From positions 1,459,805 through 1,523,804 of the forward strand of contig JBAXHT010000001.1 of assembly GCA_037138755.1 (NCBI GenBank): DNA of 64,000 bases. Reading direction: 5' to 3'. Origin of the DNA: Armatimonadota bacterium (GTDB taxonomy: Bacteria > Armatimonadota > Fimbriimonadia > Fimbriimonadales > Fimbriimonadaceae). A model generated the notes under the pieces. It did no database searches and was not told the origin of the DNA. It worked only from the letters and a program-made list of their open reading frames with translations. Each line of letters opens with the position of its first letter. Position 1 is the first letter of the stretch. The translations under genes were made by a program, and so were the position numbers. Positions 1 to 64,000 of the stretch are shown in pieces.

Positions 1-65
1 ACGCCAAGCATCGGAACCCCGTTGCTCGTTCCCGAACCCAGAATGATTGCGGTTCCCGAAGACAC
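1..65 (-). CDS. MBL-fold metallo-hydrolase, N-terminal fragment
   Basis: Reading leftwards from a GTG at 65, the window holds only the first 21 codons, beginning VSSGTAIILGSG and continuing TSNGVPMLG. The LGSGTSNGVP pattern is the first beta-strand and loop of PhnP/RNase Z-like metallo-beta-lactamase-fold hydrolases. The metal-binding HxHxDH motif would lie outside the window. The start codon lies one base after the stop of the upstream gene (67-675), so the two probably share a transcript. Substrate cannot be assigned. Confidence 0.6.
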   Translation of the reverse strand, partial: MSSGTAIILGSGTSNGVPMLG

Positions 66-66
66 G

Positions 67-675
67 TTAAATCTCTTCGGCTCGTTTCAGAACCTCGAAA
101 GCGACATACGAACTCGGAATCTCAGTGTACTGAGAAATGCGCTCCAAGCACCGAGCAAAGCTCCTTTCATTCACATCGTCAAAATTCGTCTGCTCTCTGC
201 GAGCGTCGGCGACGATCGAGACCGCTGCATCAAAAAATCGTCCTCTGTTTTGCGGCAAAGATCGGTTTGCGACTCCGGCGAATTCGCGACTGATCTTCTC
301 GTAAACCGCTTCCCAAGACGTTTTCGTCTCGAGTTCGGCCTTCATCTTGGCCATATCGGCCTCTTGCATTCGGCGCCGTTCAGCGTCTCTTCGCTTGGTC
401 AGGTCCCAGTCTTCTTGGCTGGTTCCGTCGATTACTCGGAGCCGGGTCGGCGCACCCAAAGCAGCAGTGGCAGTCGACTCAATCAGCCGTGAAGTGGCTG
501 GCATTCTCAGGTGTCCCCCAAGTTCTCCTTGTCCACCCGGAACACCGATGACTAGATAGCCGTCTTCCAAGGCGATCGGAACTGCCGAGGAGAGAGCGGT
601 CCAAACACCGACACCTGTCACTCCCGCCTTCACTTGAGGGAGAATCTTTGGCCACAACTCCGCGACTTCTGCCAT
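67..675 (-). CDS. Hypothetical protein with DnaA-N-like N-terminal region
   Basis: The protein has 202 residues from the ATG at 675. A TTG at 759 would add 28 residues, but ATG 675 is preferred. The first 80 residues (MAEVAELWPKILPQVK, later VWTALSSAVPIALEDGYLVI) resemble the small alpha/beta N-terminal domain shared by DnaA and the DNA polymerase III tau C-terminal region: W...IL..VK, then a strand with hydrophobic 'G.L.I.V'. The rest is charged and helical (many R, E, K), with no motif I recognise. It is followed one base later by a metallo-hydrolase gene. The domain resemblance is my reading of the pattern and is not strong; function is unknown. Confidence 0.6.
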   Translation of the reverse strand: MAEVAELWPKILPQVKAGVTGVGVWTALSSAVPIALEDGYLVIGVPGGQGELGGHLRMPATSRLIESTATAALGAPTRLRVIDGTSQEDWDLTKRRDAERRRMQEADMAKMKAELETKTSWEAVYEKISREFAGVANRSLPQNRGRFFDAAVSIVADARREQTNFDDVNERSFARCLERISQYTEIPSSYVAFEVLKRAEEI

Positions 676-750
676 GAGCAACCGGAGTATAGCTCGTGAA
701 TCGGCAAAAATGCCGACCTCAAAACCGCAATCTCGGGCAATGTTGCGCGT

Positions 751-756
751 TAGAAT
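751..756 (+). promoter_or_regulatory. Leaderless-type -10 box (TAGAAT)
   Basis: TAGAAT ends five bases before the ATG at 762 and there is no purine-rich ribosome site between, so transcription would begin at or next to the start codon. No convincing -35 box was seen. The same arrangement recurs upstream of many genes in this window. Confidence 0.45.
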
Positions 757-761
757 CAATC

Positions 762-1418
762 ATGGTTTCTCCGCGTTCACTGGTCTGGCTACTCCCTCTC
801 GCGCTTGCCGGTTGCGCAGGACCCGGTTCAGCTTCGACTGCGGTGTGCGGGCCCGATTCGTTTGTTCCCAACTATGCAACCGAAGTCAACCTGAAGCGAT
901 GGGAATCTTTGCCGATCAAGGTGTACTTCCAGACGAACACGAACACAGGTGGAGTCAATATCGAGAATGAGTCGCGCAGCGGGTTTGATGAGTGGGAAAC
1001 AGCCCTTGGTCAAAACCTTTGGACTGAGGTGACTTCGGCAGCCAGCGCTAACTTGGTGGTGAAGGTCCAAGCGAGTTCTCCACAGAGCACACTTGCCGAA
1101 ACGACGATCTATTTCTTCTCGGGCCAAAACATTATCAACCGGGCAGAAATGGTGATCTACACCTGGCCTTCGCTGCCCACTGGAGGTTATGCGGGTACCG
1201 CTGCCCACGAAATGGGCCATGCACTTGGTATCAATGGGCATTCGAGTAATGTTGCCGACATCATGTACTTCACCGGAAACGCCACGGACCTGCTGACTCA
1301 AAACGATTTGAACACGCTCAGAACCGCATATTGCGGCTTTGGACTTCTCAAAAGCGCCCCTCCGACTCGGGCGGGAGGCACATTGATTTCAGAAAAAATC
1401 TCCTGTCCTGCACACTAA
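762..1418 (+). CDS. Metzincin (matrixin-like) zinc metalloprotease, lipoprotein
   Basis: The protein has 218 residues. Residues 1-18 form a lipoprotein signal (VWLLPLALAGC; lipidated Cys18). A metzincin-type zinc site lies at about 149-160, HEMGHALGINGH, followed by the Met-turn-like DIMYF near 166. The family (M10/M12-like) cleaves extracellular protein substrates using a Zn ion held by three His and a Glu base. The third His is one residue later than the canonical HExxHxxGxxH spacing. ATG 762 is chosen because it gives the signal peptide and follows a TAGAAT box; an in-frame ATG at 696 would bury the signal. It probably acts at the cell envelope or surface. It is transcribed divergently from the gene at 67-675. 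Confidence 0.75.
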   Translation: MVSPRSLVWLLPLALAGCAGPGSASTAVCGPDSFVPNYATEVNLKRWESLPIKVYFQTNTNTGGVNIENESRSGFDEWETALGQNLWTEVTSAASANLVVKVQASSPQSTLAETTIYFFSGQNIINRAEMVIYTWPSLPTGGYAGTAAHEMGHALGINGHSSNVADIMYFTGNATDLLTQNDLNTLRTAYCGFGLLKSAPPTRAGGTLISEKISCPAH

Positions 1419-1525
1419 GATGGCCCACTTGGCACGAATCCTGCGACTAGGGTGTTAAACCTATCGGCTGAACCTGCATTGAACCTGCCAGGTACGATGA
1501 TGGGGCTAGTATTTTTACGAGGAAG

Positions 1526-2545
1526 ATGAATTTGAAGAAACAAGAATTGGCGTTTGGGATCATGATCGGAGCAGTTGTGACAAGCGGACTGTTTGTCACA
1601 TCCGGCTGCAAAGGGAAGACCGCCGAAGTCATGGCGACCGTCAACGGCGAGCAGATCACCCGAGAAGACTTCTATACCTACATGGAGCACAAGCCTTCTG
1701 TCATGGTGCAAACTCCGCAAGGGGCCGCAAGTGCAAACGTCGCCACTCCACTCAACTTCCAGTCACTCAACGATCTGATCAACCAGAAGCTTTTAGAGCA
1801 GATGGCAAAGGACGAGGGTGTCTACCCAACCGAGCAGGAAATTAAAGACGAAATCTCCTTCCAACAGACTAAGAACCAGGGCTTTGTGAAGACGTTGACC
1901 GGTCAGGGTTACACCATGTCCGAGATCCGCCGTCAGCTCGCTCTCGAGCGATGCCGGTTCAAGTTGATCACAAAAGGAATCAAGATTTCCGATTCCCAAA
2001 TCGACAACTACATCAAAAATAATCCTCAGCAGTTCGTTAACCCTAAGACCGTCGACCTTAGCTGGGTCGTTGTCAAGGACGAGGCCACGCAAAAAGAAGT
2101 CGATTCCGCGATCAAAGCTGGTGATAACTTCTCCATCGTAGCCACCCGATACAGCGTCGCGAAGACGCCCACCTACCCAAGTCGACTGTACTCCCAATTT
2201 CCGGACCGACTCAAGCAAGTCGTTGACAAGCTGGCTGAAGGCGGAACAAGTGACTGGCTAGTCGATGGCGCTAACAAGGTGCGATTCCGCGTTGAAAAGA
2301 AAACCGAGGCCTCAAAGATCGAGATCAAGCCTTGGATGAAAACCGAGATCTCGCGCGCACTGGCAACCCAAAAGGGATCGGTTGCGGTTGATCTCGACAA
2401 GCGCTTGCTGGCCAAACGCAAGGACGCGAATCTAAGTGTGACCCCGACTGGCCTCAAAGAGCAGTTCGACAACATTGCGAAATCGCTCAAGGAGTCCGAC
2501 GTTAAGGCCGGAACTTCGACAACAGCCGAAACAAATCCTAAGTAA
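1526..2545 (+). CDS. SurA/PrsA-like peptidyl-prolyl isomerase-type chaperone, lipoprotein
   Basis: The protein has 339 residues. A lipoprotein signal ends at FVTSGC (Cys28). Residues about 35-150 match the SurA N-terminal chaperone fold (VNGEQITREDFYTYME, then LNDLINQKLLEQMAKDEGVYPTEQEI as two separate helices, then EIRRQLALERCRFKL). Residues about 170-265 look like a weak parvulin domain (WVVVKDEATQKEV, later FSIVATRYSV) without clear catalytic residues, so chaperone function is more likely than isomerase. It would assist folding of secreted or outer-membrane proteins. Start ATG has a good ribosome site (GAGGAAG). A rho-independent terminator follows immediately. Confidence 0.75.
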   Translation: MNLKKQELAFGIMIGAVVTSGLFVTSGCKGKTAEVMATVNGEQITREDFYTYMEHKPSVMVQTPQGAASANVATPLNFQSLNDLINQKLLEQMAKDEGVYPTEQEIKDEISFQQTKNQGFVKTLTGQGYTMSEIRRQLALERCRFKLITKGIKISDSQIDNYIKNNPQQFVNPKTVDLSWVVVKDEATQKEVDSAIKAGDNFSIVATRYSVAKTPTYPSRLYSQFPDRLKQVVDKLAEGGTSDWLVDGANKVRFRVEKKTEASKIEIKPWMKTEISRALATQKGSVAVDLDKRLLAKRKDANLSVTPTGLKEQFDNIAKSLKESDVKAGTSTTAETNPK

Positions 2546-2550
2546 AAATA

Positions 2551-2580
2551 AAAAAGCCCTCGGTGTTTACCGAGGGCTTT
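2551..2580. terminator. Bidirectional rho-independent terminator
   Basis: AAAAGCCCTCGGT and ACCGAGGGCTTTT form a perfect 13-bp stem around a GTTT loop. T runs lie on the right and A runs on the left, so it can stop both the rightward gene ending at 2545 and the leftward gene ending at 2602. Confidence 0.9.
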
Positions 2581-2601
2581 TTCGTGTCTGATATCTTGCA
2601 G

Positions 2602-2904
2602 CTAAGCTGCGTGGGAAACTGAACTGAGTCCGTCGGTAAGCATCTTGACGTGCTCCGAAGAAAACTCGTCGGTCTTGACGTACTCCTGCATCGCAGATTC
2701 CATCTCGCCAAATGAAGGTGATGTCCAAGTTCCAAGCGGGTCACTGCTGGAATCCAGCTTGGTAAGGGTTAGGCGCAAATTGCCGCCCTCAGCGTACTGC
2801 AATCCGTAGCGAACAAGGTCAGGAATAGAAGTGTAGACACCGTTGACCTTGCTGGTGCCGTCGGTGAATACTTGCTCACTCACCCAATAGAGTCGTCGAA
2901 ACAT
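2602..2904 (-). CDS. Hypothetical protein, about 100 residues
   Basis: From ATG 2904 the protein starts MFRRLYWVSEQVFTDGTS. It has no signal peptide or membrane segment and is mixed alpha/beta (SIPDLVRYGLQYAEGGNLRLTLTKL split over two strands, then a helical C-terminus). A GGAG motif lies about 13 bases before this ATG; a TTG at 2955 would add 17 residues and is less likely. It converges on the SurA-like gene and shares its terminator. I do not recognise the family. Confidence 0.6.
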   Translation of the reverse strand: MFRRLYWVSEQVFTDGTSKVNGVYTSIPDLVRYGLQYAEGGNLRLTLTKLDSSSDPLGTWTSPSFGEMESAMQEYVKTDEFSSEHVKMLTDGLSSVSHAA

Positions 2905-3083
2905 CGTTGTTTTGTAGCTCCTGCCGATTAACGGCTTGTTATATTTTGACGCCAAGCATGTGGAAAAGTGCCCACTTCTCAGCGAATTGAGTTAAGTATT
3001 GGTCAAATGTGTCGTCCCGCCAGGGCAAGTGGCCCATTTCCCGTAGCAATACAAGGACTTCGCCGGTGCGCCAAAATGAATGG

Positions 3084-3494
3084 GTGACTGATCTCTTTGT
3101 CCCCGATGAATCAGCCATGTTGTCTCTTGGTGAACGAATCGGTAAGGTGCTGAAGCGCGGTGACATCGTTCTTTTTGAAGGAAACTTAGGGGCAGGAAAG
3201 ACGACTCTCATCCGAGGAATACTTCACGGGTTTGGTTGGAAAGAGCCTGTCCGATCCCCAACATACAATCTGTTTTCACCTTACGAGACCGATCCCCCCA
3301 TCCTACACGCTGACCTCTATCGCCTCTCCGACGCTCAAGGCACTGGAATAGAAGATTATTTCGATAGTCATCTCTGTCTGATCGAGTGGCCGCTCGCGTT
3401 GGCATCGTTGGTTCGACTTGAACACTGTCCCAAAGTGCAAATCTCGACTGAGGGCACCGGACGCCTAGTCAGTCTGAGTAACATCAATCTATGA
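3084..3494 (+). CDS. tsaE: tRNA t6A37 threonylcarbamoyladenosine biosynthesis ATPase TsaE
   Basis: TsaE is the small ATPase that works with TsaB and TsaD to place threonylcarbamoyl on A37 of ANN-decoding tRNAs. A Walker A motif, FEGNLGAGKTTLIRG, is clear, followed by SPTYNLFSPY and HADLYRL, both hallmarks of the family, and LIEWP near the end. From GTG 3084 the product is 136 residues, close to the usual 140-160. A GTG at 3009 would add 25 unconserved residues and is less likely. The stop overlaps the ATG of the next gene (ATGA), implying translational coupling. TsaB and TsaD are not in this window. Confidence 0.9.
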   Translation: MTDLFVPDESAMLSLGERIGKVLKRGDIVLFEGNLGAGKTTLIRGILHGFGWKEPVRSPTYNLFSPYETDPPILHADLYRLSDAQGTGIEDYFDSHLCLIEWPLALASLVRLEHCPKVQISTEGTGRLVSLSNINL

Positions 3495-4465
3495 TTCTTC
3501 GCGTCGGGCTGATCAGCGCTGCCCATGTGCACACTCCAAGCTACGCCCACAACTTTGCCTCTAATCCGAGGGCCGAAATTGCGGGTGTATGGGACGATGA
3601 TGTGGCACGAGGAAAGGAGTTTGCCAAGCAGAGGGGAACTCCCTTTTTCAAAGAACTTTCGGAGTTGCTGGCCAAGTGTGACGCCGTTGCGATCAGCAGT
3701 GAAAACACCAAGCATCTGGCGCACATCCAAGCCGCCGCAAACGCGGTGAAGCACATCATCTGCGAAAAACCGGTCGTCGTTCGCCAGGACGATTTTGACA
3801 AAGTTCGTGAAGTTGTTGCGAGAAACAACGTCAAGTTCATGACTGCGTTTCCTTGCCGCTTTTCTCCCGCCTACCAATCCCTTAAGCAACGTGTGAAGAG
3901 CGGTGAGCTTGGCGAAATCAAGGCGATCAACGCTACAAACCGCGGTCAATGTCCCAAGTCGTGGTTTATCCAGCCCCAGCTCAGCGGCGGCGGAGCAATG
4001 ATCGATCACGTTGTTCACGTCGCCGACCTGCTCCGCGACTTGCTCGGGGAAGAACCGAGCCATGTGGAAGGCCAAATTGGCTCCAACATGTACGGTGGCA
4101 CAGGCTGGGACGACACCGCAATGGTCACCCTTGACTATCCAGGCGGAGTGTTCGCCACCCTCGACAGCTCCTGGTCCCGTCCGGCCTCCTTCCGCACCTG
4201 GGGCGATGTCACGATCAAGATCGTGGGCACCAAAGGCGTCCTCAATGCAAACCTCTTCGACCAATCGCTGGGTCACTACAAGAATGACCGTTCGAAGTCA
4301 TTCTCAGATCAGTGGTACGGAAGCGACCTCGACGGAGCAATGATGGGAGCGTTTGTTGATGCATGCCTAGACAACACCGAAGTTCCGGTCACCCTCGAAG
4401 ACGGCCTCGCCGCCGCCCAAATTTCTCTGAAGGCTTACGAGTCATTGAAGCCGCAAGCAGCGTAG
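3491..4465 (+). CDS. Gfo/Idh/MocA family NAD(P)-dependent oxidoreductase
   Basis: The protein has 324 residues. The N-terminal Rossmann domain (about 1-120) has LISAAHVHTPSYA in place of the usual GxGxxG nucleotide loop, then IAGVWDDD and the family's EKP motif (HIICEKPV, about residues 92-98). The C-terminal part holds NRGQCPKSWF and GGAMIDHVVH, matching the GGGxxxDxGxH region of sugar or inositol dehydrogenases of this class. The N-terminal 'AAHVHTPSY' form is seen in family members annotated only generally. Substrate is unknown, probably a sugar or cyclitol. It overlaps tsaE by four bases and is ten bases from the next gene. Confidence 0.85.
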   Translation: MILRVGLISAAHVHTPSYAHNFASNPRAEIAGVWDDDVARGKEFAKQRGTPFFKELSELLAKCDAVAISSENTKHLAHIQAAANAVKHIICEKPVVVRQDDFDKVREVVARNNVKFMTAFPCRFSPAYQSLKQRVKSGELGEIKAINATNRGQCPKSWFIQPQLSGGGAMIDHVVHVADLLRDLLGEEPSHVEGQIGSNMYGGTGWDDTAMVTLDYPGGVFATLDSSWSRPASFRTWGDVTIKIVGTKGVLNANLFDQSLGHYKNDRSKSFSDQWYGSDLDGAMMGAFVDACLDNTEVPVTLEDGLAAAQISLKAYESLKPQAA

Positions 4466-4475
4466 AAACGAGTTC

Positions 4476-5717
4476 ATGACAATTCGAGTTGCTCACGATT
4501 TCAGTTGCTCCTGGTGTTGGGTAGGTCTCTTTCACGCCCTACGCCTCGAGCAGGAGTTTGGTGTGACCATCGAATGGGTTGGCTATGAACTATTTCCCAA
4601 AGACATGGAGTGGGACTACTCTTCGTGCCCGCTGGAACCCAAAAACAAGCCCAAAACGCCGGGTCGCTTCGCGATCCATTGCTTCGCCGAAGGAATAGCG
4701 GTCCCGAAAGTTGATCGCCCCTACGAACAGCGCACGTATAACGCGCACCAGGCGGTTGAGTACGCCAAAACTGAAGGTGTCGCGAACAGTCTCGTCGAAC
4801 GGCTCTACCGGGCGCACTGGGAAGAAGGAAAGGACATCAATGAATTGTCCGTTCTGAGGCAAGAAGCTGCCGGCATTATTCAGAACATCGAAGAGATGAT
4901 CAAGGCAGCCGAAGGAAACCGCTTCGACGACAAAATCACCGACTTCAATGAACCAGCCTACGCAAGCGGCGTATACAATCTCCCAACCTTCTTTATCGGC
5001 GAGGAGCGGCTGGCTGAACAGCCATACATTAAGCTCAAAGCCGCCATGGAAAAGCTGATTCCAGCAAACCCGGCCGGCTCGGTCTACAGGGACTTGGTTT
5101 TCACCAACCCGCACACGGATCGACCATTCACCTTCATCAATATGGTGACCACCATCGACGGAAAAATCATCTCTGGCGACCGTGGAGAGCATGTCAGCGA
5201 TTTGGGCTCCGCCAACGATCACCAGATCATGAACCGGCTAGAGCACAAAGCTGATGCAGTCCTGTGCGGTGGAACGACCGTGCGAGCAAGCGGTAACTGG
5301 GATCCGGTCACTCCCTATCGAATTGCGGTAACGCGGTCAGGAAACCTCGATTGGTCAAAGCCCTATTTCACCGGTGGAAGAGCAATTGTCCTGCATCCAA
5401 TAGACGTTCACCCCCAGGTTCCGGATGGTATTGAAACGATTGCGTTTAGTGACTGGCCAGACGCCCTTAAACAACTGAAGGGGCGCGGAATGGAGATCAT
5501 CAATGTGATGGGCGGTAGCGAGATCAATGCTTACCTGCTCGAAGCCGAACTCATCGATGAGCTGTTCCTAACTTTGGCTCCCAAAATAAAGCTCGGCGAT
5601 AATATCCCGACCTATGCCGGCGGAACCCCGCTGCCTCGCGAAAAAGTGCAAACCTACAATCTGGCGGAAGTCCATCACATTGAAGACGAGATCTTCCTCA
5701 GATATACCAAGAAATGA
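4476..5717 (+). CDS. Fusion: FrnE-like DsbA-family oxidoreductase + RibD C-terminal reductase domain
   Basis: The protein has 413 residues in two parts. Residues 1-200 are a DsbA/FrnE-type thioredoxin fold: CSWCW at about 10-14 is the active-site CxxC, with the helical insertion (HQAVEYAKTEG, LVERLYRAHW) and the cis-proline region GVYNLPTFFIGEERL. Residues about 210-413 are a RibD_C/dihydrofolate-reductase-like domain: FTFINMVTTIDGKI, AVLCGGTTVRAS, INVMGGSEINAYLLEAELIDEL cut as two motifs, and LFLTLAPKI. RibD_C normally reduces the ribosylamino-pyrimidine in riboflavin synthesis with NADPH. No deaminase domain is present, so a role in riboflavin synthesis is not implied. The reading frame is continuous. 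The gene overlaps the permease gene by ATGA. Confidence 0.85.
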   Translation: MTIRVAHDFSCSWCWVGLFHALRLEQEFGVTIEWVGYELFPKDMEWDYSSCPLEPKNKPKTPGRFAIHCFAEGIAVPKVDRPYEQRTYNAHQAVEYAKTEGVANSLVERLYRAHWEEGKDINELSVLRQEAAGIIQNIEEMIKAAEGNRFDDKITDFNEPAYASGVYNLPTFFIGEERLAEQPYIKLKAAMEKLIPANPAGSVYRDLVFTNPHTDRPFTFINMVTTIDGKIISGDRGEHVSDLGSANDHQIMNRLEHKADAVLCGGTTVRASGNWDPVTPYRIAVTRSGNLDWSKPYFTGGRAIVLHPIDVHPQVPDGIETIAFSDWPDALKQLKGRGMEIINVMGGSEINAYLLEAELIDELFLTLAPKIKLGDNIPTYAGGTPLPREKVQTYNLAEVHHIEDEIFLRYTKK

Positions 5718-6853
5718 ACCCGTTAGCACCTACGATGTTCCTTCGGCGAAATGCCGGGAAGACGGTGCCGCTGGTGCTGGTCATCACCCTCGCCGTGATG
5801 CTCATCCAAAGCATCATTGCGCTCATTAACAGCATTCCGCTGAGCATCAGGACGATCTATCGCTATACAGACGCCTTCCTGGGAGTTTCTCCTCGGTTGG
5901 ATCCAGCAAAGACTCCCGAGTTCGTCAAGATTCTTACGACGAATCCACCCACGGCTATTGATCGAGTGATTCTGTGTCGAGGTAGCGGTGCCCAAGTCAA
6001 AAGCATTGTCGGAAAATGGCCGTTCGCCGTCATGGCGATGGACCGTCCCGACGTCGATTACTACCTCAAGCGTCAGGGCGCAACCGGAATCACGGGGCGC
6101 TACCCAAAAGACGGCGAACCGGAAATGATCGTCAGCGAGCCGGTCGCTCGGAACCAGAACCTTAAGATCGGTGACATCTTTCTCAAGCCAGACGAGGCCG
6201 AAAATTTCTCGCGAATGCCTGTCAAAGTGGTCGGAATCGTGAAAGCTGAGCGCTGGTTGATGCTCAGCAATAAGAAATATTATGCTGACACCCAGCCGAT
6301 CCCCATCGACTTCGCCCTGGTCTTCACTAAAGATAAAGGCAAACAAGGCGAGTATGACCGTTGGGCCGAAAAGAAGATGAAAGGCGAGTTCGCCCAGCTC
6401 TTTGCTTTTCACCAGATTGAAAAGCAATCAGGTGAGATGTTCGCGGTGCTCTACAAGATCATTAACCTCGTGATTGGGGTACTGGTGATCGTCATTACCA
6501 CGATGATGGGCATGCTAATGAACATCTACCAAAGCCAAAGGCTCGTTGAATTTGGGCTGCTCCAGGCGATCGGGTTCACAAAGCAACAACTTCTCAAACG
6601 GGTTTTGATCGAGTCTTTGATTGTCATCGTCGGCGGTTGGTTTGTCGGCCTTGCCGCCGCTCGCGGAGTCCTGCTGATTGCCCAGGCCGCCCTTATGACT
6701 CCGAATGCGTTCGCCCTCGACGTCGCCGACCCCATGGCTCTGCTTTACACAGTTCCAGTCCCGATTGCAATCCTCATCGTCGCCATTGGCACCATCTGGC
6801 TAAGGTTTCGAAACTTCGACCCTGTCGCGGTTGTTGAAAGGAGGTTGGTGTAG
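5714..6853 (+). CDS. ABC transporter permease, FtsX/MacB type
   Basis: The protein has 379 residues. One membrane helix lies near the N-terminus (LVLVITLAVMLIQSIIALI), a large extracytoplasmic domain spans about 45-240, then three C-terminal helices (VIGVLVIVITTMMGMLM; LIVIVGGWFVGLAAA; VPIAILIVAIGTIWL). The segment LVEFGLLQAIGFTKQQLL is the coupling region typical of FtsX-like permeases. Such proteins use ATP for mechanotransmission (lipoprotein release, peptide export, cell-wall enzyme control). The partner ATPase is at 6975-7619. Cargo is unknown. Confidence 0.85.
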   Translation: MNPLAPTMFLRRNAGKTVPLVLVITLAVMLIQSIIALINSIPLSIRTIYRYTDAFLGVSPRLDPAKTPEFVKILTTNPPTAIDRVILCRGSGAQVKSIVGKWPFAVMAMDRPDVDYYLKRQGATGITGRYPKDGEPEMIVSEPVARNQNLKIGDIFLKPDEAENFSRMPVKVVGIVKAERWLMLSNKKYYADTQPIPIDFALVFTKDKGKQGEYDRWAEKKMKGEFAQLFAFHQIEKQSGEMFAVLYKIINLVIGVLVIVITTMMGMLMNIYQSQRLVEFGLLQAIGFTKQQLLKRVLIESLIVIVGGWFVGLAAARGVLLIAQAALMTPNAFALDVADPMALLYTVPVPIAILIVAIGTIWLRFRNFDPVAVVERRLV

Positions 6854-6937
6854 CTTTGGCTATCCACGGTTCGCTGGTCGTTTATCGCTCTGGCACGGCT
6901 TTCTCTTCGCAAAAGCCTGAAAGGCGTTTCCAAAATG

Positions 6938-6968
6938 TGAAAAATGAAAAGCGAAAGGCGAAAGGCGG
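6938..6968 (+). repeat. Short heptanucleotide repeat tract
   Basis: TGAAAAA, TGAAAAG, CGAAAGG, CGAAAGG are four consecutive 7-base units ending six bases before the ATG of the ABC ATPase gene. The last units also supply its purine-rich ribosome site. See the separate observation on heptamer repeats elsewhere in the window. Confidence 0.5.
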
Positions 6969-6974
6969 CCCCCA

Positions 6975-7619
6975 ATGATCACCGCCACAAACGTCTCCCT
7001 CGTTTATAACGACCACGAAAAGCAGGTCTTCGCCTGCAACGACGTCACGCTTGAAGTCAAACCCGGCGAATTCCTCGGAATTCTCGGTCCCAGCGGATCC
7101 GGAAAAAGCTCACTCCTCTATCTGCTTTCCGGGCTCAAAAACCCAACGACTGGGAACATCAAACTCCGCAACCAGGATCTCCAAACTCTCAGCGATAGAG
7201 ACCGAGCCGAGCTCCGCCGAAAGCACTTCGGCTTCGTCTTCCAGCAGCCCTTTCTCCTTGGTTACCTCACCGCCCTCGAAAACATCCTCGCCATCTCTCC
7301 AAACTCAAGGCAGCGCGCCGAAGATCTTCTTGCCGAGCTTGGGCTGAAGGACAAACTCCACCGGCTCCCTCACGAACTCTCCGGCGGCGAACGTCAGCGC
7401 GTTTGCGTCGCCCGCGCCCTCATCAATCAACCCGAAGTCATCTTCGCCGACGAACCCACTGCTGCTCTAGACCACGCCAACGGCGAACAAGTCGTTCAAC
7501 TCTTGGACCAGCACCGAGGTAAAGGCTCCCTAGTTATGGTCACCCACGATCCATCCATGCTTAATCAGGCAAACCGAATCGTTGGAATGAACAATGGGCA
7601 GACAACCGCACAACGTTAG
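6975..7619 (+). CDS. ABC transporter ATP-binding protein, LolD/MacB type
   Basis: The protein has 214 residues. Walker A GPSGSGKSSLLYLL (about 36-49), Q-loop VFQQPFLL, signature LSGGERQR (about 137), Walker B VIFADEPT and H-loop VTHDP are all intact. Length and the FGFVFQQ segment match the LolD/MacB/FtsE subgroup that pairs with FtsX-like permeases, here the gene at 5714-6853. A gap of 121 bases with no gene separates the two and contains a heptamer repeat. Confidence 0.9.
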   Translation: MITATNVSLVYNDHEKQVFACNDVTLEVKPGEFLGILGPSGSGKSSLLYLLSGLKNPTTGNIKLRNQDLQTLSDRDRAELRRKHFGFVFQQPFLLGYLTALENILAISPNSRQRAEDLLAELGLKDKLHRLPHELSGGERQRVCVARALINQPEVIFADEPTAALDHANGEQVVQLLDQHRGKGSLVMVTHDPSMLNQANRIVGMNNGQTTAQR

Positions 7620-7915
7620 CACCCGGAACAATTGCTCGAAACTTGTTGTCAAAACTGATCGTAAAAACAATTGAGGTATTCTCCTCTATTGCGTCACACG
7701 GGCAACCGCGTGGCTTCTGTGGGCCTAAACAATCCACAAAAGGATGAAACTTACGACGAAGAGATGAGGGGAGACGAGTTGCAAGCGGTGAAGCCCAATG
7801 TTGCGCAAAACCAACCTGCACAAGTTTGCTCGATTCGAATCGTCCCATTCTCGTCGGGTTTCTCGCGCCGATCCTGATCGGTGTCTGCGAAAGGTTAACA
7901 TTGAGGACTGTGTGA
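7620..7915. other. Intergenic region without a recognised gene
   Basis: Short open frames exist on both strands but none has a convincing start, composition or family. No strong terminator follows the ATPase gene. A GAGGA ribosome site lies at 7903-7907, just before the decarboxylase gene. Confidence 0.4.
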
Positions 7916-8536
7916 TTGACAACTATAACTCTTCTTACGCTTAGCGGCCTTTGTTGCGCCGCCGTCGCCGTCGACCCAAGTCGCCTTGGGTTCATGGGTT
8001 GGCTTCGAGGTCTTTTCGAAGGCAAGGTCAAACCCGAGCCAGCACTCGTTGCCGCTGCCCCTCCTCGCCTTCGGCAGGAAGGCGGATGGACAACAATCGA
8101 GTGCGATGACCTCGAGGCATTCGACGAATGGCTCGATCGAGACTCCGAGGGTCTGCCCTACCGTCCCGGCGAAGAGCCATCCTTGGGTAGCCACCTGCTC
8201 ATCGAACTTTTTGGCTGCGATGGAAGCACCCTAGAAAAGACCGACACTGTTGGTGATGCAATGGTTGGAGCGGCAAATGTGTCCGAAGCCACCATCGTCG
8301 CCGATTGCTTCAAGGAATTCAAGCCTTACGGCGTCAGCGGAGCGGTGATTATCCAAGAGTCGCACTACACCATCCACACCTGGCCCGAACACGGCTACGC
8401 GGCTGTGGATCTGTTCTATTGTGGGGGCACCGTAAAGGTCCGCCGAGCCGTCGAACTTCTCCAAGAGCGGTTCCAACCCCAACGCATCAAGTTCCTGGTT
8501 GTCCGACGCGGTAGCCAGAGCGAAGTCGAGCGATAA
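7916..8536 (+). CDS. speH: S-adenosylmethionine decarboxylase, prokaryotic class 1B, with N-terminal extension
   Basis: The enzyme makes decarboxylated SAM, the aminopropyl donor for spermidine. The core spans about residues 90-190: GSHLLIELFGCD, GVSGAVIIQESHYTIHTWPE cut at the ESH (Glu148-Ser149, where self-cleavage gives the pyruvoyl cofactor on Ser149), and GYAAVDLFYCGG. Typical bacterial SpeH is about 120-140 residues; this reading gives 206. The extra 85 residues include a hydrophobic stretch (TLLTLSGLCCAAVAV) and a Pro/Glu-rich linker. TTG 7916 is chosen because GAGGA lies eight bases upstream; an ATG at 7994 would shorten it by 26 residues. No spermidine synthase is nearby. Confidence 0.88.
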   Translation: MTTITLLTLSGLCCAAVAVDPSRLGFMGWLRGLFEGKVKPEPALVAAAPPRLRQEGGWTTIECDDLEAFDEWLDRDSEGLPYRPGEEPSLGSHLLIELFGCDGSTLEKTDTVGDAMVGAANVSEATIVADCFKEFKPYGVSGAVIIQESHYTIHTWPEHGYAAVDLFYCGGTVKVRRAVELLQERFQPQRIKFLVVRRGSQSEVER

Positions 8537-8553
8537 GATCGACCTTAGACCTA

Positions 8554-8584
8554 AAACCGGGACTCAGCGAGTTCCGGTTTTTTT
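8554..8584 (+). terminator. Rho-independent terminator
   Basis: AAACCGGGACT and AGTTCCGGTTT form an 11-bp stem with one G-U pair around CAGCG, followed by a T run. It ends the speH transcript. Confidence 0.85.
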
Positions 8585-8628
8585 GCCGTATAGATTGGCA
8601 CAAAGGTAGCCTGAACCACACCCTATAG

Positions 8629-9822
8629 ATGAAAGGATTTCTCCAGCATGGGTTCGACCTCTCAGCACTCTCGCCAAGTGGTGAAAAGAACTGCGTTCTC
8701 ATGCTAAGCAGCGGGAATCCCCGAATGGCGGGTGGCGTCCCAACTCAGTCCCTCAACCGCGCCGAGTTCCTAAACTCAGTTGGAATATCTTCAACGATTG
8801 TATGCCGAGGATCACACGATTGGAATGGGTTCCAAAGAGTCAACGACGTTGACGTCCTTGCAGTCTCTCCAAAGGACTTCAAACTGGGTCGATGGATCGC
8901 TAAGCAGTGGTTTCATCCTCTTCTTCCTCATGGCCAAAGAATTGCTCTTGAGGAACTTCAAGCCGTCAAGCCGATCGACTTCATTTTGGTTACTGATTCC
9001 CAGTGCGCACTGGCTGCCGTTCCGTTTGGAAAAAAACATGGCGTTGTCTCGGGCCATTCGATTCAAGGAACCGCACTAATGCCCGCGGTATTGCCCAAGC
9101 TACTCAAACGGAGCAGCCTTAAATGGGAGCGATTTGCTTTTGATCACATTGACATTTCGCTTCCCTGCAGCCTAACGCTTCTCGCAGAATACGAACGAGC
9201 GTTTGGACACGCCAAAAACTTTGAGGTGCTCTATAACGCCATTGACGACGTCTTTCAGTCGGTTGACCGAGGTAATCGACCAATCCGCAAATTTGGCTTT
9301 GTCGGGCGGCTTGAGCACGACAAGCGCCCGTTTGCCATGATTGAGGCGACGAAGACCATAAATGTCCCAGACGATTGGAGATTCAGGATGATTGGCGAAG
9401 GATCGTTGCGGGCTGAAGTCACCAAAGCAATTGCTAATCATCCGCATCGAGACAAGTTTGAGCTGAGCGAGGGATTCTTATCAAGCCGGGCTGAACTTGC
9501 ACGCGAATATGGGGAAATGGACTGCCTCGTCTGGTCCTCCGAAGTCGAAGGCCTCGGAGTTGCTCCCACGGAAGCGATGGCTACAGGCCTCCCAGTGATC
9601 GGCCCGAACATCGTCCCTGGTCACGAACTTCTCGGAGCGGACTACCCCGCATTCGCCGATGTAGACGACTTCGCAACCATTGGGAAGCACATGGTAGCTA
9701 TGGCATCCGATCCAAACCTTGCTGCAGTGTGCCGCGAGCGAGGTCTAAAAATTGCCGCCAAATTTCGGCCGCAAGTCACGATGACCAGGCTCGCGGAGAT
9801 CATTCGCAACGGCGGACTCTGA
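8629..9822 (+). CDS. Glycosyltransferase family 4 (GT-B fold)
   Basis: The protein has 397 residues. The N-terminal acceptor domain begins VLMLSSGNPRMAGGVPTQSL, the glycine-rich start typical of GT4 enzymes. The C-terminal donor domain holds FGFVGRLEHDKRP and EVEGLGVAPTEAMATGLPVI, the E-x7-E motif that binds the nucleotide sugar. ATG 8629 is used; an ATG at 8701 (MLSSGN) is an alternative. No membrane segment is seen. It is followed by a GT2 gene 47 bases later, so both may build the same surface polysaccharide or glycolipid; the sugar is unknown. Confidence 0.85.
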   Translation: MKGFLQHGFDLSALSPSGEKNCVLMLSSGNPRMAGGVPTQSLNRAEFLNSVGISSTIVCRGSHDWNGFQRVNDVDVLAVSPKDFKLGRWIAKQWFHPLLPHGQRIALEELQAVKPIDFILVTDSQCALAAVPFGKKHGVVSGHSIQGTALMPAVLPKLLKRSSLKWERFAFDHIDISLPCSLTLLAEYERAFGHAKNFEVLYNAIDDVFQSVDRGNRPIRKFGFVGRLEHDKRPFAMIEATKTINVPDDWRFRMIGEGSLRAEVTKAIANHPHRDKFELSEGFLSSRAELAREYGEMDCLVWSSEVEGLGVAPTEAMATGLPVIGPNIVPGHELLGADYPAFADVDDFATIGKHMVAMASDPNLAAVCRERGLKIAAKFRPQVTMTRLAEIIRNGGL

Positions 9823-9869
9823 TCTTTGAGGCACCAGTAACACGTATACTTTGTTGAACTAGCCGTCCT

Positions 9870-10559
9870 ATGACCTCGCCCGACCTCACCATCATCGTTC
9901 CTGCCCTGAACGAGGAAAGAACGATTCGAGAGGTTGTTGAACGCCTGCTTGCCCTCCAAGCAAGCACCCAGATCATCGTAGTGAATGACGGTAGCACCGA
10001 CAAAACTGCTCAAATCCTAGACGAGTATCGAGGCAAAATCGAAATCGTCACGAACGAAAAGCCTGCAGGCAAGGGTGCGGCAATTGTCAAAGCTCTTCCC
10101 CTCGCCAAAGGCAGACTCGTTGCCATCCAAGACGCCGACCTCGAGTACGCCCCGGAAGAACTTGTCACCCTCGCCCGCCCGATCTTGGATGGCAAAACCA
10201 AGGTCGTCTTCGGAAACCGCTTTCATCACGGACTGCCAAAGGAAATGGCGATTCCTAACAAGATCGTCAACATCCTTCTCGCCGCCACGGTTCGGATTCT
10301 CTTCGGAGTCAAGCTTCACGACGAAGCCACATGCTACAAACTTGTCGACACCGAGTTACTGAAGAAAATGAACCTCCAGTGCACCCGGTTCGAGTTCTGC
10401 CCAGAAGTCACCGCCAAGGCTATCCGGCTTGGAGCCGAAATCACCGAACTCCCCATCAGCTATGTCCCACGAACCAAGGCCGACGGGAAAAAGATCCGTT
10501 GGACTGATGCTCCCGATGCTTTCCTTACTCTCTTCAAGTACCGCTTCTGGAAACCTTGA
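9870..10559 (+). CDS. Glycosyltransferase family 2, polyprenyl-phosphate mannosyl/glucosyltransferase-like
   Basis: The protein has 229 residues. GT-A features: TIIVPALNEERTI, VVNDGSTDKTA, GKGAAIVKAL and the DxD-like IQDADLEY. The layout and length resemble DPM1-type dolichyl/polyprenyl-phosphate sugar transferases without C-terminal membrane helices; FGVKLHDEATCYKL and FEFCPEVTAKA match that subgroup. It probably transfers a sugar to a lipid carrier on the cytoplasmic face. Substrate is not determined. Confidence 0.85.
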   Translation: MTSPDLTIIVPALNEERTIREVVERLLALQASTQIIVVNDGSTDKTAQILDEYRGKIEIVTNEKPAGKGAAIVKALPLAKGRLVAIQDADLEYAPEELVTLARPILDGKTKVVFGNRFHHGLPKEMAIPNKIVNILLAATVRILFGVKLHDEATCYKLVDTELLKKMNLQCTRFEFCPEVTAKAIRLGAEITELPISYVPRTKADGKKIRWTDAPDAFLTLFKYRFWKP

Positions 10560-10605
10560 TCGAGTGTTAACACTCCGATAACCACTTGGGTTGAGCCACC
10601 GGGGT

Positions 10606-10611
10606 TAGACT
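10606..10611 (+). promoter_or_regulatory. Leaderless-type -10 box (TAGACT)
   Basis: TAGACT ends eight bases before the ATG at 10620 with no Shine-Dalgarno sequence between them. Confidence 0.4.
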
Positions 10612-10619
10612 CAGCCCAA

Positions 10620-13250
10620 ATGCTTGCGTCACTAGCCGCCGCCCTCGTTTTCCCGCAATCACCCCAGTTCGAAGCACCTGCCGGAGAGAAGTTTGCTAAA
10701 GTCGTCTATGGTGGCGAAACCGTTTTGCCTAACGGGCGGATCATCACTCCCCTGGGCAAGCGCATGTACACCGCCGAGAACCTTTGGCGAGTCGAACTCT
10801 CGCCAGATGATAAGACGTTGGTGGGAATCACCGAAGCTGGGCTCTCTCTTTTTGATCTAACCCAGACCAATCCGAAGCAACGGCAGATCGCGATTCCAAA
10901 GGGGAGCATCGCCGGAAAGTTCTCGCCGGATGGAACCACTTTTGTAGCCGGTGGTGGCGAGAACGGTGATCTGCTCGTATTTGACACTGCGAGCTGGAAG
11001 ATCGTCAAACGGATTTCAATCAAAACCGTTGAAGAAAAGGATCCTTTCATCGTTGACTTAGCGCTTAGCAAGGACTCCCGCTACGCCTACACCATCGATG
11101 TCGCCCACCAGCGACTCGTGACAATTGACCTTCAAGCGGAAAAAGTGATCGCAAGTGTCAAAGCGGGACGCCAGCCGTACGCGATCGAACTCTCGCCCGA
11201 TGGAAAGTCGGTTTTCGTCGCCAACATCGGAATCTTTGATTACGAGTTGGTCAAAAAGCCTGAAGAAGGAAAGGGAAATCCTAGAGGATTAACCCGCCCC
11301 CCATTTAGCTTCCCCACCAGGGAGGCTGAGGAAGGAGTGGAGTTCGAAGGACGCAAGATTGCCGGACTCGGCGACGCGCTGGTGCCAGATGCTCACTCCG
11401 TTTGGAAATTCAACGTAGTTCAACCAAACGCTCCATTCCCAACGAGGAAAGTGAAAACTGGAATCCTCATCCATGCAACCGCCGGTCAAGGTAAGGCCGT
11501 TGGTGGAAGCTCACCGAACGCCCTCAAGTTTGTCGGCAACGATCTTCTAGTTTCAAACGCTAACAACGACAGTGTTCAAGTCTTCGATACGGCGCTCCAA
11601 CTCAAAAAGACAATCTCCCTCACACCGCAACCCTTGCTTAAGGGTTATCGTGGGGTCATTCCAACTGGACTCGCGACCACACAGGATCACAAGCGGGCCT
11701 TCGTATGTGCAACTGGAATCAATGCCGTTGCCGAGCTAGATCCCAAAACCTGGACTGTCAAAGGATATCTCCCCGCCGGAGATTGGCCGATTGCGGCTAC
11801 CTTCAACAAGCAAGGCGAAATGTTTGTTGCCAATAGCTACGGAATTGGGATGGGACCCAGGGGCTACAAGGAGTTCCGAAAGCCAGATGACGAACGTTAC
11901 GGGATGCCAACCACCGGCGCCATCACTGGCGAATACCTACCTGGAATGATCACAAGGTTCATCCCAAAGCCAACTTCAGAACACACGCAAACCGTTCTCC
12001 GAAACAACGGCTTGCTCCCTGTCAACCGAACTCCAAATTTTCCGAAAGAAATCAAGCACGTCGTGTTCATCACCAAGGAGAACCACACGTTTGACGGAAT
12101 CTTTGGCTCATTGAAAGGAGCAAACGGCGATCCTGACTACGACATGCACGGCATGAACGGGTTCATCGATGGCAAAAGGGATCAGAAAGTGCCGATCATG
12201 CCGAACCACGTTCGACTCGCAGAGCAGTTTGGAATTTCGGACAACTTCTACATGGAGGTCGGCGCATCCGGTGCAGGCCACCGCTGGCTCGTGGGCGTTT
12301 ACGCATCCCTATGGACGTCGCGTCTCTACTACTCGGGGTGGAACTTCAAAGCGAACGACGCTGCGAAGGGGAGGCTCATCAGCTTCGGCTCTAACGGCAG
12401 CCAAATTCCCGAGGACTACCTCGAGAACGGCTCAATGTGGGAGCACCTTGGTCGAAACGGTGTGAGTTTCCGAAACTATGGCGAAGGATTCGAATTTGCC
12501 GACTCTGACGAGGACGCTCCGTTCAGCAAAACCGGAACCGGCGAGGTAGTCAACTTCCCGATGCCTAAGATTCTTTTTGACAACACCTGCTTTGAGTTTC
12601 CCGGCTACAACAACAACATCCCCGACATCGTCCGGGCCGACTGGTTCAAGGAAGATATACAGAACAATTATCGGAACAAGAACAAACCGTTGCCGAAGTT
12701 CATGAACATCGCCATCTGCAATGACCACGGAGCCGGGCCAAACGCCAAGCAAGGCTTCCCCTTCACCAGCAGCTACTTGGCAGACAACGACATGGCTCTC
12801 GGTCAAATCGTCGATTACTTGTCCCATACTCCCGAGTGGAAAAACATGGCTATCTTCGTCACGCAAGATGACGCCGGGGGAGACAGCGATCATATTGACC
12901 GTCAACGCAGCTTCGTCCTTGCAATCTCACCGTATGTGAAGAAAGGCTATGTCAGCCACAAACACACCAGCATCATGAGCATCATCAAGTCGATCTACCA
13001 AATCTTTGGCCTCGGACCCAACAACATGTTCGATGCAGTGGCGACTCCGTTAGACGATATGTTCACCTCGAAGCCGGACTTCAGACCATACAACCATGTT
13101 GCCGCAGACCGCCGAGTGTTCCGACCAGAAGAGACGTTTGATCCCTCTGACCCCGACTTCAAGCGAAGAAGGGCGATGAAATCAGTGCAAATGGACAGCA
13201 AAGAGTGGTTCGAATGGCTTGAGAAGCAGCGAAAGAGTGGTAAGTCTTAA
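10620..13250 (+). CDS. Beta-propeller (YVTN-type) + phosphoesterase-family fusion protein
   Basis: The protein has 876 residues. About 40-450 carry repeated propeller blades (VELSPDDKTLVG, GKFSPDGTTFVAG, AIELSPDGKSVFVAN, DHKRAFVCATGINAV). About 475-860 are a phosphoesterase/acid-phosphatase-like domain of the phospholipase C class: IKHVVFITKENHTFDGIFG, GASGAGHRWLVG, FVTQDDAGGDSDHIDRQRS cut between strands, and SPYVKKGYVSHKHTS. The conserved Asn-His and Asp-His sites are present, so it is probably an active metallo-hydrolase. The N-terminus (MLASLAAALVFPQS) is a short hydrophobic stretch that may serve as an export signal. Phosphate scavenging is plausible but inferred. Confidence 0.82.
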   Translation: MLASLAAALVFPQSPQFEAPAGEKFAKVVYGGETVLPNGRIITPLGKRMYTAENLWRVELSPDDKTLVGITEAGLSLFDLTQTNPKQRQIAIPKGSIAGKFSPDGTTFVAGGGENGDLLVFDTASWKIVKRISIKTVEEKDPFIVDLALSKDSRYAYTIDVAHQRLVTIDLQAEKVIASVKAGRQPYAIELSPDGKSVFVANIGIFDYELVKKPEEGKGNPRGLTRPPFSFPTREAEEGVEFEGRKIAGLGDALVPDAHSVWKFNVVQPNAPFPTRKVKTGILIHATAGQGKAVGGSSPNALKFVGNDLLVSNANNDSVQVFDTALQLKKTISLTPQPLLKGYRGVIPTGLATTQDHKRAFVCATGINAVAELDPKTWTVKGYLPAGDWPIAATFNKQGEMFVANSYGIGMGPRGYKEFRKPDDERYGMPTTGAITGEYLPGMITRFIPKPTSEHTQTVLRNNGLLPVNRTPNFPKEIKHVVFITKENHTFDGIFGSLKGANGDPDYDMHGMNGFIDGKRDQKVPIMPNHVRLAEQFGISDNFYMEVGASGAGHRWLVGVYASLWTSRLYYSGWNFKANDAAKGRLISFGSNGSQIPEDYLENGSMWEHLGRNGVSFRNYGEGFEFADSDEDAPFSKTGTGEVVNFPMPKILFDNTCFEFPGYNNNIPDIVRADWFKEDIQNNYRNKNKPLPKFMNIAICNDHGAGPNAKQGFPFTSSYLADNDMALGQIVDYLSHTPEWKNMAIFVTQDDAGGDSDHIDRQRSFVLAISPYVKKGYVSHKHTSIMSIIKSIYQIFGLGPNNMFDAVATPLDDMFTSKPDFRPYNHVAADRRVFRPEETFDPSDPDFKRRRAMKSVQMDSKEWFEWLEKQRKSGKS

Positions 13251-13282
13251 CACTGTAAAGTGTTGTTATTTTGAATAACAAC
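13249..13282. other. Two overlapping hairpins after the phosphoesterase gene
   Basis: AACACT-GTAA-AGTGTT (13249-13264) overlaps GTTGTTATT-TTG-AATAACAAC (13262-13282, a perfect 9-bp stem). The two cannot form together. Neither is GC-rich, so a terminator role is uncertain. Confidence 0.35.
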
Positions 13283-13351
13283 AAACTCTGAACAATTCTC
13301 TAACTCCTCGTTAACACAAGAAGTGAACACTTTTCCCCGGGAGCTATTCTT

Positions 13352-14305
13352 ATGCGAAAAGCATTTACTCTAATCGAACTACTCGTCGTCATCGCGATCA
13401 TCGCGATTCTCGCTGCAATCCTGTTCCCGGTCTTTGCCCAAGCAAAGCTTGCCGCGAAGAAGACCAAGTCCTTGTCGAATGTCAAGAACCTTGGAACCGC
13501 TTTCCAGATCTATCTTGGTGACAACGACGATGTCACACCTTCGATTTTTGGAACAAACAACCAAGTGCTCTGCACAAACGCGAACGTGGCAATCAGCAAG
13601 AGCGTCGAGGGTTGCAGCAACGAGTGGTGGTACCCAATCTTCCCGTACTTCAAAACGATCGATCTCATCTACTCTGACGAGCGCACAAACCCAGACACGA
13701 GTTTTATCCGAAACACCGTTTTCGGAACCAAGTACATCTCTGCATACGGTTACAATTGGGGCCCATTCGGATGGCGAGGCGGCGGACTTCTTGAGAAGCA
13801 AGTTGTCTACCCTCGACCTACTGGTGGAAACGGAAACATCAACCAAGGAAAGAGTGCTACCAGCGTCACCGAGCCTGCCGGAGTCTTTGTCTTCGGAGAT
13901 ACCTACGATACTCCGCGTGCAACCGTTGGGATCGGATTTGCAGGCGACCAGTGGACTGGCTTTGGGAACACCACTCTTCGCTACGGCGGTTCCTTCAACT
14001 ATGCATTCTTGGACGGACACGCAAAGGCACTTAAAGTAAAAGGCGGCATTCTTCCGGGGGCGTTCGGACAAGCCGCCACTGGCGGACGTTGGATCATGCC
14101 AAGCGATCACGTTCGCTTTGCAGGTGCGTTCTGTTCGGATCCAGATGCGATCATTCAACCGGAGGATGGGACGACATCTAATCTGGTTACGTCGCCTCGC
14201 CCACCGGCTCTGGCCTGCAATGCCTACGCACAGTGGGTTGTTGACAACACCAACACTCCTTGTGTCGGTAACGCAATCGGCACGGCTTGCCGCTTTGCAA
14301 ACTAA
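13352..14305 (+). CDS. Type II secretion/type IV pseudopilin, copy 1 (H-x-DG-type)
   Basis: The protein has 317 residues. The class III signal is short: MRKA then FTLIELLVVIAIIAILA, with cleavage expected between Ala4 and Phe5 and the conserved Glu at +5. The globular part contains YNWGPFGW, FGDTYDTPRATVG and the late YAFLDGHAKALKV, a motif of DUF1559-like large pseudopilins of Planctomycetota and Armatimonadota. GGGAG nine bases before ATG is the ribosome site and is shared by the two other copies. It is the first of three related genes and, unlike them, has no small lipoprotein directly attached. Confidence 0.9.
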   Translation: MRKAFTLIELLVVIAIIAILAAILFPVFAQAKLAAKKTKSLSNVKNLGTAFQIYLGDNDDVTPSIFGTNNQVLCTNANVAISKSVEGCSNEWWYPIFPYFKTIDLIYSDERTNPDTSFIRNTVFGTKYISAYGYNWGPFGWRGGGLLEKQVVYPRPTGGNGNINQGKSATSVTEPAGVFVFGDTYDTPRATVGIGFAGDQWTGFGNTTLRYGGSFNYAFLDGHAKALKVKGGILPGAFGQAATGGRWIMPSDHVRFAGAFCSDPDAIIQPEDGTTSNLVTSPRPPALACNAYAQWVVDNTNTPCVGNAIGTACRFAN

Positions 14306-14313
14306 GTCTATTA

Positions 14314-14342
14314 GAGTTATGCAGTTAATCGCTGCGTAACTC
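14314..14342 (+). other. Hairpin downstream of pseudopilin 1
   Basis: GAGTTATGCAG and CTGCGTAACTC form an 11-bp stem with one wobble pair, without a T run. A second hairpin with T residues follows at 14360. Confidence 0.5.
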
Positions 14343-14359
14343 CAATGCCTCTGCTTTAA

Positions 14360-14385
14360 GCCCGCTCATTGAGCGGGCGTTTTCT
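14360..14385 (+). terminator. Rho-independent terminator after pseudopilin 1
   Basis: GCCCGCTC-ATT-GAGCGGGC followed by GTTTTCTT. Its presence separates the first pseudopilin transcript from the second. Confidence 0.85.
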
Positions 14386-14407
14386 TAACTACTTCATAAT
14401 AGTATGT

Positions 14408-14429
14408 AAACGTTCTGTTAATATACTGA
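14408..14429 (+). promoter_or_regulatory. Conserved promoter region of pseudopilin 2
   Basis: AAACGTTCTGTTAATATACT followed by GA matches 15911-15932 upstream of pseudopilin 3 at all but two positions, at nearly the same distance (26 versus 27 bases) from ATG. TATACT (14422-14427) fits a -10 box. No standard -35 is obvious. Confidence 0.5.
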
Positions 14430-14455
14430 GGGAACAATTGTTTGGGAGAAATCTT

Positions 14456-15310
14456 ATGCGAAAAGCATTTACACTAATTGAGCTACTCGTCGTCATCGCG
14501 ATTATCGCGATCCTCGCCGCTATCCTGTTCCCAGTCTTCGCCCAGGCGAAAGCTGCTGCAAAGAAGACGGCTGCCCTGAGCAACGCAAAGAACATTGGAA
14601 CCGCTTCGATGATTTACGCTTCGGACGCAGACGATCGATTCCCATCCGTTTTCGACGGCGGCAACGGTGGAGATCCCATCCGAACCATGGATCCATACAT
14701 CAAGAACCTTGATATCTGGTCGCAGTACCGACAGAACAAGGATAAGATCACCCGAAATGCCGACGGTTCGATCAACTATGGTAACAACGACATCGGTTAC
14801 AACTGGGGTTGGGAAATCCGCGGTGCCGAAGCCATGTTGAATGAAGAAAAGTGCACAGGCGGCGGAGCTGTCCAGGGTTGTTCAACTGGTCGATACAACA
14901 CAGGTAAGTCGAACTCCGAGATGGCAAATCCTGCGTCTCTGTACGCCTTCGGTAACACCTACGACACCCCTCGCCAAACGATGGGCGGAATCGGCTGGTT
15001 CTTCGACGATTATCCCGGCGGTCTCAACGCTAACAGCCGAAACAGCGGTATCTACTTCGGTGGAAGCATCGTTACCTCGTTCGCCGATGGGCACGCTAAG
15101 TCGGTCGCTTGGAAGGGCGGTTATGTTGCGGCATTCGGCGAATATGTTGGATCACCAAAGAACTTCAACGACCGAGTCAACGGCTACTGCGCTGACCCAG
15201 ATGCAAGAATCAATCCGTTCCCTCGCTCGGGCTTCCCGCTCGGATCGATGGTTTGCCGAGACTTCCTTGCGTTCCCAGAAGCAACCGGAGTCACTTGGTG
15301 GAGAGACTGA
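14456..15310 (+). CDS. Type II/IV pseudopilin, copy 2
   Basis: The protein has 284 residues and begins MRKAFTLIELLVVIAIIAIL, identical over the signal region to copy 1. The body holds YNWGWEIRGAEAML, FGNTYDTPRQTMGG, SFADGHAKSVAWKG and CADPDARINPFP, all with close counterparts in copies 1 and 3. ATG 14456 is chosen over an upstream in-frame start at 14369 because the signal must begin at MRKA and GGGAG lies correctly before it. Its 3' end overlaps the start of the lipoprotein gene at 15298, so the two are coupled. Confidence 0.9.
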   Translation: MRKAFTLIELLVVIAIIAILAAILFPVFAQAKAAAKKTAALSNAKNIGTASMIYASDADDRFPSVFDGGNGGDPIRTMDPYIKNLDIWSQYRQNKDKITRNADGSINYGNNDIGYNWGWEIRGAEAMLNEEKCTGGGAVQGCSTGRYNTGKSNSEMANPASLYAFGNTYDTPRQTMGGIGWFFDDYPGGLNANSRNSGIYFGGSIVTSFADGHAKSVAWKGGYVAAFGEYVGSPKNFNDRVNGYCADPDARINPFPRSGFPLGSMVCRDFLAFPEATGVTWWRD

Positions 15311-15525
15311 TCCGTCTCGCAATCATAGCTACCTTGGTTTTCCTAGTAGGCTGCCAAGGTGGCGAAGAGACCAAGCCAGAAGCTCCCGCCTCTCAGGAAG
15401 CGGCAAAAACGGCTGCCGGAAATTGGACTCCCGAACAGCAAAAGATTTTTGCTGAGGAGAACAAGAAAGCCAGAACTGGACAAGATTCTGGAACTGGCGG
15501 AGCTCCAACTGGAGTTGGTAAGTAA
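15298..15525 (+). CDS. Small lipoprotein, copy 1 (WTPEQQK family)
   Basis: From GTG 15298 the product has 75 residues: a signal LIRLAIIATLVFLVGC with lipidated Cys about 19, an Ala/Glu-rich spacer, then NWTPEQQKIFAEENKKARTG. The start lies inside the last codons of pseudopilin 2 (stop 15308-15310), a sign of translational coupling. The tail motif recurs in the gene at 15606 and, weakly, at 16799. Function unknown; coupling suggests a periplasmic or envelope partner of the pseudopilin. Confidence 0.7.
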   Translation: MERLIRLAIIATLVFLVGCQGGEETKPEAPASQEAAKTAAGNWTPEQQKIFAEENKKARTGQDSGTGGAPTGVGK

Positions 15526-15557
15526 AAAAGTGGGCACCCAACAGGTGCCCACTTTTT
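15525..15557 (+). terminator. Rho-independent terminator
   Basis: AAAAAGTGGGCACC-CAACA-GGTGCCCACTTTTT is a perfect 14-bp stem with terminal T residues, directly at the end of the lipoprotein gene. Confidence 0.92.
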
Positions 15558-15605
15558 CTGTCAATCGAATGAAGCGAATAAACAGAAGCAAAGAAATTAT
15601 TAGTC

Positions 15606-15827
15606 ATGGAAACTTCTCAGAATCGAATAAATGTTTCATTTCTCTTTGCACTCACAGCAACCATCCTTGCAAGTGTCTGCATTTCGGGATGCCAGGGCGA
15701 GCCGGAAGTTGTCGAGACTCAGGCATCAAAAGACATGGCTGCCTCCGCGGCTTCAGCATGGACACCAGAAAAGATCAAGATTTTTGCAGCCGAAAACAAA
15801 AAAGCGCGTGCTGGACTCGACAAGTAA
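15606..15827 (+). CDS. Small lipoprotein, copy 2 (WTPEKIK family)
   Basis: The product has 73 residues: signal FALTATILASVCISGC, then ASAWTPEKIKIFAAENKKAR, close to the tail of the 15298 lipoprotein (WTPEQQKIFAEENKKAR). It stands alone between a terminator and pseudopilin 3, so it is a free-standing copy rather than coupled to a pseudopilin start. The ribosome site is weak. Function unknown. Confidence 0.7.
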   Translation: METSQNRINVSFLFALTATILASVCISGCQGEPEVVETQASKDMAASAASAWTPEKIKIFAAENKKARAGLDK

Positions 15828-15910
15828 TTTGAAAGGACTTGGGTTCTGGCCGTCGGATGTTTCTTGGGATGCATCCGTCTTTGAACATTATTCAAGTCTT
15901 AATCATTTGC

Positions 15911-15932
15911 AAACATTCTGTTAATACACTGA
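15911..15932 (+). promoter_or_regulatory. Conserved promoter region of pseudopilin 3
   Basis: AAACATTCTGTTAATACACT followed by GA, near-identical to 14408-14429. TACACT (15925-15930) fits a -10 box. No good -35 was seen. The wider gap 15828-15959 holds only this and a weak CGGATG/CATCCG hairpin. Confidence 0.5.
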
Positions 15933-15959
15933 ATGAATAGTAGTAGTGGGAGTTTCCTT

Positions 15960-16799
15960 ATGCGTAAAGCATTTACATTAATCGAGCTACTCGTCGTCAT
16001 CGCAATCATCGCGATCCTCGCCGCTATCCTGTTCCCGGTCTTCGCCCAAGCATAAGCAGCCGCCAAACACACGACCAACCTTTCCAGCGTGAAGAACATC
16101 GCGACCGCGACGATGATCTACGCTTCCGACTCGGACGACGCTTTCCTCTGCGAATTCAATAACGACTCGCTGAACGACTACGGCGAATGGCAGTGGTTCC
16201 TCCAGCCTTACATGAAGAACCGGGATATCGTCTATGACGTGAACCGAACCAGAGGCGGCGGAGATACTTACATCGATCCTAAGGGACGCATGATCGGCTA
16301 CGCGCCGAACTTCGGAGTTCTCAACTATCGAGGCGGCACCGGAATGTTCGAAGTCGCAACCAGCAACTTCCAAATCTGCCGGACCGGTGGCAACCCCGAG
16401 TGCGACAACGGTCGCATGTGGAGAGGAAAGAGCCTCACCTCCTTTGACTCCGCAGCAGAAATGCAGATGTACACCACCACGGCAGACTCGCCAATGTACA
16501 CCAACGCTTACTACTATCAAACCGAAGACGGTGAGAACAAGGAGCCAAGAAACGGCGGACGATGGGTCAACGGTTTCGTTGACGGACATGCAAAGACCGT
16601 TTTCTACGGCGCATACACCGTTCCTTCTCTCGGAAACGCATACATTCAAATGCCAAAGAGCATTGTGGATGCCCACCGATACTGCGCGAACGCAACCGTC
16701 ACGGAAGGCGAGTCTGCCGATGCTGGCGGATTCCCAACCGTTGGTATGCGATGTGTGGATATCAACGCGCTCCTCATTGCCAGCCGAGTCGCGAAGTAA
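15960..16799 (+). pseudogene. Type II/IV pseudopilin, copy 3, interrupted by in-frame TAA
   Basis: ATG 15960 begins MRKAFTLIELLVVIAIIAIL and runs to FAQA, then codon 32 is TAA (16053-16055) where copies 1 and 2 have AAG or AAA. Beyond it the same frame stays open for about 247 codons with conserved pseudopilin features (MIYASDSDDAF, FVDGHAKTVFYG, CANATVTEG) to the stop at 16797-16799. Either this is a very recent nonsense mutation, a sequencing error, or the stop is read through. Without readthrough only a 31-residue signal helix is made. The ribosome site (GGGAG) and promoter look intact, and the stop overlaps the next ATG. Confidence 0.8.
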
Positions 16800-16996
16800 T
16801 GACGAAAGGCATCGCAATCGCAATCGCCCTGATCTGCACCCTCGGGTGCGGATCGGGCGAGGAAGCCGGAGTTACCAAAGGCGAAACCTCCGCCAAAGAG
16901 GCTCAGACTCAGCTCGACAACTCGATGACCAAGGAACAGCAAGAGCAGTTCAAACAGAACGCAAGCGGATTCAATCCGAAGAACGCTCCGAAGTAG
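16799..16996 (+). CDS. Small lipoprotein, copy 3
   Basis: The product has 65 residues. Signal IAIAIALICTLGC, then GSGEEAGVTKGE and a tail SMTKEQQEQFKQNA that is a distant version of the WTPEQQK motif. ATG overlaps the stop of pseudopilin 3 (TAATG), so it is translationally coupled as in the 14456/15298 pair. Its last 26 bases overlap the convergent trmH-like gene. Function unknown. Confidence 0.65.
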   Translation: MTKGIAIAIALICTLGCGSGEEAGVTKGETSAKEAQTQLDNSMTKEQQEQFKQNASGFNPKNAPK

Positions 16997-17510
16997 TGCT
17001 CAGCATTGCCTGAAAAGCCACAATCGCTCCCGCAACGTGTACGTTGAGGGAGCGACCTTTTCCAGCCATTGGAATAAACACCGCCGCCGAGCACTTCTTC
17101 ATCACCGAACCGTACACGCCTGCCCCCTCGTTTCCGAGCACCAAGCAGGTTTGAGTTGGATATTCAAACGACAAGTAGTGGGATGCCTCATCGGCAACCT
17201 CCACAGCAACCAAGGTGTAGCCCGCGTCAACCGCCTTGTTGCAAGCCTCCAAGTGATTCTCGATGTGCAACCAAGGCACCTTTCGATGGGCTCCCATCGA
17301 AGTCACTGCCACCAAGGGCGAGTTTTCTGGCGTCGGAGTCTTACCTGTCAGCAAAATTTGAGTGGCGCCACAGGCGTCGGCAACCCGAAACATCCCTCCG
17401 ACGTTATAGCCATCCTCCCAATCCTGAAGCAGAAACACAAGATCAACGCCCGACGACTCGTACTCTTTAAAAAGCTTCCGAATACCGGCCTTCTTTCGTA
17501 TCTGCTTCAT
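16971..17510 (-). CDS. TrmH/SpoU family RNA 2'-O-methyltransferase
   Basis: The protein has 179 residues from ATG 17510. SPOUT knot motifs are clear: DGYNVGGMFRVADACGA (motif 1), LVLGNEGAGVYG (motif 2) and FIPMAGKGRSLNVHVAGAI split as IPMxGKGRSLNV and AGAI (motif 3). The family methylates the 2'-OH of a ribose in tRNA or rRNA using SAM; the exact target cannot be told. A leading in-frame start at 17528 is less likely. It converges on, and overlaps by 26 bases, the small lipoprotein gene. Confidence 0.88.
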   Translation of the reverse strand: MKQIRKKAGIRKLFKEYESSGVDLVFLLQDWEDGYNVGGMFRVADACGATQILLTGKTPTPENSPLVAVTSMGAHRKVPWLHIENHLEACNKAVDAGYTLVAVEVADEASHYLSFEYPTQTCLVLGNEGAGVYGSVMKKCSAAVFIPMAGKGRSLNVHVAGAIVAFQAMLSTTSERSSD

Positions 17511-17538
17511 GGAATAGCAATAGTACACTGAGAGCGCG

Positions 17539-17718
17539 ATGCAAAGGGGCTACGATGTCATCTTTCAAGACCGCACTCTCGGTGCGCTCCTCATCTGCGC
17601 CGGGCTCCTCTTTACAACTGCTGTTTGCGTCTGGGGTGCTCTCTTTTTCCAGAAGAAGATCAAAGAGGACAGCGAGATGCGCCGCAAGTTTCGGCGCGAG
17701 AATCGCCCCCCAAAGTAA
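17539..17718 (+). CDS. Small single-pass membrane protein, 59 residues
   Basis: ATG 17539 gives MQRGYDVIFQDRTLGALL, a membrane helix (LLICAGLLFTTAVCVWGALF) and a strongly basic tail (KKIKEDSEMRRKFRRE). The start follows a TACACT -10 box by nine bases, diverging from the trmH-like gene. The orientation (positive inside) puts the tail in the cytoplasm. No family is recognised. The stop is followed by 113 bases to the minor pseudopilin trio; co-transcription is possible. Confidence 0.6.
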   Translation: MQRGYDVIFQDRTLGALLICAGLLFTTAVCVWGALFFQKKIKEDSEMRRKFRRENRPPK

Positions 17719-17831
17719 AAACACTGGCTTTTCCCTTCTTGCGATGTTCCTCGCAATTCTCATAGTCTGTAGCACGGGCCCAAAGCGGAAGCACAATCAC
17801 GGAGGTCGTAATCACGGCCCTTCCGGTGTGT

Positions 17832-18545
17832 ATGAAACTCTTCGTTAGGCAGAAAAGGAAAGGGCAAGGATTCACGATTGTCGAGGTGATGGTCGCGCTT
17901 TTGATTCTGGGAATCAGCTCGGTGACCGTCCTTGGGATGTCGATGATGTCCACCAAGATGGCGAAGCAGAATGAGATTCGCTCGACCGTTCAATCAATTG
18001 CACGAAGCCAAATCGACCGCTTAGTTGCCGTCTCTCAACAGAACCGCGTCGTGGTGGTCAATCAGCCGATTACCCTGGACGCAGATCTCCAATCGCAACT
18101 TCCATCAACGAATCTTTCAGCGACCTACAGCATCAAACCTGTTGCCGGATCAAAGAACCTCCAATCCATCGAAATCATCGTTCGATGGGTTAACCAGGCT
18201 GGAAGAAGCAATACGGCGATGTCCACGGTCTCGGTTGGAAAGACTTTCTCCTCGGTTGTAAATGCTGACTGGATCCAGGACCCTTGGAATCCGCATCCAA
18301 TTGATCAGCTCTTTTACACCCCACCTCCTCCCCCCCCGCCACCACCATCCACAACAGGGACCAGCTCTAGCGGAAGTTCAGGCTCCAGCGGTAGTTCTGG
18401 CAGTAGCGGATCGAGTGGAAGCTCCGGATCAAGCGGAAGCTCTGGATCGAGCGGAAGTTCAGGGAGTAGCGGAAGTTCAGGTTCTACAGGTTCGCCGCCA
18501 CCACCATCCGGTTTCAACTTGGGCGGAGGAAACAAATGGAAATGA
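17832..18545 (+). CDS. Minor pseudopilin, PilV/GspI-like, with Ser-Gly repeat tail
   Basis: The protein has 237 residues. A class III signal ends at KGQG with mature FTIVEVMVALLILGISS (Glu at +5). The folded part runs to about 150 and ends DPWNPHPIDQLF. Then come nine prolines, about 15 SSG units and a PPPP segment before the C-terminus FNLGGGNKWK. ATG 17832 is preferred over a GTG at 17826. The gene overlaps the next (18536) by ten bases. The tail may be an extended surface linker; this is inference. Confidence 0.8.
   Translation: MKLFVRQKRKGQGFTIVEVMVALLILGISSVTVLGMSMMSTKMAKQNEIRSTVQSIARSQIDRLVAVSQQNRVVVVNQPITLDADLQSQLPSTNLSATYSIKPVAGSKNLQSIEIIVRWVNQAGRSNTAMSTVSVGKTFSSVVNADWIQDPWNPHPIDQLFYTPPPPPPPPPSTTGTSSSGSSGSSGSSGSSGSSGSSGSSGSSGSSGSSGSSGSSGSTGSPPPPSGFNLGGGNKWK
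18363..18492 (+). repeat. In-gene 9-base (Ser-Ser-Gly) tandem repeat
   Basis: Degenerate repeats of AGYTCNGGN type encode Ser-Ser-Gly units. Codons vary freely (AGC, TCA, TCT, TCG, AGT), so the protein repeat seems maintained by selection or is old. It follows a run of C-rich proline codons at about 18322-18348. Confidence 0.85.
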
Positions 18546-19402
18546 AGCTGCGATCCCGAAGAGCGTTCAGCACCATGGAGATCATTGCTGCCGCCACCAT
18601 CGGTTTGATGGCAACGGTGCTTCTGGCTCAAACCTCGATCCTTGCTGCCAAAACCTTTAAGAAGGTCAGCGAGGTCGCAAGTGCCCACACAATGGGGCGC
18701 CGAGCTTTCGATACTTTTGTTTCTGACATACAGAAAGCAGATCTGTCCATGGCGAAGTTTCCGGCCTGGAGTTCCAGCCCGTGGTACACCGCCAAAGACA
18801 ATGAATGCGTTATTCTGCGTCAACCTAAGTTCAAGTCTGATTTGACCGTCGATACCAAGAACTGGACAGTCGTCACCTACCAACTCGTGGCAGCATCGGT
18901 GCCTTCCGAAGGTCCCTACGTTCTGAAGCGTATCGAGAGTCCGCTAATGGTCGATCCTGGAGTCTCCAGTAGTGCCTCAATGGGAACTTCTCGGATCGTC
19001 GCAAAGAACATCAAGAGTGTCCAGTGGAACCAAATGACCAACCAGACCTTCTGGGGAGATCGAAACACCCAGGACTTCTACATTCGGTCAGCTCCAGAGC
19101 CAGACACTGCCCAGATCAAGCTGAAAGCTCTCATCGGAGGTGAGGACCGACTTGCGGATGGTAAGGCAACGAGAAGCGGTACCAAGATATCCCTGTACAA
19201 AGCGATGGAGTGGGGTGTAGCTATGGATGTGAGCTATCGTATCAAGCCAGACATATCCCTCGATGCCACCGGAGACAACAGCGCTAGCGCCATGTTTGTC
19301 AAGTTTGTCTTCCAGCCTCGCTGGACGGCTAACAACTATTCAACCCAAACTCGAGAAATTACGCTTTCCGGCATGCCCCAGCTAGACAACAAGGTGGACT
19401 AA
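18536..19402 (+). CDS. Minor pseudopilin, PulJ/GspJ-like
   Basis: The protein has 288 residues. The signal ends at RRA with mature FSTMEIIAAATIGLMATVLL; Ala occupies the usual Gly(-1) position. The body contains AFDTFVSDIQKADLSM, a segment common in GspJ-like minor pseudopilins that cap the pseudopilus. It overlaps its neighbour at 17832 by ten bases and is followed three bases later by the gene at 19406, so the three form an operon. Confidence 0.75.
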   Translation: MEMKLRSRRAFSTMEIIAAATIGLMATVLLAQTSILAAKTFKKVSEVASAHTMGRRAFDTFVSDIQKADLSMAKFPAWSSSPWYTAKDNECVILRQPKFKSDLTVDTKNWTVVTYQLVAASVPSEGPYVLKRIESPLMVDPGVSSSASMGTSRIVAKNIKSVQWNQMTNQTFWGDRNTQDFYIRSAPEPDTAQIKLKALIGGEDRLADGKATRSGTKISLYKAMEWGVAMDVSYRIKPDISLDATGDNSASAMFVKFVFQPRWTANNYSTQTREITLSGMPQLDNKVD

Positions 19403-19405
19403 CTT

Positions 19406-20989
19406 ATGAATTCTAAACTTAGAAGTTTCAATCGTCAACGCGGCATGTCGGTCGTCCCCGTGATGATCTTTGCCCTCGGCTTTGGAGCGGTTGGCGTCAG
19501 CATCATGTCGATGTCCAACACCCAAGCCAACGAGGTCAAAGGTGCTGGAGACAAGTGGCAAACCGATGGTCTGGCTTCCAGTGGAGCAAACATCCTCTAT
19601 GAACAGATTCGTCAGCAAATGATTCAGGACCAGTCCTATCCGTTCGTGCTTGCCGAAACGCCACAGAAGGTGAAGCGGCCAGACAACACAGAAGACACAA
19701 TCGGGACATGCTCAGCTCGAATCGTTGCAGATCGTCTTGTTGAGAAAGACGAGGGCGGATATCGCATCCAAACCTACTACTTCACGATCGAAGGTCGAGG
19801 AGTGTCAAGTTTAGGCAAGGAAAGTATCACTCGGGTCGAATTCAAGGGCGTGATGTGGAGGCATCTCGTTCCTCGGGACACGTATGGGAACAATGGGGCC
19901 CCTGATTCGATTTGGTTCCCTACTGGCGCAATCGTCGCGAATGGCGCTGTGAACATGACGACTAACCAAGGGATTAGAACCTTATCAAGCAACGGGGATG
20001 CCCACGTAGTTGGAAACAAAGGTATCACGTGGAACCCATTCAGCGGTAGCAAAAACAGCTTCGCTAACCCAAACATCATTGACATTCAAGGCTACTATCT
20101 CGTCCCGGACGGCGGTCCTTATACGAGCACCTTATCGAACAGCGGCCTAGCCAATCCTAGCGGCGTCAAAAATTACCGTTCCCCAGCCGCGCCCGCCCAA
20201 GGCGATTTCCCGGGAGCGGCCGCCAACTCAGTTATCAAACTTAACGGCGAAGCTTCGTTCCCTGACGCGGGTACGGTTGACGGTTGGGCTGCGGACTATC
20301 TGAACTCAGCAAGTGTATCCACGGCAGCGAAGTTTCCGACCGGTCTCAACTCGTCGGCGATTACTCCCCGAGTTTCGGACGGCCAAATCGGAGTTCAATC
20401 TCCCGCTCTCATCACCGGAGATCTCAACGTAGCAAATGGAGCAACCGTTCACCTCTGGCCAGCCAGCACCAATCCGAAAAAGAACATCATCTACGTCAAG
20501 GGCAACGTCAAAAACCTGGGCAACATTATCAACCATGGCTGCACCCTGATCTTTGAACAAACTTACGAGGATGCTTCTTCGGCAACCTATCGCATCGAGC
20601 AAGATGCGTTGACGTTCAAGACCAAGGAAGAAGCGGTCATGAAGTCAGCGCTTCTATCGCTCAAGTCTTCGAAGGATGCGTTCAAGTTCCACACCAACGG
20701 ATCCGCAACCACCGGTCTGATTTACGCCATGAAAGGGGGAATCCAGATCGACGGTTCGAACGCCGACTTCACCGGGATGCTCCTAGCTGGTGGAAGCGGA
20801 ACTAACGGAAACATCGACGTGAAACCAGGAGGGGGAAACTCGTTCACGGTGCACTACGAGGCGTACGCAGCGACCGGTGGCAATGTCGTGACGGATGCTG
20901 AATCAGTAATCAATACTGAGTACGTCGCCGGAAACGTCGCACAGCCATTCACGCCAACCAAGATGTACAACTGGAATTGGATCAAGTAA
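19406..20989 (+). CDS. PilX/GspK-like minor pilin component with beta-rich C-terminal domain
   Basis: The protein has 527 residues. An N-terminal hydrophobic segment (RGMSVVPVMIFALGFGAVGVSIMSM) lacks the Glu(+5) class III signature. The rest is beta-rich: GAIVANGAVNMTTN, ALITGDLNVANGATVHLW, IIYVKGNVKNLGNI, GGIQIDGSNADFTGMLLAGG, resembling a parallel beta-helix. The protein at 47494-48522 shows the same pattern and sits in the same position within a parallel trio. It probably joins the pseudopilus tip; the role is inferred from context. Confidence 0.65.
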   Translation: MNSKLRSFNRQRGMSVVPVMIFALGFGAVGVSIMSMSNTQANEVKGAGDKWQTDGLASSGANILYEQIRQQMIQDQSYPFVLAETPQKVKRPDNTEDTIGTCSARIVADRLVEKDEGGYRIQTYYFTIEGRGVSSLGKESITRVEFKGVMWRHLVPRDTYGNNGAPDSIWFPTGAIVANGAVNMTTNQGIRTLSSNGDAHVVGNKGITWNPFSGSKNSFANPNIIDIQGYYLVPDGGPYTSTLSNSGLANPSGVKNYRSPAAPAQGDFPGAAANSVIKLNGEASFPDAGTVDGWAADYLNSASVSTAAKFPTGLNSSAITPRVSDGQIGVQSPALITGDLNVANGATVHLWPASTNPKKNIIYVKGNVKNLGNIINHGCTLIFEQTYEDASSATYRIEQDALTFKTKEEAVMKSALLSLKSSKDAFKFHTNGSATTGLIYAMKGGIQIDGSNADFTGMLLAGGSGTNGNIDVKPGGGNSFTVHYEAYAATGGNVVTDAESVINTEYVAGNVAQPFTPTKMYNWNWIK

Positions 20990-21030
20990 TTGGGAAACGA
21001 GCCGCCCACCGAATCGAATAAACTGATCTG

Positions 21031-21747
21031 GTGGGCGACCGAGTTCCGATTTTGACTTACCACAAGATCTCGCCGATCACCAAAGGCACCATTTACCCCG
21101 GAACCTTTGTTCCGCCCAATCTGTTCGAGAAACACCTTCGCCTACTCAATCGGCGAGGGTTTTCTTCTGTTCGAGTTTCTGACTTATTCAGCGACCGAAT
21201 GCCCGGCCAACCTATCCTTCTCACGTTCGACGACGGTTTCCAGGACTTCGCCGAAAGCGCTTGGCCACTACTTCAGAAGTATGGTTTCGGAGGGCTGGTT
21301 TTCCTGGTTCTCAACCACCTCGGCGGACATAACGACTGGGATATTGCTGTCGGCGACAAACCTGCACCTTTGATGACGCTGGACACAATCCAAGAACTGG
21401 CGGGTCGAGGTGCCCAATTCGGCTCCCACACTCTCAGTCATCCTCGACTCGCTAGCCTCGATGAAGCTGACCAACGGCAAGAAATATTCGGGAGTCGGAC
21501 CATCCCCGCTTCCGACTTCCAATATCCTATTTCTGACTTGTCAATCTGCTACCCCTACGGCTCGTACAACGAAACTACCCTCCGGCTTAGCCGAGAAGCG
21601 GGCTACCAGTACGGATTCAGCACCGACAAGGGCCTCAACAACGCCAGTACTGACCCGATGCGCCTCAAGCGCATTGCAATTCGCCACGATACCAGCGTTC
21701 CCGCCCTCATTTACAAGCTATGGAGAGGCTTCCGATATGACCGATGA
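21031..21747 (+). CDS. Polysaccharide deacetylase (NodB-like, carbohydrate esterase 4 type)
   Basis: The protein has 238 residues. ILTYHKIS near the N-terminus, LLTFDDGFQDFAE (the TFDDG metal-binding motif), FGSHTLSHPRLASL (the HxxxH motif) and ICYPYGSYNE are characteristic. These enzymes remove N-acetyl groups from amino-sugar polymers such as peptidoglycan, chitin-like or capsule chains. GTG 21031 follows a TAAACT box by six bases. Residues 160-171 fall in a degenerate 7-base repeat. It overlaps the next glycosyltransferase by 11 bases, so polymer modification and synthesis may be linked. Confidence 0.87.
   Translation: MGDRVPILTYHKISPITKGTIYPGTFVPPNLFEKHLRLLNRRGFSSVRVSDLFSDRMPGQPILLTFDDGFQDFAESAWPLLQKYGFGGLVFLVLNHLGGHNDWDIAVGDKPAPLMTLDTIQELAGRGAQFGSHTLSHPRLASLDEADQRQEIFGSRTIPASDFQYPISDLSICYPYGSYNETTLRLSREAGYQYGFSTDKGLNNASTDPMRLKRIAIRHDTSVPALIYKLWRGFRYDR
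21509..21543 (+). repeat. Degenerate heptamer tract inside the deacetylase gene
   Basis: CTTCCGA, CTTCCAA, TATCCTA, TTTCTGA and CTTGTCA are five consecutive 7-base units of the form YTTCYRA. They encode part of ASDFQYPISDLS between two conserved motifs. Confidence is low because the units are degenerate. Confidence 0.3.
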
Positions 21748-22798
21748 GTCCTTAAAGATAGTTCATGTCACTAGCGCCGGGAGCTATACCTACGGCGCCG
21801 TCATGAGCATGATGACCCTCGCCAAAGCCCAAATCGCCGCTGGCGAGGACGTCCAATTCGAAACCTGGAAAGGGCGAAAATTCGGCGCAGAACTTCGGGG
21901 ACAGGGCTATCGAGCCCACGAGGTCAAAGTCCGCACTAAAATCGACGTCCTCGCCATCCTCCAAATGCGCCGCTGGTTCCGCGAGCAAAGGTTCGACATC
22001 GTCCACACCCACCTCTCCACCAGCTCCATCAACGGCTGCCTCGCAGCCCGATTCGCAAAAATCCCCAGCGTCGCCACCGTCCACGGAATGAGCAGCAAAT
22101 GGAGCTTCATCTTCGCCGACCACATGATCGGGGTTAGCCAGGGCGTGTGCGACCACATCGTTTCCCAAGGCGTTCCCAGGAGCAGAACTACCCCCGTTTA
22201 CAACGGCGTCGACGTCCCCGCCGGGGTCATGACCAAACAAGAAGCCCGAAAAGCCTTCAACCTCCCGCCAGAAGCTGCCGTTTTCGGTACCGTCGCCCGC
22301 CTCACCCGCATGAAGGGCATCGACACCGGCCTCGAAGCCTTCCGAATTCTCGCCGAAAAAGTCCCCGGCTCGCACTACATCCTCGTCGGGAACGGCGACG
22401 GTGAAACCGGCTACCGCCAATGGGTCGACAACCACAACTTGCAAGACCGAGTCCACTTCCTCGGCTATCAATCCAACGTCTTCAACCCCCTGGCCGCAAT
22501 GGACCTCTTCCTCTTCCCCAGCCTCAAAGAGGCAATGGGAATCAGCGTTGTCGAAGCTTTGGCGATGGGACTGCCAGTCGTCAGCAGTAATGTAGGGGGG
22601 CTGCCGGAGGTGATTACTCCAAAGGTAGGTGTCCTAGTTCCTGCGAGCGACCCCAATGCGATGGCGAAAGAAGCTCTCGCCGCGCTCCAGAATCCGAACC
22701 TACCCGCCGAGGCTAAACTCCGCGCGGAAGCCCATTTTAGTGTCGACTCAATGCGTGAAGGCACTCGCCGGGTCTACCAAATGCTGATCGAAGCCTGA
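21737..22798 (+). CDS. Glycosyltransferase family 4 (GT-B fold)
   Basis: The protein has 353 residues. The N-terminal domain starts IVHVTSAGSYTYGAVMSM and holds FDIVHTHLSTSSIN and VATVHGMSSKW. The donor domain has GTVARLTRMKGIDTGLEAF split across two motifs, YILVGNGDGETGY, and FPSLKEAMGISVVEALAMG with the E-x7-E motif. ATG 21737 is used; the frame is open far upstream, but that stretch lies antisense-like over the deacetylase gene and is not coding. It overlaps the deacetylase by 11 bases. Acceptor unknown. Confidence 0.88.
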   Translation: MTDESLKIVHVTSAGSYTYGAVMSMMTLAKAQIAAGEDVQFETWKGRKFGAELRGQGYRAHEVKVRTKIDVLAILQMRRWFREQRFDIVHTHLSTSSINGCLAARFAKIPSVATVHGMSSKWSFIFADHMIGVSQGVCDHIVSQGVPRSRTTPVYNGVDVPAGVMTKQEARKAFNLPPEAAVFGTVARLTRMKGIDTGLEAFRILAEKVPGSHYILVGNGDGETGYRQWVDNHNLQDRVHFLGYQSNVFNPLAAMDLFLFPSLKEAMGISVVEALAMGLPVVSSNVGGLPEVITPKVGVLVPASDPNAMAKEALAALQNPNLPAEAKLRAEAHFSVDSMREGTRRVYQMLIEA

Positions 22799-22814
22799 TC
22801 TTAACTCCAACTTG

Positions 22815-22820
22815 TATACT
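22815..22820 (+). promoter_or_regulatory. Leaderless-type -10 box (TATACT)
   Basis: TATACT ends eight bases before the ATG at 22829, with only GCGCGCGT between them and no Shine-Dalgarno sequence. Confidence 0.45.
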
Positions 22821-22828
22821 GCGCGCGT

Positions 22829-23515
22829 ATGCTTGCGCTGATCGCCTTAAAACTGCTTGCCGCTCCCCAAGCTCCCAGCTGGAGCGACATACGCGCCGAG
22901 CTACAAAAGCCCTGGCCCCAAAACCACGAGTTTCGCGTCGTCTGCCACGGACACAGCGTTCCGGCTGGCTACTTTGTCACCCCAAAAGTCGACACGTTCA
23001 ACGCCTATCCGCACCTCCTCCACCAGGTACTCAAAAAAGAATTCACCAACGCGGTTATCAACGTCGTCGTCACCGCAATCGGCGGCGAAAACTCTGTTCA
23101 AGGCGAGAAGCGATTTATGGAGGACGTGATGTCCCTCAAGCCAAGAGTCGTCACCATCGACTACGCACTTAACGACAGAGGCGTCCCACTCGACCAATGC
23201 AAAGCTGCCTGGCAGTCCATGATCACCACTGCCCTTAGGAGCAACGCCAAGGTGATCCTTTTAACCCCAACGCCAGATCTAACCGCCAAAATGCTGAACT
23301 CCGACGACCCGCTCACGCAACGAGCGTCCATGATTCGCGATCTTGCCAAACAAAACCAAGTCTCCCTAGCCGACCCTTACGCCGCCTTCAGCGACATCCT
23401 CAGAGCCGGCAACTCCCTGGAACCGTACATGTCTCAATTTAACCACCCCAACCGAAAGGGCCATGACGTCGTCGTGAAGGAGCTTGCAAAGGTTTTCTTT
23501 TCCAAAACGGACTAG
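22829..23515 (+). CDS. SGNH/GDSL-type hydrolase, exported
   Basis: The protein has 228 residues. A short hydrophobic N-terminus (MLALIALKLLAAPQAP) is a likely signal. Block I is VVCHGHSVPAGYF: the nucleophile Ser is kept but Asp is replaced by His (GHS instead of GDS). TAIGGENS and DYALNDRG are blocks II and III (Gly and Asn of the oxyanion hole), and FNHPNRKGHD near the end carries the catalytic His. The family hydrolyses esters on polysaccharides or lipids. It follows two sugar-active genes and may act on the same polymer. Confidence 0.78.
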   Translation: MLALIALKLLAAPQAPSWSDIRAELQKPWPQNHEFRVVCHGHSVPAGYFVTPKVDTFNAYPHLLHQVLKKEFTNAVINVVVTAIGGENSVQGEKRFMEDVMSLKPRVVTIDYALNDRGVPLDQCKAAWQSMITTALRSNAKVILLTPTPDLTAKMLNSDDPLTQRASMIRDLAKQNQVSLADPYAAFSDILRAGNSLEPYMSQFNHPNRKGHDVVVKELAKVFFSKTD

Positions 23516-23524
23516 CAGGGTGGG

Positions 23525-23965
23525 CTAGAGTGCTAGCCTTTGTCGAAAACCATCCCAAAGGGATGATGGACGCTCTAGTGTGATCCACCGGACTTCGGGG
23601 CTAATCGGACTGTCTTCCAGGTCAAGCGTACAGCCGCTCTTTTCCCAGCGATGCAGTCCGGCAGGACCATCCAGCCACAAGTCGGAGCGAATCCAACCGA
23701 TTGGTTCGAGGGCAACAGAAATCTGCTTGATCATCTCAACATCAGAAGTGTTCTTCGCTGGTGTCAAGATGAACGCGCGACTCATCCGACCTGTGCTCAT
23801 TCCGTTATACAAGTAGGACAGCCAGGCGTTATCGCCTGGACCATTCTTCAACCCCAAAACCCGAATCGCCTCATCAACGGGCGAGCTCGCACGAGGCATC
23901 AGGATTAGAGTTGCAATGCCTGCCGCAACTCCGGCTCCAGTCCCAACCCAGGCCCTCCTCCGCAT
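23525..23965 (-). CDS. Hypothetical exported or membrane-anchored protein
   Basis: The protein has 146 residues. N-terminus MRRRAWVGTGAGVAAGIATLILM gives positive charges then a hydrophobic segment. The rest is soluble with no motif I know (WLSYLYNGMSTGRMSRAF, later WIRSDLWLDG). ATG 23965 follows a CATAAT box by five bases on the minus strand. It and the gene at 23983 lie side by side and share general design and size, possibly distant relatives. Function unknown. Confidence 0.6.
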   Translation of the reverse strand: MRRRAWVGTGAGVAAGIATLILMPRASSPVDEAIRVLGLKNGPGDNAWLSYLYNGMSTGRMSRAFILTPAKNTSDVEMIKQISVALEPIGWIRSDLWLDGPAGLHRWEKSGCTLDLEDSPISPEVRWITLERPSSLWDGFRQRLAL

Positions 23966-23982
23966 GCCCCATTATGACAAAC

Positions 23983-24435
23983 CTAAACTTCAGCAAACTC
24001 TCCCGGCAACTGCAACTCGAGAAACTGCTTCTCGAATGGACCAGTCAATCGATCTGAGGTGATCATCAGCAAGGCAATAGTTCGGTTCAAAAACGGCGAG
24101 TAGGAGAGCATGATTCGGTCTTCACCCCTCGCCCACTCCCACACGGTCTGGCCCGACCGCTTGACAATCCATCCGTTGGAACCAAGTTTGGAAGTCCACT
24201 CTCCGCAGAGTGTCTTGAGTTCACTTTTTGAGTCACGCGCAATGGTGTAACTAGCCAGGCTGCCGTCTTTGCTCCATTGCTTTTCTGAAGGGACAGGAAG
24301 AGCGAGCAGCTCTTCAATCGGAATGCGGGTGTAACTTGCGACCGCCGCGACTCGATGCTCTTTGATCGTCCCAAAGAGCACGATCACAAAGAAGCAAACA
24401 GTACACCCAACGAGGAAACGGTAAACGTTCTTCAT
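23983..24435 (-). CDS. Hypothetical single-pass membrane protein
   Basis: The protein has 150 residues. An N-terminal membrane helix (FLVGCTVCFFVIVLFGTI) is followed by an outside domain with WTSKLGSNGWIVKRSG and DRIMLSYSPFLNRTIALLMI. I do not recognise a family. It lies upstream of the gene at 23525 in the same orientation (17 bases apart), and diverges from the groES promoter region. Confidence 0.6.
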   Translation of the reverse strand: MKNVYRFLVGCTVCFFVIVLFGTIKEHRVAAVASYTRIPIEELLALPVPSEKQWSKDGSLASYTIARDSKSELKTLCGEWTSKLGSNGWIVKRSGQTVWEWARGEDRIMLSYSPFLNRTIALLMITSDRLTGPFEKQFLELQLPGEFAEV

Positions 24436-24577
24436 GGGTTTTCAGTGATGATGGATACGGAGGCTATACATGCTCCGGTTCCACGCCGGGCCAAAAGGTC
24501 CCGGTTCTCAGTATGAGTTCGTTAACCCAAACTCTCGGCGCAACGCCTCAAACCCGCCAGGCGTAGAAGCCAATGGG

Positions 24578-24583
24578 TATAAT
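24578..24583 (+). promoter_or_regulatory. groES promoter -10 box (TATAAT)
   Basis: A consensus TATAAT abuts the CIRCE operator directly. No clear -35 was found about 17 bases upstream. Confidence 0.6.
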
Positions 24584-24610
24584 TTAGCAATCTCGGCAGG
24601 CGAGTGCTAA
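24584..24610 (+). promoter_or_regulatory. CIRCE operator (HrcA binding site)
   Basis: TTAGCAATC-N9-GAGTGCTAA matches the consensus TTAGCACTC-N9-GAGTGCTAA with one change in the left arm. It lies just after the -10 box, so HrcA bound here would block the groES operon until heat shock. hrcA itself is not in the window. Confidence 0.92.
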
Positions 24611-24677
24611 AACCCTGCACTCCTCCTCCAGCCCACAAGGGCAGTGGAGCGCCGCCGAAACCAAAAAGAAAACGACC

Positions 24678-24968
24678 ATGGCAAACTTGAAACCACTCGG
24701 TGATAAAGTCGTCGTTGAGGTACTCGACGCAGAAGAGAAAACTGCTTCGGGAATCTACCTCCCAGACAGCGCTAAGAAGAAGCCGCAAGAAGGAACCGTC
24801 GTCGCCACTGGCAACGGACGAGTCCTCGATAACGGCGAGCGCAACACACTCAACGTCAAAGTCGGCGATAAGGTGCTCTTTAGCAAGTACGGCGGAAACG
24901 AAGTTTCCATCGAAGGCAAGGAATACACCATCCTCGACGAAGACCAAATCTACGCCGTCATTGGCTAA
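24678..24968 (+). CDS. groES: Co-chaperonin GroES
   Basis: The protein has 96 residues, the normal length. [27 protein letters not shown] split at the start of the mobile loop, [16 protein letters not shown] and [15 protein letters not shown] are family hallmarks. It caps the GroEL chamber during folding. It heads an operon with an unusual intermediate gene before groEL, under a CIRCE operator. Confidence 0.95.
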
Positions 24969-24985
24969 CTCCGCAACGAAAACTC

Positions 24986-25771
24986 ATGGCTGATTACCGC
25001 AACCTCGACGTCTGGCAACAAGGTCGGACACTTGTCACGACCGCTTACCGCTTTACCGAAGTCCTGCCCGACGCCGAAAAGGAACGGCTCACCCTGGAGA
25101 TCATTCGTGCCTCCTACGACGTCCCGGCGACCATCGCCGTGGCCGCTTGGCAAGACACCGGGAACTACAGCGAAGCCGTCGCTTCGCTGAACCGCCTCGA
25201 TACCCTCGTGGCTCTCGCCGCCGACCTCGGCTATGTCGAAGAGTTCCACACCAAGGATATCAAAGAGCGAGTCCGCGAACTGAGCCTCAAGCTCGGTTCA
25301 ATGTCCAAGCCGATGCGAACCGAGCGAACCGACCGCGAGGACCGGCCGCAACGCGACTTCAATCGCGATGATCGGCCCCAGCGAAATTTCGACCGAGACG
25401 ATCGCCCACCTCGCCGCGACTTCGGAGACCGACCTCCACGCGACTTCAATCGGGATGACCGGCCTCAGCGAAGCTTCGACCGAGACGACCGCCCACCTCG
25501 CCGCGACTACGGCGACGACCGACCTCCTCGCCGAGACGAGGGTGGCGACGATCGCCCACCACGTCGCGACGATGACGGCGGCGGACCTCCTCGACGCCCA
25601 TACGGCGGCGGTGGCGGTTTCCGACCAGGTGGCGGCGGCAGACCCGGCGGCGGTGGCGGATACGGCGGCCGACCAGGCGGTGGACGCCCAGGTGGCGGTG
25701 GTGGATTCCGACCCGGCGGTCGCCCAGGCGGCGGTGGCGGCGGATTCCGAGGCCCCCGAGATAGAGACTAA
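24986..25771 (+). CDS. Four-helix-bundle (23S rRNA IVP-like) protein with long Arg/Gly-rich disordered tail
   Basis: The protein has 261 residues. Residues 1-108 match the four-helix-bundle/S23 family: [20 protein letters not shown], then [18 protein letters not shown] and [21 protein letters not shown] divided by helix. From about 110 it is low complexity: repeats of [11 protein letters not shown] and RRDxGDDRPPR, then [17 protein letters not shown]-type RGG boxes to the end. Such tails often bind RNA or form condensates. The gene sits 17 bases after groES and 96 before groEL, so it should be heat-shock controlled. Function inferred, not known. Confidence 0.8.
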
Positions 25772-25774
25772 TTC

Positions 25775-27502
<1,728 letters not shown>

Positions 27503-27523
27503 GTCAGAACCGACCACCCTTCC

Positions 27524-27559
27524 GACGGGACGAGAACCTTCTCGTCCCGTCTTCGTTTA
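27524..27559 (+). terminator. Rho-independent terminator of the groESL operon
   Basis: GACGGGACGAGAA-CC-TTCTCGTCCCGTC is a perfect 13-bp stem followed by TTCGTTTA. Confidence 0.92.
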
Positions 27560-27630
27560 TCTACGCCTCGAGTTCGATTTCTTAGTAACAAGATCGTTGA
27601 TCGGAAAGCTCGCATATTTACTAGTTTCGG

Positions 27631-27721
27631 GATTTCATTCAGTGAAATCGCTGAATAATTAAAAAGAATTTTGTCGAAAACTTAACAAAACGCGCGAGGT
27701 TTGGATTAATCTTGCAAGATT
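27631..27721. promoter_or_regulatory. AT-rich region with palindromes upstream of the PEP-CTERM gene
   Basis: GATTTCA-TTCAG-TGAAATC (27631-27649) overlaps ATTCAG/CTGAAT (27637-27656), and AATCTTGCAAGATT (27708-27721) is a perfect 14-base palindrome. They lie between the groEL terminator and the start at 27804 and may be operators. A hairpin GCGTTC/GAACGC (27741-27761) lies further down in the likely leader RNA. No standard promoter was pinned down. Confidence 0.35.
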
Positions 27722-27803
27722 CAGATTAGTAGGTCTGTTTGCGTTCGGATTTGCTGAACGCGATCGTTTGGAGGTTCCCGCGCCGATGCTGGAACAGGAA
27801 GGC

Positions 27804-30800
27804 ATGAAGAAAAAGCAATATATCGTTGATTCGAGCATTCTCTCGAACAAAACACTTTTGGTTTTAGGCTTAGCTGCGGTGGGCATGTCCCGCGCAAACG
27901 CACAGGTCAACGGCACATGGATTGGCACCGCATCTGCTAACTGGAGTGCTACTTCAAGTTGGCTCGGTGGAAACGTTGCTGATGCCGGTGGTACTGCGAC
28001 ATTCAATGACGCAACCGGTCAGACTGCAGGTTTCACTGCTACAGTTGACGTTGCGAACCGAACCCTTTCGGCGATTAACTACAACACTGGGTTTTCGACG
28101 ACCATCGCGGGAACGTTTGGCATTAACATGTCTGCGACCGGTCTCTCGTTAAACGCGACCAACACTCTCTGGTCGACCCCCTCGCTGTTCTTTACAACTG
28201 TCAACACGATCTCTGCGCCGATCAGCGGTACTGGGAACCTGACTAAAACTGGAGCAGGAAGCGTTGCCCTCACTAGCACCACGAGCTCGTTCACCGGTCA
28301 AGTCCAGGTGCTCGGAGGAACCCTTTGGGTCAACTCTGGAAACAACGCAACGTTGGGTAACGTTGCCAACGGTGTTTTGCTCGACGGTGGAACTCTTGGA
28401 ATCAACACCAGCGCACTTACCGCTTCACGAACCTGGACAATTGGTTCAAATGGTGGTGCAATCAACAACTTTGCAGCCCTGACCATGGGTGGAACGCTCA
28501 CCGGAACTGGCGCGCTTACCAAGCAAATCAGCACCGCAGGCTTGACGATTACCGCTAACGGCTCAACATTCTCAGGGCTGCTACGGTCAGATTCCGGCAC
28601 TACGACGATTAGCGGTGCCTCTGGTCAACTTGGTGCTGGTAGCAACGTCGACATCAACGCGACTGTAACCCTTGATAACACCACAAACCTTAACAATCGC
28701 CTCGCTGGAAGAAGTGTCGTCAGCCGTGGTGGAAACCTAAACCTCACCGGAAACGCCTCGGGAGCTACTTCAGAGTCCATTGGGACGTTAACCGCCCAAG
28801 GAGGTAATAGTTTCGTTACGGTGACCCCGAACGCTGCGCAGTCGAACACTTTGACAATCAACTCGCTTGCCCGAAACAACGGCGGAGGCATCTTCTTCAG
28901 GGGTGCCGGACTCGGAAATACAGCTGGTGCTGGTGTCGCAAGCGTTGTAGTTACCAACGGTCCTACGATGATCGGCGGCGGCGGAGGTGCCGGAACGACG
29001 AACCAATCGATTATCCCTTGGGTGACGTCGCTAAACGGTACATCGTCGCTTGGCGTGAACATGACGACACGCGATAGCGGTACGGGTCAACTCCGACCGT
29101 TGGGAGCAACTGAATATGCCGCGACAATTGGTGCGGCAGGCGCAACCGACAACGTCAGCATTACTGCAAACGAAGCACTTGGATCTGCAACCACAATTAA
29201 TGCGCTCCGGCTAGGCGGTTCAACAGCCGTCGCGCTGAGTGGTGCACCGCTCACCATCACGAGTGGACTCATTCTCAACGGACAAACTCTCTCCAACCTC
29301 AATACAATCTCTAACGACGTAACGGCAGGAGCAGCTGAACTGATCCTCCACACCGGCGGTCTCGGAGGTTCTACAACCCCACTTAATCTTTCGGGAGTTA
29401 TCTCTGGATCGGGCGGTCTGACGAAAATTGGCTCAGGTAGCTTGTCTCTCACAGGGAACAACACCTACACTGGCACGACGACACTAGCCGGTGGATTGAC
29501 CGTTTTAGGCACGGGGACTGTGGCAGGGGACGGCGTAACTCCGAGCGCATTCGGTCTTAGCACTTCTCCGATCAAGATGACGTCAAGCACGAGTGCAACT
29601 CGCATTTGGGCCACAGGAAACGCGGTGGTAAACCGCGACCTTGAAGTGCACCTTGGCGCAAGCTCGTTGCCGGGAATTGGAACCGCTGGTGTCAACCTCG
29701 CAGAATCTCTGACCGTTAACGGAAACATCAACCTGCTGAATACGTCCGGTTCCCCGCTCAACAACTTCCTCAACCTGGAGGGTGACGATTCTCTTTCCAA
29801 CGGTGTGACACTCAATGGTGTGGTTTCCGGCCAAGGTGGCTTGAGAACCAGCTTCGGATCGTACAACATCCTCAACGGGGCAAATACCTACAGCGGTGGA
29901 ACACAGATTGGATTGAGTAATTTTGGCCTCACTTCCGGCACCGGACTGAACCAGTTCGTCCAGGGCGATGTTTGGGAAGCAGGCACCGATAGTGCCTTTG
30001 GAACAGGCACAATTTGGGCGACAACTAGCTCAGTTTCCGGCTTCGCCGGACCAGGATTGGGCACAATCATGGCACGAGGCGGTGCCAGAACATTCGGTAA
30101 CCGAGTAGAAGTCACTTCAGGAATGATCAACCTATCGGGTACGAACCCAATGACGTTCACTGGAGCTTGGGAGCTCAACGGTGGCGCAGCAAACGGGTCA
30201 GTGATCCAAGTTGGAGCAACTTCACCAACTACAATTAGTGGTGTGGTATCTCGGGGTAGTTTGATCAAGTCCGGGGCTGGAACTTTGACCCTTAGTGGAA
30301 GCAACCAGTACACCGGCCAAACGATCATTCGTGAGGGAACGCTCAGCGTGAGCACGATCGGAAACGGTGGAACATTTGGAAACCTCGGAGGAGCCCCATC
30401 GTCCGCAAGCTATCTGACTCTTTCAGGAAACGCTGCCGGAAACACCGGTTCGCTTAGATACACCGGAGCAGGCGAAACAACGAACCGAAATCTTGCTATG
30501 GCAGGAAGTGGTGGTACGATCGACGCTTCAGGATCTGGGGCGCTGGTCTTCGGTTCAACGAACTCGATTACTCAAAACACTCCAATCGGAAGCGGTTCGA
30601 TCACTGGTCTTACGTTCAACTCGGGCAGCAACGTGGTCTCTGTTGGAACAACCTTTGCAAGCCAAATGGTTGTTGGGTCGACCGTAACGGGTAACACGAA
30701 CATTCCGGCAAATACAACGATCACGGAGGTTGGAGCGAACTTCATTCGATTGAGCAACAACGCAACGGCTGGTGGCGCAGCCCAATCTCTAACATTGACA

Positions 30801-31574
30801 TTCCCATCTCTGATGCCAAGGACCCTCACACTAACCGGTTCAAACACCGATCTGAACACGCTGAATCTGAGCCTTGGTAATCAGGGAACGAGCCTTACAT
30901 CCGCCCTGGTTAAAAACGGAACTGGTACATGGAATCTCACTGGAGCGAGCACCTACACAGGTGGAACCACCATCAACGCTGGCAAGCTCTTCGTCAACGA
31001 CACCATCAGCGGCACGACTTCCGGTCTCGGAGTTGGCGCGGTGACGATGAACGGTGGAACACTCGGCGGAAACGGTTCCGTTCGCGGAAACCTTACAGTC
31101 AACAGCGGTGCCGCAGTTGCTCCTGGCAATAGCCCTGGAATCTTGAGCGTGTTCGGGAACGTCACGATGAATTCCGGCTCGGCGTTTAACGTTGAGCTGA
31201 ACGGAACCACGCCAGGAACCGGCTACGATCAGTTGGTCGTTTCAGGAACAACGACCCTAAACAACGCTACGCTTAACTTGTCGGGAATTGCGCCAAACAC
31301 GGCACTCTCAGACTTGTTCTTCATCGTAAGCAACACGGGAGCGGGCGCAGTCAGCGGGACATTCAATGGACTTGCTGAAGGAGCTACCGTCAGCTGGTTG
31401 GTCGGTGCAGATACGTTCACCGGAAAGATCACCTATCTTGGTGACTTCGGAACAAATTCGATCACCGGAGGAAACGATATCCTGATCACTAACGTCGTTC
31501 CTGAGCCTGGCACCTTCGCCGCAATCGGTCTAGGTCTTGCTGCTCTGGCTCGCCGACGACGAAAGAACGCCTAA
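27804..31574 (+). CDS. PEP-CTERM protein with autotransporter-associated beta-strand repeats
   Basis: The protein has 1256 residues. A signal (SNKTLLVLGLAAVGMSRANA) ends near residue 33. Repeats of the autotransporter-associated type recur: LTKTGAGSVALTSTTSSFTG, LTKIGSGSLSLTGNNTYTG, LIKSGAGTLTLSGSNQYTG, LVKNGTGTWNLTGASTYTG. The C-terminus is VPEPGTFAAIGLGLAALARRRRK, a complete PEP-CTERM sorting signal (PEP, helix, basic tail) for an exosortase. There is no autotransporter barrel domain. It is likely a large surface or matrix protein of beta-helical shape. ATG 27804 has a strong ribosome site (AGGAAGG); an in-frame TTG at 27768 lies upstream. Confidence 0.87.
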   Translation: MKKKQYIVDSSILSNKTLLVLGLAAVGMSRANAQVNGTWIGTASANWSATSSWLGGNVADAGGTATFNDATGQTAGFTATVDVANRTLSAINYNTGFSTTIAGTFGINMSATGLSLNATNTLWSTPSLFFTTVNTISAPISGTGNLTKTGAGSVALTSTTSSFTGQVQVLGGTLWVNSGNNATLGNVANGVLLDGGTLGINTSALTASRTWTIGSNGGAINNFAALTMGGTLTGTGALTKQISTAGLTITANGSTFSGLLRSDSGTTTISGASGQLGAGSNVDINATVTLDNTTNLNNRLAGRSVVSRGGNLNLTGNASGATSESIGTLTAQGGNSFVTVTPNAAQSNTLTINSLARNNGGGIFFRGAGLGNTAGAGVASVVVTNGPTMIGGGGGAGTTNQSIIPWVTSLNGTSSLGVNMTTRDSGTGQLRPLGATEYAATIGAAGATDNVSITANEALGSATTINALRLGGSTAVALSGAPLTITSGLILNGQTLSNLNTISNDVTAGAAELILHTGGLGGSTTPLNLSGVISGSGGLTKIGSGSLSLTGNNTYTGTTTLAGGLTVLGTGTVAGDGVTPSAFGLSTSPIKMTSSTSATRIWATGNAVVNRDLEVHLGASSLPGIGTAGVNLAESLTVNGNINLLNTSGSPLNNFLNLEGDDSLSNGVTLNGVVSGQGGLRTSFGSYNILNGANTYSGGTQIGLSNFGLTSGTGLNQFVQGDVWEAGTDSAFGTGTIWATTSSVSGFAGPGLGTIMARGGARTFGNRVEVTSGMINLSGTNPMTFTGAWELNGGAANGSVIQVGATSPTTISGVVSRGSLIKSGAGTLTLSGSNQYTGQTIIREGTLSVSTIGNGGTFGNLGGAPSSASYLTLSGNAAGNTGSLRYTGAGETTNRNLAMAGSGGTIDASGSGALVFGSTNSITQNTPIGSGSITGLTFNSGSNVVSVGTTFASQMVVGSTVTGNTNIPANTTITEVGANFIRLSNNATAGGAAQSLTLTFPSLMPRTLTLTGSNTDLNTLNLSLGNQGTSLTSALVKNGTGTWNLTGASTYTGGTTINAGKLFVNDTISGTTSGLGVGAVTMNGGTLGGNGSVRGNLTVNSGAAVAPGNSPGILSVFGNVTMNSGSAFNVELNGTTPGTGYDQLVVSGTTTLNNATLNLSGIAPNTALSDLFFIVSNTGAGAVSGTFNGLAEGATVSWLVGADTFTGKITYLGDFGTNSITGGNDILITNVVPEPGTFAAIGLGLAALARRRRKNA

Positions 31575-31592
31575 CACGCGTCTCACAGAGCC

Positions 31593-31630
31593 AGTGCCCT
31601 CGATCCATAGATCGAGGGCACTTTTGTTTT
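31593..31630 (+). terminator. Rho-independent terminator
   Basis: GTGCCCTCGATC-CATA-GATCGAGGGCAC is a perfect 12-bp stem followed by TTTTGTTTT. Confidence 0.93.
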
Positions 31631-31818
31631 CTTGATTCAGGTCAGCAAGGTGCCCACAATTTCACACGAGAACTTTTCTGGAACCGACCTATCCCGGAAG
31701 GCGTTAGAAACATCATAGGGCTCCAAACAAGAGAGTCCGACATAGCAAGAACCTCCCAATCCCTCGGCGGCCGCGAACAAGCCAAAACGCGGTCGTCTTT
31801 TTTCTGTCCAAGATTCCG

Positions 31819-31826
31819 TATAAAAT
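31819..31826 (+). promoter_or_regulatory. Leaderless-type -10 box (TATAAAAT)
   Basis: TATAAAAT ends six bases before the ATG at 31833 with no Shine-Dalgarno sequence. The preceding 31631-31818 holds no gene I support. Confidence 0.45.
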
Positions 31827-31832
31827 AGCCAG

Positions 31833-32735
31833 ATGAACCGAGTATTGATCGCCTTGTTAGCGGTGACCCTGACCGCTTGCGCTCCTGCCAAGCCCGAGCC
31901 TCGGGCCGCCGGGCGATACATTGACAAAATCACGGTTGCCGAAAAGCCACGCGACTACATCCTCCAGGTTCCGAAGGGATACGACCACACCAAACCAACC
32001 CCGGTCGTCATCGCACTTCATGGTCTCACGAGCAACAAATTCGATTTCGAGAGAATCCTTCATCTCAAAGACGAATGCGATAAAGCCGGCTTTATTCTTG
32101 CGGTCCCGGACGGTCTGCCCGACAACTTTCGAGGCTGGAACGCCGGATTCTTCAAGATGGCAGGCGACAAAGCCGACGTCGAATTTATCAAGACAATCCT
32201 GGATCGAATAGAGGGTGAGTTCAACATCGACAAGAAACGCGAGTACGTCTTCGGTCACTCTAACGGCGCAATGATGAGCTACTACCTCGGCTCGGTAATG
32301 GGCGACCGCTTAGCCGCGGTTGCGGGTATCTCTGGCACAGTCGGTCTTCCAGCAAATGGTGGACTAGATACAATTCCGGCTCCCAAATCCCAAGTCTCAG
32401 TCCTGTTGATCCACGGAAAACAAGACAACGTCGTCGTCTACAAGCGAGGGATGAAAGCCATGCTGCAGAGCATGGGAGCCGATGAAAGCGCGGAATGGTG
32501 GGCCAACAAGTTTGGCCTTCCTGTAAAAGCCGAGACGGTCGAGTACAAGAAGGACCAGGCCACCATGCGTCAGTTTGGAAAAACCGACAAGGGAGCCGAA
32601 GTCACCCTCATCTCCTCGGAGAACGGAACTCACGAGATTTTCGGCGGCTGGTACGCCGCGGGCCGTGAATCCAAGAGTGGAATCCTCGCCTGGGACGAGA
32701 TCTGGAAGTTCTTCCAAGACCACCCTAAGCAGTGA
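31833..32735 (+). CDS. Alpha/beta-hydrolase esterase (PHB-depolymerase/feruloyl-esterase-like), lipoprotein
   Basis: The protein has 300 residues. A lipoprotein signal ends LLAVTLTAC (Cys16). VVIALHGLTSN is the oxyanion strand, VFGHSNGAMMSYYL carries the GxSxG nucleophile Ser, LIHGKQDNVVVY precedes the acid, and ENGTHEIFGGW contains the late His. This layout matches polyhydroxybutyrate depolymerase and feruloyl-esterase-type enzymes that act on polymers outside the cell. It overlaps the DUF1905 gene (32732) by four bases. Confidence 0.8.
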   Translation: MNRVLIALLAVTLTACAPAKPEPRAAGRYIDKITVAEKPRDYILQVPKGYDHTKPTPVVIALHGLTSNKFDFERILHLKDECDKAGFILAVPDGLPDNFRGWNAGFFKMAGDKADVEFIKTILDRIEGEFNIDKKREYVFGHSNGAMMSYYLGSVMGDRLAAVAGISGTVGLPANGGLDTIPAPKSQVSVLLIHGKQDNVVVYKRGMKAMLQSMGADESAEWWANKFGLPVKAETVEYKKDQATMRQFGKTDKGAEVTLISSENGTHEIFGGWYAAGRESKSGILAWDEIWKFFQDHPKQ

Positions 32736-33028
32736 TCAAATTCCAAGCTGAGCTCTGGATATGGCGCGCAGAGAACGGCGTTGGGTGGCACTTCCTGACT
32801 CTGCCCGAAGCTGCGCGAGATGCGCTGAAAGCCAGCATCAAAGGAACTCCGAAGAAGGGCTTTGGCTCGGTGAAAGTCAATGTCACGATAGGGAAGACAG
32901 ACTTTCAAACCTCTCTGTTTCCCGCAAAGGAATATGGAAGTTATCTGCTGCCGGTTAAGGCTACGGTGAGAAAGGCGGGAAAGTTGGTCGCAGGTGACTT
33001 GGTTGCGGTAACCCTAGAAGTCGTTTAG
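32732..33028 (+). CDS. DUF1905 domain protein
   Basis: The protein has 98 residues starting at GTG 32732. FQAELWIWRAENGVGWHFLTLP, split at Trp, plus GFGSVKVNVTIGKTDFQTSLFP and GSYLLPVKATVRKA follow the DUF1905 pattern of small beta-barrel proteins with no proven function. It overlaps the stop of the esterase gene (GTGA) and its 3' end overlaps the crp-like gene on the other strand by 15 bases. Confidence 0.8.
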   Translation: MIKFQAELWIWRAENGVGWHFLTLPEAARDALKASIKGTPKKGFGSVKVNVTIGKTDFQTSLFPAKEYGSYLLPVKATVRKAGKLVAGDLVAVTLEVV

Positions 33029-33718
33029 ATCGCCTCGGATGACAAGGAAACCCTTCACGACGTCCACAGGCCCTCCGCTCGCCTTCCACTTGGCAAGCGT
33101 TGCGCTCACCGCTTCGCGGTTTGAGCCGATTAGGTCGGCAAGCTCTGCATGGGTGAGTTTGATGTTAACAAACTCCCGCCCCGACTTGGTCTGGCCGGGA
33201 AACTGCTTGGCGAGACGCTGAACGAGTTTCGCAAGGCGTTGCGCAACTGTGAGGAACAGCACGTCCTGCATCTGATTGATGATTTGAGAACGTCGTTCAC
33301 GGACAAGCTTGGAGACGGCAAAAACCATTTCCGGCTTGGAGAGAATTAGCTGTTTCAGTGTTTCCAAAGGAACAGCGTAGAGCACGCAGAAGCCAATCGC
33401 TTCGGCGCTCTCGCCAAAAGCAAGCTCGTTCTCGAACAAGTCGATGTCGCCGATCAGCTCGCCGGGCTTGAGGATTCCGACCGTTAGTCGCTTCCCCTGC
33501 GAGTTAGTCGACACAATGCGGACATTGCCTTCTTTGATCAGATAAGCGTGAGTGTGTTTCACCCCGCTCATGCAGATGTGATTGTTCCGCCCGAATTCCA
33601 CCAAGCGGCTCTCGTGTACGAGTAAAGTCAGATCTTCCGCGCCCAGTGACTTGAACAGATCGAAGTTCCGAAGAACCCACAATCTTCGATCGGGAGCCAG
33701 AACTTGCGAAGCACTCAT
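33014..33718 (-). CDS. Crp/Fnr family transcription regulator
   Basis: The protein has 234 residues from ATG 33718. Residues about 15-140 form a cyclic-nucleotide-binding fold (LKPGELIGDIDLF and EFGRNNHICMSG). The C-terminal winged helix includes LTHAELADLIGSNREAVSATL, a good Crp-type recognition region. There are no Cys clusters, so it is not an Fnr-type oxygen sensor. Targets unknown. ATG 33718 follows a TAAATT box by seven bases. A longer start at 33769 would overlap the CE15 gene. Confidence 0.85.
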   Translation of the reverse strand: MSASQVLAPDRRLWVLRNFDLFKSLGAEDLTLLVHESRLVEFGRNNHICMSGVKHTHAYLIKEGNVRIVSTNSQGKRLTVGILKPGELIGDIDLFENELAFGESAEAIGFCVLYAVPLETLKQLILSKPEMVFAVSKLVRERRSQIINQMQDVLFLTVAQRLAKLVQRLAKQFPGQTKSGREFVNIKLTHAELADLIGSNREAVSATLAKWKASGGPVDVVKGFLVIRGDLNDF

Positions 33719-33744
33719 TGCTATCAATTTACGCCATCGATTGA

Positions 33745-35040
33745 CTACCTGTCCCAGTAGCGCGCGCAAAAGTCGAAGAAGATGGGGAAGTTTGGAACGT
33801 TTGTGTGTCCGCCAGTGTGTCCGCTAAAAGCGAGTTCGCCGCCGACCGCTGGCACCCCTTCTCGGGGCAACTCCGACACAGAAAGTCCCTTCTTACCTAG
33901 CTGTTCCCAAGCAGGAGAGGCCAGTTTGGTCGCCATAAAAGTTCCCATCAGATCGATCCAAATCCCTTCCACCTGCGGTGATCCGATTCCGACAAACGTT
34001 GGACGAGGGGCACATAGAGCCAAGAGCTGGTGGGCGTCGACTGGCATATCGCCGGGAGTCAGCGGCCCTGCATATTTGACATAGTTACCCGCCATCCAGT
34101 GGTACTCGCCGCTGCTTGCGACATTCTCGACGGTCTCGCCATTATCGCGTCGCCAGATCTTGATGCCGCCTTGCCCGGATGAACCGATGAGGGCCGTCCC
34201 AAATCGCTGGTCATAGGCCATGGTCACCGCCACCGCTTTGCCGTAGCGCGAGATGCCTTCTATCGCAACCTTCTTGGCGTCAATCTTTGGGTTCTTTGTG
34301 AAGAGGTCAAGGCATCGTCTGGCTCCCCAGGCCCAGGCTTTCAGTGCTCCCCAGTCGTCTGGCTTCCGAGCTTGGCCCTTGTTAACCAATCCAATGATGC
34401 CTCGGTTGAGTCCACCTCCGTTATCTGCTTGGACCGAGTTTGGATCAAGGATTGCAAATCCCCACCCCCGCTTGATCGCGTCAACTTGCCAAGCCGGTGG
34501 AGGTGGCGGCGCAACCGGAGCCGAGCCAGGGCGCCGGGGAAAGATGAAGCCGAACTCGAGGATCACCGGAGACTTCCGCTTGGTCTCGACTGGCAAGGTC
34601 AGAGTGAGTTGAATGTCAACTTTGATCTCAGGACAGGATCTGTTATCGACATGCCCAACAAGCTTTTGCGAGGTCGCCTTGGCTCCGGAAAAGTCTTTCT
34701 CCTCGCTAGAGATGACCTCCCAGGTGACTCCCGGGGTCTTCTTGGGGGTGCGGCCGTAAATCTCGCGGTCGAGCAACTCGGTGATTTCGGCCCTTCGCCG
34801 AATCCAATCGGCTCTCGTTTTTACAGTGCGACCGTTGTTAAAGGTGAGCAACGCCGGGATGTTGGGATTAGGGTTGGACTTCGCTTCGTCCGTATTCGCA
34901 AAGTTTGGGTTCTTAGGATTCATCCCGTCTTTACCGGGTCTCAATCGTTCGATTCCAAGCTCTTTCAGAAGCCTTGCGTGGTCTTCTTGGGCGGAAATTG
35001 GGGGCGGAATCTGACCGAGCATAACGGCGAGGAACGACAT
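33745..35040 (-). CDS. Glucuronoyl esterase-like enzyme (carbohydrate esterase family 15 type)
   Basis: The protein has 431 residues. A signal-like N-terminus (MSFLAVMLGQIPPPISA) precedes the hydrolase. The motif IEGISRYGKAVAVT matches the GCSRxGK nucleophile loop of CE15 with Ile for Cys, and FSGHTGGHTN near the end supplies the catalytic His. CE15 enzymes cut the ester between lignin and glucuronic acid of xylan. The flanking sequence (GRTVKTRADWIRRRAEI) is also family-like. Together with GH9 and other esterases it suggests plant-cell-wall degradation. Confidence 0.8.
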   Translation of the reverse strand: MSFLAVMLGQIPPPISAQEDHARLLKELGIERLRPGKDGMNPKNPNFANTDEAKSNPNPNIPALLTFNNGRTVKTRADWIRRRAEITELLDREIYGRTPKKTPGVTWEVISSEEKDFSGAKATSQKLVGHVDNRSCPEIKVDIQLTLTLPVETKRKSPVILEFGFIFPRRPGSAPVAPPPPPAWQVDAIKRGWGFAILDPNSVQADNGGGLNRGIIGLVNKGQARKPDDWGALKAWAWGARRCLDLFTKNPKIDAKKVAIEGISRYGKAVAVTMAYDQRFGTALIGSSGQGGIKIWRRDNGETVENVASSGEYHWMAGNYVKYAGPLTPGDMPVDAHQLLALCAPRPTFVGIGSPQVEGIWIDLMGTFMATKLASPAWEQLGKKGLSVSELPREGVPAVGGELAFSGHTGGHTNVPNFPIFFDFCARYWDR

Positions 35041-35067
35041 GAAATCAGCTTAGCCGATAGCCGCAGG

Positions 35068-35988
35068 TTACTCGGCGTTCGGGTGGTCCATCTTCTCGAT
35101 GCGGACTTTTATGATTCGCTTCCCGTCGGTTTCGGTGACGGTGAACTGATAAGTCCCATCATCAATCCATTCACCTTGCTTGGGTTGTCGTCCAAACAAG
35201 CCGAAAATGTAGCCTCCGATTGTGTCGAAGTCCTCGCTCTCAAAGTTTGATCCGATCTCTTCGTTCACGTCGTCGACGTGCGTCTTGCCTTCCACAATGA
35301 AGCCGTTTAGAGTTTCGGACACGGTCGGGTCTTCGTTGTCGTACTCGTCTTGAATTTCACCGACGAGCTCTTCGATGATGTCCTCAATCGTGACAATTCC
35401 TGAGGTTCCACCGTACTCGTCTTTCACAACGGCAAGCTGAGTTCGGAAGTGCCGCATATCCGCAAGGAGGTCGTGAATCGACTTGTTCTCAGTGACGTAA
35501 AGCGCAGGGCGCATGAGTGAACGGAGGTTCACTGGCTTCCCGCGCAGCATCGTCACTAGCAAATCCTTGGCGTGGATGATCCCGACGATTTCGTCGTCGG
35601 TTCCTTCAAACATCGGGATTCGCGAGTGGCCCGAGGTCTGGATCAGCTCGACCAAGTCGTACGGGTTGATGTCAATACTTGCGGAATCAACATCAATCCT
35701 CGGAGTCATTACCTCCCGAGCGATCGTCTCTTTGAACTCAAAGACCGAGTGAATCAACTCTGTCTCTTCTTCCTCAAACTCGCCGGATTCTCCGCCCGAT
35801 TCTACTAGAGACCGAATCTCTGTCTCCATCGTATTGGATCGCCGAAGAGAAACTCCGCCGCCCGCCGCACGAGCGAATACCTGGGCGATTGTGACAAAAA
35901 TTCCGGCAATCGTGAACAGGAAGGGACGGAGAATGCGGCGCAAACCGCTCTCAGGAGCTTTGTCGCCGTTTGATGATTGATCGATCAT
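35068..35988 (-). CDS. corC: CorC/HlyC-like CBS-domain protein
   Basis: The protein has 306 residues. One membrane helix lies near the N-terminus (FLFTIAGIFVTIAQVF), then REVMTPRIDVDSASI and a tandem CBS pair (about 95-215), and a C-terminal CorC_HlyC domain (DVNEEIGSNFESEDFDTIGG). The DUF21 membrane domain of full-length CNNM-type transporters is absent, so it resembles E. coli CorC/YbeX. CorC is linked to magnesium homeostasis and often lies next to ybeY, as here, with one gene between. Confidence 0.85.
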   Translation of the reverse strand: MIDQSSNGDKAPESGLRRILRPFLFTIAGIFVTIAQVFARAAGGGVSLRRSNTMETEIRSLVESGGESGEFEEEETELIHSVFEFKETIAREVMTPRIDVDSASIDINPYDLVELIQTSGHSRIPMFEGTDDEIVGIIHAKDLLVTMLRGKPVNLRSLMRPALYVTENKSIHDLLADMRHFRTQLAVVKDEYGGTSGIVTIEDIIEELVGEIQDEYDNEDPTVSETLNGFIVEGKTHVDDVNEEIGSNFESEDFDTIGGYIFGLFGRQPKQGEWIDDGTYQFTVTETDGKRIIKVRIEKMDHPNAE

Positions 35989-36027
35989 GGATGTCGTTTA
36001 CTACTTAACTGTATCACGTTGACTCAC

Positions 36028-36741
36028 TTATTTGGGGAGCGTTGCGTAAAGGAGGAGGCCAACTCCGGTGCCAACGGCGGCTCCCAAAACAAGCTCGCTG
36101 ATGGTGTGAAATTTTGCTTCGTACCGACTCTGCGCGATCACTGCGGCGAGAGTGAGTGCAATTGCGGCAACAACCGCATTGGTTGTGAGCAGTACGGCCC
36201 AGGTGGCAAAGAAGAAGCCCAGTGCAGCATGCCCTGAGACGAGTCCACCCTGAAGAACTTGCCCTCGCTTTCCGAGACCCTTACCGATGACGACTGCGAT
36301 GATACAGAGGAATACCCCGATGATGATTCGGGGGATAACTCCGATCTCTGGAGCCTCTGCACCAAGAGAGACTTTGAGGGTTTCCCAGCGATTCTCACCC
36401 AAAACGAGTAAAGATCCGACAACAATCGCGATGATCGTGGTGATCAATACCGCACCCGCGGCGATGTCCTTTGCGAACTTCGCCATAGGGTTATAGTTAG
36501 GACTGACGAGATCGACAACGGCCTCGATGGCAGAGTTGAACATCTCGGCGACGACGACCAGCGAGATCGTAAACAGCAAGACAAGCATCTCGCGAAGCGG
36601 AAGGTTCACGAAGATACCGAGGAGGATAACGATAAACACGACGTAGAGGTGAAACCTCATGTGCCGCTGAGTTTTGAAGGTGAAAACGATCCCGCGAATC
36701 GCCACGCGGAACGGCTCAAAAACGTTTCTTCGTTCGCTCAT
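36028..36741 (-). CDS. Fusion: undecaprenol/diacylglycerol kinase (DgkA) + PAP2-type phosphatase
   Basis: The protein has 237 residues. Residues 1-115 match prokaryotic DgkA/UdpK: three helices with VAEMFNSAIEAVVDLV and AKFAKDIAAGAVLI. Residues about 130-237 match PAP2 phosphatase: GLVSGHAALGFFFA (SGH), then IAQSRYEAKFHTISELVLG (R-x5-H-x3-E). The kinase phosphorylates undecaprenol, the phosphatase removes phosphate from its pyrophosphate; together they would recycle the cell-wall lipid carrier. ATG 36741 overlaps the ybeY stop by four bases. A longer start would fall inside ybeY. Confidence 0.82.
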   Translation of the reverse strand: MSERRNVFEPFRVAIRGIVFTFKTQRHMRFHLYVVFIVILLGIFVNLPLREMLVLLFTISLVVVAEMFNSAIEAVVDLVSPNYNPMAKFAKDIAAGAVLITTIIAIVVGSLLVLGENRWETLKVSLGAEAPEIGVIPRIIIGVFLCIIAVVIGKGLGKRGQVLQGGLVSGHAALGFFFATWAVLLTTNAVVAAIALTLAAVIAQSRYEAKFHTISELVLGAAVGTGVGLLLYATLPK

Positions 36742-37202
36742 TCCTCTTCCTGATGGAGTACAGACGTCCAAAAGGCGTCAATCGGCGTCCCGATCATCTC
36801 GCCAATCTCGTTCATTCGAGTTTGCATTCTCAGTTTGTCTTCGTCTTGTACGTCATCATAGCCCTTAAGGTGAAGCACTCCATGGACGATCAATGCGATG
36901 AGTTCTTGTTCAAGTCCGACTCCCCTTGCAGAGGCCTGTCGCTGTGCGTAGGGCAATGAAATTGCAATGTCGCCGAGTGGGAACGGATGGTTTTGTCCGG
37001 AGGGAAAGGTGAGAACGTCGGTCGTGGCGTCAATGCCTCGAAACCTTTGATTTAGTTCTTGCACTTGCTGATCTGTAGTCACTAGGACGTGTACTGATTG
37101 GGAAATCTCTTCGATGCCACATACCTTCTCCAGAGCGAGCTGAAGCTTTGAAAGCTCCAGTTCTGACTCGGTTGCATTCTCAACTGAAAAGGGGAATCCC
37201 AT
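36738..37202 (-). CDS. ybeY: Endoribonuclease YbeY
   Basis: The protein has 154 residues. The catalytic region is LIVHGVLHLKGYDDVQDEDKLRM: canonical YbeY reads H-x3-H-x5-H and here the third His is Asp. TTDVLTFPSG and LGDIAISLPYAQRQA are family hallmarks. YbeY matures 16S rRNA 3' ends and takes part in ribosome quality control with a zinc ion held by three His. Its place after rpsU and before dgk is common in bacteria. A hairpin lies just before its ATG. Confidence 0.9.
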   Translation of the reverse strand: MGFPFSVENATESELELSKLQLALEKVCGIEEISQSVHVLVTTDQQVQELNQRFRGIDATTDVLTFPSGQNHPFPLGDIAISLPYAQRQASARGVGLEQELIALIVHGVLHLKGYDDVQDEDKLRMQTRMNEIGEMIGTPIDAFWTSVLHQEEE

Positions 37203-37212
37203 ACATGCAAAT

Positions 37213-37237
37213 GGGGAGTTCCATAACAGAACTCCCC
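37213..37237. other. Hairpin between rpsU and ybeY
   Basis: GGGGAGTT and AACTCCCC form a perfect 8-bp stem around a nine-base loop, 11 bases before the ybeY start on the minus strand. No T run follows in either direction, so a terminator is unlikely; an RNA-processing or translation-control element is possible. Confidence 0.55.
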
Positions 37238-37255
37238 AAAAACTTCATTGACCGA

Positions 37256-37426
37256 TTATCGCTGTGAAACGCGTCGACGAGCTTGTCGTCGTCGCTTCTC
37301 GCTTGGCTTTTCGTATGCGCTGTGCTCCTTCAGTTCTCGCAGAACTCCGGCTTGCTGGAGCTTCATGTTGAACTTCTTGAGTGCGCTGTCGATGGATTCG
37401 TTGGGTTGAACTGTAATGTAAACCAT
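37256..37426 (-). CDS. rpsU: 30S ribosomal protein S21
   Basis: ATG 37426 opens a 56-residue frame: MVYITVQPNESIDSALKKFN, then QQAGVLRELKEHSAYEKPSE and a basic tail KRRRQARRRVSQR. This is a typical S21, needed for translation initiation at the small subunit. It heads the rpsU-ybeY-dgk-corC group. An overlapping longer frame on the same strand (start 37451) is a shadow. Confidence 0.95.
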   Translation of the reverse strand: MVYITVQPNESIDSALKKFNMKLQQAGVLRELKEHSAYEKPSEKRRRQARRRVSQR

Positions 37427-37457
37427 AGGTTATAGGGAAAGGATACCGCAAAACGAA

Positions 37458-37485
37458 ACGACCGAGTCGGTACCGACTCGGTCGT
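37458..37485 (-). terminator. Rho-independent terminator of the pilus operon (leftward)
   Basis: ACGACCGAGTCGGT-ACCGACTCGGTCGT is a perfect 28-base palindrome followed on the minus strand by TTCGTTTTG. It ends the pilus transcript before rpsU. Confidence 0.85.
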
Positions 37486-37510
37486 AACTTCGCTCAAAGA
37501 ATGATTTGGA

Positions 37511-37933
37511 TTACCAAGTTGTGTAGCCTGTGATGCCCGACCTTACGTTTCCGAGTCCAGACAGGGTTGTGGTGTAGGTGAAATCGCTGGTGCCATCAAA
37601 ATCCTTTGGGACCGCTTGAAGGTATGGACCTCTCCAGTCGGCTGCCGTCAAAGCGACCAACGTTGCTGTCGAATCGTAGCCCTGCGTTGGTGCGGTTGTA
37701 ACTGCCAAAGAAGCGAGATCCTTAGGGAATAGTCCTGTATCCGCTCTGAAAAGCTCAACTGCATTACGGGCTAGCTTTAGGTTACTTCGGAGCGCCGACT
37801 CCTTGCTTCGGGTCGTCGAGTTCGAGAACTTCGGAATCGCGATTGCAGCAAGCACGGCGATGATGATGATGACGATGAGCAGTTCCACAAGTGTGAAAGC
37901 GTTTCGGCGATTTCGGAGCGAAGGTTGTCGCAT
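37511..37933 (-). CDS. Major pilin/pseudopilin, GspG-like
   Basis: The protein has 140 residues from ATG 37933, which has a strong ribosome site (AGAGGAAAT). The signal RNRRNA is followed by FTLVELLIVIIIIAVLAAIAIP; Ala stands at -1 and Glu at +5. The mature part resembles the GspG class: ARNAVELFRADTGLFPKDLASL and WRGPYLQAVPKD. In a pilus operon it is likely the main fibre subunit. A start at 37948 would add five residues. Confidence 0.88.
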   Translation of the reverse strand: MRQPSLRNRRNAFTLVELLIVIIIIAVLAAIAIPKFSNSTTRSKESALRSNLKLARNAVELFRADTGLFPKDLASLAVTTAPTQGYDSTATLVALTAADWRGPYLQAVPKDFDGTSDFTYTTTLSGLGNVRSGITGYTTW

Positions 37934-37993
37934 ATTTCCTCTCTTCAATGTTTATTGGTTTACTAGGGTCAATTCTTTAGAACTTTGAGTGAA

Positions 37994-39220
37994 TTATCGA
38001 ATGTTTTCGACCGCACTGTAGATCGGACCGATGATCGACATCGTGATCGAGCCAACGATGAGTCCCATCCCGACGATCATCAGCGGCTCAATGATGCTAA
38101 CAAGTGCCTTTAGACGGCCGTCTACCTCAGTCTCCATGGATTTGCAGACGGTGGAGAGTAGTTGCGGCAAGCGCCCCGTTCGTTCCCCCACCGAGATCAG
38201 TTGGATGACTTGCTTCGGAAAAATACTGTGTTTGCCAAGTGCCTCCGACATTGAGCTCCCGCGCTCGATGTCGTCCTTTGCTGTGAACAGAGCTTTTTCG
38301 AGTTGTGTGTGACCCGCAACTCGAGCTCCCGCTTCAATCGCTGCGAGCAGGGGAACGTTTGAAGCCACAAGCGTGGAGATGGATTGTAACGAGCGAGCAA
38401 GCGCGAGCCGTTTCATAAGATCGCCCAAGAGTGGCAAACGTGCGGCCACTCCTGAGAGCACCTTTTGAGAGATTGGGTTTCTCAGGGCAATCGTCAGACC
38501 GACGATGAACGCGACTAGCCCTACCGCTGATACGATCGGCTGACTTCGGATAAAATCGCCCGACTTGAGCATCACTTGGGTAGTCAGCGGAAGCTCTGCT
38601 TTCATTTGTTTGAACACCACCGCAAACCGAGGCATAACGAATATGATCAGAACTAGAATCGTGCAGCTCGAAACTCCCAGCATGACGCTTGGATAGAGCA
38701 TCGCGTTCATGATCTTTCGTTTGAGATCCGCGGCGCGTTCCATGTAGGCCGCACCGTTATCAAGGGCTTGATCTAGTCGCCCGCCCGCCTCAGCAACTCG
38801 AATCATGTCGACGATGATCGCGGGAAACATGTTGGGAGCGAGCCTCAAAGCTCCCGAAATCCCTTGCCCACTAACAACACCGTCTTTGACCAGACGCATC
38901 GTTGCTTCAATTTTTGGAGTGCGAGCACTGCTGATCACGGCATCAATCGCCTCGATGAAAGGAACCCCCGTTTCTGCCATAACGGCAAGGTTGCGAAGAA
39001 TTCCGGCGGCGTCTTGGGGAGAGATCTTTGATCGAGCGGCTTCCGGTAGAGCTGTACTCTGTTCCGTCTTTTGCGCTTTTGCGCCATCGGGGCGCAAAGC
39101 GATGACGCTAATGTCTTGTTTAGAAAGACGATTTTCCGCATCCTCCATCGAGGATGCAGAGATGGCACCTTCGACACGAGTGCCTTTGCCGTCGATCCCC
39201 TTGTAGGCGTAGGAGACCAT
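37994..39220 (-). CDS. pilC: Type IV pilus/type II secretion inner-membrane platform protein PilC/GspF
   Basis: The protein has 408 residues. Two T2SF domains are seen: about 70-190 (LRNLAVMAETGVPFIEAID, GRLDQALDNGAAYMERA) and about 270-400 (SLQSISTLVASNVPLLAAIE, LISVGERTGRLPQLLS). Three membrane segments are present (VMLGVSSCTILVLIIFVMPRF; VSAVGLVAFIVGLTIAL; LMIVGMGLIVGSITMSII). PilC transmits work from the PilB ATPase to the fibre. It overlaps the pilB stop (TAATG). Confidence 0.92.
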   Translation of the reverse strand: MVSYAYKGIDGKGTRVEGAISASSMEDAENRLSKQDISVIALRPDGAKAQKTEQSTALPEAARSKISPQDAAGILRNLAVMAETGVPFIEAIDAVISSARTPKIEATMRLVKDGVVSGQGISGALRLAPNMFPAIIVDMIRVAEAGGRLDQALDNGAAYMERAADLKRKIMNAMLYPSVMLGVSSCTILVLIIFVMPRFAVVFKQMKAELPLTTQVMLKSGDFIRSQPIVSAVGLVAFIVGLTIALRNPISQKVLSGVAARLPLLGDLMKRLALARSLQSISTLVASNVPLLAAIEAGARVAGHTQLEKALFTAKDDIERGSSMSEALGKHSIFPKQVIQLISVGERTGRLPQLLSTVCKSMETEVDGRLKALVSIIEPLMIVGMGLIVGSITMSIIGPIYSAVENIR

Positions 39221-40932
39221 TAGCCTTGCTCCGCAGTGACACGCACGACTTCCTCAATTGTTGTTCGGCCTTCCAATACTTTGTCAGAAGCGTCTTGCCG
39301 AAGCGTCAGCATTCCGTTATTGATCGCAGTCTGCTGAATTTCGCTGGCATTCTTGCCAGCCAAGATCATTCGTCGAAGTTCCGAAGTCATTTCAAGAACT
39401 TCATAGACTCCCATTCGACCTCGATAACCAGTCTTCGAGCAGTGCTCACAGCCCTTTCCTCTTACAAATGTAGAAGCTGGATCGAGTCCGAGCCGACGGA
39501 TGTTCTCCGGATCTGGTTTGTACTCTTCGAGGCACTTTGGACAGTTAACGCGAACCAGACGTTGGGCGACCGAGCATGAAACTGAGCCCCCAAGCAGGAA
39601 GGGTTCGATACCCATATCAACGAGTCGAGTGATCGCGGAAGACGCGTCGTTGGCGTGGAGCGAGCTCAACACAAGGTGCCCAGTCAAAGCCGCCTCGGTT
39701 GCGATCGAGGCCGTTTCTTGGTCTCGAATTTCACCAACCAGAATGACGTCAGGGTCTTGGCGCAGCATCGAACGAAGGCCCGTCGCAAAGGTGATTCCAG
39801 CTCTTGGATTAACGTTGGCCTGAGTGATTCCGTCAAGCTGGTACTCAACTGGGTCCTCAATCGTGATGATGTTTCGATAGATCGCATTCAGGTAGTGCAG
39901 GCCCGCGTAAAGCGTGGTGGTTTTTCCGGACCCGGTAGGGCCGGTGACCAGAATCATGCCCTGAGGCTCTTGAAGCCTGGATGTCAGTGTCTTGAATCCA
40001 GATGCGTGCATGCCAAGCTTCTGAATGTCGATCATGGCCGCGTTTTTATCGAGAATTCGGATAACGATCGTCTCTCCGAAGACGCTTGGATAGGTCGACA
40101 CGCGGAAGTCAAACTCACCTTGTGGGGCGACAAGAGTACAACGACCATCCTGTGGAGCGCGTCGCTCAGCAATGTCGAGTCCCGCCATCAGCTTGATGCG
40201 CGAAGTAAGAGGCATCTGAAGGTCTTTTGGAACCACCATGACTTCTTGAAGGAGACCATCGATACGAACGCGGACGCGCACCCGCCGTTGGTGAGGCTCA
40301 ATGTGAATGTCCGAAGATCGCATCGCGATAGCACGGATCAGGACGGCGTTCACCAACTTGACGACGGGAGCACCTTCGCCAACTTCGCGAAGCTCGACGA
40401 CATTGGTTGTGCTCTGGTCGTCATCTTCTTGCGACTGAAGAGTGAGCGAGTCGGTATCAACGCCTCGCACTGCTTCGCCAACAATCTCACCCAGATCGTC
40501 GTACGCACCGAATGTTCGGAAGATCGCGTCGCGGACGTCCGTCTCGGTCGCCAACAGTGGGTCGATGTCACGCCCGGTTAGGTTCGAAAGCTCATCAAGG
40601 GCAGTGAGATCCAGCGGATCAACCATCGCCATCGTCGCCGAAATGTCAGTGACCTCTATAGGCACGGCCAACAGCCGAACCGCTACGGAGTGGGGAATGA
40701 TCTTGGCCTGATCAAAATCGAGGTCGGTCTTTGCTAAGTCAACAAACGGCACGCCCATCTGGAGGCCAACTGCCGCCAGATTCTGCTTTTCAGAGATCCT
40801 CTTGAGTCGAACAAGAAGATCACCAACCGACTCACGAGTATCCTCGCGTTTAGCGAGGATCTCCATGAGTTCCGCGCGAGAAATCAGTCCTTCTTCGACA
40901 AAAATCTCGCTTAGTGGGCGATCAATGTTCAT
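39220..40932 (-). CDS. pilB: Type IV pilus assembly ATPase PilB/GspE
   Basis: The protein has 570 residues. N-terminal MshEN-like domain (about 1-150), then the motor: GPTGSGKTTTLYAGLHYL (Walker A), IITIEDPVEYQLDGITQ (Asp box), DPDVILVGEIRDQETA (Walker B) and LSSLHANDASSAITR (His box). A zinc Cys4 set CPKC...CEHC near residues 450-510 is complete. It powers fibre extension. No retraction ATPase PilT is found in the window. It overlaps pilQ by four bases. Confidence 0.95.
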   Translation of the reverse strand: MNIDRPLSEIFVEEGLISRAELMEILAKREDTRESVGDLLVRLKRISEKQNLAAVGLQMGVPFVDLAKTDLDFDQAKIIPHSVAVRLLAVPIEVTDISATMAMVDPLDLTALDELSNLTGRDIDPLLATETDVRDAIFRTFGAYDDLGEIVGEAVRGVDTDSLTLQSQEDDDQSTTNVVELREVGEGAPVVKLVNAVLIRAIAMRSSDIHIEPHQRRVRVRVRIDGLLQEVMVVPKDLQMPLTSRIKLMAGLDIAERRAPQDGRCTLVAPQGEFDFRVSTYPSVFGETIVIRILDKNAAMIDIQKLGMHASGFKTLTSRLQEPQGMILVTGPTGSGKTTTLYAGLHYLNAIYRNIITIEDPVEYQLDGITQANVNPRAGITFATGLRSMLRQDPDVILVGEIRDQETASIATEAALTGHLVLSSLHANDASSAITRLVDMGIEPFLLGGSVSCSVAQRLVRVNCPKCLEEYKPDPENIRRLGLDPASTFVRGKGCEHCSKTGYRGRMGVYEVLEMTSELRRMILAGKNASEIQQTAINNGMLTLRQDASDKVLEGRTTIEEVVRVTAEQG

Positions 40933-42758
40933 TGTTTGATGATGTTGGGCGTGATGCTGATGATGAGCTGAGACTTTCTCTTCTCAATCCGACGACTTTT
41001 GAACAGCTCGCCAAAGAACGGAATGTTGCTCAAAACGGGCAACCGCTGGTAGTTCTTGATGTCTTCCTCTTTCACGAGTCCGCCGATGACCATCGTGTCA
41101 CCGTCTCGCATGGTGAGTCGGTTCTCACTGCTTCGTGTCGCGAGCTGCGGGTAAGTACCGCCGTTCACATTGAGAAACTCTATGATCGAAGAGACTTCCG
41201 GCCGGACGGCCAGGGTGATGCTGCCGTCAGCGGCGATCTGTGCGCTCACATCAAGTTGAATTCCAATCTTGAGCTCCTGCACCGAAAATACAGGTTGGCC
41301 ATTTGCGTTAAAGCTCGCAACGATCGGGAACTGCCGTTTCTCTCCGATCAGGATCGAAGACGACTCACCATCCATAACATTGATATTTGGACTTGAAAGC
41401 AGACGAGCCTTGTCCTTTTGCTCAAGTGCCTTCAGTGTGGCCGCAAAAGAGACTCCGGTTCGCTGGAACGTCCCGAAGTTTGGCGAGGAGTTCGTCACCT
41501 CAGAAACGTTGAACTGACCAGGAACCCATTGGATGCCTTGTTCGTTCAAAACGGAATCGGAAACGTCATGGATCGTGACCGTAATCTGAACTTGTCGTCT
41601 TGCGATATCAGTTGCGCTAATAATGGCTTCCAACTGGGCAACTGCTTTAGCCGGGCCGCTGATAAGAATGGTTCTAGAGTTATCTGCAGCTTGATCGACA
41701 GGAGCAACTGGGGCCCCGCCCCCAGCAGCCGCCACAACGTTGAGTCGAGGGACTAGCGAATTCGGCATTGCAACAAGAGAAACACCGAGCTTTGATACTG
41801 CATCTTTCAGTGCGTTGACCAGCGTTGTGGCCCCAAGGTATTTCAACGCCACGACCTTGAAAACGTCGTCAGCTTTAGGCGTCGGTTCGGGATTCGTAGT
41901 CGTTGTATTCCCCGGAGCCGTCGGTGTCGCTGTCTTTGTTGGCGTCTCTGACGCATACTCCTCGGGGTACGCCGCTCGAAGAACTGCATCCTCTGCCATC
42001 ACAAGCGTGTTTCGAACCTTTAGAGTTCGAACGCCTGCCAACGCTGAAATGTGCTTCATTGCTTCGCTCAGTGGCATATCTTTGATGTTCAAAGTCACCT
42101 TCTGGTCGGCCTTTGAGATCAGCACGATATTGATGCCGGTCTGTTTGCTGAGCAGTCCAACGACAGTTTCCAACGGGGTAGCCGATAGCGCAACCGAGAC
42201 TCGCTTCTCCATCGGAGCCGCTGGCTGAGGCTCAAAAAACTTGTTTGCTGCGCCGGCGGGCTGACTAGGATTCTGAACGTGAGGCACTTTTGGCGCCACG
42301 GCGTTAGTGAGATCAAGACGCACCTCTGATACTTGGCTTCCGATTGAGATGAGTTGTTCGGGTCCTTGGTCGCCTGGACGCAGCCCTCCCTGAGAAGTGG
42401 TTCCTGGCAGCGCTGGCGGTTGGCTCGTGGCGTTGATCGGGGCGGAGACTGGTCGATCCATCGGGCGAACCAGCGTTGCAGAACCGGGATCGCCTAGTTT
42501 GATCTTTACTTTGCCCTGAGCGAGCAGGGCTCGCGAGAGGGGTGTTCGCAGGCTCATTTGAATAGGACTGCTGAGCACTGACCCTCCAAACCCTTGCCTC
42601 AACAACATTTCGGAGATGCTAACGTTCAGTCGTTTGGGTCCAACACCACGGAAAGCTACTGTCGGAGCCGAAACAAGCTTGGTTGGGGCAACGTACAGCT
42701 TGCAGACTAATCCTGAGTTTGAGGTCAAAACAACGGCGAGTGCGAGGGTATCAATCAT
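40929..42758 (-). CDS. pilQ: Type IV pilus secretin PilQ
   Basis: The protein has 609 residues. N-terminal signal-like and AMIN-like stretches (about 1-190) lead to STN/N0-type (MEKRVSVALSATPLETVVGLL), a Thr/Pro-rich linker near 285-310, N1-like repeats, and a C-terminal secretin domain (about 390-609) with LLSSPNINVMDGESSSILIG and RLTMRDGDTMVIGGLVKEED split at the conserved VxGG. It forms the outer-membrane pore. The window therefore suggests a diderm cell. Confidence 0.92.
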   Translation of the reverse strand: MIDTLALAVVLTSNSGLVCKLYVAPTKLVSAPTVAFRGVGPKRLNVSISEMLLRQGFGGSVLSSPIQMSLRTPLSRALLAQGKVKIKLGDPGSATLVRPMDRPVSAPINATSQPPALPGTTSQGGLRPGDQGPEQLISIGSQVSEVRLDLTNAVAPKVPHVQNPSQPAGAANKFFEPQPAAPMEKRVSVALSATPLETVVGLLSKQTGINIVLISKADQKVTLNIKDMPLSEAMKHISALAGVRTLKVRNTLVMAEDAVLRAAYPEEYASETPTKTATPTAPGNTTTTNPEPTPKADDVFKVVALKYLGATTLVNALKDAVSKLGVSLVAMPNSLVPRLNVVAAAGGGAPVAPVDQAADNSRTILISGPAKAVAQLEAIISATDIARRQVQITVTIHDVSDSVLNEQGIQWVPGQFNVSEVTNSSPNFGTFQRTGVSFAATLKALEQKDKARLLSSPNINVMDGESSSILIGEKRQFPIVASFNANGQPVFSVQELKIGIQLDVSAQIAADGSITLAVRPEVSSIIEFLNVNGGTYPQLATRSSENRLTMRDGDTMVIGGLVKEEDIKNYQRLPVLSNIPFFGELFKSRRIEKRKSQLIISITPNIIKQ

Positions 42759-43426
42759 AGTTGGACCTCCCTTCCAATCCAGACCGACTTGCGTCGACCA
42801 CGGATAGAGAGAGTGAGTTTTTCAGAGGTCATCGCGATCACGCGAATCCCGTACGGCAATCCTTCGCCTTGGTCTGCGGTGTATTGGCTCTCGCCAATTC
42901 GGATGATTGCCACTGGATTTCCAGCGTCAACGAATCCTTCAAATCGAATCATAATCGGCTTTGGAGTGTCTGCATTTTCAGGTGCTTCGCCTCCGCCGGC
43001 GGGCAGTTCTCCCGTGGCGGGCAAACCTGGATGGTTTTCAGAAGTCGGATCCAGGGGAGTGGTTTCTCGTTCCGCTTGAGATCCCTTTCGACCAGCCTTT
43101 GGGAGCGATGCAGGCGGCTTCTTATCACCAACAGTTGCAATCGGCTTCTTGGGTTCAAGCTTTCCGAAGGGTGTCTTGTCAATCTTGGGAGGAAGGTCGC
43201 TTTCGATCTCCTCAGATTCGCCAGGCTCGGTTGCAGGGAGTTTCTCGGACGAAGGTTTGGTCGTGGTTACAGCTGGGTCGGGTGACTTTTCCTTTATCTC
43301 AACGGGCGCAGGAGCGGGAGTTGATCCGCTTGCAAACGTCGAGAACAGGCTCGTACCGAGGAAGCCAATCGCGCCCACCGCGACGACTGCGAGAATTACT
43401 GCTTGCTTAGGGTTTCCGGTTTTCAA
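42755..43426 (-). CDS. pilP: PilP-like pilus assembly protein
   Basis: The protein has 223 residues. One N-terminal helix (AVILAVVAVGAIGFLGTSLF), a long Pro/Glu/Lys-rich periplasmic spacer (about 30-150), then a small domain: IMIRFEGFVDAGNPVAIIRI and LPYGIRVIAMTSEKLTLS, which reads like the HR/PilP-GspC beta-domain. It should link PilN-PilO to PilQ across the periplasm. Assigned partly by position between pilO and pilQ. Overlaps on both sides are four bases. Confidence 0.75.
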   Translation of the reverse strand: MKTGNPKQAVILAVVAVGAIGFLGTSLFSTFASGSTPAPAPVEIKEKSPDPAVTTTKPSSEKLPATEPGESEEIESDLPPKIDKTPFGKLEPKKPIATVGDKKPPASLPKAGRKGSQAERETTPLDPTSENHPGLPATGELPAGGGEAPENADTPKPIMIRFEGFVDAGNPVAIIRIGESQYTADQGEGLPYGIRVIAMTSEKLTLSIRGRRKSVWIGREVQL

Positions 43427-43980
43427 CTCTTGACCTCCATCTTCAGGACACGAAGGGTCACTTTTGCGTTCACTTCAGACTGCTTCGTACGACCTTCGTT
43501 GATGTCAATTGAATCAACTTCGACCGGATCAGGTGCCGAGCATAGTGTGCGGATCACTTCAAAAACTCCTGTGAACGTTCCGTCGAGCTGAAACTGAACA
43601 GTGACCTGAGTCCAGCCCTTGACCTCTGCGGTCGTGTAACGAGAGGCGTAGGGTTGTAAGTCGGGTGCAGTCTGGAACTCAACCAGCCGACAACCATTTA
43701 ACATCGCTGCCTCATCGATTACGGCCTGAATACGGCTCGCGCTCTTACGCTTCGGCATTCGGACCGTCAGCTTTTTGGACTGCTCAATCGTAGCTTCCAT
43801 GTTGGCGATGTCTTTTTCAAGACCGACGATCTGTGCCTTGGCTGTAGAAGCGTTGATCATTGAGGCGATCGCAGAACCAGATACAAACAAGCAAGAAGCG
43901 GAGAAGAAGGCCCCCACTCCGATTGTCCATCGGCGGATGGCGCGAGAGAGTTTGCCGGTCGCAATGGTTGTAGAAATCAC
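43423..43980 (-). CDS. pilO: PilO-like pilus assembly protein
   Basis: The protein has 185 residues. A single membrane helix (IGVGAFFSASCLFVSGSAIA) and a coiled coil (IVGLEKDIANMEATIEQSKKL) precede a ferredoxin-like fold (VTVQFQLDGTFTGVFEVIRTL). These are the PilO/GspM features. It binds PilN and PilP. Overlap with pilN is four bases. Confidence 0.8.
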   Translation of the reverse strand: MISTTIATGKLSRAIRRWTIGVGAFFSASCLFVSGSAIASMINASTAKAQIVGLEKDIANMEATIEQSKKLTVRMPKRKSASRIQAVIDEAAMLNGCRLVEFQTAPDLQPYASRYTTAEVKGWTQVTVQFQLDGTFTGVFEVIRTLCSAPDPVEVDSIDINEGRTKQSEVNAKVTLRVLKMEVKS

Positions 43981-44582
43981 TTGCCCACCTTGACCTTTTT
44001 GAGATAGTCAAACACGACGCCATCGTCGCCCATCACCTGACTCTGCCGAATCGCGGTTTGGTTCGACGCCGACACATTTCGTCCTCGTCCGGCTGCTTCA
44101 ACAAATCGACGTCCGTCGGCCGCGCTCCGGGCATTTGCAACCACCTTGAAGCTCAATTCACCTCCCATTGCCTCGATCTTGAGGCTATCAAAGCGGACGG
44201 TCTCGGGTGTGGATTCCAAGAACTTGTGAGACTCGTTGAATAGGTAGTTTCGATATTTGTTGCAGTTTCCTCGCATTTCCGCGAAGTCGAGGGAAGGAGT
44301 AACCTCTGCGACGGTCTTCGCGAGTTGCTTCTGATCTCGCAGGGCTGCATCACGTTTCTTAACAGACTCGTTTGTTCCTTCGAAGACATTGCTGCGCCAA
44401 GTGCTAACTGCTGGAAGAAGAACCAAACCGGCTAGGCAGACACCGGCCAAAACCAACATTTGTCGCTGAATCTCAACCTGCATCGCGGCACGAGAAGACG
44501 ACCACTCGTTGAGCAGGTTTACCTCGACGTTAATCGAACGAGTCTTAGCCGACCCTAACCCAGTTAAATTCGCGTCCACCAT
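43977..44582 (-). CDS. pilN: PilN-like pilus assembly protein
   Basis: The protein has 201 residues. A cytoplasmic N-terminus with the conserved VNLLNEW motif (the PilM-binding segment), a membrane helix (MLVLAGVCLAGLVLLPAVS), a coiled coil, then a periplasmic domain. VNLLNEW followed by a helix is the clear PilN signature. Its start overlaps the end of pilM by 38 bases. Confidence 0.87.
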   Translation of the reverse strand: MVDANLTGLGSAKTRSINVEVNLLNEWSSSRAAMQVEIQRQMLVLAGVCLAGLVLLPAVSTWRSNVFEGTNESVKKRDAALRDQKQLAKTVAEVTPSLDFAEMRGNCNKYRNYLFNESHKFLESTPETVRFDSLKIEAMGGELSFKVVANARSAADGRRFVEAAGRGRNVSASNQTAIRQSQVMGDDGVVFDYLKKVKVGK

Positions 44583-45720
44583 CTAGTTGGCTCCGGTTCT
44601 GTGTGCTCTGACTCAATCCCGCTAGGGCAAGTCCCATGACGATCGTGTAGGCCTCTTGTCGGTTCGATACCGACGCGAAAGTCTCACGGTTGAATCGAGT
44701 CATCATTCCCGCGATGGGACGTGCAAACTCGATCCGCAGCCCGAGCTGCTTCTGTAAATAGTCGGCGAGACCTGGCAAACTCACCAGCCCTCCGCAGAGA
44801 ATTGCTTGATCCAAAATCCCGGCGTAGCTCCGCTCGGGGTGCAGAGATCTAAAATAGCGCATGAGGCGCATGACTTCACGGGTCAGCTTCTCGAGCTGCT
44901 CGGTAATGTCGACGATGCCGTAGTCGTCTCCCAACGGCACGCTGAGAATTCCCTTTGAAGAGAGGTTTGTGCGCGGATCGTGCATGACCGTGTCGGCAAT
45001 TTCGGGAGAGAGATTGAGCGCGTCCCGAACCGCCGAATGGAACATGCTTGAACCAAACTTGACTCCCCGGATGAACTGGAGCTGTTGGTTTTGAACAACG
45101 TACATGTGAGTATTGCTTGAACCTAAATCGATAATCGTCAACGAAGCGTCGCGCCAAAGTGCGGATCTTCGATTCAACCGTCGTTCCACAACCCGGAGTA
45201 TCGCCTGAGCTTCAAGCTCCGCCCGAATTGGTTCAAGACCGGCATAAAGCAGTGCCTCAGAACGGGAGTCGACGATGTTACGCGGAGTTGCGACGACAAG
45301 TGCCGAGATTTCGTCGCCATGCACCTTTGCTGTCGCTGCCTCGACGTATGCCGATTCGAGGGGGAAGGGGAGGTGCTTTCGCACTTTGAACTTGGCCGCT
45401 TCTCGAATCTCGGATTCTTCCATCAATGGTAGAGTCACCCACCGAAGTACGGCCAAGTTTGACGGAATATCGAAAACCGCGCCCGGGCACGAAATCTGAT
45501 TATCGCGCAAGAACTTTCCAAAGTTCCGACCAAATTCTTTGGACTCCTCAATCATTCCATTCTTGATCGAACCGGCGGGAGGGATGAACGAGCCAGCAGC
45601 ACCGATGTCGGTCCGCGCACCAACTTGGTTCAGCATCAAGACTTTGGTCGAACGGGTTCCAAAGTCGACCCCAAGTGAAGTCGTATGATCTCGATTAGCG
45701 CTAACTGGCTCAAATAGCAT
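44545..45720 (-). CDS. pilM: Type IV pilus actin-like protein PilM
   Basis: The protein has 391 residues. The actin/FtsA-type ATPase fold is evident: LGVDFGTRSTKVLML (phosphate 1), LTIIDLGSSNTHMYVV (phosphate 2) and AILCGGLVSLPGLADYL (adenosine motif). PilM is cytoplasmic and docks the PilN tail. Its stop lies 38 bases inside pilN, and it abuts the HD-GYP gene at 45720. Confidence 0.92.
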   Translation of the reverse strand: MLFEPVSANRDHTTSLGVDFGTRSTKVLMLNQVGARTDIGAAGSFIPPAGSIKNGMIEESKEFGRNFGKFLRDNQISCPGAVFDIPSNLAVLRWVTLPLMEESEIREAAKFKVRKHLPFPLESAYVEAATAKVHGDEISALVVATPRNIVDSRSEALLYAGLEPIRAELEAQAILRVVERRLNRRSALWRDASLTIIDLGSSNTHMYVVQNQQLQFIRGVKFGSSMFHSAVRDALNLSPEIADTVMHDPRTNLSSKGILSVPLGDDYGIVDITEQLEKLTREVMRLMRYFRSLHPERSYAGILDQAILCGGLVSLPGLADYLQKQLGLRIEFARPIAGMMTRFNRETFASVSNRQEAYTIVMGLALAGLSQSTQNRSQLDGGREFNWVRVG

Positions 45721-47393
45721 TAGGCTGCTCGATCCTCCAAGCTCGCCTGATTAGCCTCAAACTTTGGACCCCAATAAGCGGAGTAGAGATCATCGAGCTC
45801 ACCAGCGGCGAGGAGCTCTTTCAGCGCTTCGACGACGACGGAGTCGAATTGGATTCCCGCACCCTTCGAGAGCTCGCCCATAACATGACCCATGTCCATG
45901 ACGCCTCGATAAGGGCGGCGACTGCTCATCGCGTCAAAGGCGTCGGCAACGCAGACAATGCGGAGTGAGAGCGGAAGTTCGCCACCCTTTAGACCGTCGG
46001 GATATCCTGATCCGTCGAGCTTTTCGTGGTGGTTTCGAATGATCATCAAAACGCCATCGCTGAGCATGAGCGGGCGGCAGATTTCGTAGCCAATAACCGG
46101 GTGAGACCGCATGAAGTGAAACTCATCGTCGGTTAGTCGGCCGGGCTTGTTCAGGATGGCGTCCGGGACACCGATCTTGCCGATGTCATGGAGAATCGTA
46201 CCGATTCGGAGTTCTTCGAGCGCGTCTGGCAGCAAACCGAGCTTTGAGCCGATCATGACCGAGAGATCACAAACGCGCTGAGAGTGACCTCTCGTATAGT
46301 CGTCGCGGGCTTCAAGCGCGGTCGCTAGCGACTCAAGAGTTCGAAGAAAGGTCGCACGGTTACGCTCTTCCATTCGAGCGTTATGAATCGCGTTCGCGAG
46401 AAGGGAAGAAAGGGATTGAAGAAGATCAAGCTCCTCAGCCTCGAGAGCTTCAGCCTCTTCAGTGTTCACAATGGTCATTGCGCCAATGATCTGCTCATTG
46501 ATTGCCATTCCCACACCCCGAAACTCGCGGTTAAGTAGTGGCACCGAGACTGCGCTCTTGATGGCTAAACCAATTCCGTCGCACTCGACGGTCTCACCGT
46601 CTTTTGCCGTCAAAGTGATCGGCTGGCCCTCTTTGGCCACGTAGCCAGAAATGCCGTCTCCCATCGCAACAACCATCGGGAAGAAGAAGTCACCAGATTG
46701 CGAAAATGCGGCCTCAGTGATGAGAAGCCCTGGATCCTCATCGGAGGTAAGGACGACCATCCCCGCTGTGGCACCGACATCTTGAATCGCGCTTTTCAAT
46801 GTTCCTTGAATGAGTTGCCGAAGATCGCCGGAAGCAGCTACGTTCGAAGACGTGTTCATCAACGTCGAGAGTCGTCGATCTCGATCTCGCAGAATGCGAT
46901 CCTTGGCTTGGAATCGTGCGAGAGTGATTCCGCCGAAACCTGCAAAGATCAATCCGAATCCCGACGAGAGGAGAGACTTCCAGGTTTCGTTGAGGATGGT
47001 CCCATAAACGGTGATCCCTATGGCTACGATGGTCACCAGCGTTACTCGCCTGGTGTTACGTGTACTCAAAGCTTCGAAAATGATCGCTGGAATGCTGATC
47101 ATCCAGACGTTCGCCATGTCCCTGGGTCCGTAAATCGTAGCGGCGATCGGAAGCAGGATGTCAAGAAATCTCGAGTGCGAGACTAGGTTTTGTCCGTACT
47201 TTCGATAGGCCTCAGGCTTTCGGATCATGAACTGGATCGCAAGTCCGGAAATCGCACCAAACGCGCATCCACCGAGAATCCATTGTTCGTCTGCGCTGCC
47301 CCAGGCGACCACAGCCCAGATCAGCATGAGCGCCCAGCGGGCTTTAAGCCAAAGCTGATCGGCAGCAAAGGATATCTGCAACTCCCGCTTCAA
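45720..47393 (-). CDS. HD-GYP domain cyclic-di-GMP phosphodiesterase with membrane and GAF regions
   Basis: The protein has 557 residues. About five membrane segments occupy residues 10-170, a GAF-like sensor spans about 190-345, then the HD-GYP domain: ARDDYTRGHSQRVCDL, GTILHDIGKIGVPDAIL, MRSHPVIGYEI, IIRNHHEKLDGSGYPDGLKG and SLRIVCVADAFDAM, all with intact metal and GYP residues. Such enzymes degrade c-di-GMP, a signal that controls pili and biofilms. It shares the last base of its stop region with pilM, so it belongs to the pilus operon. A TTG serves as start. Confidence 0.88.
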   Translation of the reverse strand: MKRELQISFAADQLWLKARWALMLIWAVVAWGSADEQWILGGCAFGAISGLAIQFMIRKPEAYRKYGQNLVSHSRFLDILLPIAATIYGPRDMANVWMISIPAIIFEALSTRNTRRVTLVTIVAIGITVYGTILNETWKSLLSSGFGLIFAGFGGITLARFQAKDRILRDRDRRLSTLMNTSSNVAASGDLRQLIQGTLKSAIQDVGATAGMVVLTSDEDPGLLITEAAFSQSGDFFFPMVVAMGDGISGYVAKEGQPITLTAKDGETVECDGIGLAIKSAVSVPLLNREFRGVGMAINEQIIGAMTIVNTEEAEALEAEELDLLQSLSSLLANAIHNARMEERNRATFLRTLESLATALEARDDYTRGHSQRVCDLSVMIGSKLGLLPDALEELRIGTILHDIGKIGVPDAILNKPGRLTDDEFHFMRSHPVIGYEICRPLMLSDGVLMIIRNHHEKLDGSGYPDGLKGGELPLSLRIVCVADAFDAMSSRRPYRGVMDMGHVMGELSKGAGIQFDSVVVEALKELLAAGELDDLYSAYWGPKFEANQASLEDRAA

Positions 47394-47493
47394 ACTATCA
47401 CCCCGTTGATTACCTGGTCAAAATACATGGCTGTACCGTTAGGTAAATCGGAGAACTTATGGGTTCTCTTTAGGTTTGTTGACTAAAAAAGCT

Positions 47494-48522
47494 CTACCAC
47501 ATGCCAGGAACACGCATTCGTTTGTCCCAGGCTGGGCTATTCCAGAAGAAGGAATCCTCGACAACCGTCAGCTCCTGGTTCCCTAAGTTGAACTTGTTTG
47601 CCCAGATCCCGCCTTCTACGGTAAGGTCGCTTCCACCTGACCGACTAACGATGCCATTGCAGATGAGGTAACCGGACAAGTTGTTTGTCTGTAGGGTGAC
47701 GTTCCCGTCCACAATAATCAATCCTTGATCAGTTGAGGAATTTCTCGCAAAATTCTTTATGAAGACGTTTCCTTTCACGAATACTGTGCCTCGACCTGAG
47801 TACTGCACGTCAAATGTGACGTTCCCGTCGTTGTACCAGAGGCTCTGAAATGCTCCGATAGCCGAAAATGATAAAGAGTTGCAGCTCTGGGTTCCGGATG
47901 TCTTATTGCTTGCTGCTGCGGCATAAGCATTGGAGTCCAGAACTGCAACCGTGCTACGCCGGCCCAATCGGAGTGCTCCCGAGACTGTCGGCGTTTCCGT
48001 GAGAGAACTCCTTGGTCCATACAAATCTCGCGAAATCTTTACTTGATTTCCTCCAGACTTGTAATCGCCTCCTAGATACACATCGCCGGTTACTAACACA
48101 TCACCACCGGGTTGGAAATCAGTTTCGCTTCCTAGTCCAAACCAGACGGGCGAAATCGCACCCCGATTACCAATGAAGAACTGTCGCGTCCGAGTCGCCC
48201 TCCTTCCGACGACTGCGGTATCAAGTTCGACCATACGGCTCTTCGTACCTATTCCTGCGGAGGCATCAATCGTCACCTTATAGCCGTTGATCGTCAACGA
48301 TGTCGTACTAGGGATAATCAATGAACCCTCCAACTCCCGTTGCGTGAAGATCGCCTTAAGGCTGTCCTCTATGTAGTCAAACTTCACATCCTCCTCTGTT
48401 CGAAACTGTCTCAAAGTCGTAAACTGGCCGACATCTGCGGTGCTCATCAAAATAGTCGAAACCGAGGCAATTAGCACAACACAAAAAATTAACACAGAGC
48501 CGCGCTTGCGTCGAGTCCTCAC
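47494..48522 (-). CDS. PilX/GspK-like minor pilin component, second trio
   Basis: The protein has 342 residues. An N-terminal hydrophobic segment (RGSVLIFCVVLIASVSTILM) is followed by a beta-rich region: GDVYLGGDYKSGGNQVKI, GTVFVKGNVFIKNFA, LIIVDGNVTLQTNNLSGYLI split at Asn, and GGIWANKFNLGNQ. This resembles the C-terminal part of the protein at 19406. It ends the trio and overlaps the GspJ-like gene by four bases. Confidence 0.65.
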   Translation of the reverse strand: MRTRRKRGSVLIFCVVLIASVSTILMSTADVGQFTTLRQFRTEEDVKFDYIEDSLKAIFTQRELEGSLIIPSTTSLTINGYKVTIDASAGIGTKSRMVELDTAVVGRRATRTRQFFIGNRGAISPVWFGLGSETDFQPGGDVLVTGDVYLGGDYKSGGNQVKISRDLYGPRSSLTETPTVSGALRLGRRSTVAVLDSNAYAAAASNKTSGTQSCNSLSFSAIGAFQSLWYNDGNVTFDVQYSGRGTVFVKGNVFIKNFARNSSTDQGLIIVDGNVTLQTNNLSGYLICNGIVSRSGGSDLTVEGGIWANKFNLGNQELTVVEDSFFWNSPAWDKRMRVPGMW

Positions 48523-49178
48523 ATTGCGCCTCGCCAGTGAAATCGATGGTTGAGATCCAGCCTAGCGGGGCGGCGAGAAGTCGCTAGTCCGCCATCCTCC
48601 GGCTCCGACGTTGCAGTCTGAAGGCGAACCCTCACTAACTGGGATGAGGTCACTACAGTGAAAGTAACCGTTCCTGGAATGGAAACTCTCGGTTGTCCCG
48701 CCTGCCAAAATGACCAGTCGCGATTGATATCGCTCACCGTTGGAGTCGTGTCGTCGGTGCGGATCGCCATGAACCAAAAACTCCCCGTACTACCCGGCAA
48801 CCCCAGGGCATCGGCAGAGTAAAACCAGACCCGTTGATTTCTGGAATAGGTTTCACGGAGCATCTTATCGGTAGCGTCGGGCTGCGTGTAGTCTTGAAAT
48901 CCATCCGCGTCGCGATCAATTCCTTCCTTTGGCAGCGTACAAACCAGAGCCGTCTTGCCGCTGATCGACTTAGTCTCAACTCTGACCGCCCCCATGCAGG
49001 CAACTCGCATTGCAGATACTAAAGTCGTCGATGATTGCAATGTGCTAAACCGAGAAACCGCATCCGCCGTACGGATGGCGACAAACGAATACAAAGTAGA
49101 AGCAGTGCCGACGATCAGCGCGGTCAGAACCAGTGCCAGGGTCATTTCAATCAGCGTCGAGCCGCGCCTAGTTGACAT
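48519..49178 (-). CDS. Minor pseudopilin, PulJ/GspJ-like, second trio
   Basis: The protein has 219 residues. The signal MSTRRG precedes mature STLIEMTLALVLTALIVG (Glu at +5; Gly at -1). The body has RVWFYSADALGLPG and SQLVRVRLQTATSEP. It overlaps both neighbours (ten and four bases), so it belongs to a compact operon running into the pilus cluster. Its counterpart at the other locus is 18536-19402. Confidence 0.78.
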   Translation of the reverse strand: MSTRRGSTLIEMTLALVLTALIVGTASTLYSFVAIRTADAVSRFSTLQSSTTLVSAMRVACMGAVRVETKSISGKTALVCTLPKEGIDRDADGFQDYTQPDATDKMLRETYSRNQRVWFYSADALGLPGSTGSFWFMAIRTDDTTPTVSDINRDWSFWQAGQPRVSIPGTVTFTVVTSSQLVRVRLQTATSEPEDGGLATSRRPARLDLNHRFHWRGAM

Positions 49179-49572
49179 CCGGACACCTCACGTAAGTCTC
49201 AATCGTAATGGTCTCGGTGTAGTTTCTTGGCCCTTTGCTCTCCGGCCAAGACGCCGTCCCAACAATGAGTGCCACCCCAGAGTAGCTGGACCAGGTCGGA
49301 GTCGTCTTGACTACGCATGTTTTCCCTCCTGGCAACGTGGCATTGGTCGTGATCACACTGGGTAACGTGGTGGATGTTTGTGCGGTCTGAGTCGTTACCT
49401 CGAGTCGATCCTGCAAAGCCGCCAAAGCGACCGCTCTCCGCTCGGTACGTGCGATGTTTCCAACTGCCTGTTCGGCAGTATCCGTCAATGCGGCCGAACA
49501 AACGCCAAGAAACGCCGCCGCGACCAAAACTTCGGCCAACGTAGTTCCCCTTTGACGGCGCAAACACCTCAC
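49168..49572 (-). CDS. Minor pseudopilin, PilV/GspI-like, second trio
   Basis: The mature sequence TTLAEVLVAAAFLGVCSAAL follows RRQRG, giving a class III cleavage site with Glu at +5. Start is uncertain: GTG 49572 gives an eight-residue leader and lies six bases after a GATAAT box; ATG 49614 or TTG 49626 would lengthen the leader. The globular part (AALQDRLEVTTQTAQ, ITIETYVRCPDVN) is short. It opens the second trio and has a tRNA gene just upstream. Confidence 0.7.
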   Translation of the reverse strand: MRCLRRQRGTTLAEVLVAAAFLGVCSAALTDTAEQAVGNIARTERRAVALAALQDRLEVTTQTAQTSTTLPSVITTNATLPGGKTCVVKTTPTWSSYSGVALIVGTASWPESKGPRNYTETITIETYVRCPDVN

Positions 49573-49656
49573 CCAGCAATTATCGGGGCAAAACAGCCAA
49601 AGTTGGAGGGGCATCCACAAGCTCAAGAGTCAATAGAAAAGACTCAAGACTACAGT

Positions 49657-49740
49657 TGGTACCGGGGATGGGACTCGAACCCACACGACTTTCATCAGCG
49701 GTGTTTGAGACCGCCGCGTCTACCATTCCGCCACCCCGGC
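49657..49740 (-). tRNA. tRNA-Leu (CAA)
   Basis: Read on the minus strand it starts GCCGGGGTGGCGGAATGG and ends CCCCGGTACCA. The anticodon arm GCGGT-CTCAAAC-ACCGC has CAA at the centre. A long variable arm (TGATGAAAGTCG) and the T arm GTGGGTTCGAGTCCCAT support leucine class II. The CCA end is encoded. The first pair is G-U. Confidence 0.95.
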
Positions 49741-49773
49741 ACATTTAGGGCGCGATAAAGAATGTACCCCGTC

Positions 49774-49779
49774 CATAAT
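49774..49779 (+). promoter_or_regulatory. Leaderless-type -10 box (CATAAT) of the ccm operon
   Basis: CATAAT ends six bases before a GTG at 49786 with no Shine-Dalgarno sequence. The upstream tRNA gene is read in the opposite direction. Confidence 0.45.
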
Positions 49780-49785
49780 GAAGAG

Positions 49786-50367
49786 GTGATCCTCTCGGCA
49801 CAAGGAATGAGCAAGCGGTTCGGTCCGCGATGGCTTTTCCGAGGCCTCGATATCGAGATTTCACAGGGGGATTGCCTCATCGTCACCGGCAAAAACGGCT
49901 CAGGGAAGTCCACTCTCCTTAAACTCCTTGCCGGTCTCGAGCGACCAACCGAAGGCACCCTGAAAAACGGTTTCGACAACGAGCAATCTAATCGCACGTA
50001 CTGCGCCCTAGACCAAGCCGTCTTCCCCGTGTTAACGGTCACCGAGCACCTCGAGCTATCTTCCCAACTCCGCTCCCAATTGCCAACTCCCCACTCCCAA
50101 CTTCTCACCCAAGTCGGCCTCTCGGACCACCAAAACCACCAGGCCCAGCACCTTTCCAGCGGCCTAAGAAGCCGCCTCAAAATCGCCCTCGCGATCCAAT
50201 CCCAACCCAAACTCCTGATCTGGGACGAACCCGGTGTCGCCCTCGACGAAGCCGGTCGTGAGTTAGTAGCCAAAGTCGTCAAAGAGCAACTCCAACGCGG
50301 AGCCCTCGTCCTTGCCACCAACGACCCCGACGAAAGGAGGTTCGGCACCCATGCCCTCGAGCTATAA
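49786..50367 (+). CDS. ccmA: Heme exporter ATP-binding protein CcmA-like
   Basis: The protein has about 193 residues from GTG 49786 (an upstream ATG at 49762 would add eight). Walker A GKNGSGKSTLLKLLAGL and Walker B LLIWDEPGVALDE are intact. The signature is LSSGLRSRL instead of LSGGQ, and the switch loop is LATNDPDE with Asn in place of the usual His. Residues about 100-113 are encoded by a degenerate 7-base repeat. With CcmB and CcmC it forms the complex that releases holo-CcmE in cytochrome c maturation. Confidence 0.85.
   Translation: MILSAQGMSKRFGPRWLFRGLDIEISQGDCLIVTGKNGSGKSTLLKLLAGLERPTEGTLKNGFDNEQSNRTYCALDQAVFPVLTVTEHLELSSQLRSQLPTPHSQLLTQVGLSDHQNHQAQHLSSGLRSRLKIALAIQSQPKLLIWDEPGVALDEAGRELVAKVVKEQLQRGALVLATNDPDERRFGTHALEL
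50063..50104 (+). repeat. Degenerate heptamer tract inside ccmA
   Basis: CCCAACT, CCGCTCC, CAATTGC, CAACTCC, CCACTCC and CAACTTC are six consecutive 7-base units (42 bases, 14 codons). They encode the Gln/Ser/Pro-rich stretch SQLRSQLPTPHSQL at a variable surface position of the ATPase. Confidence 0.5.
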
Positions 50368-51019
50368 ACCCATCCTCGCTGTCTTCAGAAAAGAGTGGCT
50401 CACCGAAAGCCGCACCCTCAGCGGAATCACCACCACCGGCCTTATCTGCTTCGTCAGCGTCGTTATCCTCAACGCGATCACTTTCACCACCAAGCTCAAC
50501 CCCCTCGTCGCCGCCGGAATGTACTGGATGGTCCTCACCTTTAGCGCCGCCATCAGCCTCCCAAGAACCTTCCTTCAAGAAGAAGAGCAGGGCACGGCCG
50601 ACTTTTGGCGCCTCTTCGCCACCCCCGAAGCCGTCTTCTGGGGCAAGGCCCTTTTCAACATCACCCAGATGCTGATCGCCACCAGCCTAATGAGCGTCAT
50701 GTTCCTCATCATGCTCCCCGTCAAGCTCGCGAACCCGCTTGCGTTCGCAGTCAACGGCCTCGCCGGAGCTGTTGCGATCGCCAGCACCGCCACCCTAGCC
50801 GGAGCAATCTCCGCCCCCGCCAGTAACCGCGCCGCACTCAGCACTGCTATTTCTGTCCCTCTTCTGATTTTTCTCATCAACCTGGGCATCACCGGAACTG
50901 CCACCGCTCTCGGTGAGGGCCTTAAAACTGGGGAAAGTGGCGTGATCGGAATGATTGCGTACGCAATCGCCACAACCACCATCGGCCCTGTGGTTTACTC
51001 AAAGATATGGAAAAGCTGA
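50351..51019 (+). CDS. ccmB: Heme exporter permease CcmB-like
   Basis: The protein has 222 residues. Start ATG 50351 has a strong AGGAGG site. Six membrane segments are visible (ITTTGLICFVSVVILNA; MLIATSLMSVMFLIMLPV; AVNGLAGAVAIASTATLAGAI in two pieces; LSTAISVPLLIFLINLGI). The LPRTFLQEEEQGTADFWRL segment is a CcmB hallmark. It overlaps ccmA by 17 bases and ccmC by 13. Confidence 0.88.
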   Translation: MPSSYKPILAVFRKEWLTESRTLSGITTTGLICFVSVVILNAITFTTKLNPLVAAGMYWMVLTFSAAISLPRTFLQEEEQGTADFWRLFATPEAVFWGKALFNITQMLIATSLMSVMFLIMLPVKLANPLAFAVNGLAGAVAIASTATLAGAISAPASNRAALSTAISVPLLIFLINLGITGTATALGEGLKTGESGVIGMIAYAIATTTIGPVVYSKIWKS

Positions 51020-51750
51020 CGCGGCCAGTGCTGTTCATTGGAATGCCGCTCGCCATCTGGCACAGCTACCTCGTCGGCGATGCCGCCGGGTTCATGAACC
51101 CCGAGTTCGCCCGTATCTTCTTCTGGCACTTCCCGTTCCCGATCATGGCGACCGGACTCGTCTCCGCCGGACTCTGGTTTAGCTGGAAGTACCTGAAAAC
51201 CCGCGACCAAGCCTGGGACATCCGTAGCCAAAGCGCCCACGAGTACGCGATGCTTTTCATCCTGCTCACACTCGCCAGCGGAGTCTTCTTCAGCAAGGTC
51301 CAATGGGGAGCTTGGTGGCAAAACGACCCTCGTCAAGTCAGCTTCCTTCTGGTCAGCACGGTCTACATCGCCTACTTCGTCCTCCGAAGCGCCTTCCCCG
51401 ACCCCGACAAACGTGCCCAAAACGCCGCTGGCTACGCCCTCGCCGCGTTCCTGCCTTTCCTTTTCCTCACCTTCGTCTTCCCTCGACTCCCCCAAGTCGA
51501 ATCGTTTCATCCCAGCGAGACGATTATGAAAGGGCGCCTCAAAGGCGGCTACGCAATGGTCACCGTCGAACTGATGATCCTCGTCTGGATCCTCACCGCC
51601 TGGGTCTACAAGCTTCGCGCTCGCTCTCTGCTCATCGCACACAAACTGGAAAACAACTATGGATCTCTGGAAAGTCCTCGCCGCTCTGACGTCAATGCTC
51701 CTGTGGTTCGGCGTCTGCCTGATGCTCCTTCGGACGGAGAAAGCAGTTAA
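51007..51750 (+). CDS. ccmC: Heme transport protein CcmC-like
   Basis: The protein has 247 residues. Six membrane segments surround the heme-handling Trp-rich loop FFSKVQWGAWWQNDPRQVSFL. The canonical WGxxWxWDxR is partly kept (Trp, Asp, Arg present; the third Trp is Asn). FFWHFPFPIMATGL carries the first conserved His. CcmC loads heme on CcmE. The C-terminal 40 residues are unusual and overlap the small gene at 51659 in another frame. Confidence 0.85.
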   Translation: MEKLTRPVLFIGMPLAIWHSYLVGDAAGFMNPEFARIFFWHFPFPIMATGLVSAGLWFSWKYLKTRDQAWDIRSQSAHEYAMLFILLTLASGVFFSKVQWGAWWQNDPRQVSFLLVSTVYIAYFVLRSAFPDPDKRAQNAAGYALAAFLPFLFLTFVFPRLPQVESFHPSETIMKGRLKGGYAMVTVELMILVWILTAWVYKLRARSLLIAHKLENNYGSLESPRRSDVNAPVVRRLPDAPSDGESS

Positions 51751-51787
51751 ACGCGCCGAAGAGAAGCTCGACGAACTCTCGAAGTAA
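51659..51787 (+). CDS. CcmD-like small membrane protein
   Basis: ATG 51659 opens a 42-residue frame: MDLWKVLAALTSMLLWFGV, one membrane helix, then RTEKAVKRAEEKLDEL. One helix with a charged coiled tail fits alternative CcmD proteins that retain CcmC-CcmE complexes. It lies exactly where ccmD is expected but overlaps the end of ccmC by 92 bases out of frame. Assignment rests on context and length. Confidence 0.65.
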   Translation: MDLWKVLAALTSMLLWFGVCLMLLRTEKAVKRAEEKLDELSK

Positions 51788-51791
51788 AATC

Positions 51792-51913
51792 TGGAGTGCG
51801 GAAACTTGTTCCCGCTTTGGTTTCTAGCGATTCATCGCGGTCGGGAAGGCTCAACAATCTCCACGCCGAGCAAGCTCGGCTGACCCAAAGCGGTAACAAG
51901 TTTCCGCACTCCA
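51792..51913. repeat. Inverted-repeat element, 122 bp
   Basis: TGGAGTGCGGAAACTTGTT then CCCGCTTTGG (51792-51820) is repeated in reverse complement at 51885-51913, with one mismatch in 29 bases. The centre has a GCCGAGC/GCTCGGC hairpin. It has no gene and fills the ccmD-methyltransferase gap. It looks like a small non-autonomous mobile repeat. Confidence 0.8.
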
Positions 51914-51920
51914 AATCGCC

Positions 51921-52652
51921 ATGTCCAGCTTCACCGAGATCGCCGAATTCTACGACGATCTCATGAAGCCCGTGCCCTACCGCATGTGGACCAGCTACTA
52001 CCTCCTCCTCCTCTCCATGCAGGGCGCAAAGCCCAAATCCGTCCTCGACGCCTGCTGCGGAACCGGAACCCTTACCCACATGCTCACCCACGAGGGCCTC
52101 GAAGTCGAAGGCTTCGACCTCAGCGAGCCCATGATCCGCCAAGCCCGCCTCAAAGCCGAACGCAGAAAACTCCCCCTCAGATTCGAAGTCGCCGACGCCC
52201 GAACCGTCGACATGGGCCGCAAGTACGATGCCGCACTCTGCTTCTTCGATAGCTTCAACAACATCACCGACCCCCAAGACCTGCTCAGAGCGTTTAAGAG
52301 AATCGCCGCCCACCTCCCCCCCGGCGGCTCATTCATCTTCGATCTCAACCTCGCCTACGCCTTCGAACAAAAGATGTTCAACCAGCAAGACATGAGCAAA
52401 TCCAGCAAAGTCCGCTACCGCTGGCGGGGCGACTACGACCCCCGAACCTGCATCATCAAAGTGAACATGCAATTCTGGGTCGGCGAACAACACTTCACCG
52501 AAACCCACACCCAACGCGCCTACGAAATCGAAGAAGTTGTCGACCTATTAGACGAAGCCAGCTTCCGCGATATCCGAGTGTTCGAATCCTACACCCTCAA
52601 CCCGCCGCGAGAGAAGTCAGACCGCGTTCATTTTGCGTGTATAAAGAAGTGA
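51921..52652 (+). CDS. Class I SAM-dependent methyltransferase
   Basis: The protein has 243 residues. Motif I VLDACCGTGTLTHML, motif II VEGFDLSEPMIRQA, FEVADARTVDM and ALCFFDSFNNITD (motif III-IV) are clear; CFFDSFNNI resembles bacterial ubiquinone or unassigned methyltransferases. The C-terminal part (YDPRTCIIKVNMQFWVG) is beta-rich. Substrate is unknown. It starts eight bases after the inverted-repeat element. Confidence 0.85.
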   Translation: MSSFTEIAEFYDDLMKPVPYRMWTSYYLLLLSMQGAKPKSVLDACCGTGTLTHMLTHEGLEVEGFDLSEPMIRQARLKAERRKLPLRFEVADARTVDMGRKYDAALCFFDSFNNITDPQDLLRAFKRIAAHLPPGGSFIFDLNLAYAFEQKMFNQQDMSKSSKVRYRWRGDYDPRTCIIKVNMQFWVGEQHFTETHTQRAYEIEEVVDLLDEASFRDIRVFESYTLNPPREKSDRVHFACIKK

Positions 52653-52656
52653 TTCG

Positions 52657-53172
52657 GTGGAAGTCTGGTCCGAGAATCTGCCCGAAAACCATGTCTACCT
52701 TCGACACTGTACGGTAACGTACCGACTGAACAATCCGGTCGGAAACCGTACTTGCCTCTGGGTCGCCGCGGACGGTAACTATCACGGCAACCTAGGTATG
52801 CAGCACGAAGACATTGTTTCACAGGCAAATGAGTCTGAGCTGTGGGGCGGCACTCTTGAGCTCATTAACGGACCTATAATACTGCTCAATAGGAACACGG
52901 CTGTCCGACTCGACAATCACTTCTGGGGAAGTTTGTCGACGCCTCTTGGCCCAATCTATTACAGTAGCTACTCTGCGACATTCCATTGGATGCTCGCGAG
53001 CGAGATTTGGTCCGGCAAACTGGACGGGCTTGACTTCTTCGTTCGTGATTACGATCCTCAAAGAAGAGTTGCCGAAGGTGGAATCGAGCTAGTCAACGAC
53101 TACACAAACTGGCGAGAAATTGAGCTTGACCCATTCGCAAAGCAAATTCGAATCCTCGACCGTCCAAGGTGA
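52657..53172 (+). CDS. Hypothetical protein
   Basis: The protein has 171 residues from GTG 52657, four bases after the methyltransferase. It is rich in aromatic residues and beta strands (CLWVAADGNYHGNL, DNHFWGSLSTPLGPIYYSSY, LDFFVRDYDPQRR) with no signal or membrane segment. I do not recognise the family. Confidence 0.55.
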   Translation: MEVWSENLPENHVYLRHCTVTYRLNNPVGNRTCLWVAADGNYHGNLGMQHEDIVSQANESELWGGTLELINGPIILLNRNTAVRLDNHFWGSLSTPLGPIYYSSYSATFHWMLASEIWSGKLDGLDFFVRDYDPQRRVAEGGIELVNDYTNWREIELDPFAKQIRILDRPR

Positions 53173-53187
53173 AGCCGAATCGAGGCA

Positions 53188-53769
53188 TCATAATTCAGCA
53201 TCTTCCTTTTCCATGCGCCGTGCGACCTCCTTAAGTTCTGCTGAAATCCTCACTCGTCTTAGTCTCTGAAGAACTCGGAAGTATCCAGCACTCAGTGCGA
53301 GCTGTCCGAGGCACCAGCCTGGAAGTGCCCATGCCGAAAGACTTACTCCCGTAAAATTCATGACCGGCCAGATGAGGATGAACGAGAATCCAGCGCGTAA
53401 ATAGAACTTCCTTGAGCCCCCGATAAAAGCGTAGCGGAGCCATCTCATCAGATCGAATCCGTGACGCGTGCCGAAAATCCAGTCGATTCTGAGCAGGAGC
53501 CACAGTGCTGCTAAACCAAAGCCCACCACAATCGCTTGCACCCAAAAGGTCGGATCCGACGTTTGAGCGCTTTTAGGGATACCGATCGCAAACAGCATCG
53601 AAAGAGTACTGATCAGCAACAGAGATAGCCTCAATAGGCAGACCCCAAATCCCGCCACCATTCCTCTGGCCACGAACCAATTGTACGCGAGAAGCCACCG
53701 CTTGGGCAAAGAAAGTAGTTCCCCTAAGAGAGAACGTAGAGAATCCCTAAAAAAATGAAATAGGGCCAT
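53188..53769 (-). CDS. Hypothetical membrane protein
   Basis: The protein has 193 residues. At least four hydrophobic segments (GFGVCLLRLSLLLISTLSM; AIVVGFGLAALWLLL; FSFILIWPVMNFTGV; LPGWCLGQLALSAGYF). No family recognised. Its start lies inside the 3' end of the gene at 53724 by 46 bases, so both form a pair read together. Confidence 0.6.
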   Translation of the reverse strand: MALFHFFRDSLRSLLGELLSLPKRWLLAYNWFVARGMVAGFGVCLLRLSLLLISTLSMLFAIGIPKSAQTSDPTFWVQAIVVGFGLAALWLLLRIDWIFGTRHGFDLMRWLRYAFIGGSRKFYLRAGFSFILIWPVMNFTGVSLSAWALPGWCLGQLALSAGYFRVLQRLRRVRISAELKEVARRMEKEDAEL

Positions 53770-54059
53770 GTGTTCGGGAGCTTATAGTCGAAAACTTCCC
53801 CTCGAAAAAACGCACGCCACATTTCAAATAGATCCCAGATCCCATAACCGATCACAACAATCGCGACGAGCCACTGCGCGGGCAGGGTAAGCAGATGCAG
53901 CCTGGGTGGCAGATGCTGTCTTTTCAAGCGATCAATATCGGAAGCCTCGTAATCCCCCGATCCCAGTTTGTCCGTGAACCGCATGATAACTACCTGAACT
54001 TCTCGTTCTGCGAACGCAAAAATCCGACTGACTCCAAAACTGCTGTACACTTCATCCAT
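53724..54059 (-). CDS. Hypothetical membrane protein, partner of the gene at 53188
   Basis: The protein has 111 residues from ATG 54059, or 86 from ATG 53984 (MRFTDKLGSG), which may be the true start. Two membrane segments (LPAQWLVAIVVIGYGIWDLF; WPYFIFLGILYVL). Its ATG at 54059 shares the CATG palindrome with the antitoxin ATG at 54058 on the other strand, another reason to favour 53984. Function unknown. Confidence 0.5.
   Translation of the reverse strand: MDEVYSSFGVSRIFAFAEREVQVVIMRFTDKLGSGDYEASDIDRLKRQHLPPRLHLLTLPAQWLVAIVVIGYGIWDLFEMWRAFFRGEVFDYKLPNTWPYFIFLGILYVLS
54046..54051 (+). promoter_or_regulatory. Leaderless-type -10 box (TACACT) of the toxin-antitoxin pair
   Basis: TACACT ends six bases before the ATG at 54058 with no Shine-Dalgarno sequence. 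Confidence 0.4.
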
Positions 54060-54228
54060 GAACCAACAAGAACCAGAGGTGCTGACTCCTGAGGAGTACG
54101 CCGCTATCGACCTAGTGCCGCCCCATCAGCCCGGAGACGGAATCCCGCTGAGCACAGCCGTCGAGCGAGCAAGAGCAAGGACGGCCGCTTGGCTTGGCGC
54201 GCATGAGGTGATTGAGAAATCCGCGTAG
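54058..54228 (+). CDS. Putative antitoxin of a ParE-type system
   Basis: ATG 54058 gives 56 residues: MNQQEPEVLTPEEYAAIDLV, then PLSTAVERARARTAAWLG. It is small, acidic at the start and helical at the end, a layout seen in antitoxins partnered with ParE/RelE toxins. It precedes the toxin by two bases. Assigned mainly by position; no DNA-binding motif is clear. Confidence 0.55.
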   Translation: MNQQEPEVLTPEEYAAIDLVPPHQPGDGIPLSTAVERARARTAAWLGAHEVIEKSA

Positions 54229-54230
54229 TT

Positions 54231-54554
54231 GTGCTCAGCACGTGGGCTGACCTCGACCTATCCGGGATCCACACGACCACCACAGCCGACTTCGGAATGA
54301 CCCAAGCTGACCGATACATCCAGTTCCTGGTCTCCGAAATGGAACTTATCGCCTCGATGCCTGGACTGGGTAGGCGCATCGCAGAACGACCAGGACGCCA
54401 AAGTTACATTGCCAAATGGCCCGGAGCCAAAGCGGGTCACCGAATTGTGTATGAGGTAACGGAAGAAAGCATCTACGTCGTTCGAATCCTTCACACCGCA
54501 ATGCAGTACTTCTTGTATATTGAAGACCAGATTTCGATGCCTCGGGATCCGTGA
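54231..54554 (+). CDS. ParE/RelE-family toxin
   Basis: The protein has 107 residues from GTG 54231. ADLDLSGIHTTTTADFGMTQADRYI split by helix, SMPGLGRRIAERPG and HRIVYEVTEESIYVVRILH are the expected ParE features. The family poisons gyrase (ParE) or cuts mRNA at the ribosome (RelE). The last residues ISMPRDP come from a repeat element that covers its 3' end, so the original C-terminus may have been replaced. Confidence 0.8.
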   Translation: MLSTWADLDLSGIHTTTTADFGMTQADRYIQFLVSEMELIASMPGLGRRIAERPGRQSYIAKWPGAKAGHRIVYEVTEESIYVVRILHTAMQYFLYIEDQISMPRDP

Positions 54555-54684
54555 TCCTGAGGCTACTCCGGCAGCCTCCCAAACGAGTCATAATCCCTGC
54601 CCTGTCCAAAGAGAATCCTAGGCTCGGGAGTCATGCCCAAAACCCATTCGTCTTAGCCTCGGGATTGAGAATCCTGAGGCATCG
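54535..54684. repeat. Inverted-repeat element overlapping the toxin gene end, 150 bp
   Basis: Two hairpins of the form GCCTCGGGAT-5-ATCCTGAGGC lie at 54539-54563 and 54656-54680. The outer ends CGATGCCTC and GAGGCATCG (54535-54543 and 54676-54684) are inverted to each other. A REPIN-like pair of palindromes is the best description. It spans the gap before the GH9 gene end. Confidence 0.65.
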
Positions 54685-54688
54685 AGAG

Positions 54689-56959
54689 TTACTTCGCCGA
54701 CCCCGCCAGAATCCCGTAGAACGCCGCCGCAGGACCTGTGTTCTGGTGCACCGTAAACTCGCTCGACATCGGCGAATTGCGGTTGCTGAACCACATCTCG
54801 TTCCCCGGCCACTGGTCAATATCGGGATAAGCCGTCTTGTTTGCCCAGTGCGAATCCCATGGCCCATTCCCGTAAGGCTTCTCCTTTCGCCAGGGTCCGT
54901 AAGGGATGAAGCCGGGTGGGAACTTGCCGAGGCACCAGAAGTCGAGGTGGAAGAACTGTGTCACGTTGCGGGGGCCGACCCCAGTCATCCAAACCATGTT
55001 CAAAGCGTTGGTGCCAAGGAAGTAATCCGCGGTCGTAAACAGCACGGATCGATATGCCCGAGATTTCTCAGGATCACTTTTTTCGGTCAGCTTCATCGCA
55101 ACTGCGACTTCGGGGATCAAAGGCGTTGTTTGCTGGCCAATGAGCATCGGCATATTGAAATCGCCACCCCAGCGAAGTGCCCGCTTCGAAGCCGACTCAA
55201 GCCCGTGAGAATTCGCCGTAGCAAGCACCGCTCCCCGAACCCGTTTCATCAACGCAGGGTCCGCCTTTGCCGCCGAGAGCGCATACAGTCCCAGACCGTA
55301 CTGCTGATCGCCCCAATAGATCGTCCACTCCTGAATATCCGCCCAATCCTTCTTCAATTGAGTCTCATAGGCCACGTCCTCCGTCAGAGCGAACAGCGCC
55401 GCCGCTGCATAGGTCCGGTAATCCTTCACCACCACTTCATCCTTCGCCAGCGTGTGAGCCAGCGCCCACCGGTAAGACTCCACGGCTTCCTTCTTCCAGT
55501 CAACCTTCTCCGGATCGTTCAGCCCCTGTGACTTCAACACCAGCGCAACATGCGCCGCCGCACCCGCATAGCGAAACGTCGACATCGGGTCCTCACCGGC
55601 AACAATCCAAGTCCGGTTCACGTCCTTCCAACTCGGCGTCCCTTCGCCGTCGGCTCCGAACTGGTCACCGCACACCCGCAACGAAAGCCCGCCCGTGCCG
55701 TACTTCTTCGCCAAAAGCTCCGATCGCAGTCGATACCCAAACCGAGGCAGCCACATTGCCTCATCCAGGATGTCCGGAATCCCGTTCCCGCTCTCCGGAA
55801 TGTTCAAATCCCCATCCCGAAAGTTCTCTGGAGCGATCTGAAAAGCCATCAGCAACTCAGTCGCCACCCGCAAGTGCGTCGGATAACTATCCCAATCCCC
55901 CGCATCCTGATACCAACCCCAGGCATCCAGCGGTCCCTTGATCCCCGCCTCCATCGCCGCCTTATCTTCAGGTGTCGAATCCGAAGTCTTCCAGTCCAAC
56001 ATCCGAGAAGTGGTGTAAACCAGCTTTCCCTTGAATCCGGGAGTAAGCAGAGGGTTATGCGGAGCTGGCCGAACTGATTCGGTAAATGGCTTCTTGAGCT
56101 CGATCCCGGAGCGATTGTGATACAGCGATCTCGTAGTCGCGACATAGGCTTCGCGCAAGGCATCTGCTTTGATCTTGAACGGGAATGAGGTCCCGGTGCC
56201 ATCTACTTTGAGTCGGTACGAACCAGGCGTTTTGAACGAAGAAAAGTCGCAGTCATAAACGTCGGCGTTCAGATAGTTGCCAAAAGGTTTCGACTCCTGA
56301 ACGTGTGCCGTCTCAGGCTCAGACCGCTTCTTGCGGAATGCAACTTTTCCTTCAAAAACGCTCTTTCCTTGACTGTCGATCAGGCGAAACGGCTTACCTG
56401 AGAACGGTGCGTAGTCCACCGAACCCATGTCCCCGGCCCAATGGTACAGGTAACCGTACTTGGCTGGCGCATCGGGAACGTAGCCAAGAAGGTTCACGTG
56501 TATCGCTTCACTCCTCATTGAGTCGTCGACTTTTACAATTTGCTTATCACATAGTCCCTTCGGAAGGGAAATCGAGGTGCTACTCCCTGTTGATACAGCA
56601 CTCGGTAGAACTACGTAGAGCCAATGCTCTTTGACGTGATCAGGGCGGTCGTTCTCAAACCGGTCTCCCACCCATCGATCTGTAAACCAAGCAAAGTCGG
56701 TCCCTTTGGACTTTCTTCCGATGCGTAGCGCGGTCTGACTTCCAACGCGAAAGTTACTGGCGTTCGTTGCCTGACCGACGTTCATCGGTGCGGTGAATAC
56801 TTGGTCGTCCGTATGCTTTTGTCCCAGCGAGTGGTGCTTCACATAGCCTTCGTTCAAATGAACCATTGCTATAGAAGGAGCGATGAGGCAGGCATCCACC
56901 AGTTGAGGCGTCAAAGGCGCGCTACCTTGGGACAGCAATAGCAGCGAGAACGCAAGCAT
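54689..56959 (-). CDS. Glycoside hydrolase family 9 enzyme (endo-glucanase-like), exported
   Basis: The protein has 756 residues. A signal (MLAFSLLLLSQGSA) is followed by a variable region (about 20-150), an Ig-like cellulase N-terminal domain (about 150-270, SEAIHVNLLGYVPDAPAKYG split) and the GH9 (alpha/alpha)6 barrel: GWYQDAGDWDSYPTHL with the DAGD catalytic base motif, SGNGIPDILDEAMW, and late NRNSPMSSEFTVHQNTGPA with the acid Glu. It would cut beta-1,4-glucan outside the cell. ATG 56959 follows a TAAGAT box by six bases. Confidence 0.88.
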   Translation of the reverse strand: MLAFSLLLLSQGSAPLTPQLVDACLIAPSIAMVHLNEGYVKHHSLGQKHTDDQVFTAPMNVGQATNASNFRVGSQTALRIGRKSKGTDFAWFTDRWVGDRFENDRPDHVKEHWLYVVLPSAVSTGSSTSISLPKGLCDKQIVKVDDSMRSEAIHVNLLGYVPDAPAKYGYLYHWAGDMGSVDYAPFSGKPFRLIDSQGKSVFEGKVAFRKKRSEPETAHVQESKPFGNYLNADVYDCDFSSFKTPGSYRLKVDGTGTSFPFKIKADALREAYVATTRSLYHNRSGIELKKPFTESVRPAPHNPLLTPGFKGKLVYTTSRMLDWKTSDSTPEDKAAMEAGIKGPLDAWGWYQDAGDWDSYPTHLRVATELLMAFQIAPENFRDGDLNIPESGNGIPDILDEAMWLPRFGYRLRSELLAKKYGTGGLSLRVCGDQFGADGEGTPSWKDVNRTWIVAGEDPMSTFRYAGAAAHVALVLKSQGLNDPEKVDWKKEAVESYRWALAHTLAKDEVVVKDYRTYAAAALFALTEDVAYETQLKKDWADIQEWTIYWGDQQYGLGLYALSAAKADPALMKRVRGAVLATANSHGLESASKRALRWGGDFNMPMLIGQQTTPLIPEVAVAMKLTEKSDPEKSRAYRSVLFTTADYFLGTNALNMVWMTGVGPRNVTQFFHLDFWCLGKFPPGFIPYGPWRKEKPYGNGPWDSHWANKTAYPDIDQWPGNEMWFSNRNSPMSSEFTVHQNTGPAAAFYGILAGSAK

Positions 56960-56985
56960 CTCAACATCTTACAGTTGAGATTGGA

Positions 56986-57513
56986 TTATCGATTTACACT
57001 TCTGCGCTTTGCAGATATGATTTCCGTGTTCATCCCCGCCCAGTGCAGCATTCCGCCGTACCGGCCGTGCTCCATCTTAATGCACTTATCCTGCACCGCA
57101 ACTAGCCCCGCGTCAATCGCCCGAGACCCGGCGTCGAAGTTGATAATCCGCAACTGCGACCAAACCGCCTTCGCGCCATTCGCAATCGCCTGGTCGGTGA
57201 TGTCCCACATCTCATGCCCAGGCCGAAAAACGTTGACGACATCCACCGCAAACGGCACCTCCGCCAACGACCGATAAACCTTCTGCCCCAGAATGAAATC
57301 CGCCTTCGGATGAACCGGAATCACTTCAAAACCTTCATCAAGAAGATAGGAAGCAACCATATTCGAAGCCTTGGTCGACTCCGTCGAAAGCCCAATAATC
57401 GCAACCTTCCGCATCGAAGCCAACAGCTTCTGAATCTGGTCGCCATTCTGATACCGCTCCCGCTGCTCCGCAGTCAGGGTCGTGTTCAAGTTAATGCTAC
57501 AAGCGATACTCAT
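56986..57513 (-). CDS. CoA-binding domain protein (YccU-like)
   Basis: The protein has 175 residues from ATG 57513. KVAIIGLSTESTKASNMVAS is the Rossmann nucleotide loop, then GFEVIPVHPKADFILGQKVY and VVNVFRPGHE, a match to the CoA_binding_2 family. The N-terminal extension is about 30 residues. Biochemistry is unproven for this family. It overlaps the metY stop by four bases and is co-transcribed with it. Confidence 0.85.
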   Translation of the reverse strand: MSIACSINLNTTLTAEQRERYQNGDQIQKLLASMRKVAIIGLSTESTKASNMVASYLLDEGFEVIPVHPKADFILGQKVYRSLAEVPFAVDVVNVFRPGHEMWDITDQAIANGAKAVWSQLRIINFDAGSRAIDAGLVAVQDKCIKMEHGRYGGMLHWAGMNTEIISAKRRSVNR

Positions 57514-58793
57514 GCCTTCTCCAAAGCCTGCTCCAGGTCCCAAATCAAATCGTCCGTCGTCTCCAGACCTACCGACAACCGAATCATCCCCGGCGTGATC
57601 CGCGCCGCTTCAAGTTCAGAGTCCGACATCTGTTGGTGCGTCGTGCTCGCTGGGTGAATTACGAGGCTCTTTGCATCGCCAACGTTCGCAAGGTGCGAGA
57701 ACAACTGCAAAGACTCAATGAACCTCTTGCCCGCCTGACGCGCATCGGTACCCGAAATCTCAAAAGCAAACACCGCCCCCGCCCCCTTCGGCAGATATTT
57801 CTGAACCCGATCATGATGCGGGTGAGAGGGAAGTCCGGCGTAGTGAACCCGGCCCACCTTTGGATGAGCCTCAAGGAACCGGGCAACCGCCAAAGCATTA
57901 GAGACATGCCGCTCCATCCGAAGCGACAAGGTCTCGAGTCCTTGCAACAAGTTAAAAGCGTTCGTCGGCGAGATACATGCCCCGGTGTCCCGAATCGTCT
58001 CCGCACGCAGCTTCATTAAGAAAGCGTAATGACCAAACGTATCAAAGAACCGCATCCCGTGATAACTCGGCGAAGCATCTGCGATGGTAGGGAAACCCGA
58101 GAAATCAAAGTTTCCAGAGTCTGTCACCACGCCGCCAATCGACGTCCCGTGACCACCAATAAACTTCGTCGCCGAGTGCAGAACAATCGTTGCTCCGTGC
58201 TCAATCGGACGGCAAAGATAAGGCGTCGCGAATGTCGAGTCAACCACCAAAGGAATCCCTTTGGAATCACCCAAAGCAGCCAAAGCTGAAAGATCAGGAA
58301 TCGAGTTAATCGGGTTACCGATCGTCTCGACAAACAACATCCGTGTCTTTGGGGTGACCGCTTCTTCCCAGTCCGAATCCCGATCCGGATCGACAAACGT
58401 GACGTCGATGCACAGCTTCTTGAGCGTGTGGGCAAACATCGTCATCGTCCCGCCATAAAGCTGGTTCGATGCAACAATATGATCGCCCGGCGAGCAAAGG
58501 GTCATCACCACCCCAAACTCCGCGGCCATCCCGCTGGCGGTCGCCACTGCGCCAGTCGCGCCTTCCAAAGAAGCAACCCGCTCCTCAAAAACCGCCGTCG
58601 TCGGGTTACTAATCCGCGAATAGATATTGCCGTACTGCTTCAACTCAAAGAGGTGAGCCGCTTCATCGGTGTCCTTGAAAACATAACTCGTCGTCTGGTG
58701 AATCGGTACCGCCCTAGCCCCCACGAATGGGTCAGGCACCTGCCCGGCGTGGAGCATTTTGGTTTCGAATCCGAACTGACGGGAGGAACTCAC
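57510..58793 (-). CDS. metY: O-acetylhomoserine (thiol)-lyase MetY
   Basis: The protein has 427 residues from GTG 58793. It starts VSSSRQFGFETKMLHAGQVP and has YGNIYSRISNPTTAVFEERV split, VASLEGATGAVATASGMAA, the PLP-lysine segment LHSATKFIGGHGTSIGG, and the late LVIHPASTTHQQM. The enzyme makes homocysteine from O-acetylhomoserine and sulfide. A longer open frame begins at 59051 but the first 86 codons are not family-like; the GTG lies seven bases after CATAAT on the minus strand. Confidence 0.92.
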   Translation of the reverse strand: MSSSRQFGFETKMLHAGQVPDPFVGARAVPIHQTTSYVFKDTDEAAHLFELKQYGNIYSRISNPTTAVFEERVASLEGATGAVATASGMAAEFGVVMTLCSPGDHIVASNQLYGGTMTMFAHTLKKLCIDVTFVDPDRDSDWEEAVTPKTRMLFVETIGNPINSIPDLSALAALGDSKGIPLVVDSTFATPYLCRPIEHGATIVLHSATKFIGGHGTSIGGVVTDSGNFDFSGFPTIADASPSYHGMRFFDTFGHYAFLMKLRAETIRDTGACISPTNAFNLLQGLETLSLRMERHVSNALAVARFLEAHPKVGRVHYAGLPSHPHHDRVQKYLPKGAGAVFAFEISGTDARQAGKRFIESLQLFSHLANVGDAKSLVIHPASTTHQQMSDSELEAARITPGMIRLSVGLETTDDLIWDLEQALEKA

Positions 58794-58820
58794 TATATCT
58801 ATTATGGTTCTAGCTCTTGG

Positions 58821-58826
58821 TAATAT
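58821..58826 (+). promoter_or_regulatory. Leaderless-type -10 box (TAATAT)
   Basis: TAATAT ends six bases before the GTG at 58833; no Shine-Dalgarno sequence. It diverges from the metY start on the other strand. Confidence 0.4.
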
Positions 58827-58832
58827 CCCCGA

Positions 58833-59465
58833 GTGTCCGAGTGGAATCGAATCGTTCTTAGTCCAGCTCTTAAGAAGTCTGACGTTTCTTTTGCACTCGA
58901 CGAGGACCTCTCCGAAGTGTCGAAGGACTGGAACCTCCAGCCAACCGAAGAGATTCTGAAGCGGATCATAGGCCTTTGGTGCGCAGCAGGCTACGCACAA
59001 ACAAAGTTCAGTCCCTACTTTCCTGAATACGTTGAAACCAACAATATTCATGATTGGTTGACAGGTCCGGAGCGGAGGTTTGTGTTCACCGAGAAGCCAG
59101 GCAAATCAGACCAGATTCACTTTAGCTGGCGAACTGAGCACCTCTATTTCTTACTGTGGTGTGTTGGAGTTATCCCTCAAATAGATTTGCCAATAATGCA
59201 GTCCCGGATTGGCGACGTATTCGACTTGTTTCCGCAAGACATGGAGCCACCGGACGTGCTAAGACAAGCAATGAAAGTCCGACCAAAGGAAGACATCGTT
59301 GCGTGGGCAGAAGTCCTCTATGAGGTGCACGGAGCCCTCCGGCGCGGAAAGCTAAAGAAAACCAAGATTTCTATTGAAATCGTTCAAGAGTGGCACCACG
59401 CCGTCAACTGGATACTTGATGTTTGCCCCGGCGAATCTTGGGAGTTTGTGACGGCGGATACCTAG
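58833..59465 (+). CDS. DUF4272-like protein
   Basis: The protein has 210 residues from GTG 58833. The segment SWRTEHLYFLLWCVGVIPQI (a WxxE..L.LLWxxG pattern) and EEILKRIIGLWCAAGY fit the DUF4272 family of unknown function. No signal or membrane segment. Its end overlaps the convergent cupin gene by four bases. Confidence 0.65.
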   Translation: MSEWNRIVLSPALKKSDVSFALDEDLSEVSKDWNLQPTEEILKRIIGLWCAAGYAQTKFSPYFPEYVETNNIHDWLTGPERRFVFTEKPGKSDQIHFSWRTEHLYFLLWCVGVIPQIDLPIMQSRIGDVFDLFPQDMEPPDVLRQAMKVRPKEDIVAWAEVLYEVHGALRRGKLKKTKISIEIVQEWHHAVNWILDVCPGESWEFVTADT

Positions 59466-59899
59466 TAGCGAATAAACTCCCGAACCGCGTCATCTGACCG
59501 TAAGTACTCCAACTCCTCTTCGCCCGGGCGCTGGGGACGATCTCGCTCGCACGCCACAATGCAAAGGAACCCCAGCGGCGAATCCTCATCCGCCCGGAAC
59601 TGGTGCCAAGTCATCGGCGGAATATGGACGATATCCTGGCAACAAATCTCCGAAACCGTATCGCGAACCAAAACCCGTCCCCGACCCCGGATCACCATCA
59701 CCGCGTGCTGATGCTCATGTCGCTCCAGAGTCGAGTGACCACCCGGACCAACTTCGAAATACCGAAACTCAACCGGCAAATCGCCCTGCCCCTCCAGCAT
59801 CACCTGCCTAGTGACGTCGCGGAACATATCGCCGTCCTCCTTGTAAGGAAGAACCTCAATCCCCTCCCACCGAAAATCACCCGTTGCCTTAACGATCAT
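59462..59899 (-). CDS. Cupin domain protein
   Basis: The protein has 145 residues. A single cupin fold: FEVGPGGHSTLERHEHQHAVMVIRG split at the metal motif (G-x5-HxH-like with H-x-H-x2 pattern), then VSEICCQDIVHIPPMTWHQFRA with the second motif His. These small cupins bind metals or sugars or act as isomerases; here the substrate is unknown. The N-terminus IVKATGDFRWEGIEVLPYKE is family-like. Confidence 0.8.
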   Translation of the reverse strand: MIVKATGDFRWEGIEVLPYKEDGDMFRDVTRQVMLEGQGDLPVEFRYFEVGPGGHSTLERHEHQHAVMVIRGRGRVLVRDTVSEICCQDIVHIPPMTWHQFRADEDSPLGFLCIVACERDRPQRPGEEELEYLRSDDAVREFIRY

Positions 59900-59950
59900 G
59901 ATAAGTAGTTACTTCTACGCCAGTTTACTTGCCAATGCCAGAGGCTCGCA

Positions 59951-59956
59951 TATAAT
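59951..59956 (+). promoter_or_regulatory. Leaderless-type consensus -10 box (TATAAT)
   Basis: A consensus TATAAT ends six bases before the GTG at 59963. TTGCCA (59930-59935), 15 bases upstream, may be the -35 box. Confidence 0.55.
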
Positions 59957-59962
59957 GAACTC

Positions 59963-62509
59963 GTGGCCCTGCTCTCACTGATCGCCTACGTCGCCGGATT
60001 CCAATCATCGATCAACGGACCCCAGTTCCGGCTCGATTCAACGAATTCGTTCCCGTTCGTCATCCCCTGGGATGATGCTGTTAGCGGAACGGCGACCGAT
60101 GTCAGCTTTCTCAATGCAAAACCCGCCGGAAAGAACGGCCGGATCATCGCCAAAGATGGTCACTTCTTTGAGGCAACAACCGGGAAGAGAGTTCGGTTCT
60201 TTGGTACCAACCTTGGCGCAAGAGCCGCATTTCCCCTGAAGGAAGACGCTCCAAAAATTGCCGCTCATCTGGCGAAAATGGGGATCAATATCGTCCGGTT
60301 CCACCACCTGCAGAACGATTGGGATAAAGAGTTCGGGATGATTTGGAAGAAGGGCCGAGAGCATATCGAGTTCGATCCCGTCCAGGTTGACCGGCTCGAC
60401 TTCTTCTTTGCCGAGCTTAAGAAGCAGGGTATTTACACCAACATGAACTTGCAAACCACGCGCAAGATGGTGCCCGAGCTTGGATTCCCCGCGAGCACTC
60501 TCGAAATCCCGAACTTCCAAAAGAAGGTCGACAAGCTCAACGATAGGATGATTGGACTGCAAAAGCAGTACGCCAAAGACCTGATCGACCGAGTCAACCC
60601 GTACACAAAGCTGAAATACAGAGATGACCCCGCCTTGATGGTGATCGAGATCAACAACGAGAACTCCCTAGTCGGCTGGCCTGGAGAATCGCCCGGTCAG
60701 GGGTTAGAAAAATGGCCCGAGCCATACCAGAGCGAACTCCGAGCGAAGTGGAACAACTGGCTGAAAGCTAAGTATCTGAACGATGTCGGGCTCGCCAAAG
60801 CCTGGCCGACCAGGGACACAAGATCCGGAGCTTCGGCTACCACCCCGAAGAGTAAGTGGACTTGGGAGAATCAGTCGAACGGGGACGTTACGTATACAAC
60901 GACCGCCAGCGATGCAGAAGGGGCACCGTTGCTCACAGCCGTCATCAAGTCAAACCCTGGGCCTAACTGGAACGTTCAGGCTCACTTAGGCGGACTCACC
61001 CTAGTTAACGGAAAGACCTATACTGTGCAGTTTCAGGGTAAGGCTGATAAAAAAGTTGGAGTCAACATCGACAGTCGCCTCGATATGCCGGACTGGCGAT
61101 TCCTCGGGTTAGGTGGTTCTGTGGAACTAACTTCAGATTGGAAAACCTATTCACTGAGTTGGACCGCGATTGCCACAGAACCTGCTCATGCCCGACTGGG
61201 GTTCGTACTTGGCGATATTCGTGGAACGGTTCAGATCAAAAATCTAACCATTCGCGAGGGAACCCTCGAGACCGGAGTCGAACCTGGCCAAACTTTGGTG
61301 CGAGGCAATATCGGGATACCGAGCGCGGGAACCTCTGCAAAGTACAACGACTACGCTACATTCCTTTTAGAGACCGAAGCGAATTACAGCACTGCGATGC
61401 GCAAGTATCTGCGAACCGATCTTGGCTTCGACAAAGTCAACATGATCGACTCTCAAATCTCCTGGGGCGGGCTAACCTCGCTGGTCCGCGAGAAGAACAT
61501 GGAGTTTGCAGACAACCATGCATATTGGAATCACCCTGCTTTCATTGGCAGCGACTGGGACCCCAAGAACTATCGTGTCGAGCGAAATGCTCTTGTCAAC
61601 TCTCCCGATCTGGGCACCCTGAAAGACTTGTCGATCTGGCGAGTGGCCGGCAAACCCTATAGTGTGAGTGAGTACAACCATCCTGCTCCGAGCGATTTTC
61701 AATGTGAAATGATGCCGCTGTATGCCGCCGTTGGTGCAACTCAAGATTGGGACATTCTGTACACCTTCGCTTGGGATGGAACTGGCTCAAGGGAGAAGAA
61801 CGACTTGTATGAGGGCTACTTCGACTTTGCTAAGAATCCGGCGAAGAAGGCGTTCTTCCCCGCAACTGCCTTGACGTTTCGGCTGGGGCTGTTCGAGCCG
61901 TTCGGCAACTTCAGTCCCATCTTTATTCCCGAAGACGGCTGGAAGAACTCCATGTTCCCAAGCGCATTCTCGAAAGACATTGATGTTCTAACTAAGCGCC
62001 ACGCGATTGCGACAACGAAGTTCCAATGGCTACAAACCGAATCCACCACAACCGCCACCCGAACCGGGAACGGCACCGATAATGTCGTGGTTTTTGAATC
62101 TGATAAAGCAATCAGCATCGCTGGATTTGTTGGCGGAAAGTCGGTCAAAACAAAGTACGGAACGTTCAAGTTCGCCAACACGCCTACGAACTTTGCGTCC
62201 CTCATGCTCACCCCTCTGGATGGAAACGCTCTCAAAGTTTCTAAGCGAGTGTTGCTCACGGTCGTCGGTCGAGTTGAGAATCAGAACATGGGCTGGAACG
62301 CGGCTCGCGATTCGGTCAGCGATCAATGGGGAACGGCACCGAGTTCGGCTGAAGTCATTCCGGTCACTGTGACACTCGCCGCCAGCACACCCGTCAAAGT
62401 CAGTAGTCTCGATAGCACCGGAAAGCCAAAGAAGGCTCTTTCCTTCAGCAACAAGAGCTTCGAAATCAACCTCTCCAGCCGGTCCGCTTGGTACGAGATC
62501 ACTCAATAA
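59963..62509 (+). CDS. Clan-A-type glycoside hydrolase with an inserted carbohydrate-binding module, exported
   Basis: The protein has 848 residues from GTG 59963. An N-terminal hydrophobic segment (ALLSLIAYVAGFQS) is the likely signal. About 40-270 hold the first half of a TIM barrel: KRVRFFGTNLGARAAF, MGINIVRFHHLQNDWD, and ALMVIEINNENSLVGW with the acid Glu. About 290-430 form an inserted CBM4/9-like jelly roll (GKTYTVQFQGKADKKVGV, TSDWKTYSLSW). About 450-620 finish the barrel, with PYSVSEYNHPAPSD as the probable nucleophile. The C-terminus is beta-rich. Substrate specificity is not clear. Confidence 0.8.
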   Translation: MALLSLIAYVAGFQSSINGPQFRLDSTNSFPFVIPWDDAVSGTATDVSFLNAKPAGKNGRIIAKDGHFFEATTGKRVRFFGTNLGARAAFPLKEDAPKIAAHLAKMGINIVRFHHLQNDWDKEFGMIWKKGREHIEFDPVQVDRLDFFFAELKKQGIYTNMNLQTTRKMVPELGFPASTLEIPNFQKKVDKLNDRMIGLQKQYAKDLIDRVNPYTKLKYRDDPALMVIEINNENSLVGWPGESPGQGLEKWPEPYQSELRAKWNNWLKAKYLNDVGLAKAWPTRDTRSGASATTPKSKWTWENQSNGDVTYTTTASDAEGAPLLTAVIKSNPGPNWNVQAHLGGLTLVNGKTYTVQFQGKADKKVGVNIDSRLDMPDWRFLGLGGSVELTSDWKTYSLSWTAIATEPAHARLGFVLGDIRGTVQIKNLTIREGTLETGVEPGQTLVRGNIGIPSAGTSAKYNDYATFLLETEANYSTAMRKYLRTDLGFDKVNMIDSQISWGGLTSLVREKNMEFADNHAYWNHPAFIGSDWDPKNYRVERNALVNSPDLGTLKDLSIWRVAGKPYSVSEYNHPAPSDFQCEMMPLYAAVGATQDWDILYTFAWDGTGSREKNDLYEGYFDFAKNPAKKAFFPATALTFRLGLFEPFGNFSPIFIPEDGWKNSMFPSAFSKDIDVLTKRHAIATTKFQWLQTESTTTATRTGNGTDNVVVFESDKAISIAGFVGGKSVKTKYGTFKFANTPTNFASLMLTPLDGNALKVSKRVLLTVVGRVENQNMGWNAARDSVSDQWGTAPSSAEVIPVTVTLAASTPVKVSSLDSTGKPKKALSFSNKSFEINLSSRSAWYEITQ

Positions 62510-62516
62510 TCCGCCC

Positions 62517-64000
62517 ATGATCCCTCCTGTCCTTCTTCAGCAAATTCAGCTCCCGTTCATTGCGCCGTGCTTTAGCTCGCACATGGTGTTACAGCGCGAC
62601 AAGCCCAACAACATCTGGGGTTGGAGTTCGCCAGGGTCGCAGATTCGAGTCTCCATCGGAGGCTCGCGGGCGACGGCAACGACTGATGCCACCGGGAAGT
62701 GGATCGCCCAAATCAAGCCTCCAAAGGCCGGTGGCCCTTACAAGTTGACCATCGAGGGACTCCAGAAGGTCGAACTCGATGACATCCTCGTCGGCGATGT
62801 CTGGATCTGCTCGGGTCAATCGAACATGGAGATGGGGATCTCCATGGCAAAGGATGCAAAGAACGAAATTGCCGCAGCGACCGACTCCCATATCCGGATT
62901 TTCATGGGCACCAAAACAACCTCGTTGAAGCCTGCCAGCACCAATGAAGGAACTTGGGCAGTCTGCTCCCCCGAAACCGTAGCAAAGGGCGGCTGGGGCG
63001 GATTTTCCGCGGTTGGCTACTACTTCGGCCGACATCTTCGGGCCAAAGTCGGGGTGCCAATCGGACTGATCCAAACCGCATGGGGCGGCTCCGCTGCCGA
63101 AGCCTGGACCAGTAGCGCCGGATTGGCTCCCGTCAAAGACTTCGACGACCAAGTCGCCCAAGCGCGAATCCAATCAATTGGTTCTGCGTCTTCAACCCAC
63201 GACCTGATCGAAAAGTGGGTGACTCAGAACTCACCCATGCCAGCAGGAGCCGGTAACAAAACCGTCAAACTTCCCGGAACCACCCGCCAAATGGGCCAAG
63301 ACGGCAAACGCCGAGTCTATTGGTTCCATCGAACCCTCAACCTCACCAAAGACCAAATCAGTCAACCCTGGCTCACCGTTGGTTCTGTCGAAGGTGCCGA
63401 CGCCCTCTACATCAACGGCAAACGCGTGATGGCGGGCAACAGTATCCTGATCTGGCAAGCCGCCCAAATGCCCGCCGGAGTCCTGAGAGAGGGCGAAAAT
63501 GATCTCTGGTTCCGTCTCGTCGACCTCAACGGAAACGGAGGGGTCACCAACCCACAGTTTAACATGGACTTTGGTGGCGGAAACCGCGTCGAACTCGGCG
63601 GCCAATGGGAGATCTACCCGGGTGCCGAACTCGACAAGCTCCCCAAGTTCCCGCCAATGATCGAAGGCAACCCCAACTGGCCAACCGTCCTCCACAACGC
63701 GATGCTCCGGCCCTTCCAGCCGATGGCAATCAAAGGTGCCATCTGGTACCAAGGCGAAACCAACGTCGGCCGAGGTGAGCAATACTCCCGCCTCCTACCC
63801 GCCCTCATCACCGATTGGCGCAAAGGCTTCGCCCAAGGCGACTTTCCATTCCTCGTCGTCCAGCTCGCCAACTACGGCCGCAAACATGATCAACCAAGCG
63901 AAAGCGGCTGGAGCGAACTCCAAGAAGCCCAAGCCACCGCCGTCACTCGAGTAAAGAACGCTGCGCTCGTCTGCACGGTCGACATCGGAATGGGTAACGA
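62517..64000 (+). CDS. Sialate O-acetylesterase-like SGNH hydrolase, 3' end cut by the window
   Basis: ATG 62517 opens a frame that runs off the window end (494 codons seen). VGDVWICSGQSNMEM carries the SGNH block I nucleophile Ser, LIQTAWGGSAAEAW the Gly block and AIWYQGETNVGR the Glu/Asn block. A jelly-roll insert (about 245-370) matches the family. It removes O-acetyl groups from sialic acids or plant hemicellulose. It lies seven bases after the glycoside hydrolase stop, so both belong to one operon. The N-terminus (MIPPVLLQQIQLPFIAPCF) may be an export signal but is weak. Confidence 0.88.
   Translation, partial: MIPPVLLQQIQLPFIAPCFSSHMVLQRDKPNNIWGWSSPGSQIRVSIGGSRATATTDATGKWIAQIKPPKAGGPYKLTIEGLQKVELDDILVGDVWICSGQSNMEMGISMAKDAKNEIAAATDSHIRIFMGTKTTSLKPASTNEGTWAVCSPETVAKGGWGGFSAVGYYFGRHLRAKVGVPIGLIQTAWGGSAAEAWTSSAGLAPVKDFDDQVAQARIQSIGSASSTHDLIEKWVTQNSPMPAGAGNKTVKLPGTTRQMGQDGKRRVYWFHRTLNLTKDQISQPWLTVGSVEGADALYINGKRVMAGNSILIWQAAQMPAGVLREGENDLWFRLVDLNGNGGVTNPQFNMDFGGGNRVELGGQWEIYPGAELDKLPKFPPMIEGNPNWPTVLHNAMLRPFQPMAIKGAIWYQGETNVGRGEQYSRLLPALITDWRKGFAQGDFPFLVVQLANYGRKHDQPSESGWSELQEAQATAVTRVKNAALVCTVDIGMGN

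Follow-up and report, generated by a model that had tools for sequence, protein, structure and literature searches.

The gene at positions 4476 to 5717 (+ strand) of the window, the 64,000-nucleotide stretch of DNA analysed here, raises the question of why a thiol enzyme and a reductase should share a single polypeptide. The gene encodes 413 amino acids, in which a FrnE-like DsbA domain is followed by a Rib7-like RibD_C reductase. The host is a 3.27-Mb genome from the Fimbriimonadia (Armatimonadota; genome G000), and 'Fimbriimonas sp.' is the named relative closest to it. The open reading frame starts with ATG and runs through 413 codons with no internal stop. Pfam DSBA matches residues 3-178 with 48.9 bits (cut-off 25.6), and Pfam RibD_C matches residues 217-396 with 68.5 bits (cut-off 24.1). 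The initial annotation had described one continuous frame with a CSWC motif and then a RibD_C pattern, and this description is upheld: CSWC is located at residues 11-14, TTIDGKI at 225-231, LCGGTTVRAS at 263-272 and NVMGGSEIN at 343-351. The AlphaFold2 model, for which an alignment of 87 relatives was used as input, is confident along the whole length of the protein (mean pLDDT 94.1, pTM 0.79). The linker between the halves (5064..5096, + strand, approximately residues 197-207) is placed by this model and by the site at which the halves are split in relatives.

Could the joined frame be an artefact? In a search of 291 Armatimonadota genomes, a full-length match to the fusion was found in 34, and 30 of these are free of stops. 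The intact copies in approximately 30 independent assemblies (76% to 39% identity), together with the confident model, rule out a frameshift or assembly artefact. The proposed union of a FrnE-type CxxC thiol oxidoreductase and an NADPH-type RibD_C reductase is therefore genuine. Two families (f1 and f2), under 13 genus codes, carry the fusion. In searches aimed beyond the phylum, a plasmid collection gave matches to single halves only and no pair, and a single-sequence scan of genome contigs returned just two close relatives. As far as searched, the fusion or gene pair is restricted to the Fimbriimonadia. The initial annotation had named as a refuter an architecture that is common and already described; this one is indeed common inside the Fimbriimonadia, but no description of a DsbA-RibD fusion was found in searches of open-access papers. 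Within that literature, the DsbA-RibD_C fusion is apparently an undescribed combination of two known domain families. Two loci are damaged: in one (L077, genome G087) the fusion is broken by a frameshift, and in another (L076, genome G150) the gene for the reductase is split into two parts, with assembly error or decay as possible causes in both.

The two halves also occur as neighbouring genes. In about 38 related genomes they form a split pair on one strand and in the same order, and the second gene usually starts between -4 and +10 nt from the end of the first. At two loci (L015 and L017) the halves are parted by a single in-frame stop. Fused and split forms are intermixed within the genus of the host (g1). 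On the combined tree, parsimony requires at least 10 changes between the fused and split states, of which at least three are forced by well-supported branches; this is a quick tree with many weak nodes, so that the exact number of changes is uncertain. Such repeated switching, combined with the tight adjacency of the split genes, constitutes Rosetta-stone evidence that the halves are functionally linked; the link between the FrnE-type thiol half and the reductase half is well supported and bears out what had been proposed for this locus. Recurrent fusion and splitting argues strongly for a task shared by a FrnE-type thiol enzyme and a reductase of the DHFR superfamily, one that is not predicted by the known biology of either family.

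The two partners are not equally constant. In at least 10 genomes of the two carrier families, each with a completeness of at least 90%, the reductase half was detected and a close copy of the thiol half was not (G105, G106, G116, G117, G125, G136, G141, G067, G071 and G073); more distant DSBA-domain proteins could still be present there. The same pattern is seen in sampled genomes from two further families (f3 and f19). The reverse situation, a thiol half without the reductase, was not found as a regular pattern in the two carrier families, and in other Armatimonadota families only a more distant thiol-half match is present. Because the reductase persists without a close thiol copy, it is regarded as the core and the thiol half as a recruited accessory.

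The thiol half (4476..5063, + strand, residues 1-196) has the DsbA/FrnE fold, a thioredoxin fold into which a helical domain is inserted, as indicated by Pfam DSBA and by its VIA match to FrnE of Deinococcus radiodurans (5co3; Z 19.3, rmsd 2.8 Å over 187 residues). In the active-site motif CSWC (residues 11-14, 4506..4517, + strand), C11 is conserved in all 68 relatives and C14 in 67 of them. The second position of the CxxC is Pro in 52 relatives, giving a CPWC-like motif, and Ser in the window. The proline of the cis-Pro loop, P170 in NLPTF (4983..4985, + strand), is found together with T171 in all 68 relatives. Relatives of the HCCA isomerase and GST-kappa type use a Ser. With its invariant CxxC and cis-Pro, the thiol half looks catalytic, unlike those isomerases, and its residues are the ones expected of a working thiol-disulfide enzyme.

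The closest point of comparison is D. radiodurans FrnE (PDB 5cnw/5co3), with which the fusion has in common the DsbA fold over residues 1-196 (Z 19.3-19.7), the CxxC and the cis-Pro loop. The fusion differs in having CSWC (CPWC in most relatives) and an added reductase domain, and in lacking the C-terminal CXXXXC, an optional FrnE feature; apart from the CxxC, no conserved Cys is present in the thiol half. The CXXXXC is found in many, not all, FrnE proteins and has been proposed to regenerate the active site of the D. radiodurans enzyme (PMC8945050). Radiation, cadmium and desiccation induce FrnE in D. radiodurans, and sensitivity to diamide and to cadmium is seen in the mutant (PMC8945050). 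These observations agree with a reading in which the halves form an oxidative-stress repair pair without a shared substrate: a cytoplasmic disulfide isomerase or reductase, co-expressed with an NADPH reductase that acts on an oxidised metabolite. The accessory character of the thiol half, undetected in several genomes, also fits such a pair. However, the constant partner, the constant order and the recurrent fusion and fission would be left unexplained, and we consider this reading doubtful.

A more direct division of labour was suggested in the initial annotation, namely that the reductase half recharges the thiol half. In its full form, the RibD_C half would feed NADPH electrons to the CxxC half, making the protein a self-contained, NADPH-driven thiol reductase. 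The fusion and the tight pairing of the genes speak for this, as does the missing CXXXXC, since another recharging route would then be needed (PMC8945050). Nevertheless, the idea is not supported. The reductase half has no conserved Cys: its best Cys column is occupied in 17 of 75 sequences, and 18 of the 75 have no Cys at all. An electron relay through cysteines was rejected on these grounds. To our knowledge, reductases of the RibD_C/DHFR fold use NADPH without a flavin, and we know of no case in which this fold passes a hydride from NADPH to a disulfide. In addition, where the reductase is kept without a close thiol copy, half of such a machine would have been retained. The cultured relative Fimbriimonas ginsengisoli encodes four thioredoxin reductases and nine thioredoxins (PMC4072686), an ample system that would leave the thiol half with no need of a private NADPH module. 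Taken together, a self-contained thiol reductase is very unlikely. The halves may still complement each other in the sense of serving one pathway.

What, then, does the reductase half do? This half (5097..5714, + strand, residues 208-413) has the RibD_C/archaeal Rib7 fold, as supported by Pfam RibD_C and by VIA Z scores of 25.5 with MjRED (2azn), 25.3 with Rib7 of Methanosarcina mazei (5xux) and 24.6 with Rv2671 of Mycobacterium tuberculosis; the score with DHFR of Thermotoga maritima (1cz3) is 19.0. The TIDGK motif (residues 226-230, 5151..5165, + strand) is strongly conserved, with K230 in 75 of 75 relatives and D228 and G229 in 74. The NADPH pyrophosphate loop GGTTVRAS (residues 265-272, 5268..5291, + strand) has G265 in all 75 and T or S at position 268 in 70, and the NADPH-binding GG of the MGG motif (residues 345-347, 5508..5516, + strand), G346-G347, is present in 74 of 75. 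N351 is also kept. With K230, the IDG residues, G265, G346-G347 and N351 in place, the NADPH site looks intact. On the substrate side, D248 (5217..5219, + strand; 74 of 75 relatives) is the probable ring-recognition acid and aligns with D33 of M. mazei Rib7, for which wild-type, D33N and D33A structures are included in the alignment. N222, present in 68 of 75 relatives, appears to correspond to the archaeal Asn found where bacterial RibD has Lys (compare PMC3631187).

Yeast Rib7 (ScRIB7) needs D83 and E180 (PMC3631187). At position 272, the site of the catalytic Asp of Rib7, the family as a whole has mostly T, S or A and not D. At position 345, the site of the catalytic Glu, the window has Met, genus g1 has L, M or S, and 50 of 75 relatives have E. 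Loss of this VEGG Glu was considered as a companion of the loss of dihydropteroate synthase (DHPS) and rejected, as the Glu change marks genus g1 as a whole. The NCBIfam riboflavin equivalogs TIGR01508, TIGR00227 and TIGR00326 give the reductase half 55.6, 54.1 and 28.3 bits, all far below their cut-offs of 186.45, 150.15 and 156.35 bits, and a separate, complete RibD is encoded elsewhere in the host genome. The presence of RibD, the missing Rib7 acids and the sub-threshold equivalog scores together indicate a Rib7-like reductase with a changed job, and a role as a riboflavin enzyme was rejected. A second, archaeal-type riboflavin reductase serving the ordinary pathway would be in line with archaeal Rib7/RED being the closest solved structures (Z 25) and with Asn222 and Asp248 matching the archaeal pattern. 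Against it are the RibD already at hand, the lack of the D83-type Asp in the family and of the E180-type Glu in the window, and a TIGR01508 score of 55.6 against 186.45, which make it highly improbable. The replacement of both acids, the D83 site family-wide and the E180 site in g1, could also mean that the substrate is a quite different one.

Comparison with known systems helps to narrow the options. Archaeal Rib7/RED proteins (M. mazei 5xux, Methanocaldococcus jannaschii 2azn and M. thermautotrophicus 6p8c) have in common with the reductase half the fold (Z 25, 21-28% identity), the NADPH loop, the xDGK motif, the Asp33-equivalent D248 and, in most relatives, the VEGG-type GG. In contrast to them, the reductase half has no catalytic Asp following the GxGT loop, and the protein of the window lacks the VEGG Glu as well; the reductase half is bacterial and fused, and its host genome already has RibD. 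Bifunctional RibD, in which a deaminase is joined to RibD_C, likewise carries RibD_C as the C-terminal module of a fusion, but in the present protein the N-terminal partner is a thiol oxidoreductase instead of a deaminase, and the substrate residues are archaeal-like. The third comparison is M. tuberculosis Rv2671 ('RibD', a functional analogue of DHFR; 4xrb/4xt4), which has the RibD_C fold and no deaminase domain, and whose match at Z 24.6 is a complex with a dihydropteridine ring. It is about 25% identical to the reductase half and has no thiol domain, and M. tuberculosis also has DfrA. Rv2671, itself a RibD_C protein, acts as a weak DHFR analogue in that species (PMC10812664).

The comparison with Rv2671 leads to the folate genes. 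ThyX is present in all 41 relatives surveyed, and ThyA was found in two of the 41 as partial matches only, with no full-length ThyA. The FolA model (DHFR_1) matches proteins in 12 of the 41 relatives, all of them short RibD_C-type proteins; with this model no match was obtained for the fusion protein of the window or anywhere else in the host genome. DHPS (TIGR01496) is detected in 30 of the 41. In approximately 17 of the 41, and also in G105, G106, G117, G125 and G141, RibD and the fusion-type reductase are the sole RibD_C proteins, and nearly all genomes with just these two have DHPS. These genomes therefore make dihydropteroate and must reduce dihydrofolate somehow. Dihydrofolate reduction is needed in ThyX bacteria without FolA, and ThyX bacteria without a known DHFR form a gap recognised since at least 2007 (PMC1971073). 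For this missing step, the reductase half offers a concrete candidate across the clade. A FolM-type SDR or a flavin-dependent dihydropteroate reductase might also supply the step. It is probably a reductase of the pterin/dihydrofolate type, with the thiol domain performing a separate step.

As the best explanation of the whole, held tentatively and with rather less than even confidence, we propose a folate/pterin-type reductase core with an accessory, co-expressed FrnE-like thiol enzyme. The fusion product would be a cytoplasmic two-domain enzyme of the Fimbriimonadia. Its C-terminal core would be an NADPH-dependent reductase from the archaeal-Rib7 branch of the DHFR superfamily that no longer makes riboflavin. 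The most likely substrate of this core is a 2-amino-4-oxo-pyrimidine ring, of the pterin or dihydrofolate type, whose reduction would fill the DHFR gap of FolA-less, ThyX-dependent bacteria. The FrnE-like half may have a separate substrate within a pathway or stress response shared with the reductase, and its recharging would fall to the ordinary cellular thioredoxin system. Fusion or translational coupling would then provide co-expression and co-location, and no electron wire would run between the halves. That the protein is the long-missing dihydrofolate/pterin reductase of the whole ThyX-dependent order, with the FrnE fusion linking folate reduction to thiol redox control, is considered unlikely.

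The host genome itself departs from the general folate pattern. DHPS (TIGR01496) was not detected there or in nine other genomes (G090, G096, G084, G085, G097, G088, G098, G087 and G127). These ten genomes form the subclade of the host; all have ThyX and an extra short RibD_C protein, and other members of the genus have DHPS. De novo folate synthesis is therefore in doubt in this subclade, which suggests that it has been lost. In the host, the third RibD_C protein, 176 amino acids long (C1:734312-734791), is as good a DHFR candidate as the fusion, or a better one. Two 1.5-Mb genomes of the same family (G132 and G133) have neither a RibD_C protein nor DHPS. This joint absence is in keeping with the proposed folate role, and it suggests a reduced lineage, perhaps dependent on a partner, that is auxotrophic for riboflavin and folate.

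The genes around the fusion bear on one further explanation. An FtsX-like permease (5714..6853, + strand) overlaps the fusion by 4 nt and lies directly downstream on the same strand in 47 of 62 loci, followed by the ABC ATPase of the FtsX transporter (6975..7619, + strand), on the same strand in 43 of 62. These are the stable neighbours; no folate gene is among them, which counts against the pterin/dihydrofolate reading. They fit a scheme in which the halves act in sequence on one small molecule: the thiol domain would be an isomerase, ligand carrier or thiol-dependent enzyme, RibD_C its NADPH reductase, and the FtsX/ABC transporter would move the product or carrier. In line with this scheme, the lost Rib7 catalytic Asp suggests a changed substrate. 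The structural matches include 7xh2 and 7xh4 of SacH, a DHFR-fold enzyme acting on the natural product safracin. FrnE also owes its name to a polyketide cluster (PMC8945050). However, the classical CxxC and cis-Pro are invariant, where HCCA isomerase and GST-kappa use Ser. Sampled reductase-only members of families f2, f3 and f19 have retained the reductase in the absence of both the thiol half and the transporter, and no biosynthetic cluster surrounds the gene. Action in sequence on one molecule is possible but rather unlikely. The FtsX/ABC transporter may be in an operon with the fusion for regulatory reasons only.

Other neighbours are less constant. A SpeH-like S-adenosylmethionine decarboxylase (7916..8536, + strand; Pfam AdoMet_dc) is found in 25 of 62 loci, and approximately 90 of its N-terminal residues lie outside the Pfam match. 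SpeE (spermidine synthase) is found in 15 of the 62. Upstream, same-strand matches to TsaE occur in eight loci and to a Gfo/Idh/MocA dehydrogenase in 10, covering part of the family only. An open reading frame of 117 amino acids at 2602-2955 (- strand) has no Pfam match; its relatives (cluster c7) recur at 12 of the family's loci, and it is taken to be a conserved small protein. Further along the window, 10620-13250 encodes a protein of 876 amino acids with a beta-propeller-like N-terminal part and a C-terminal phosphoesterase domain.
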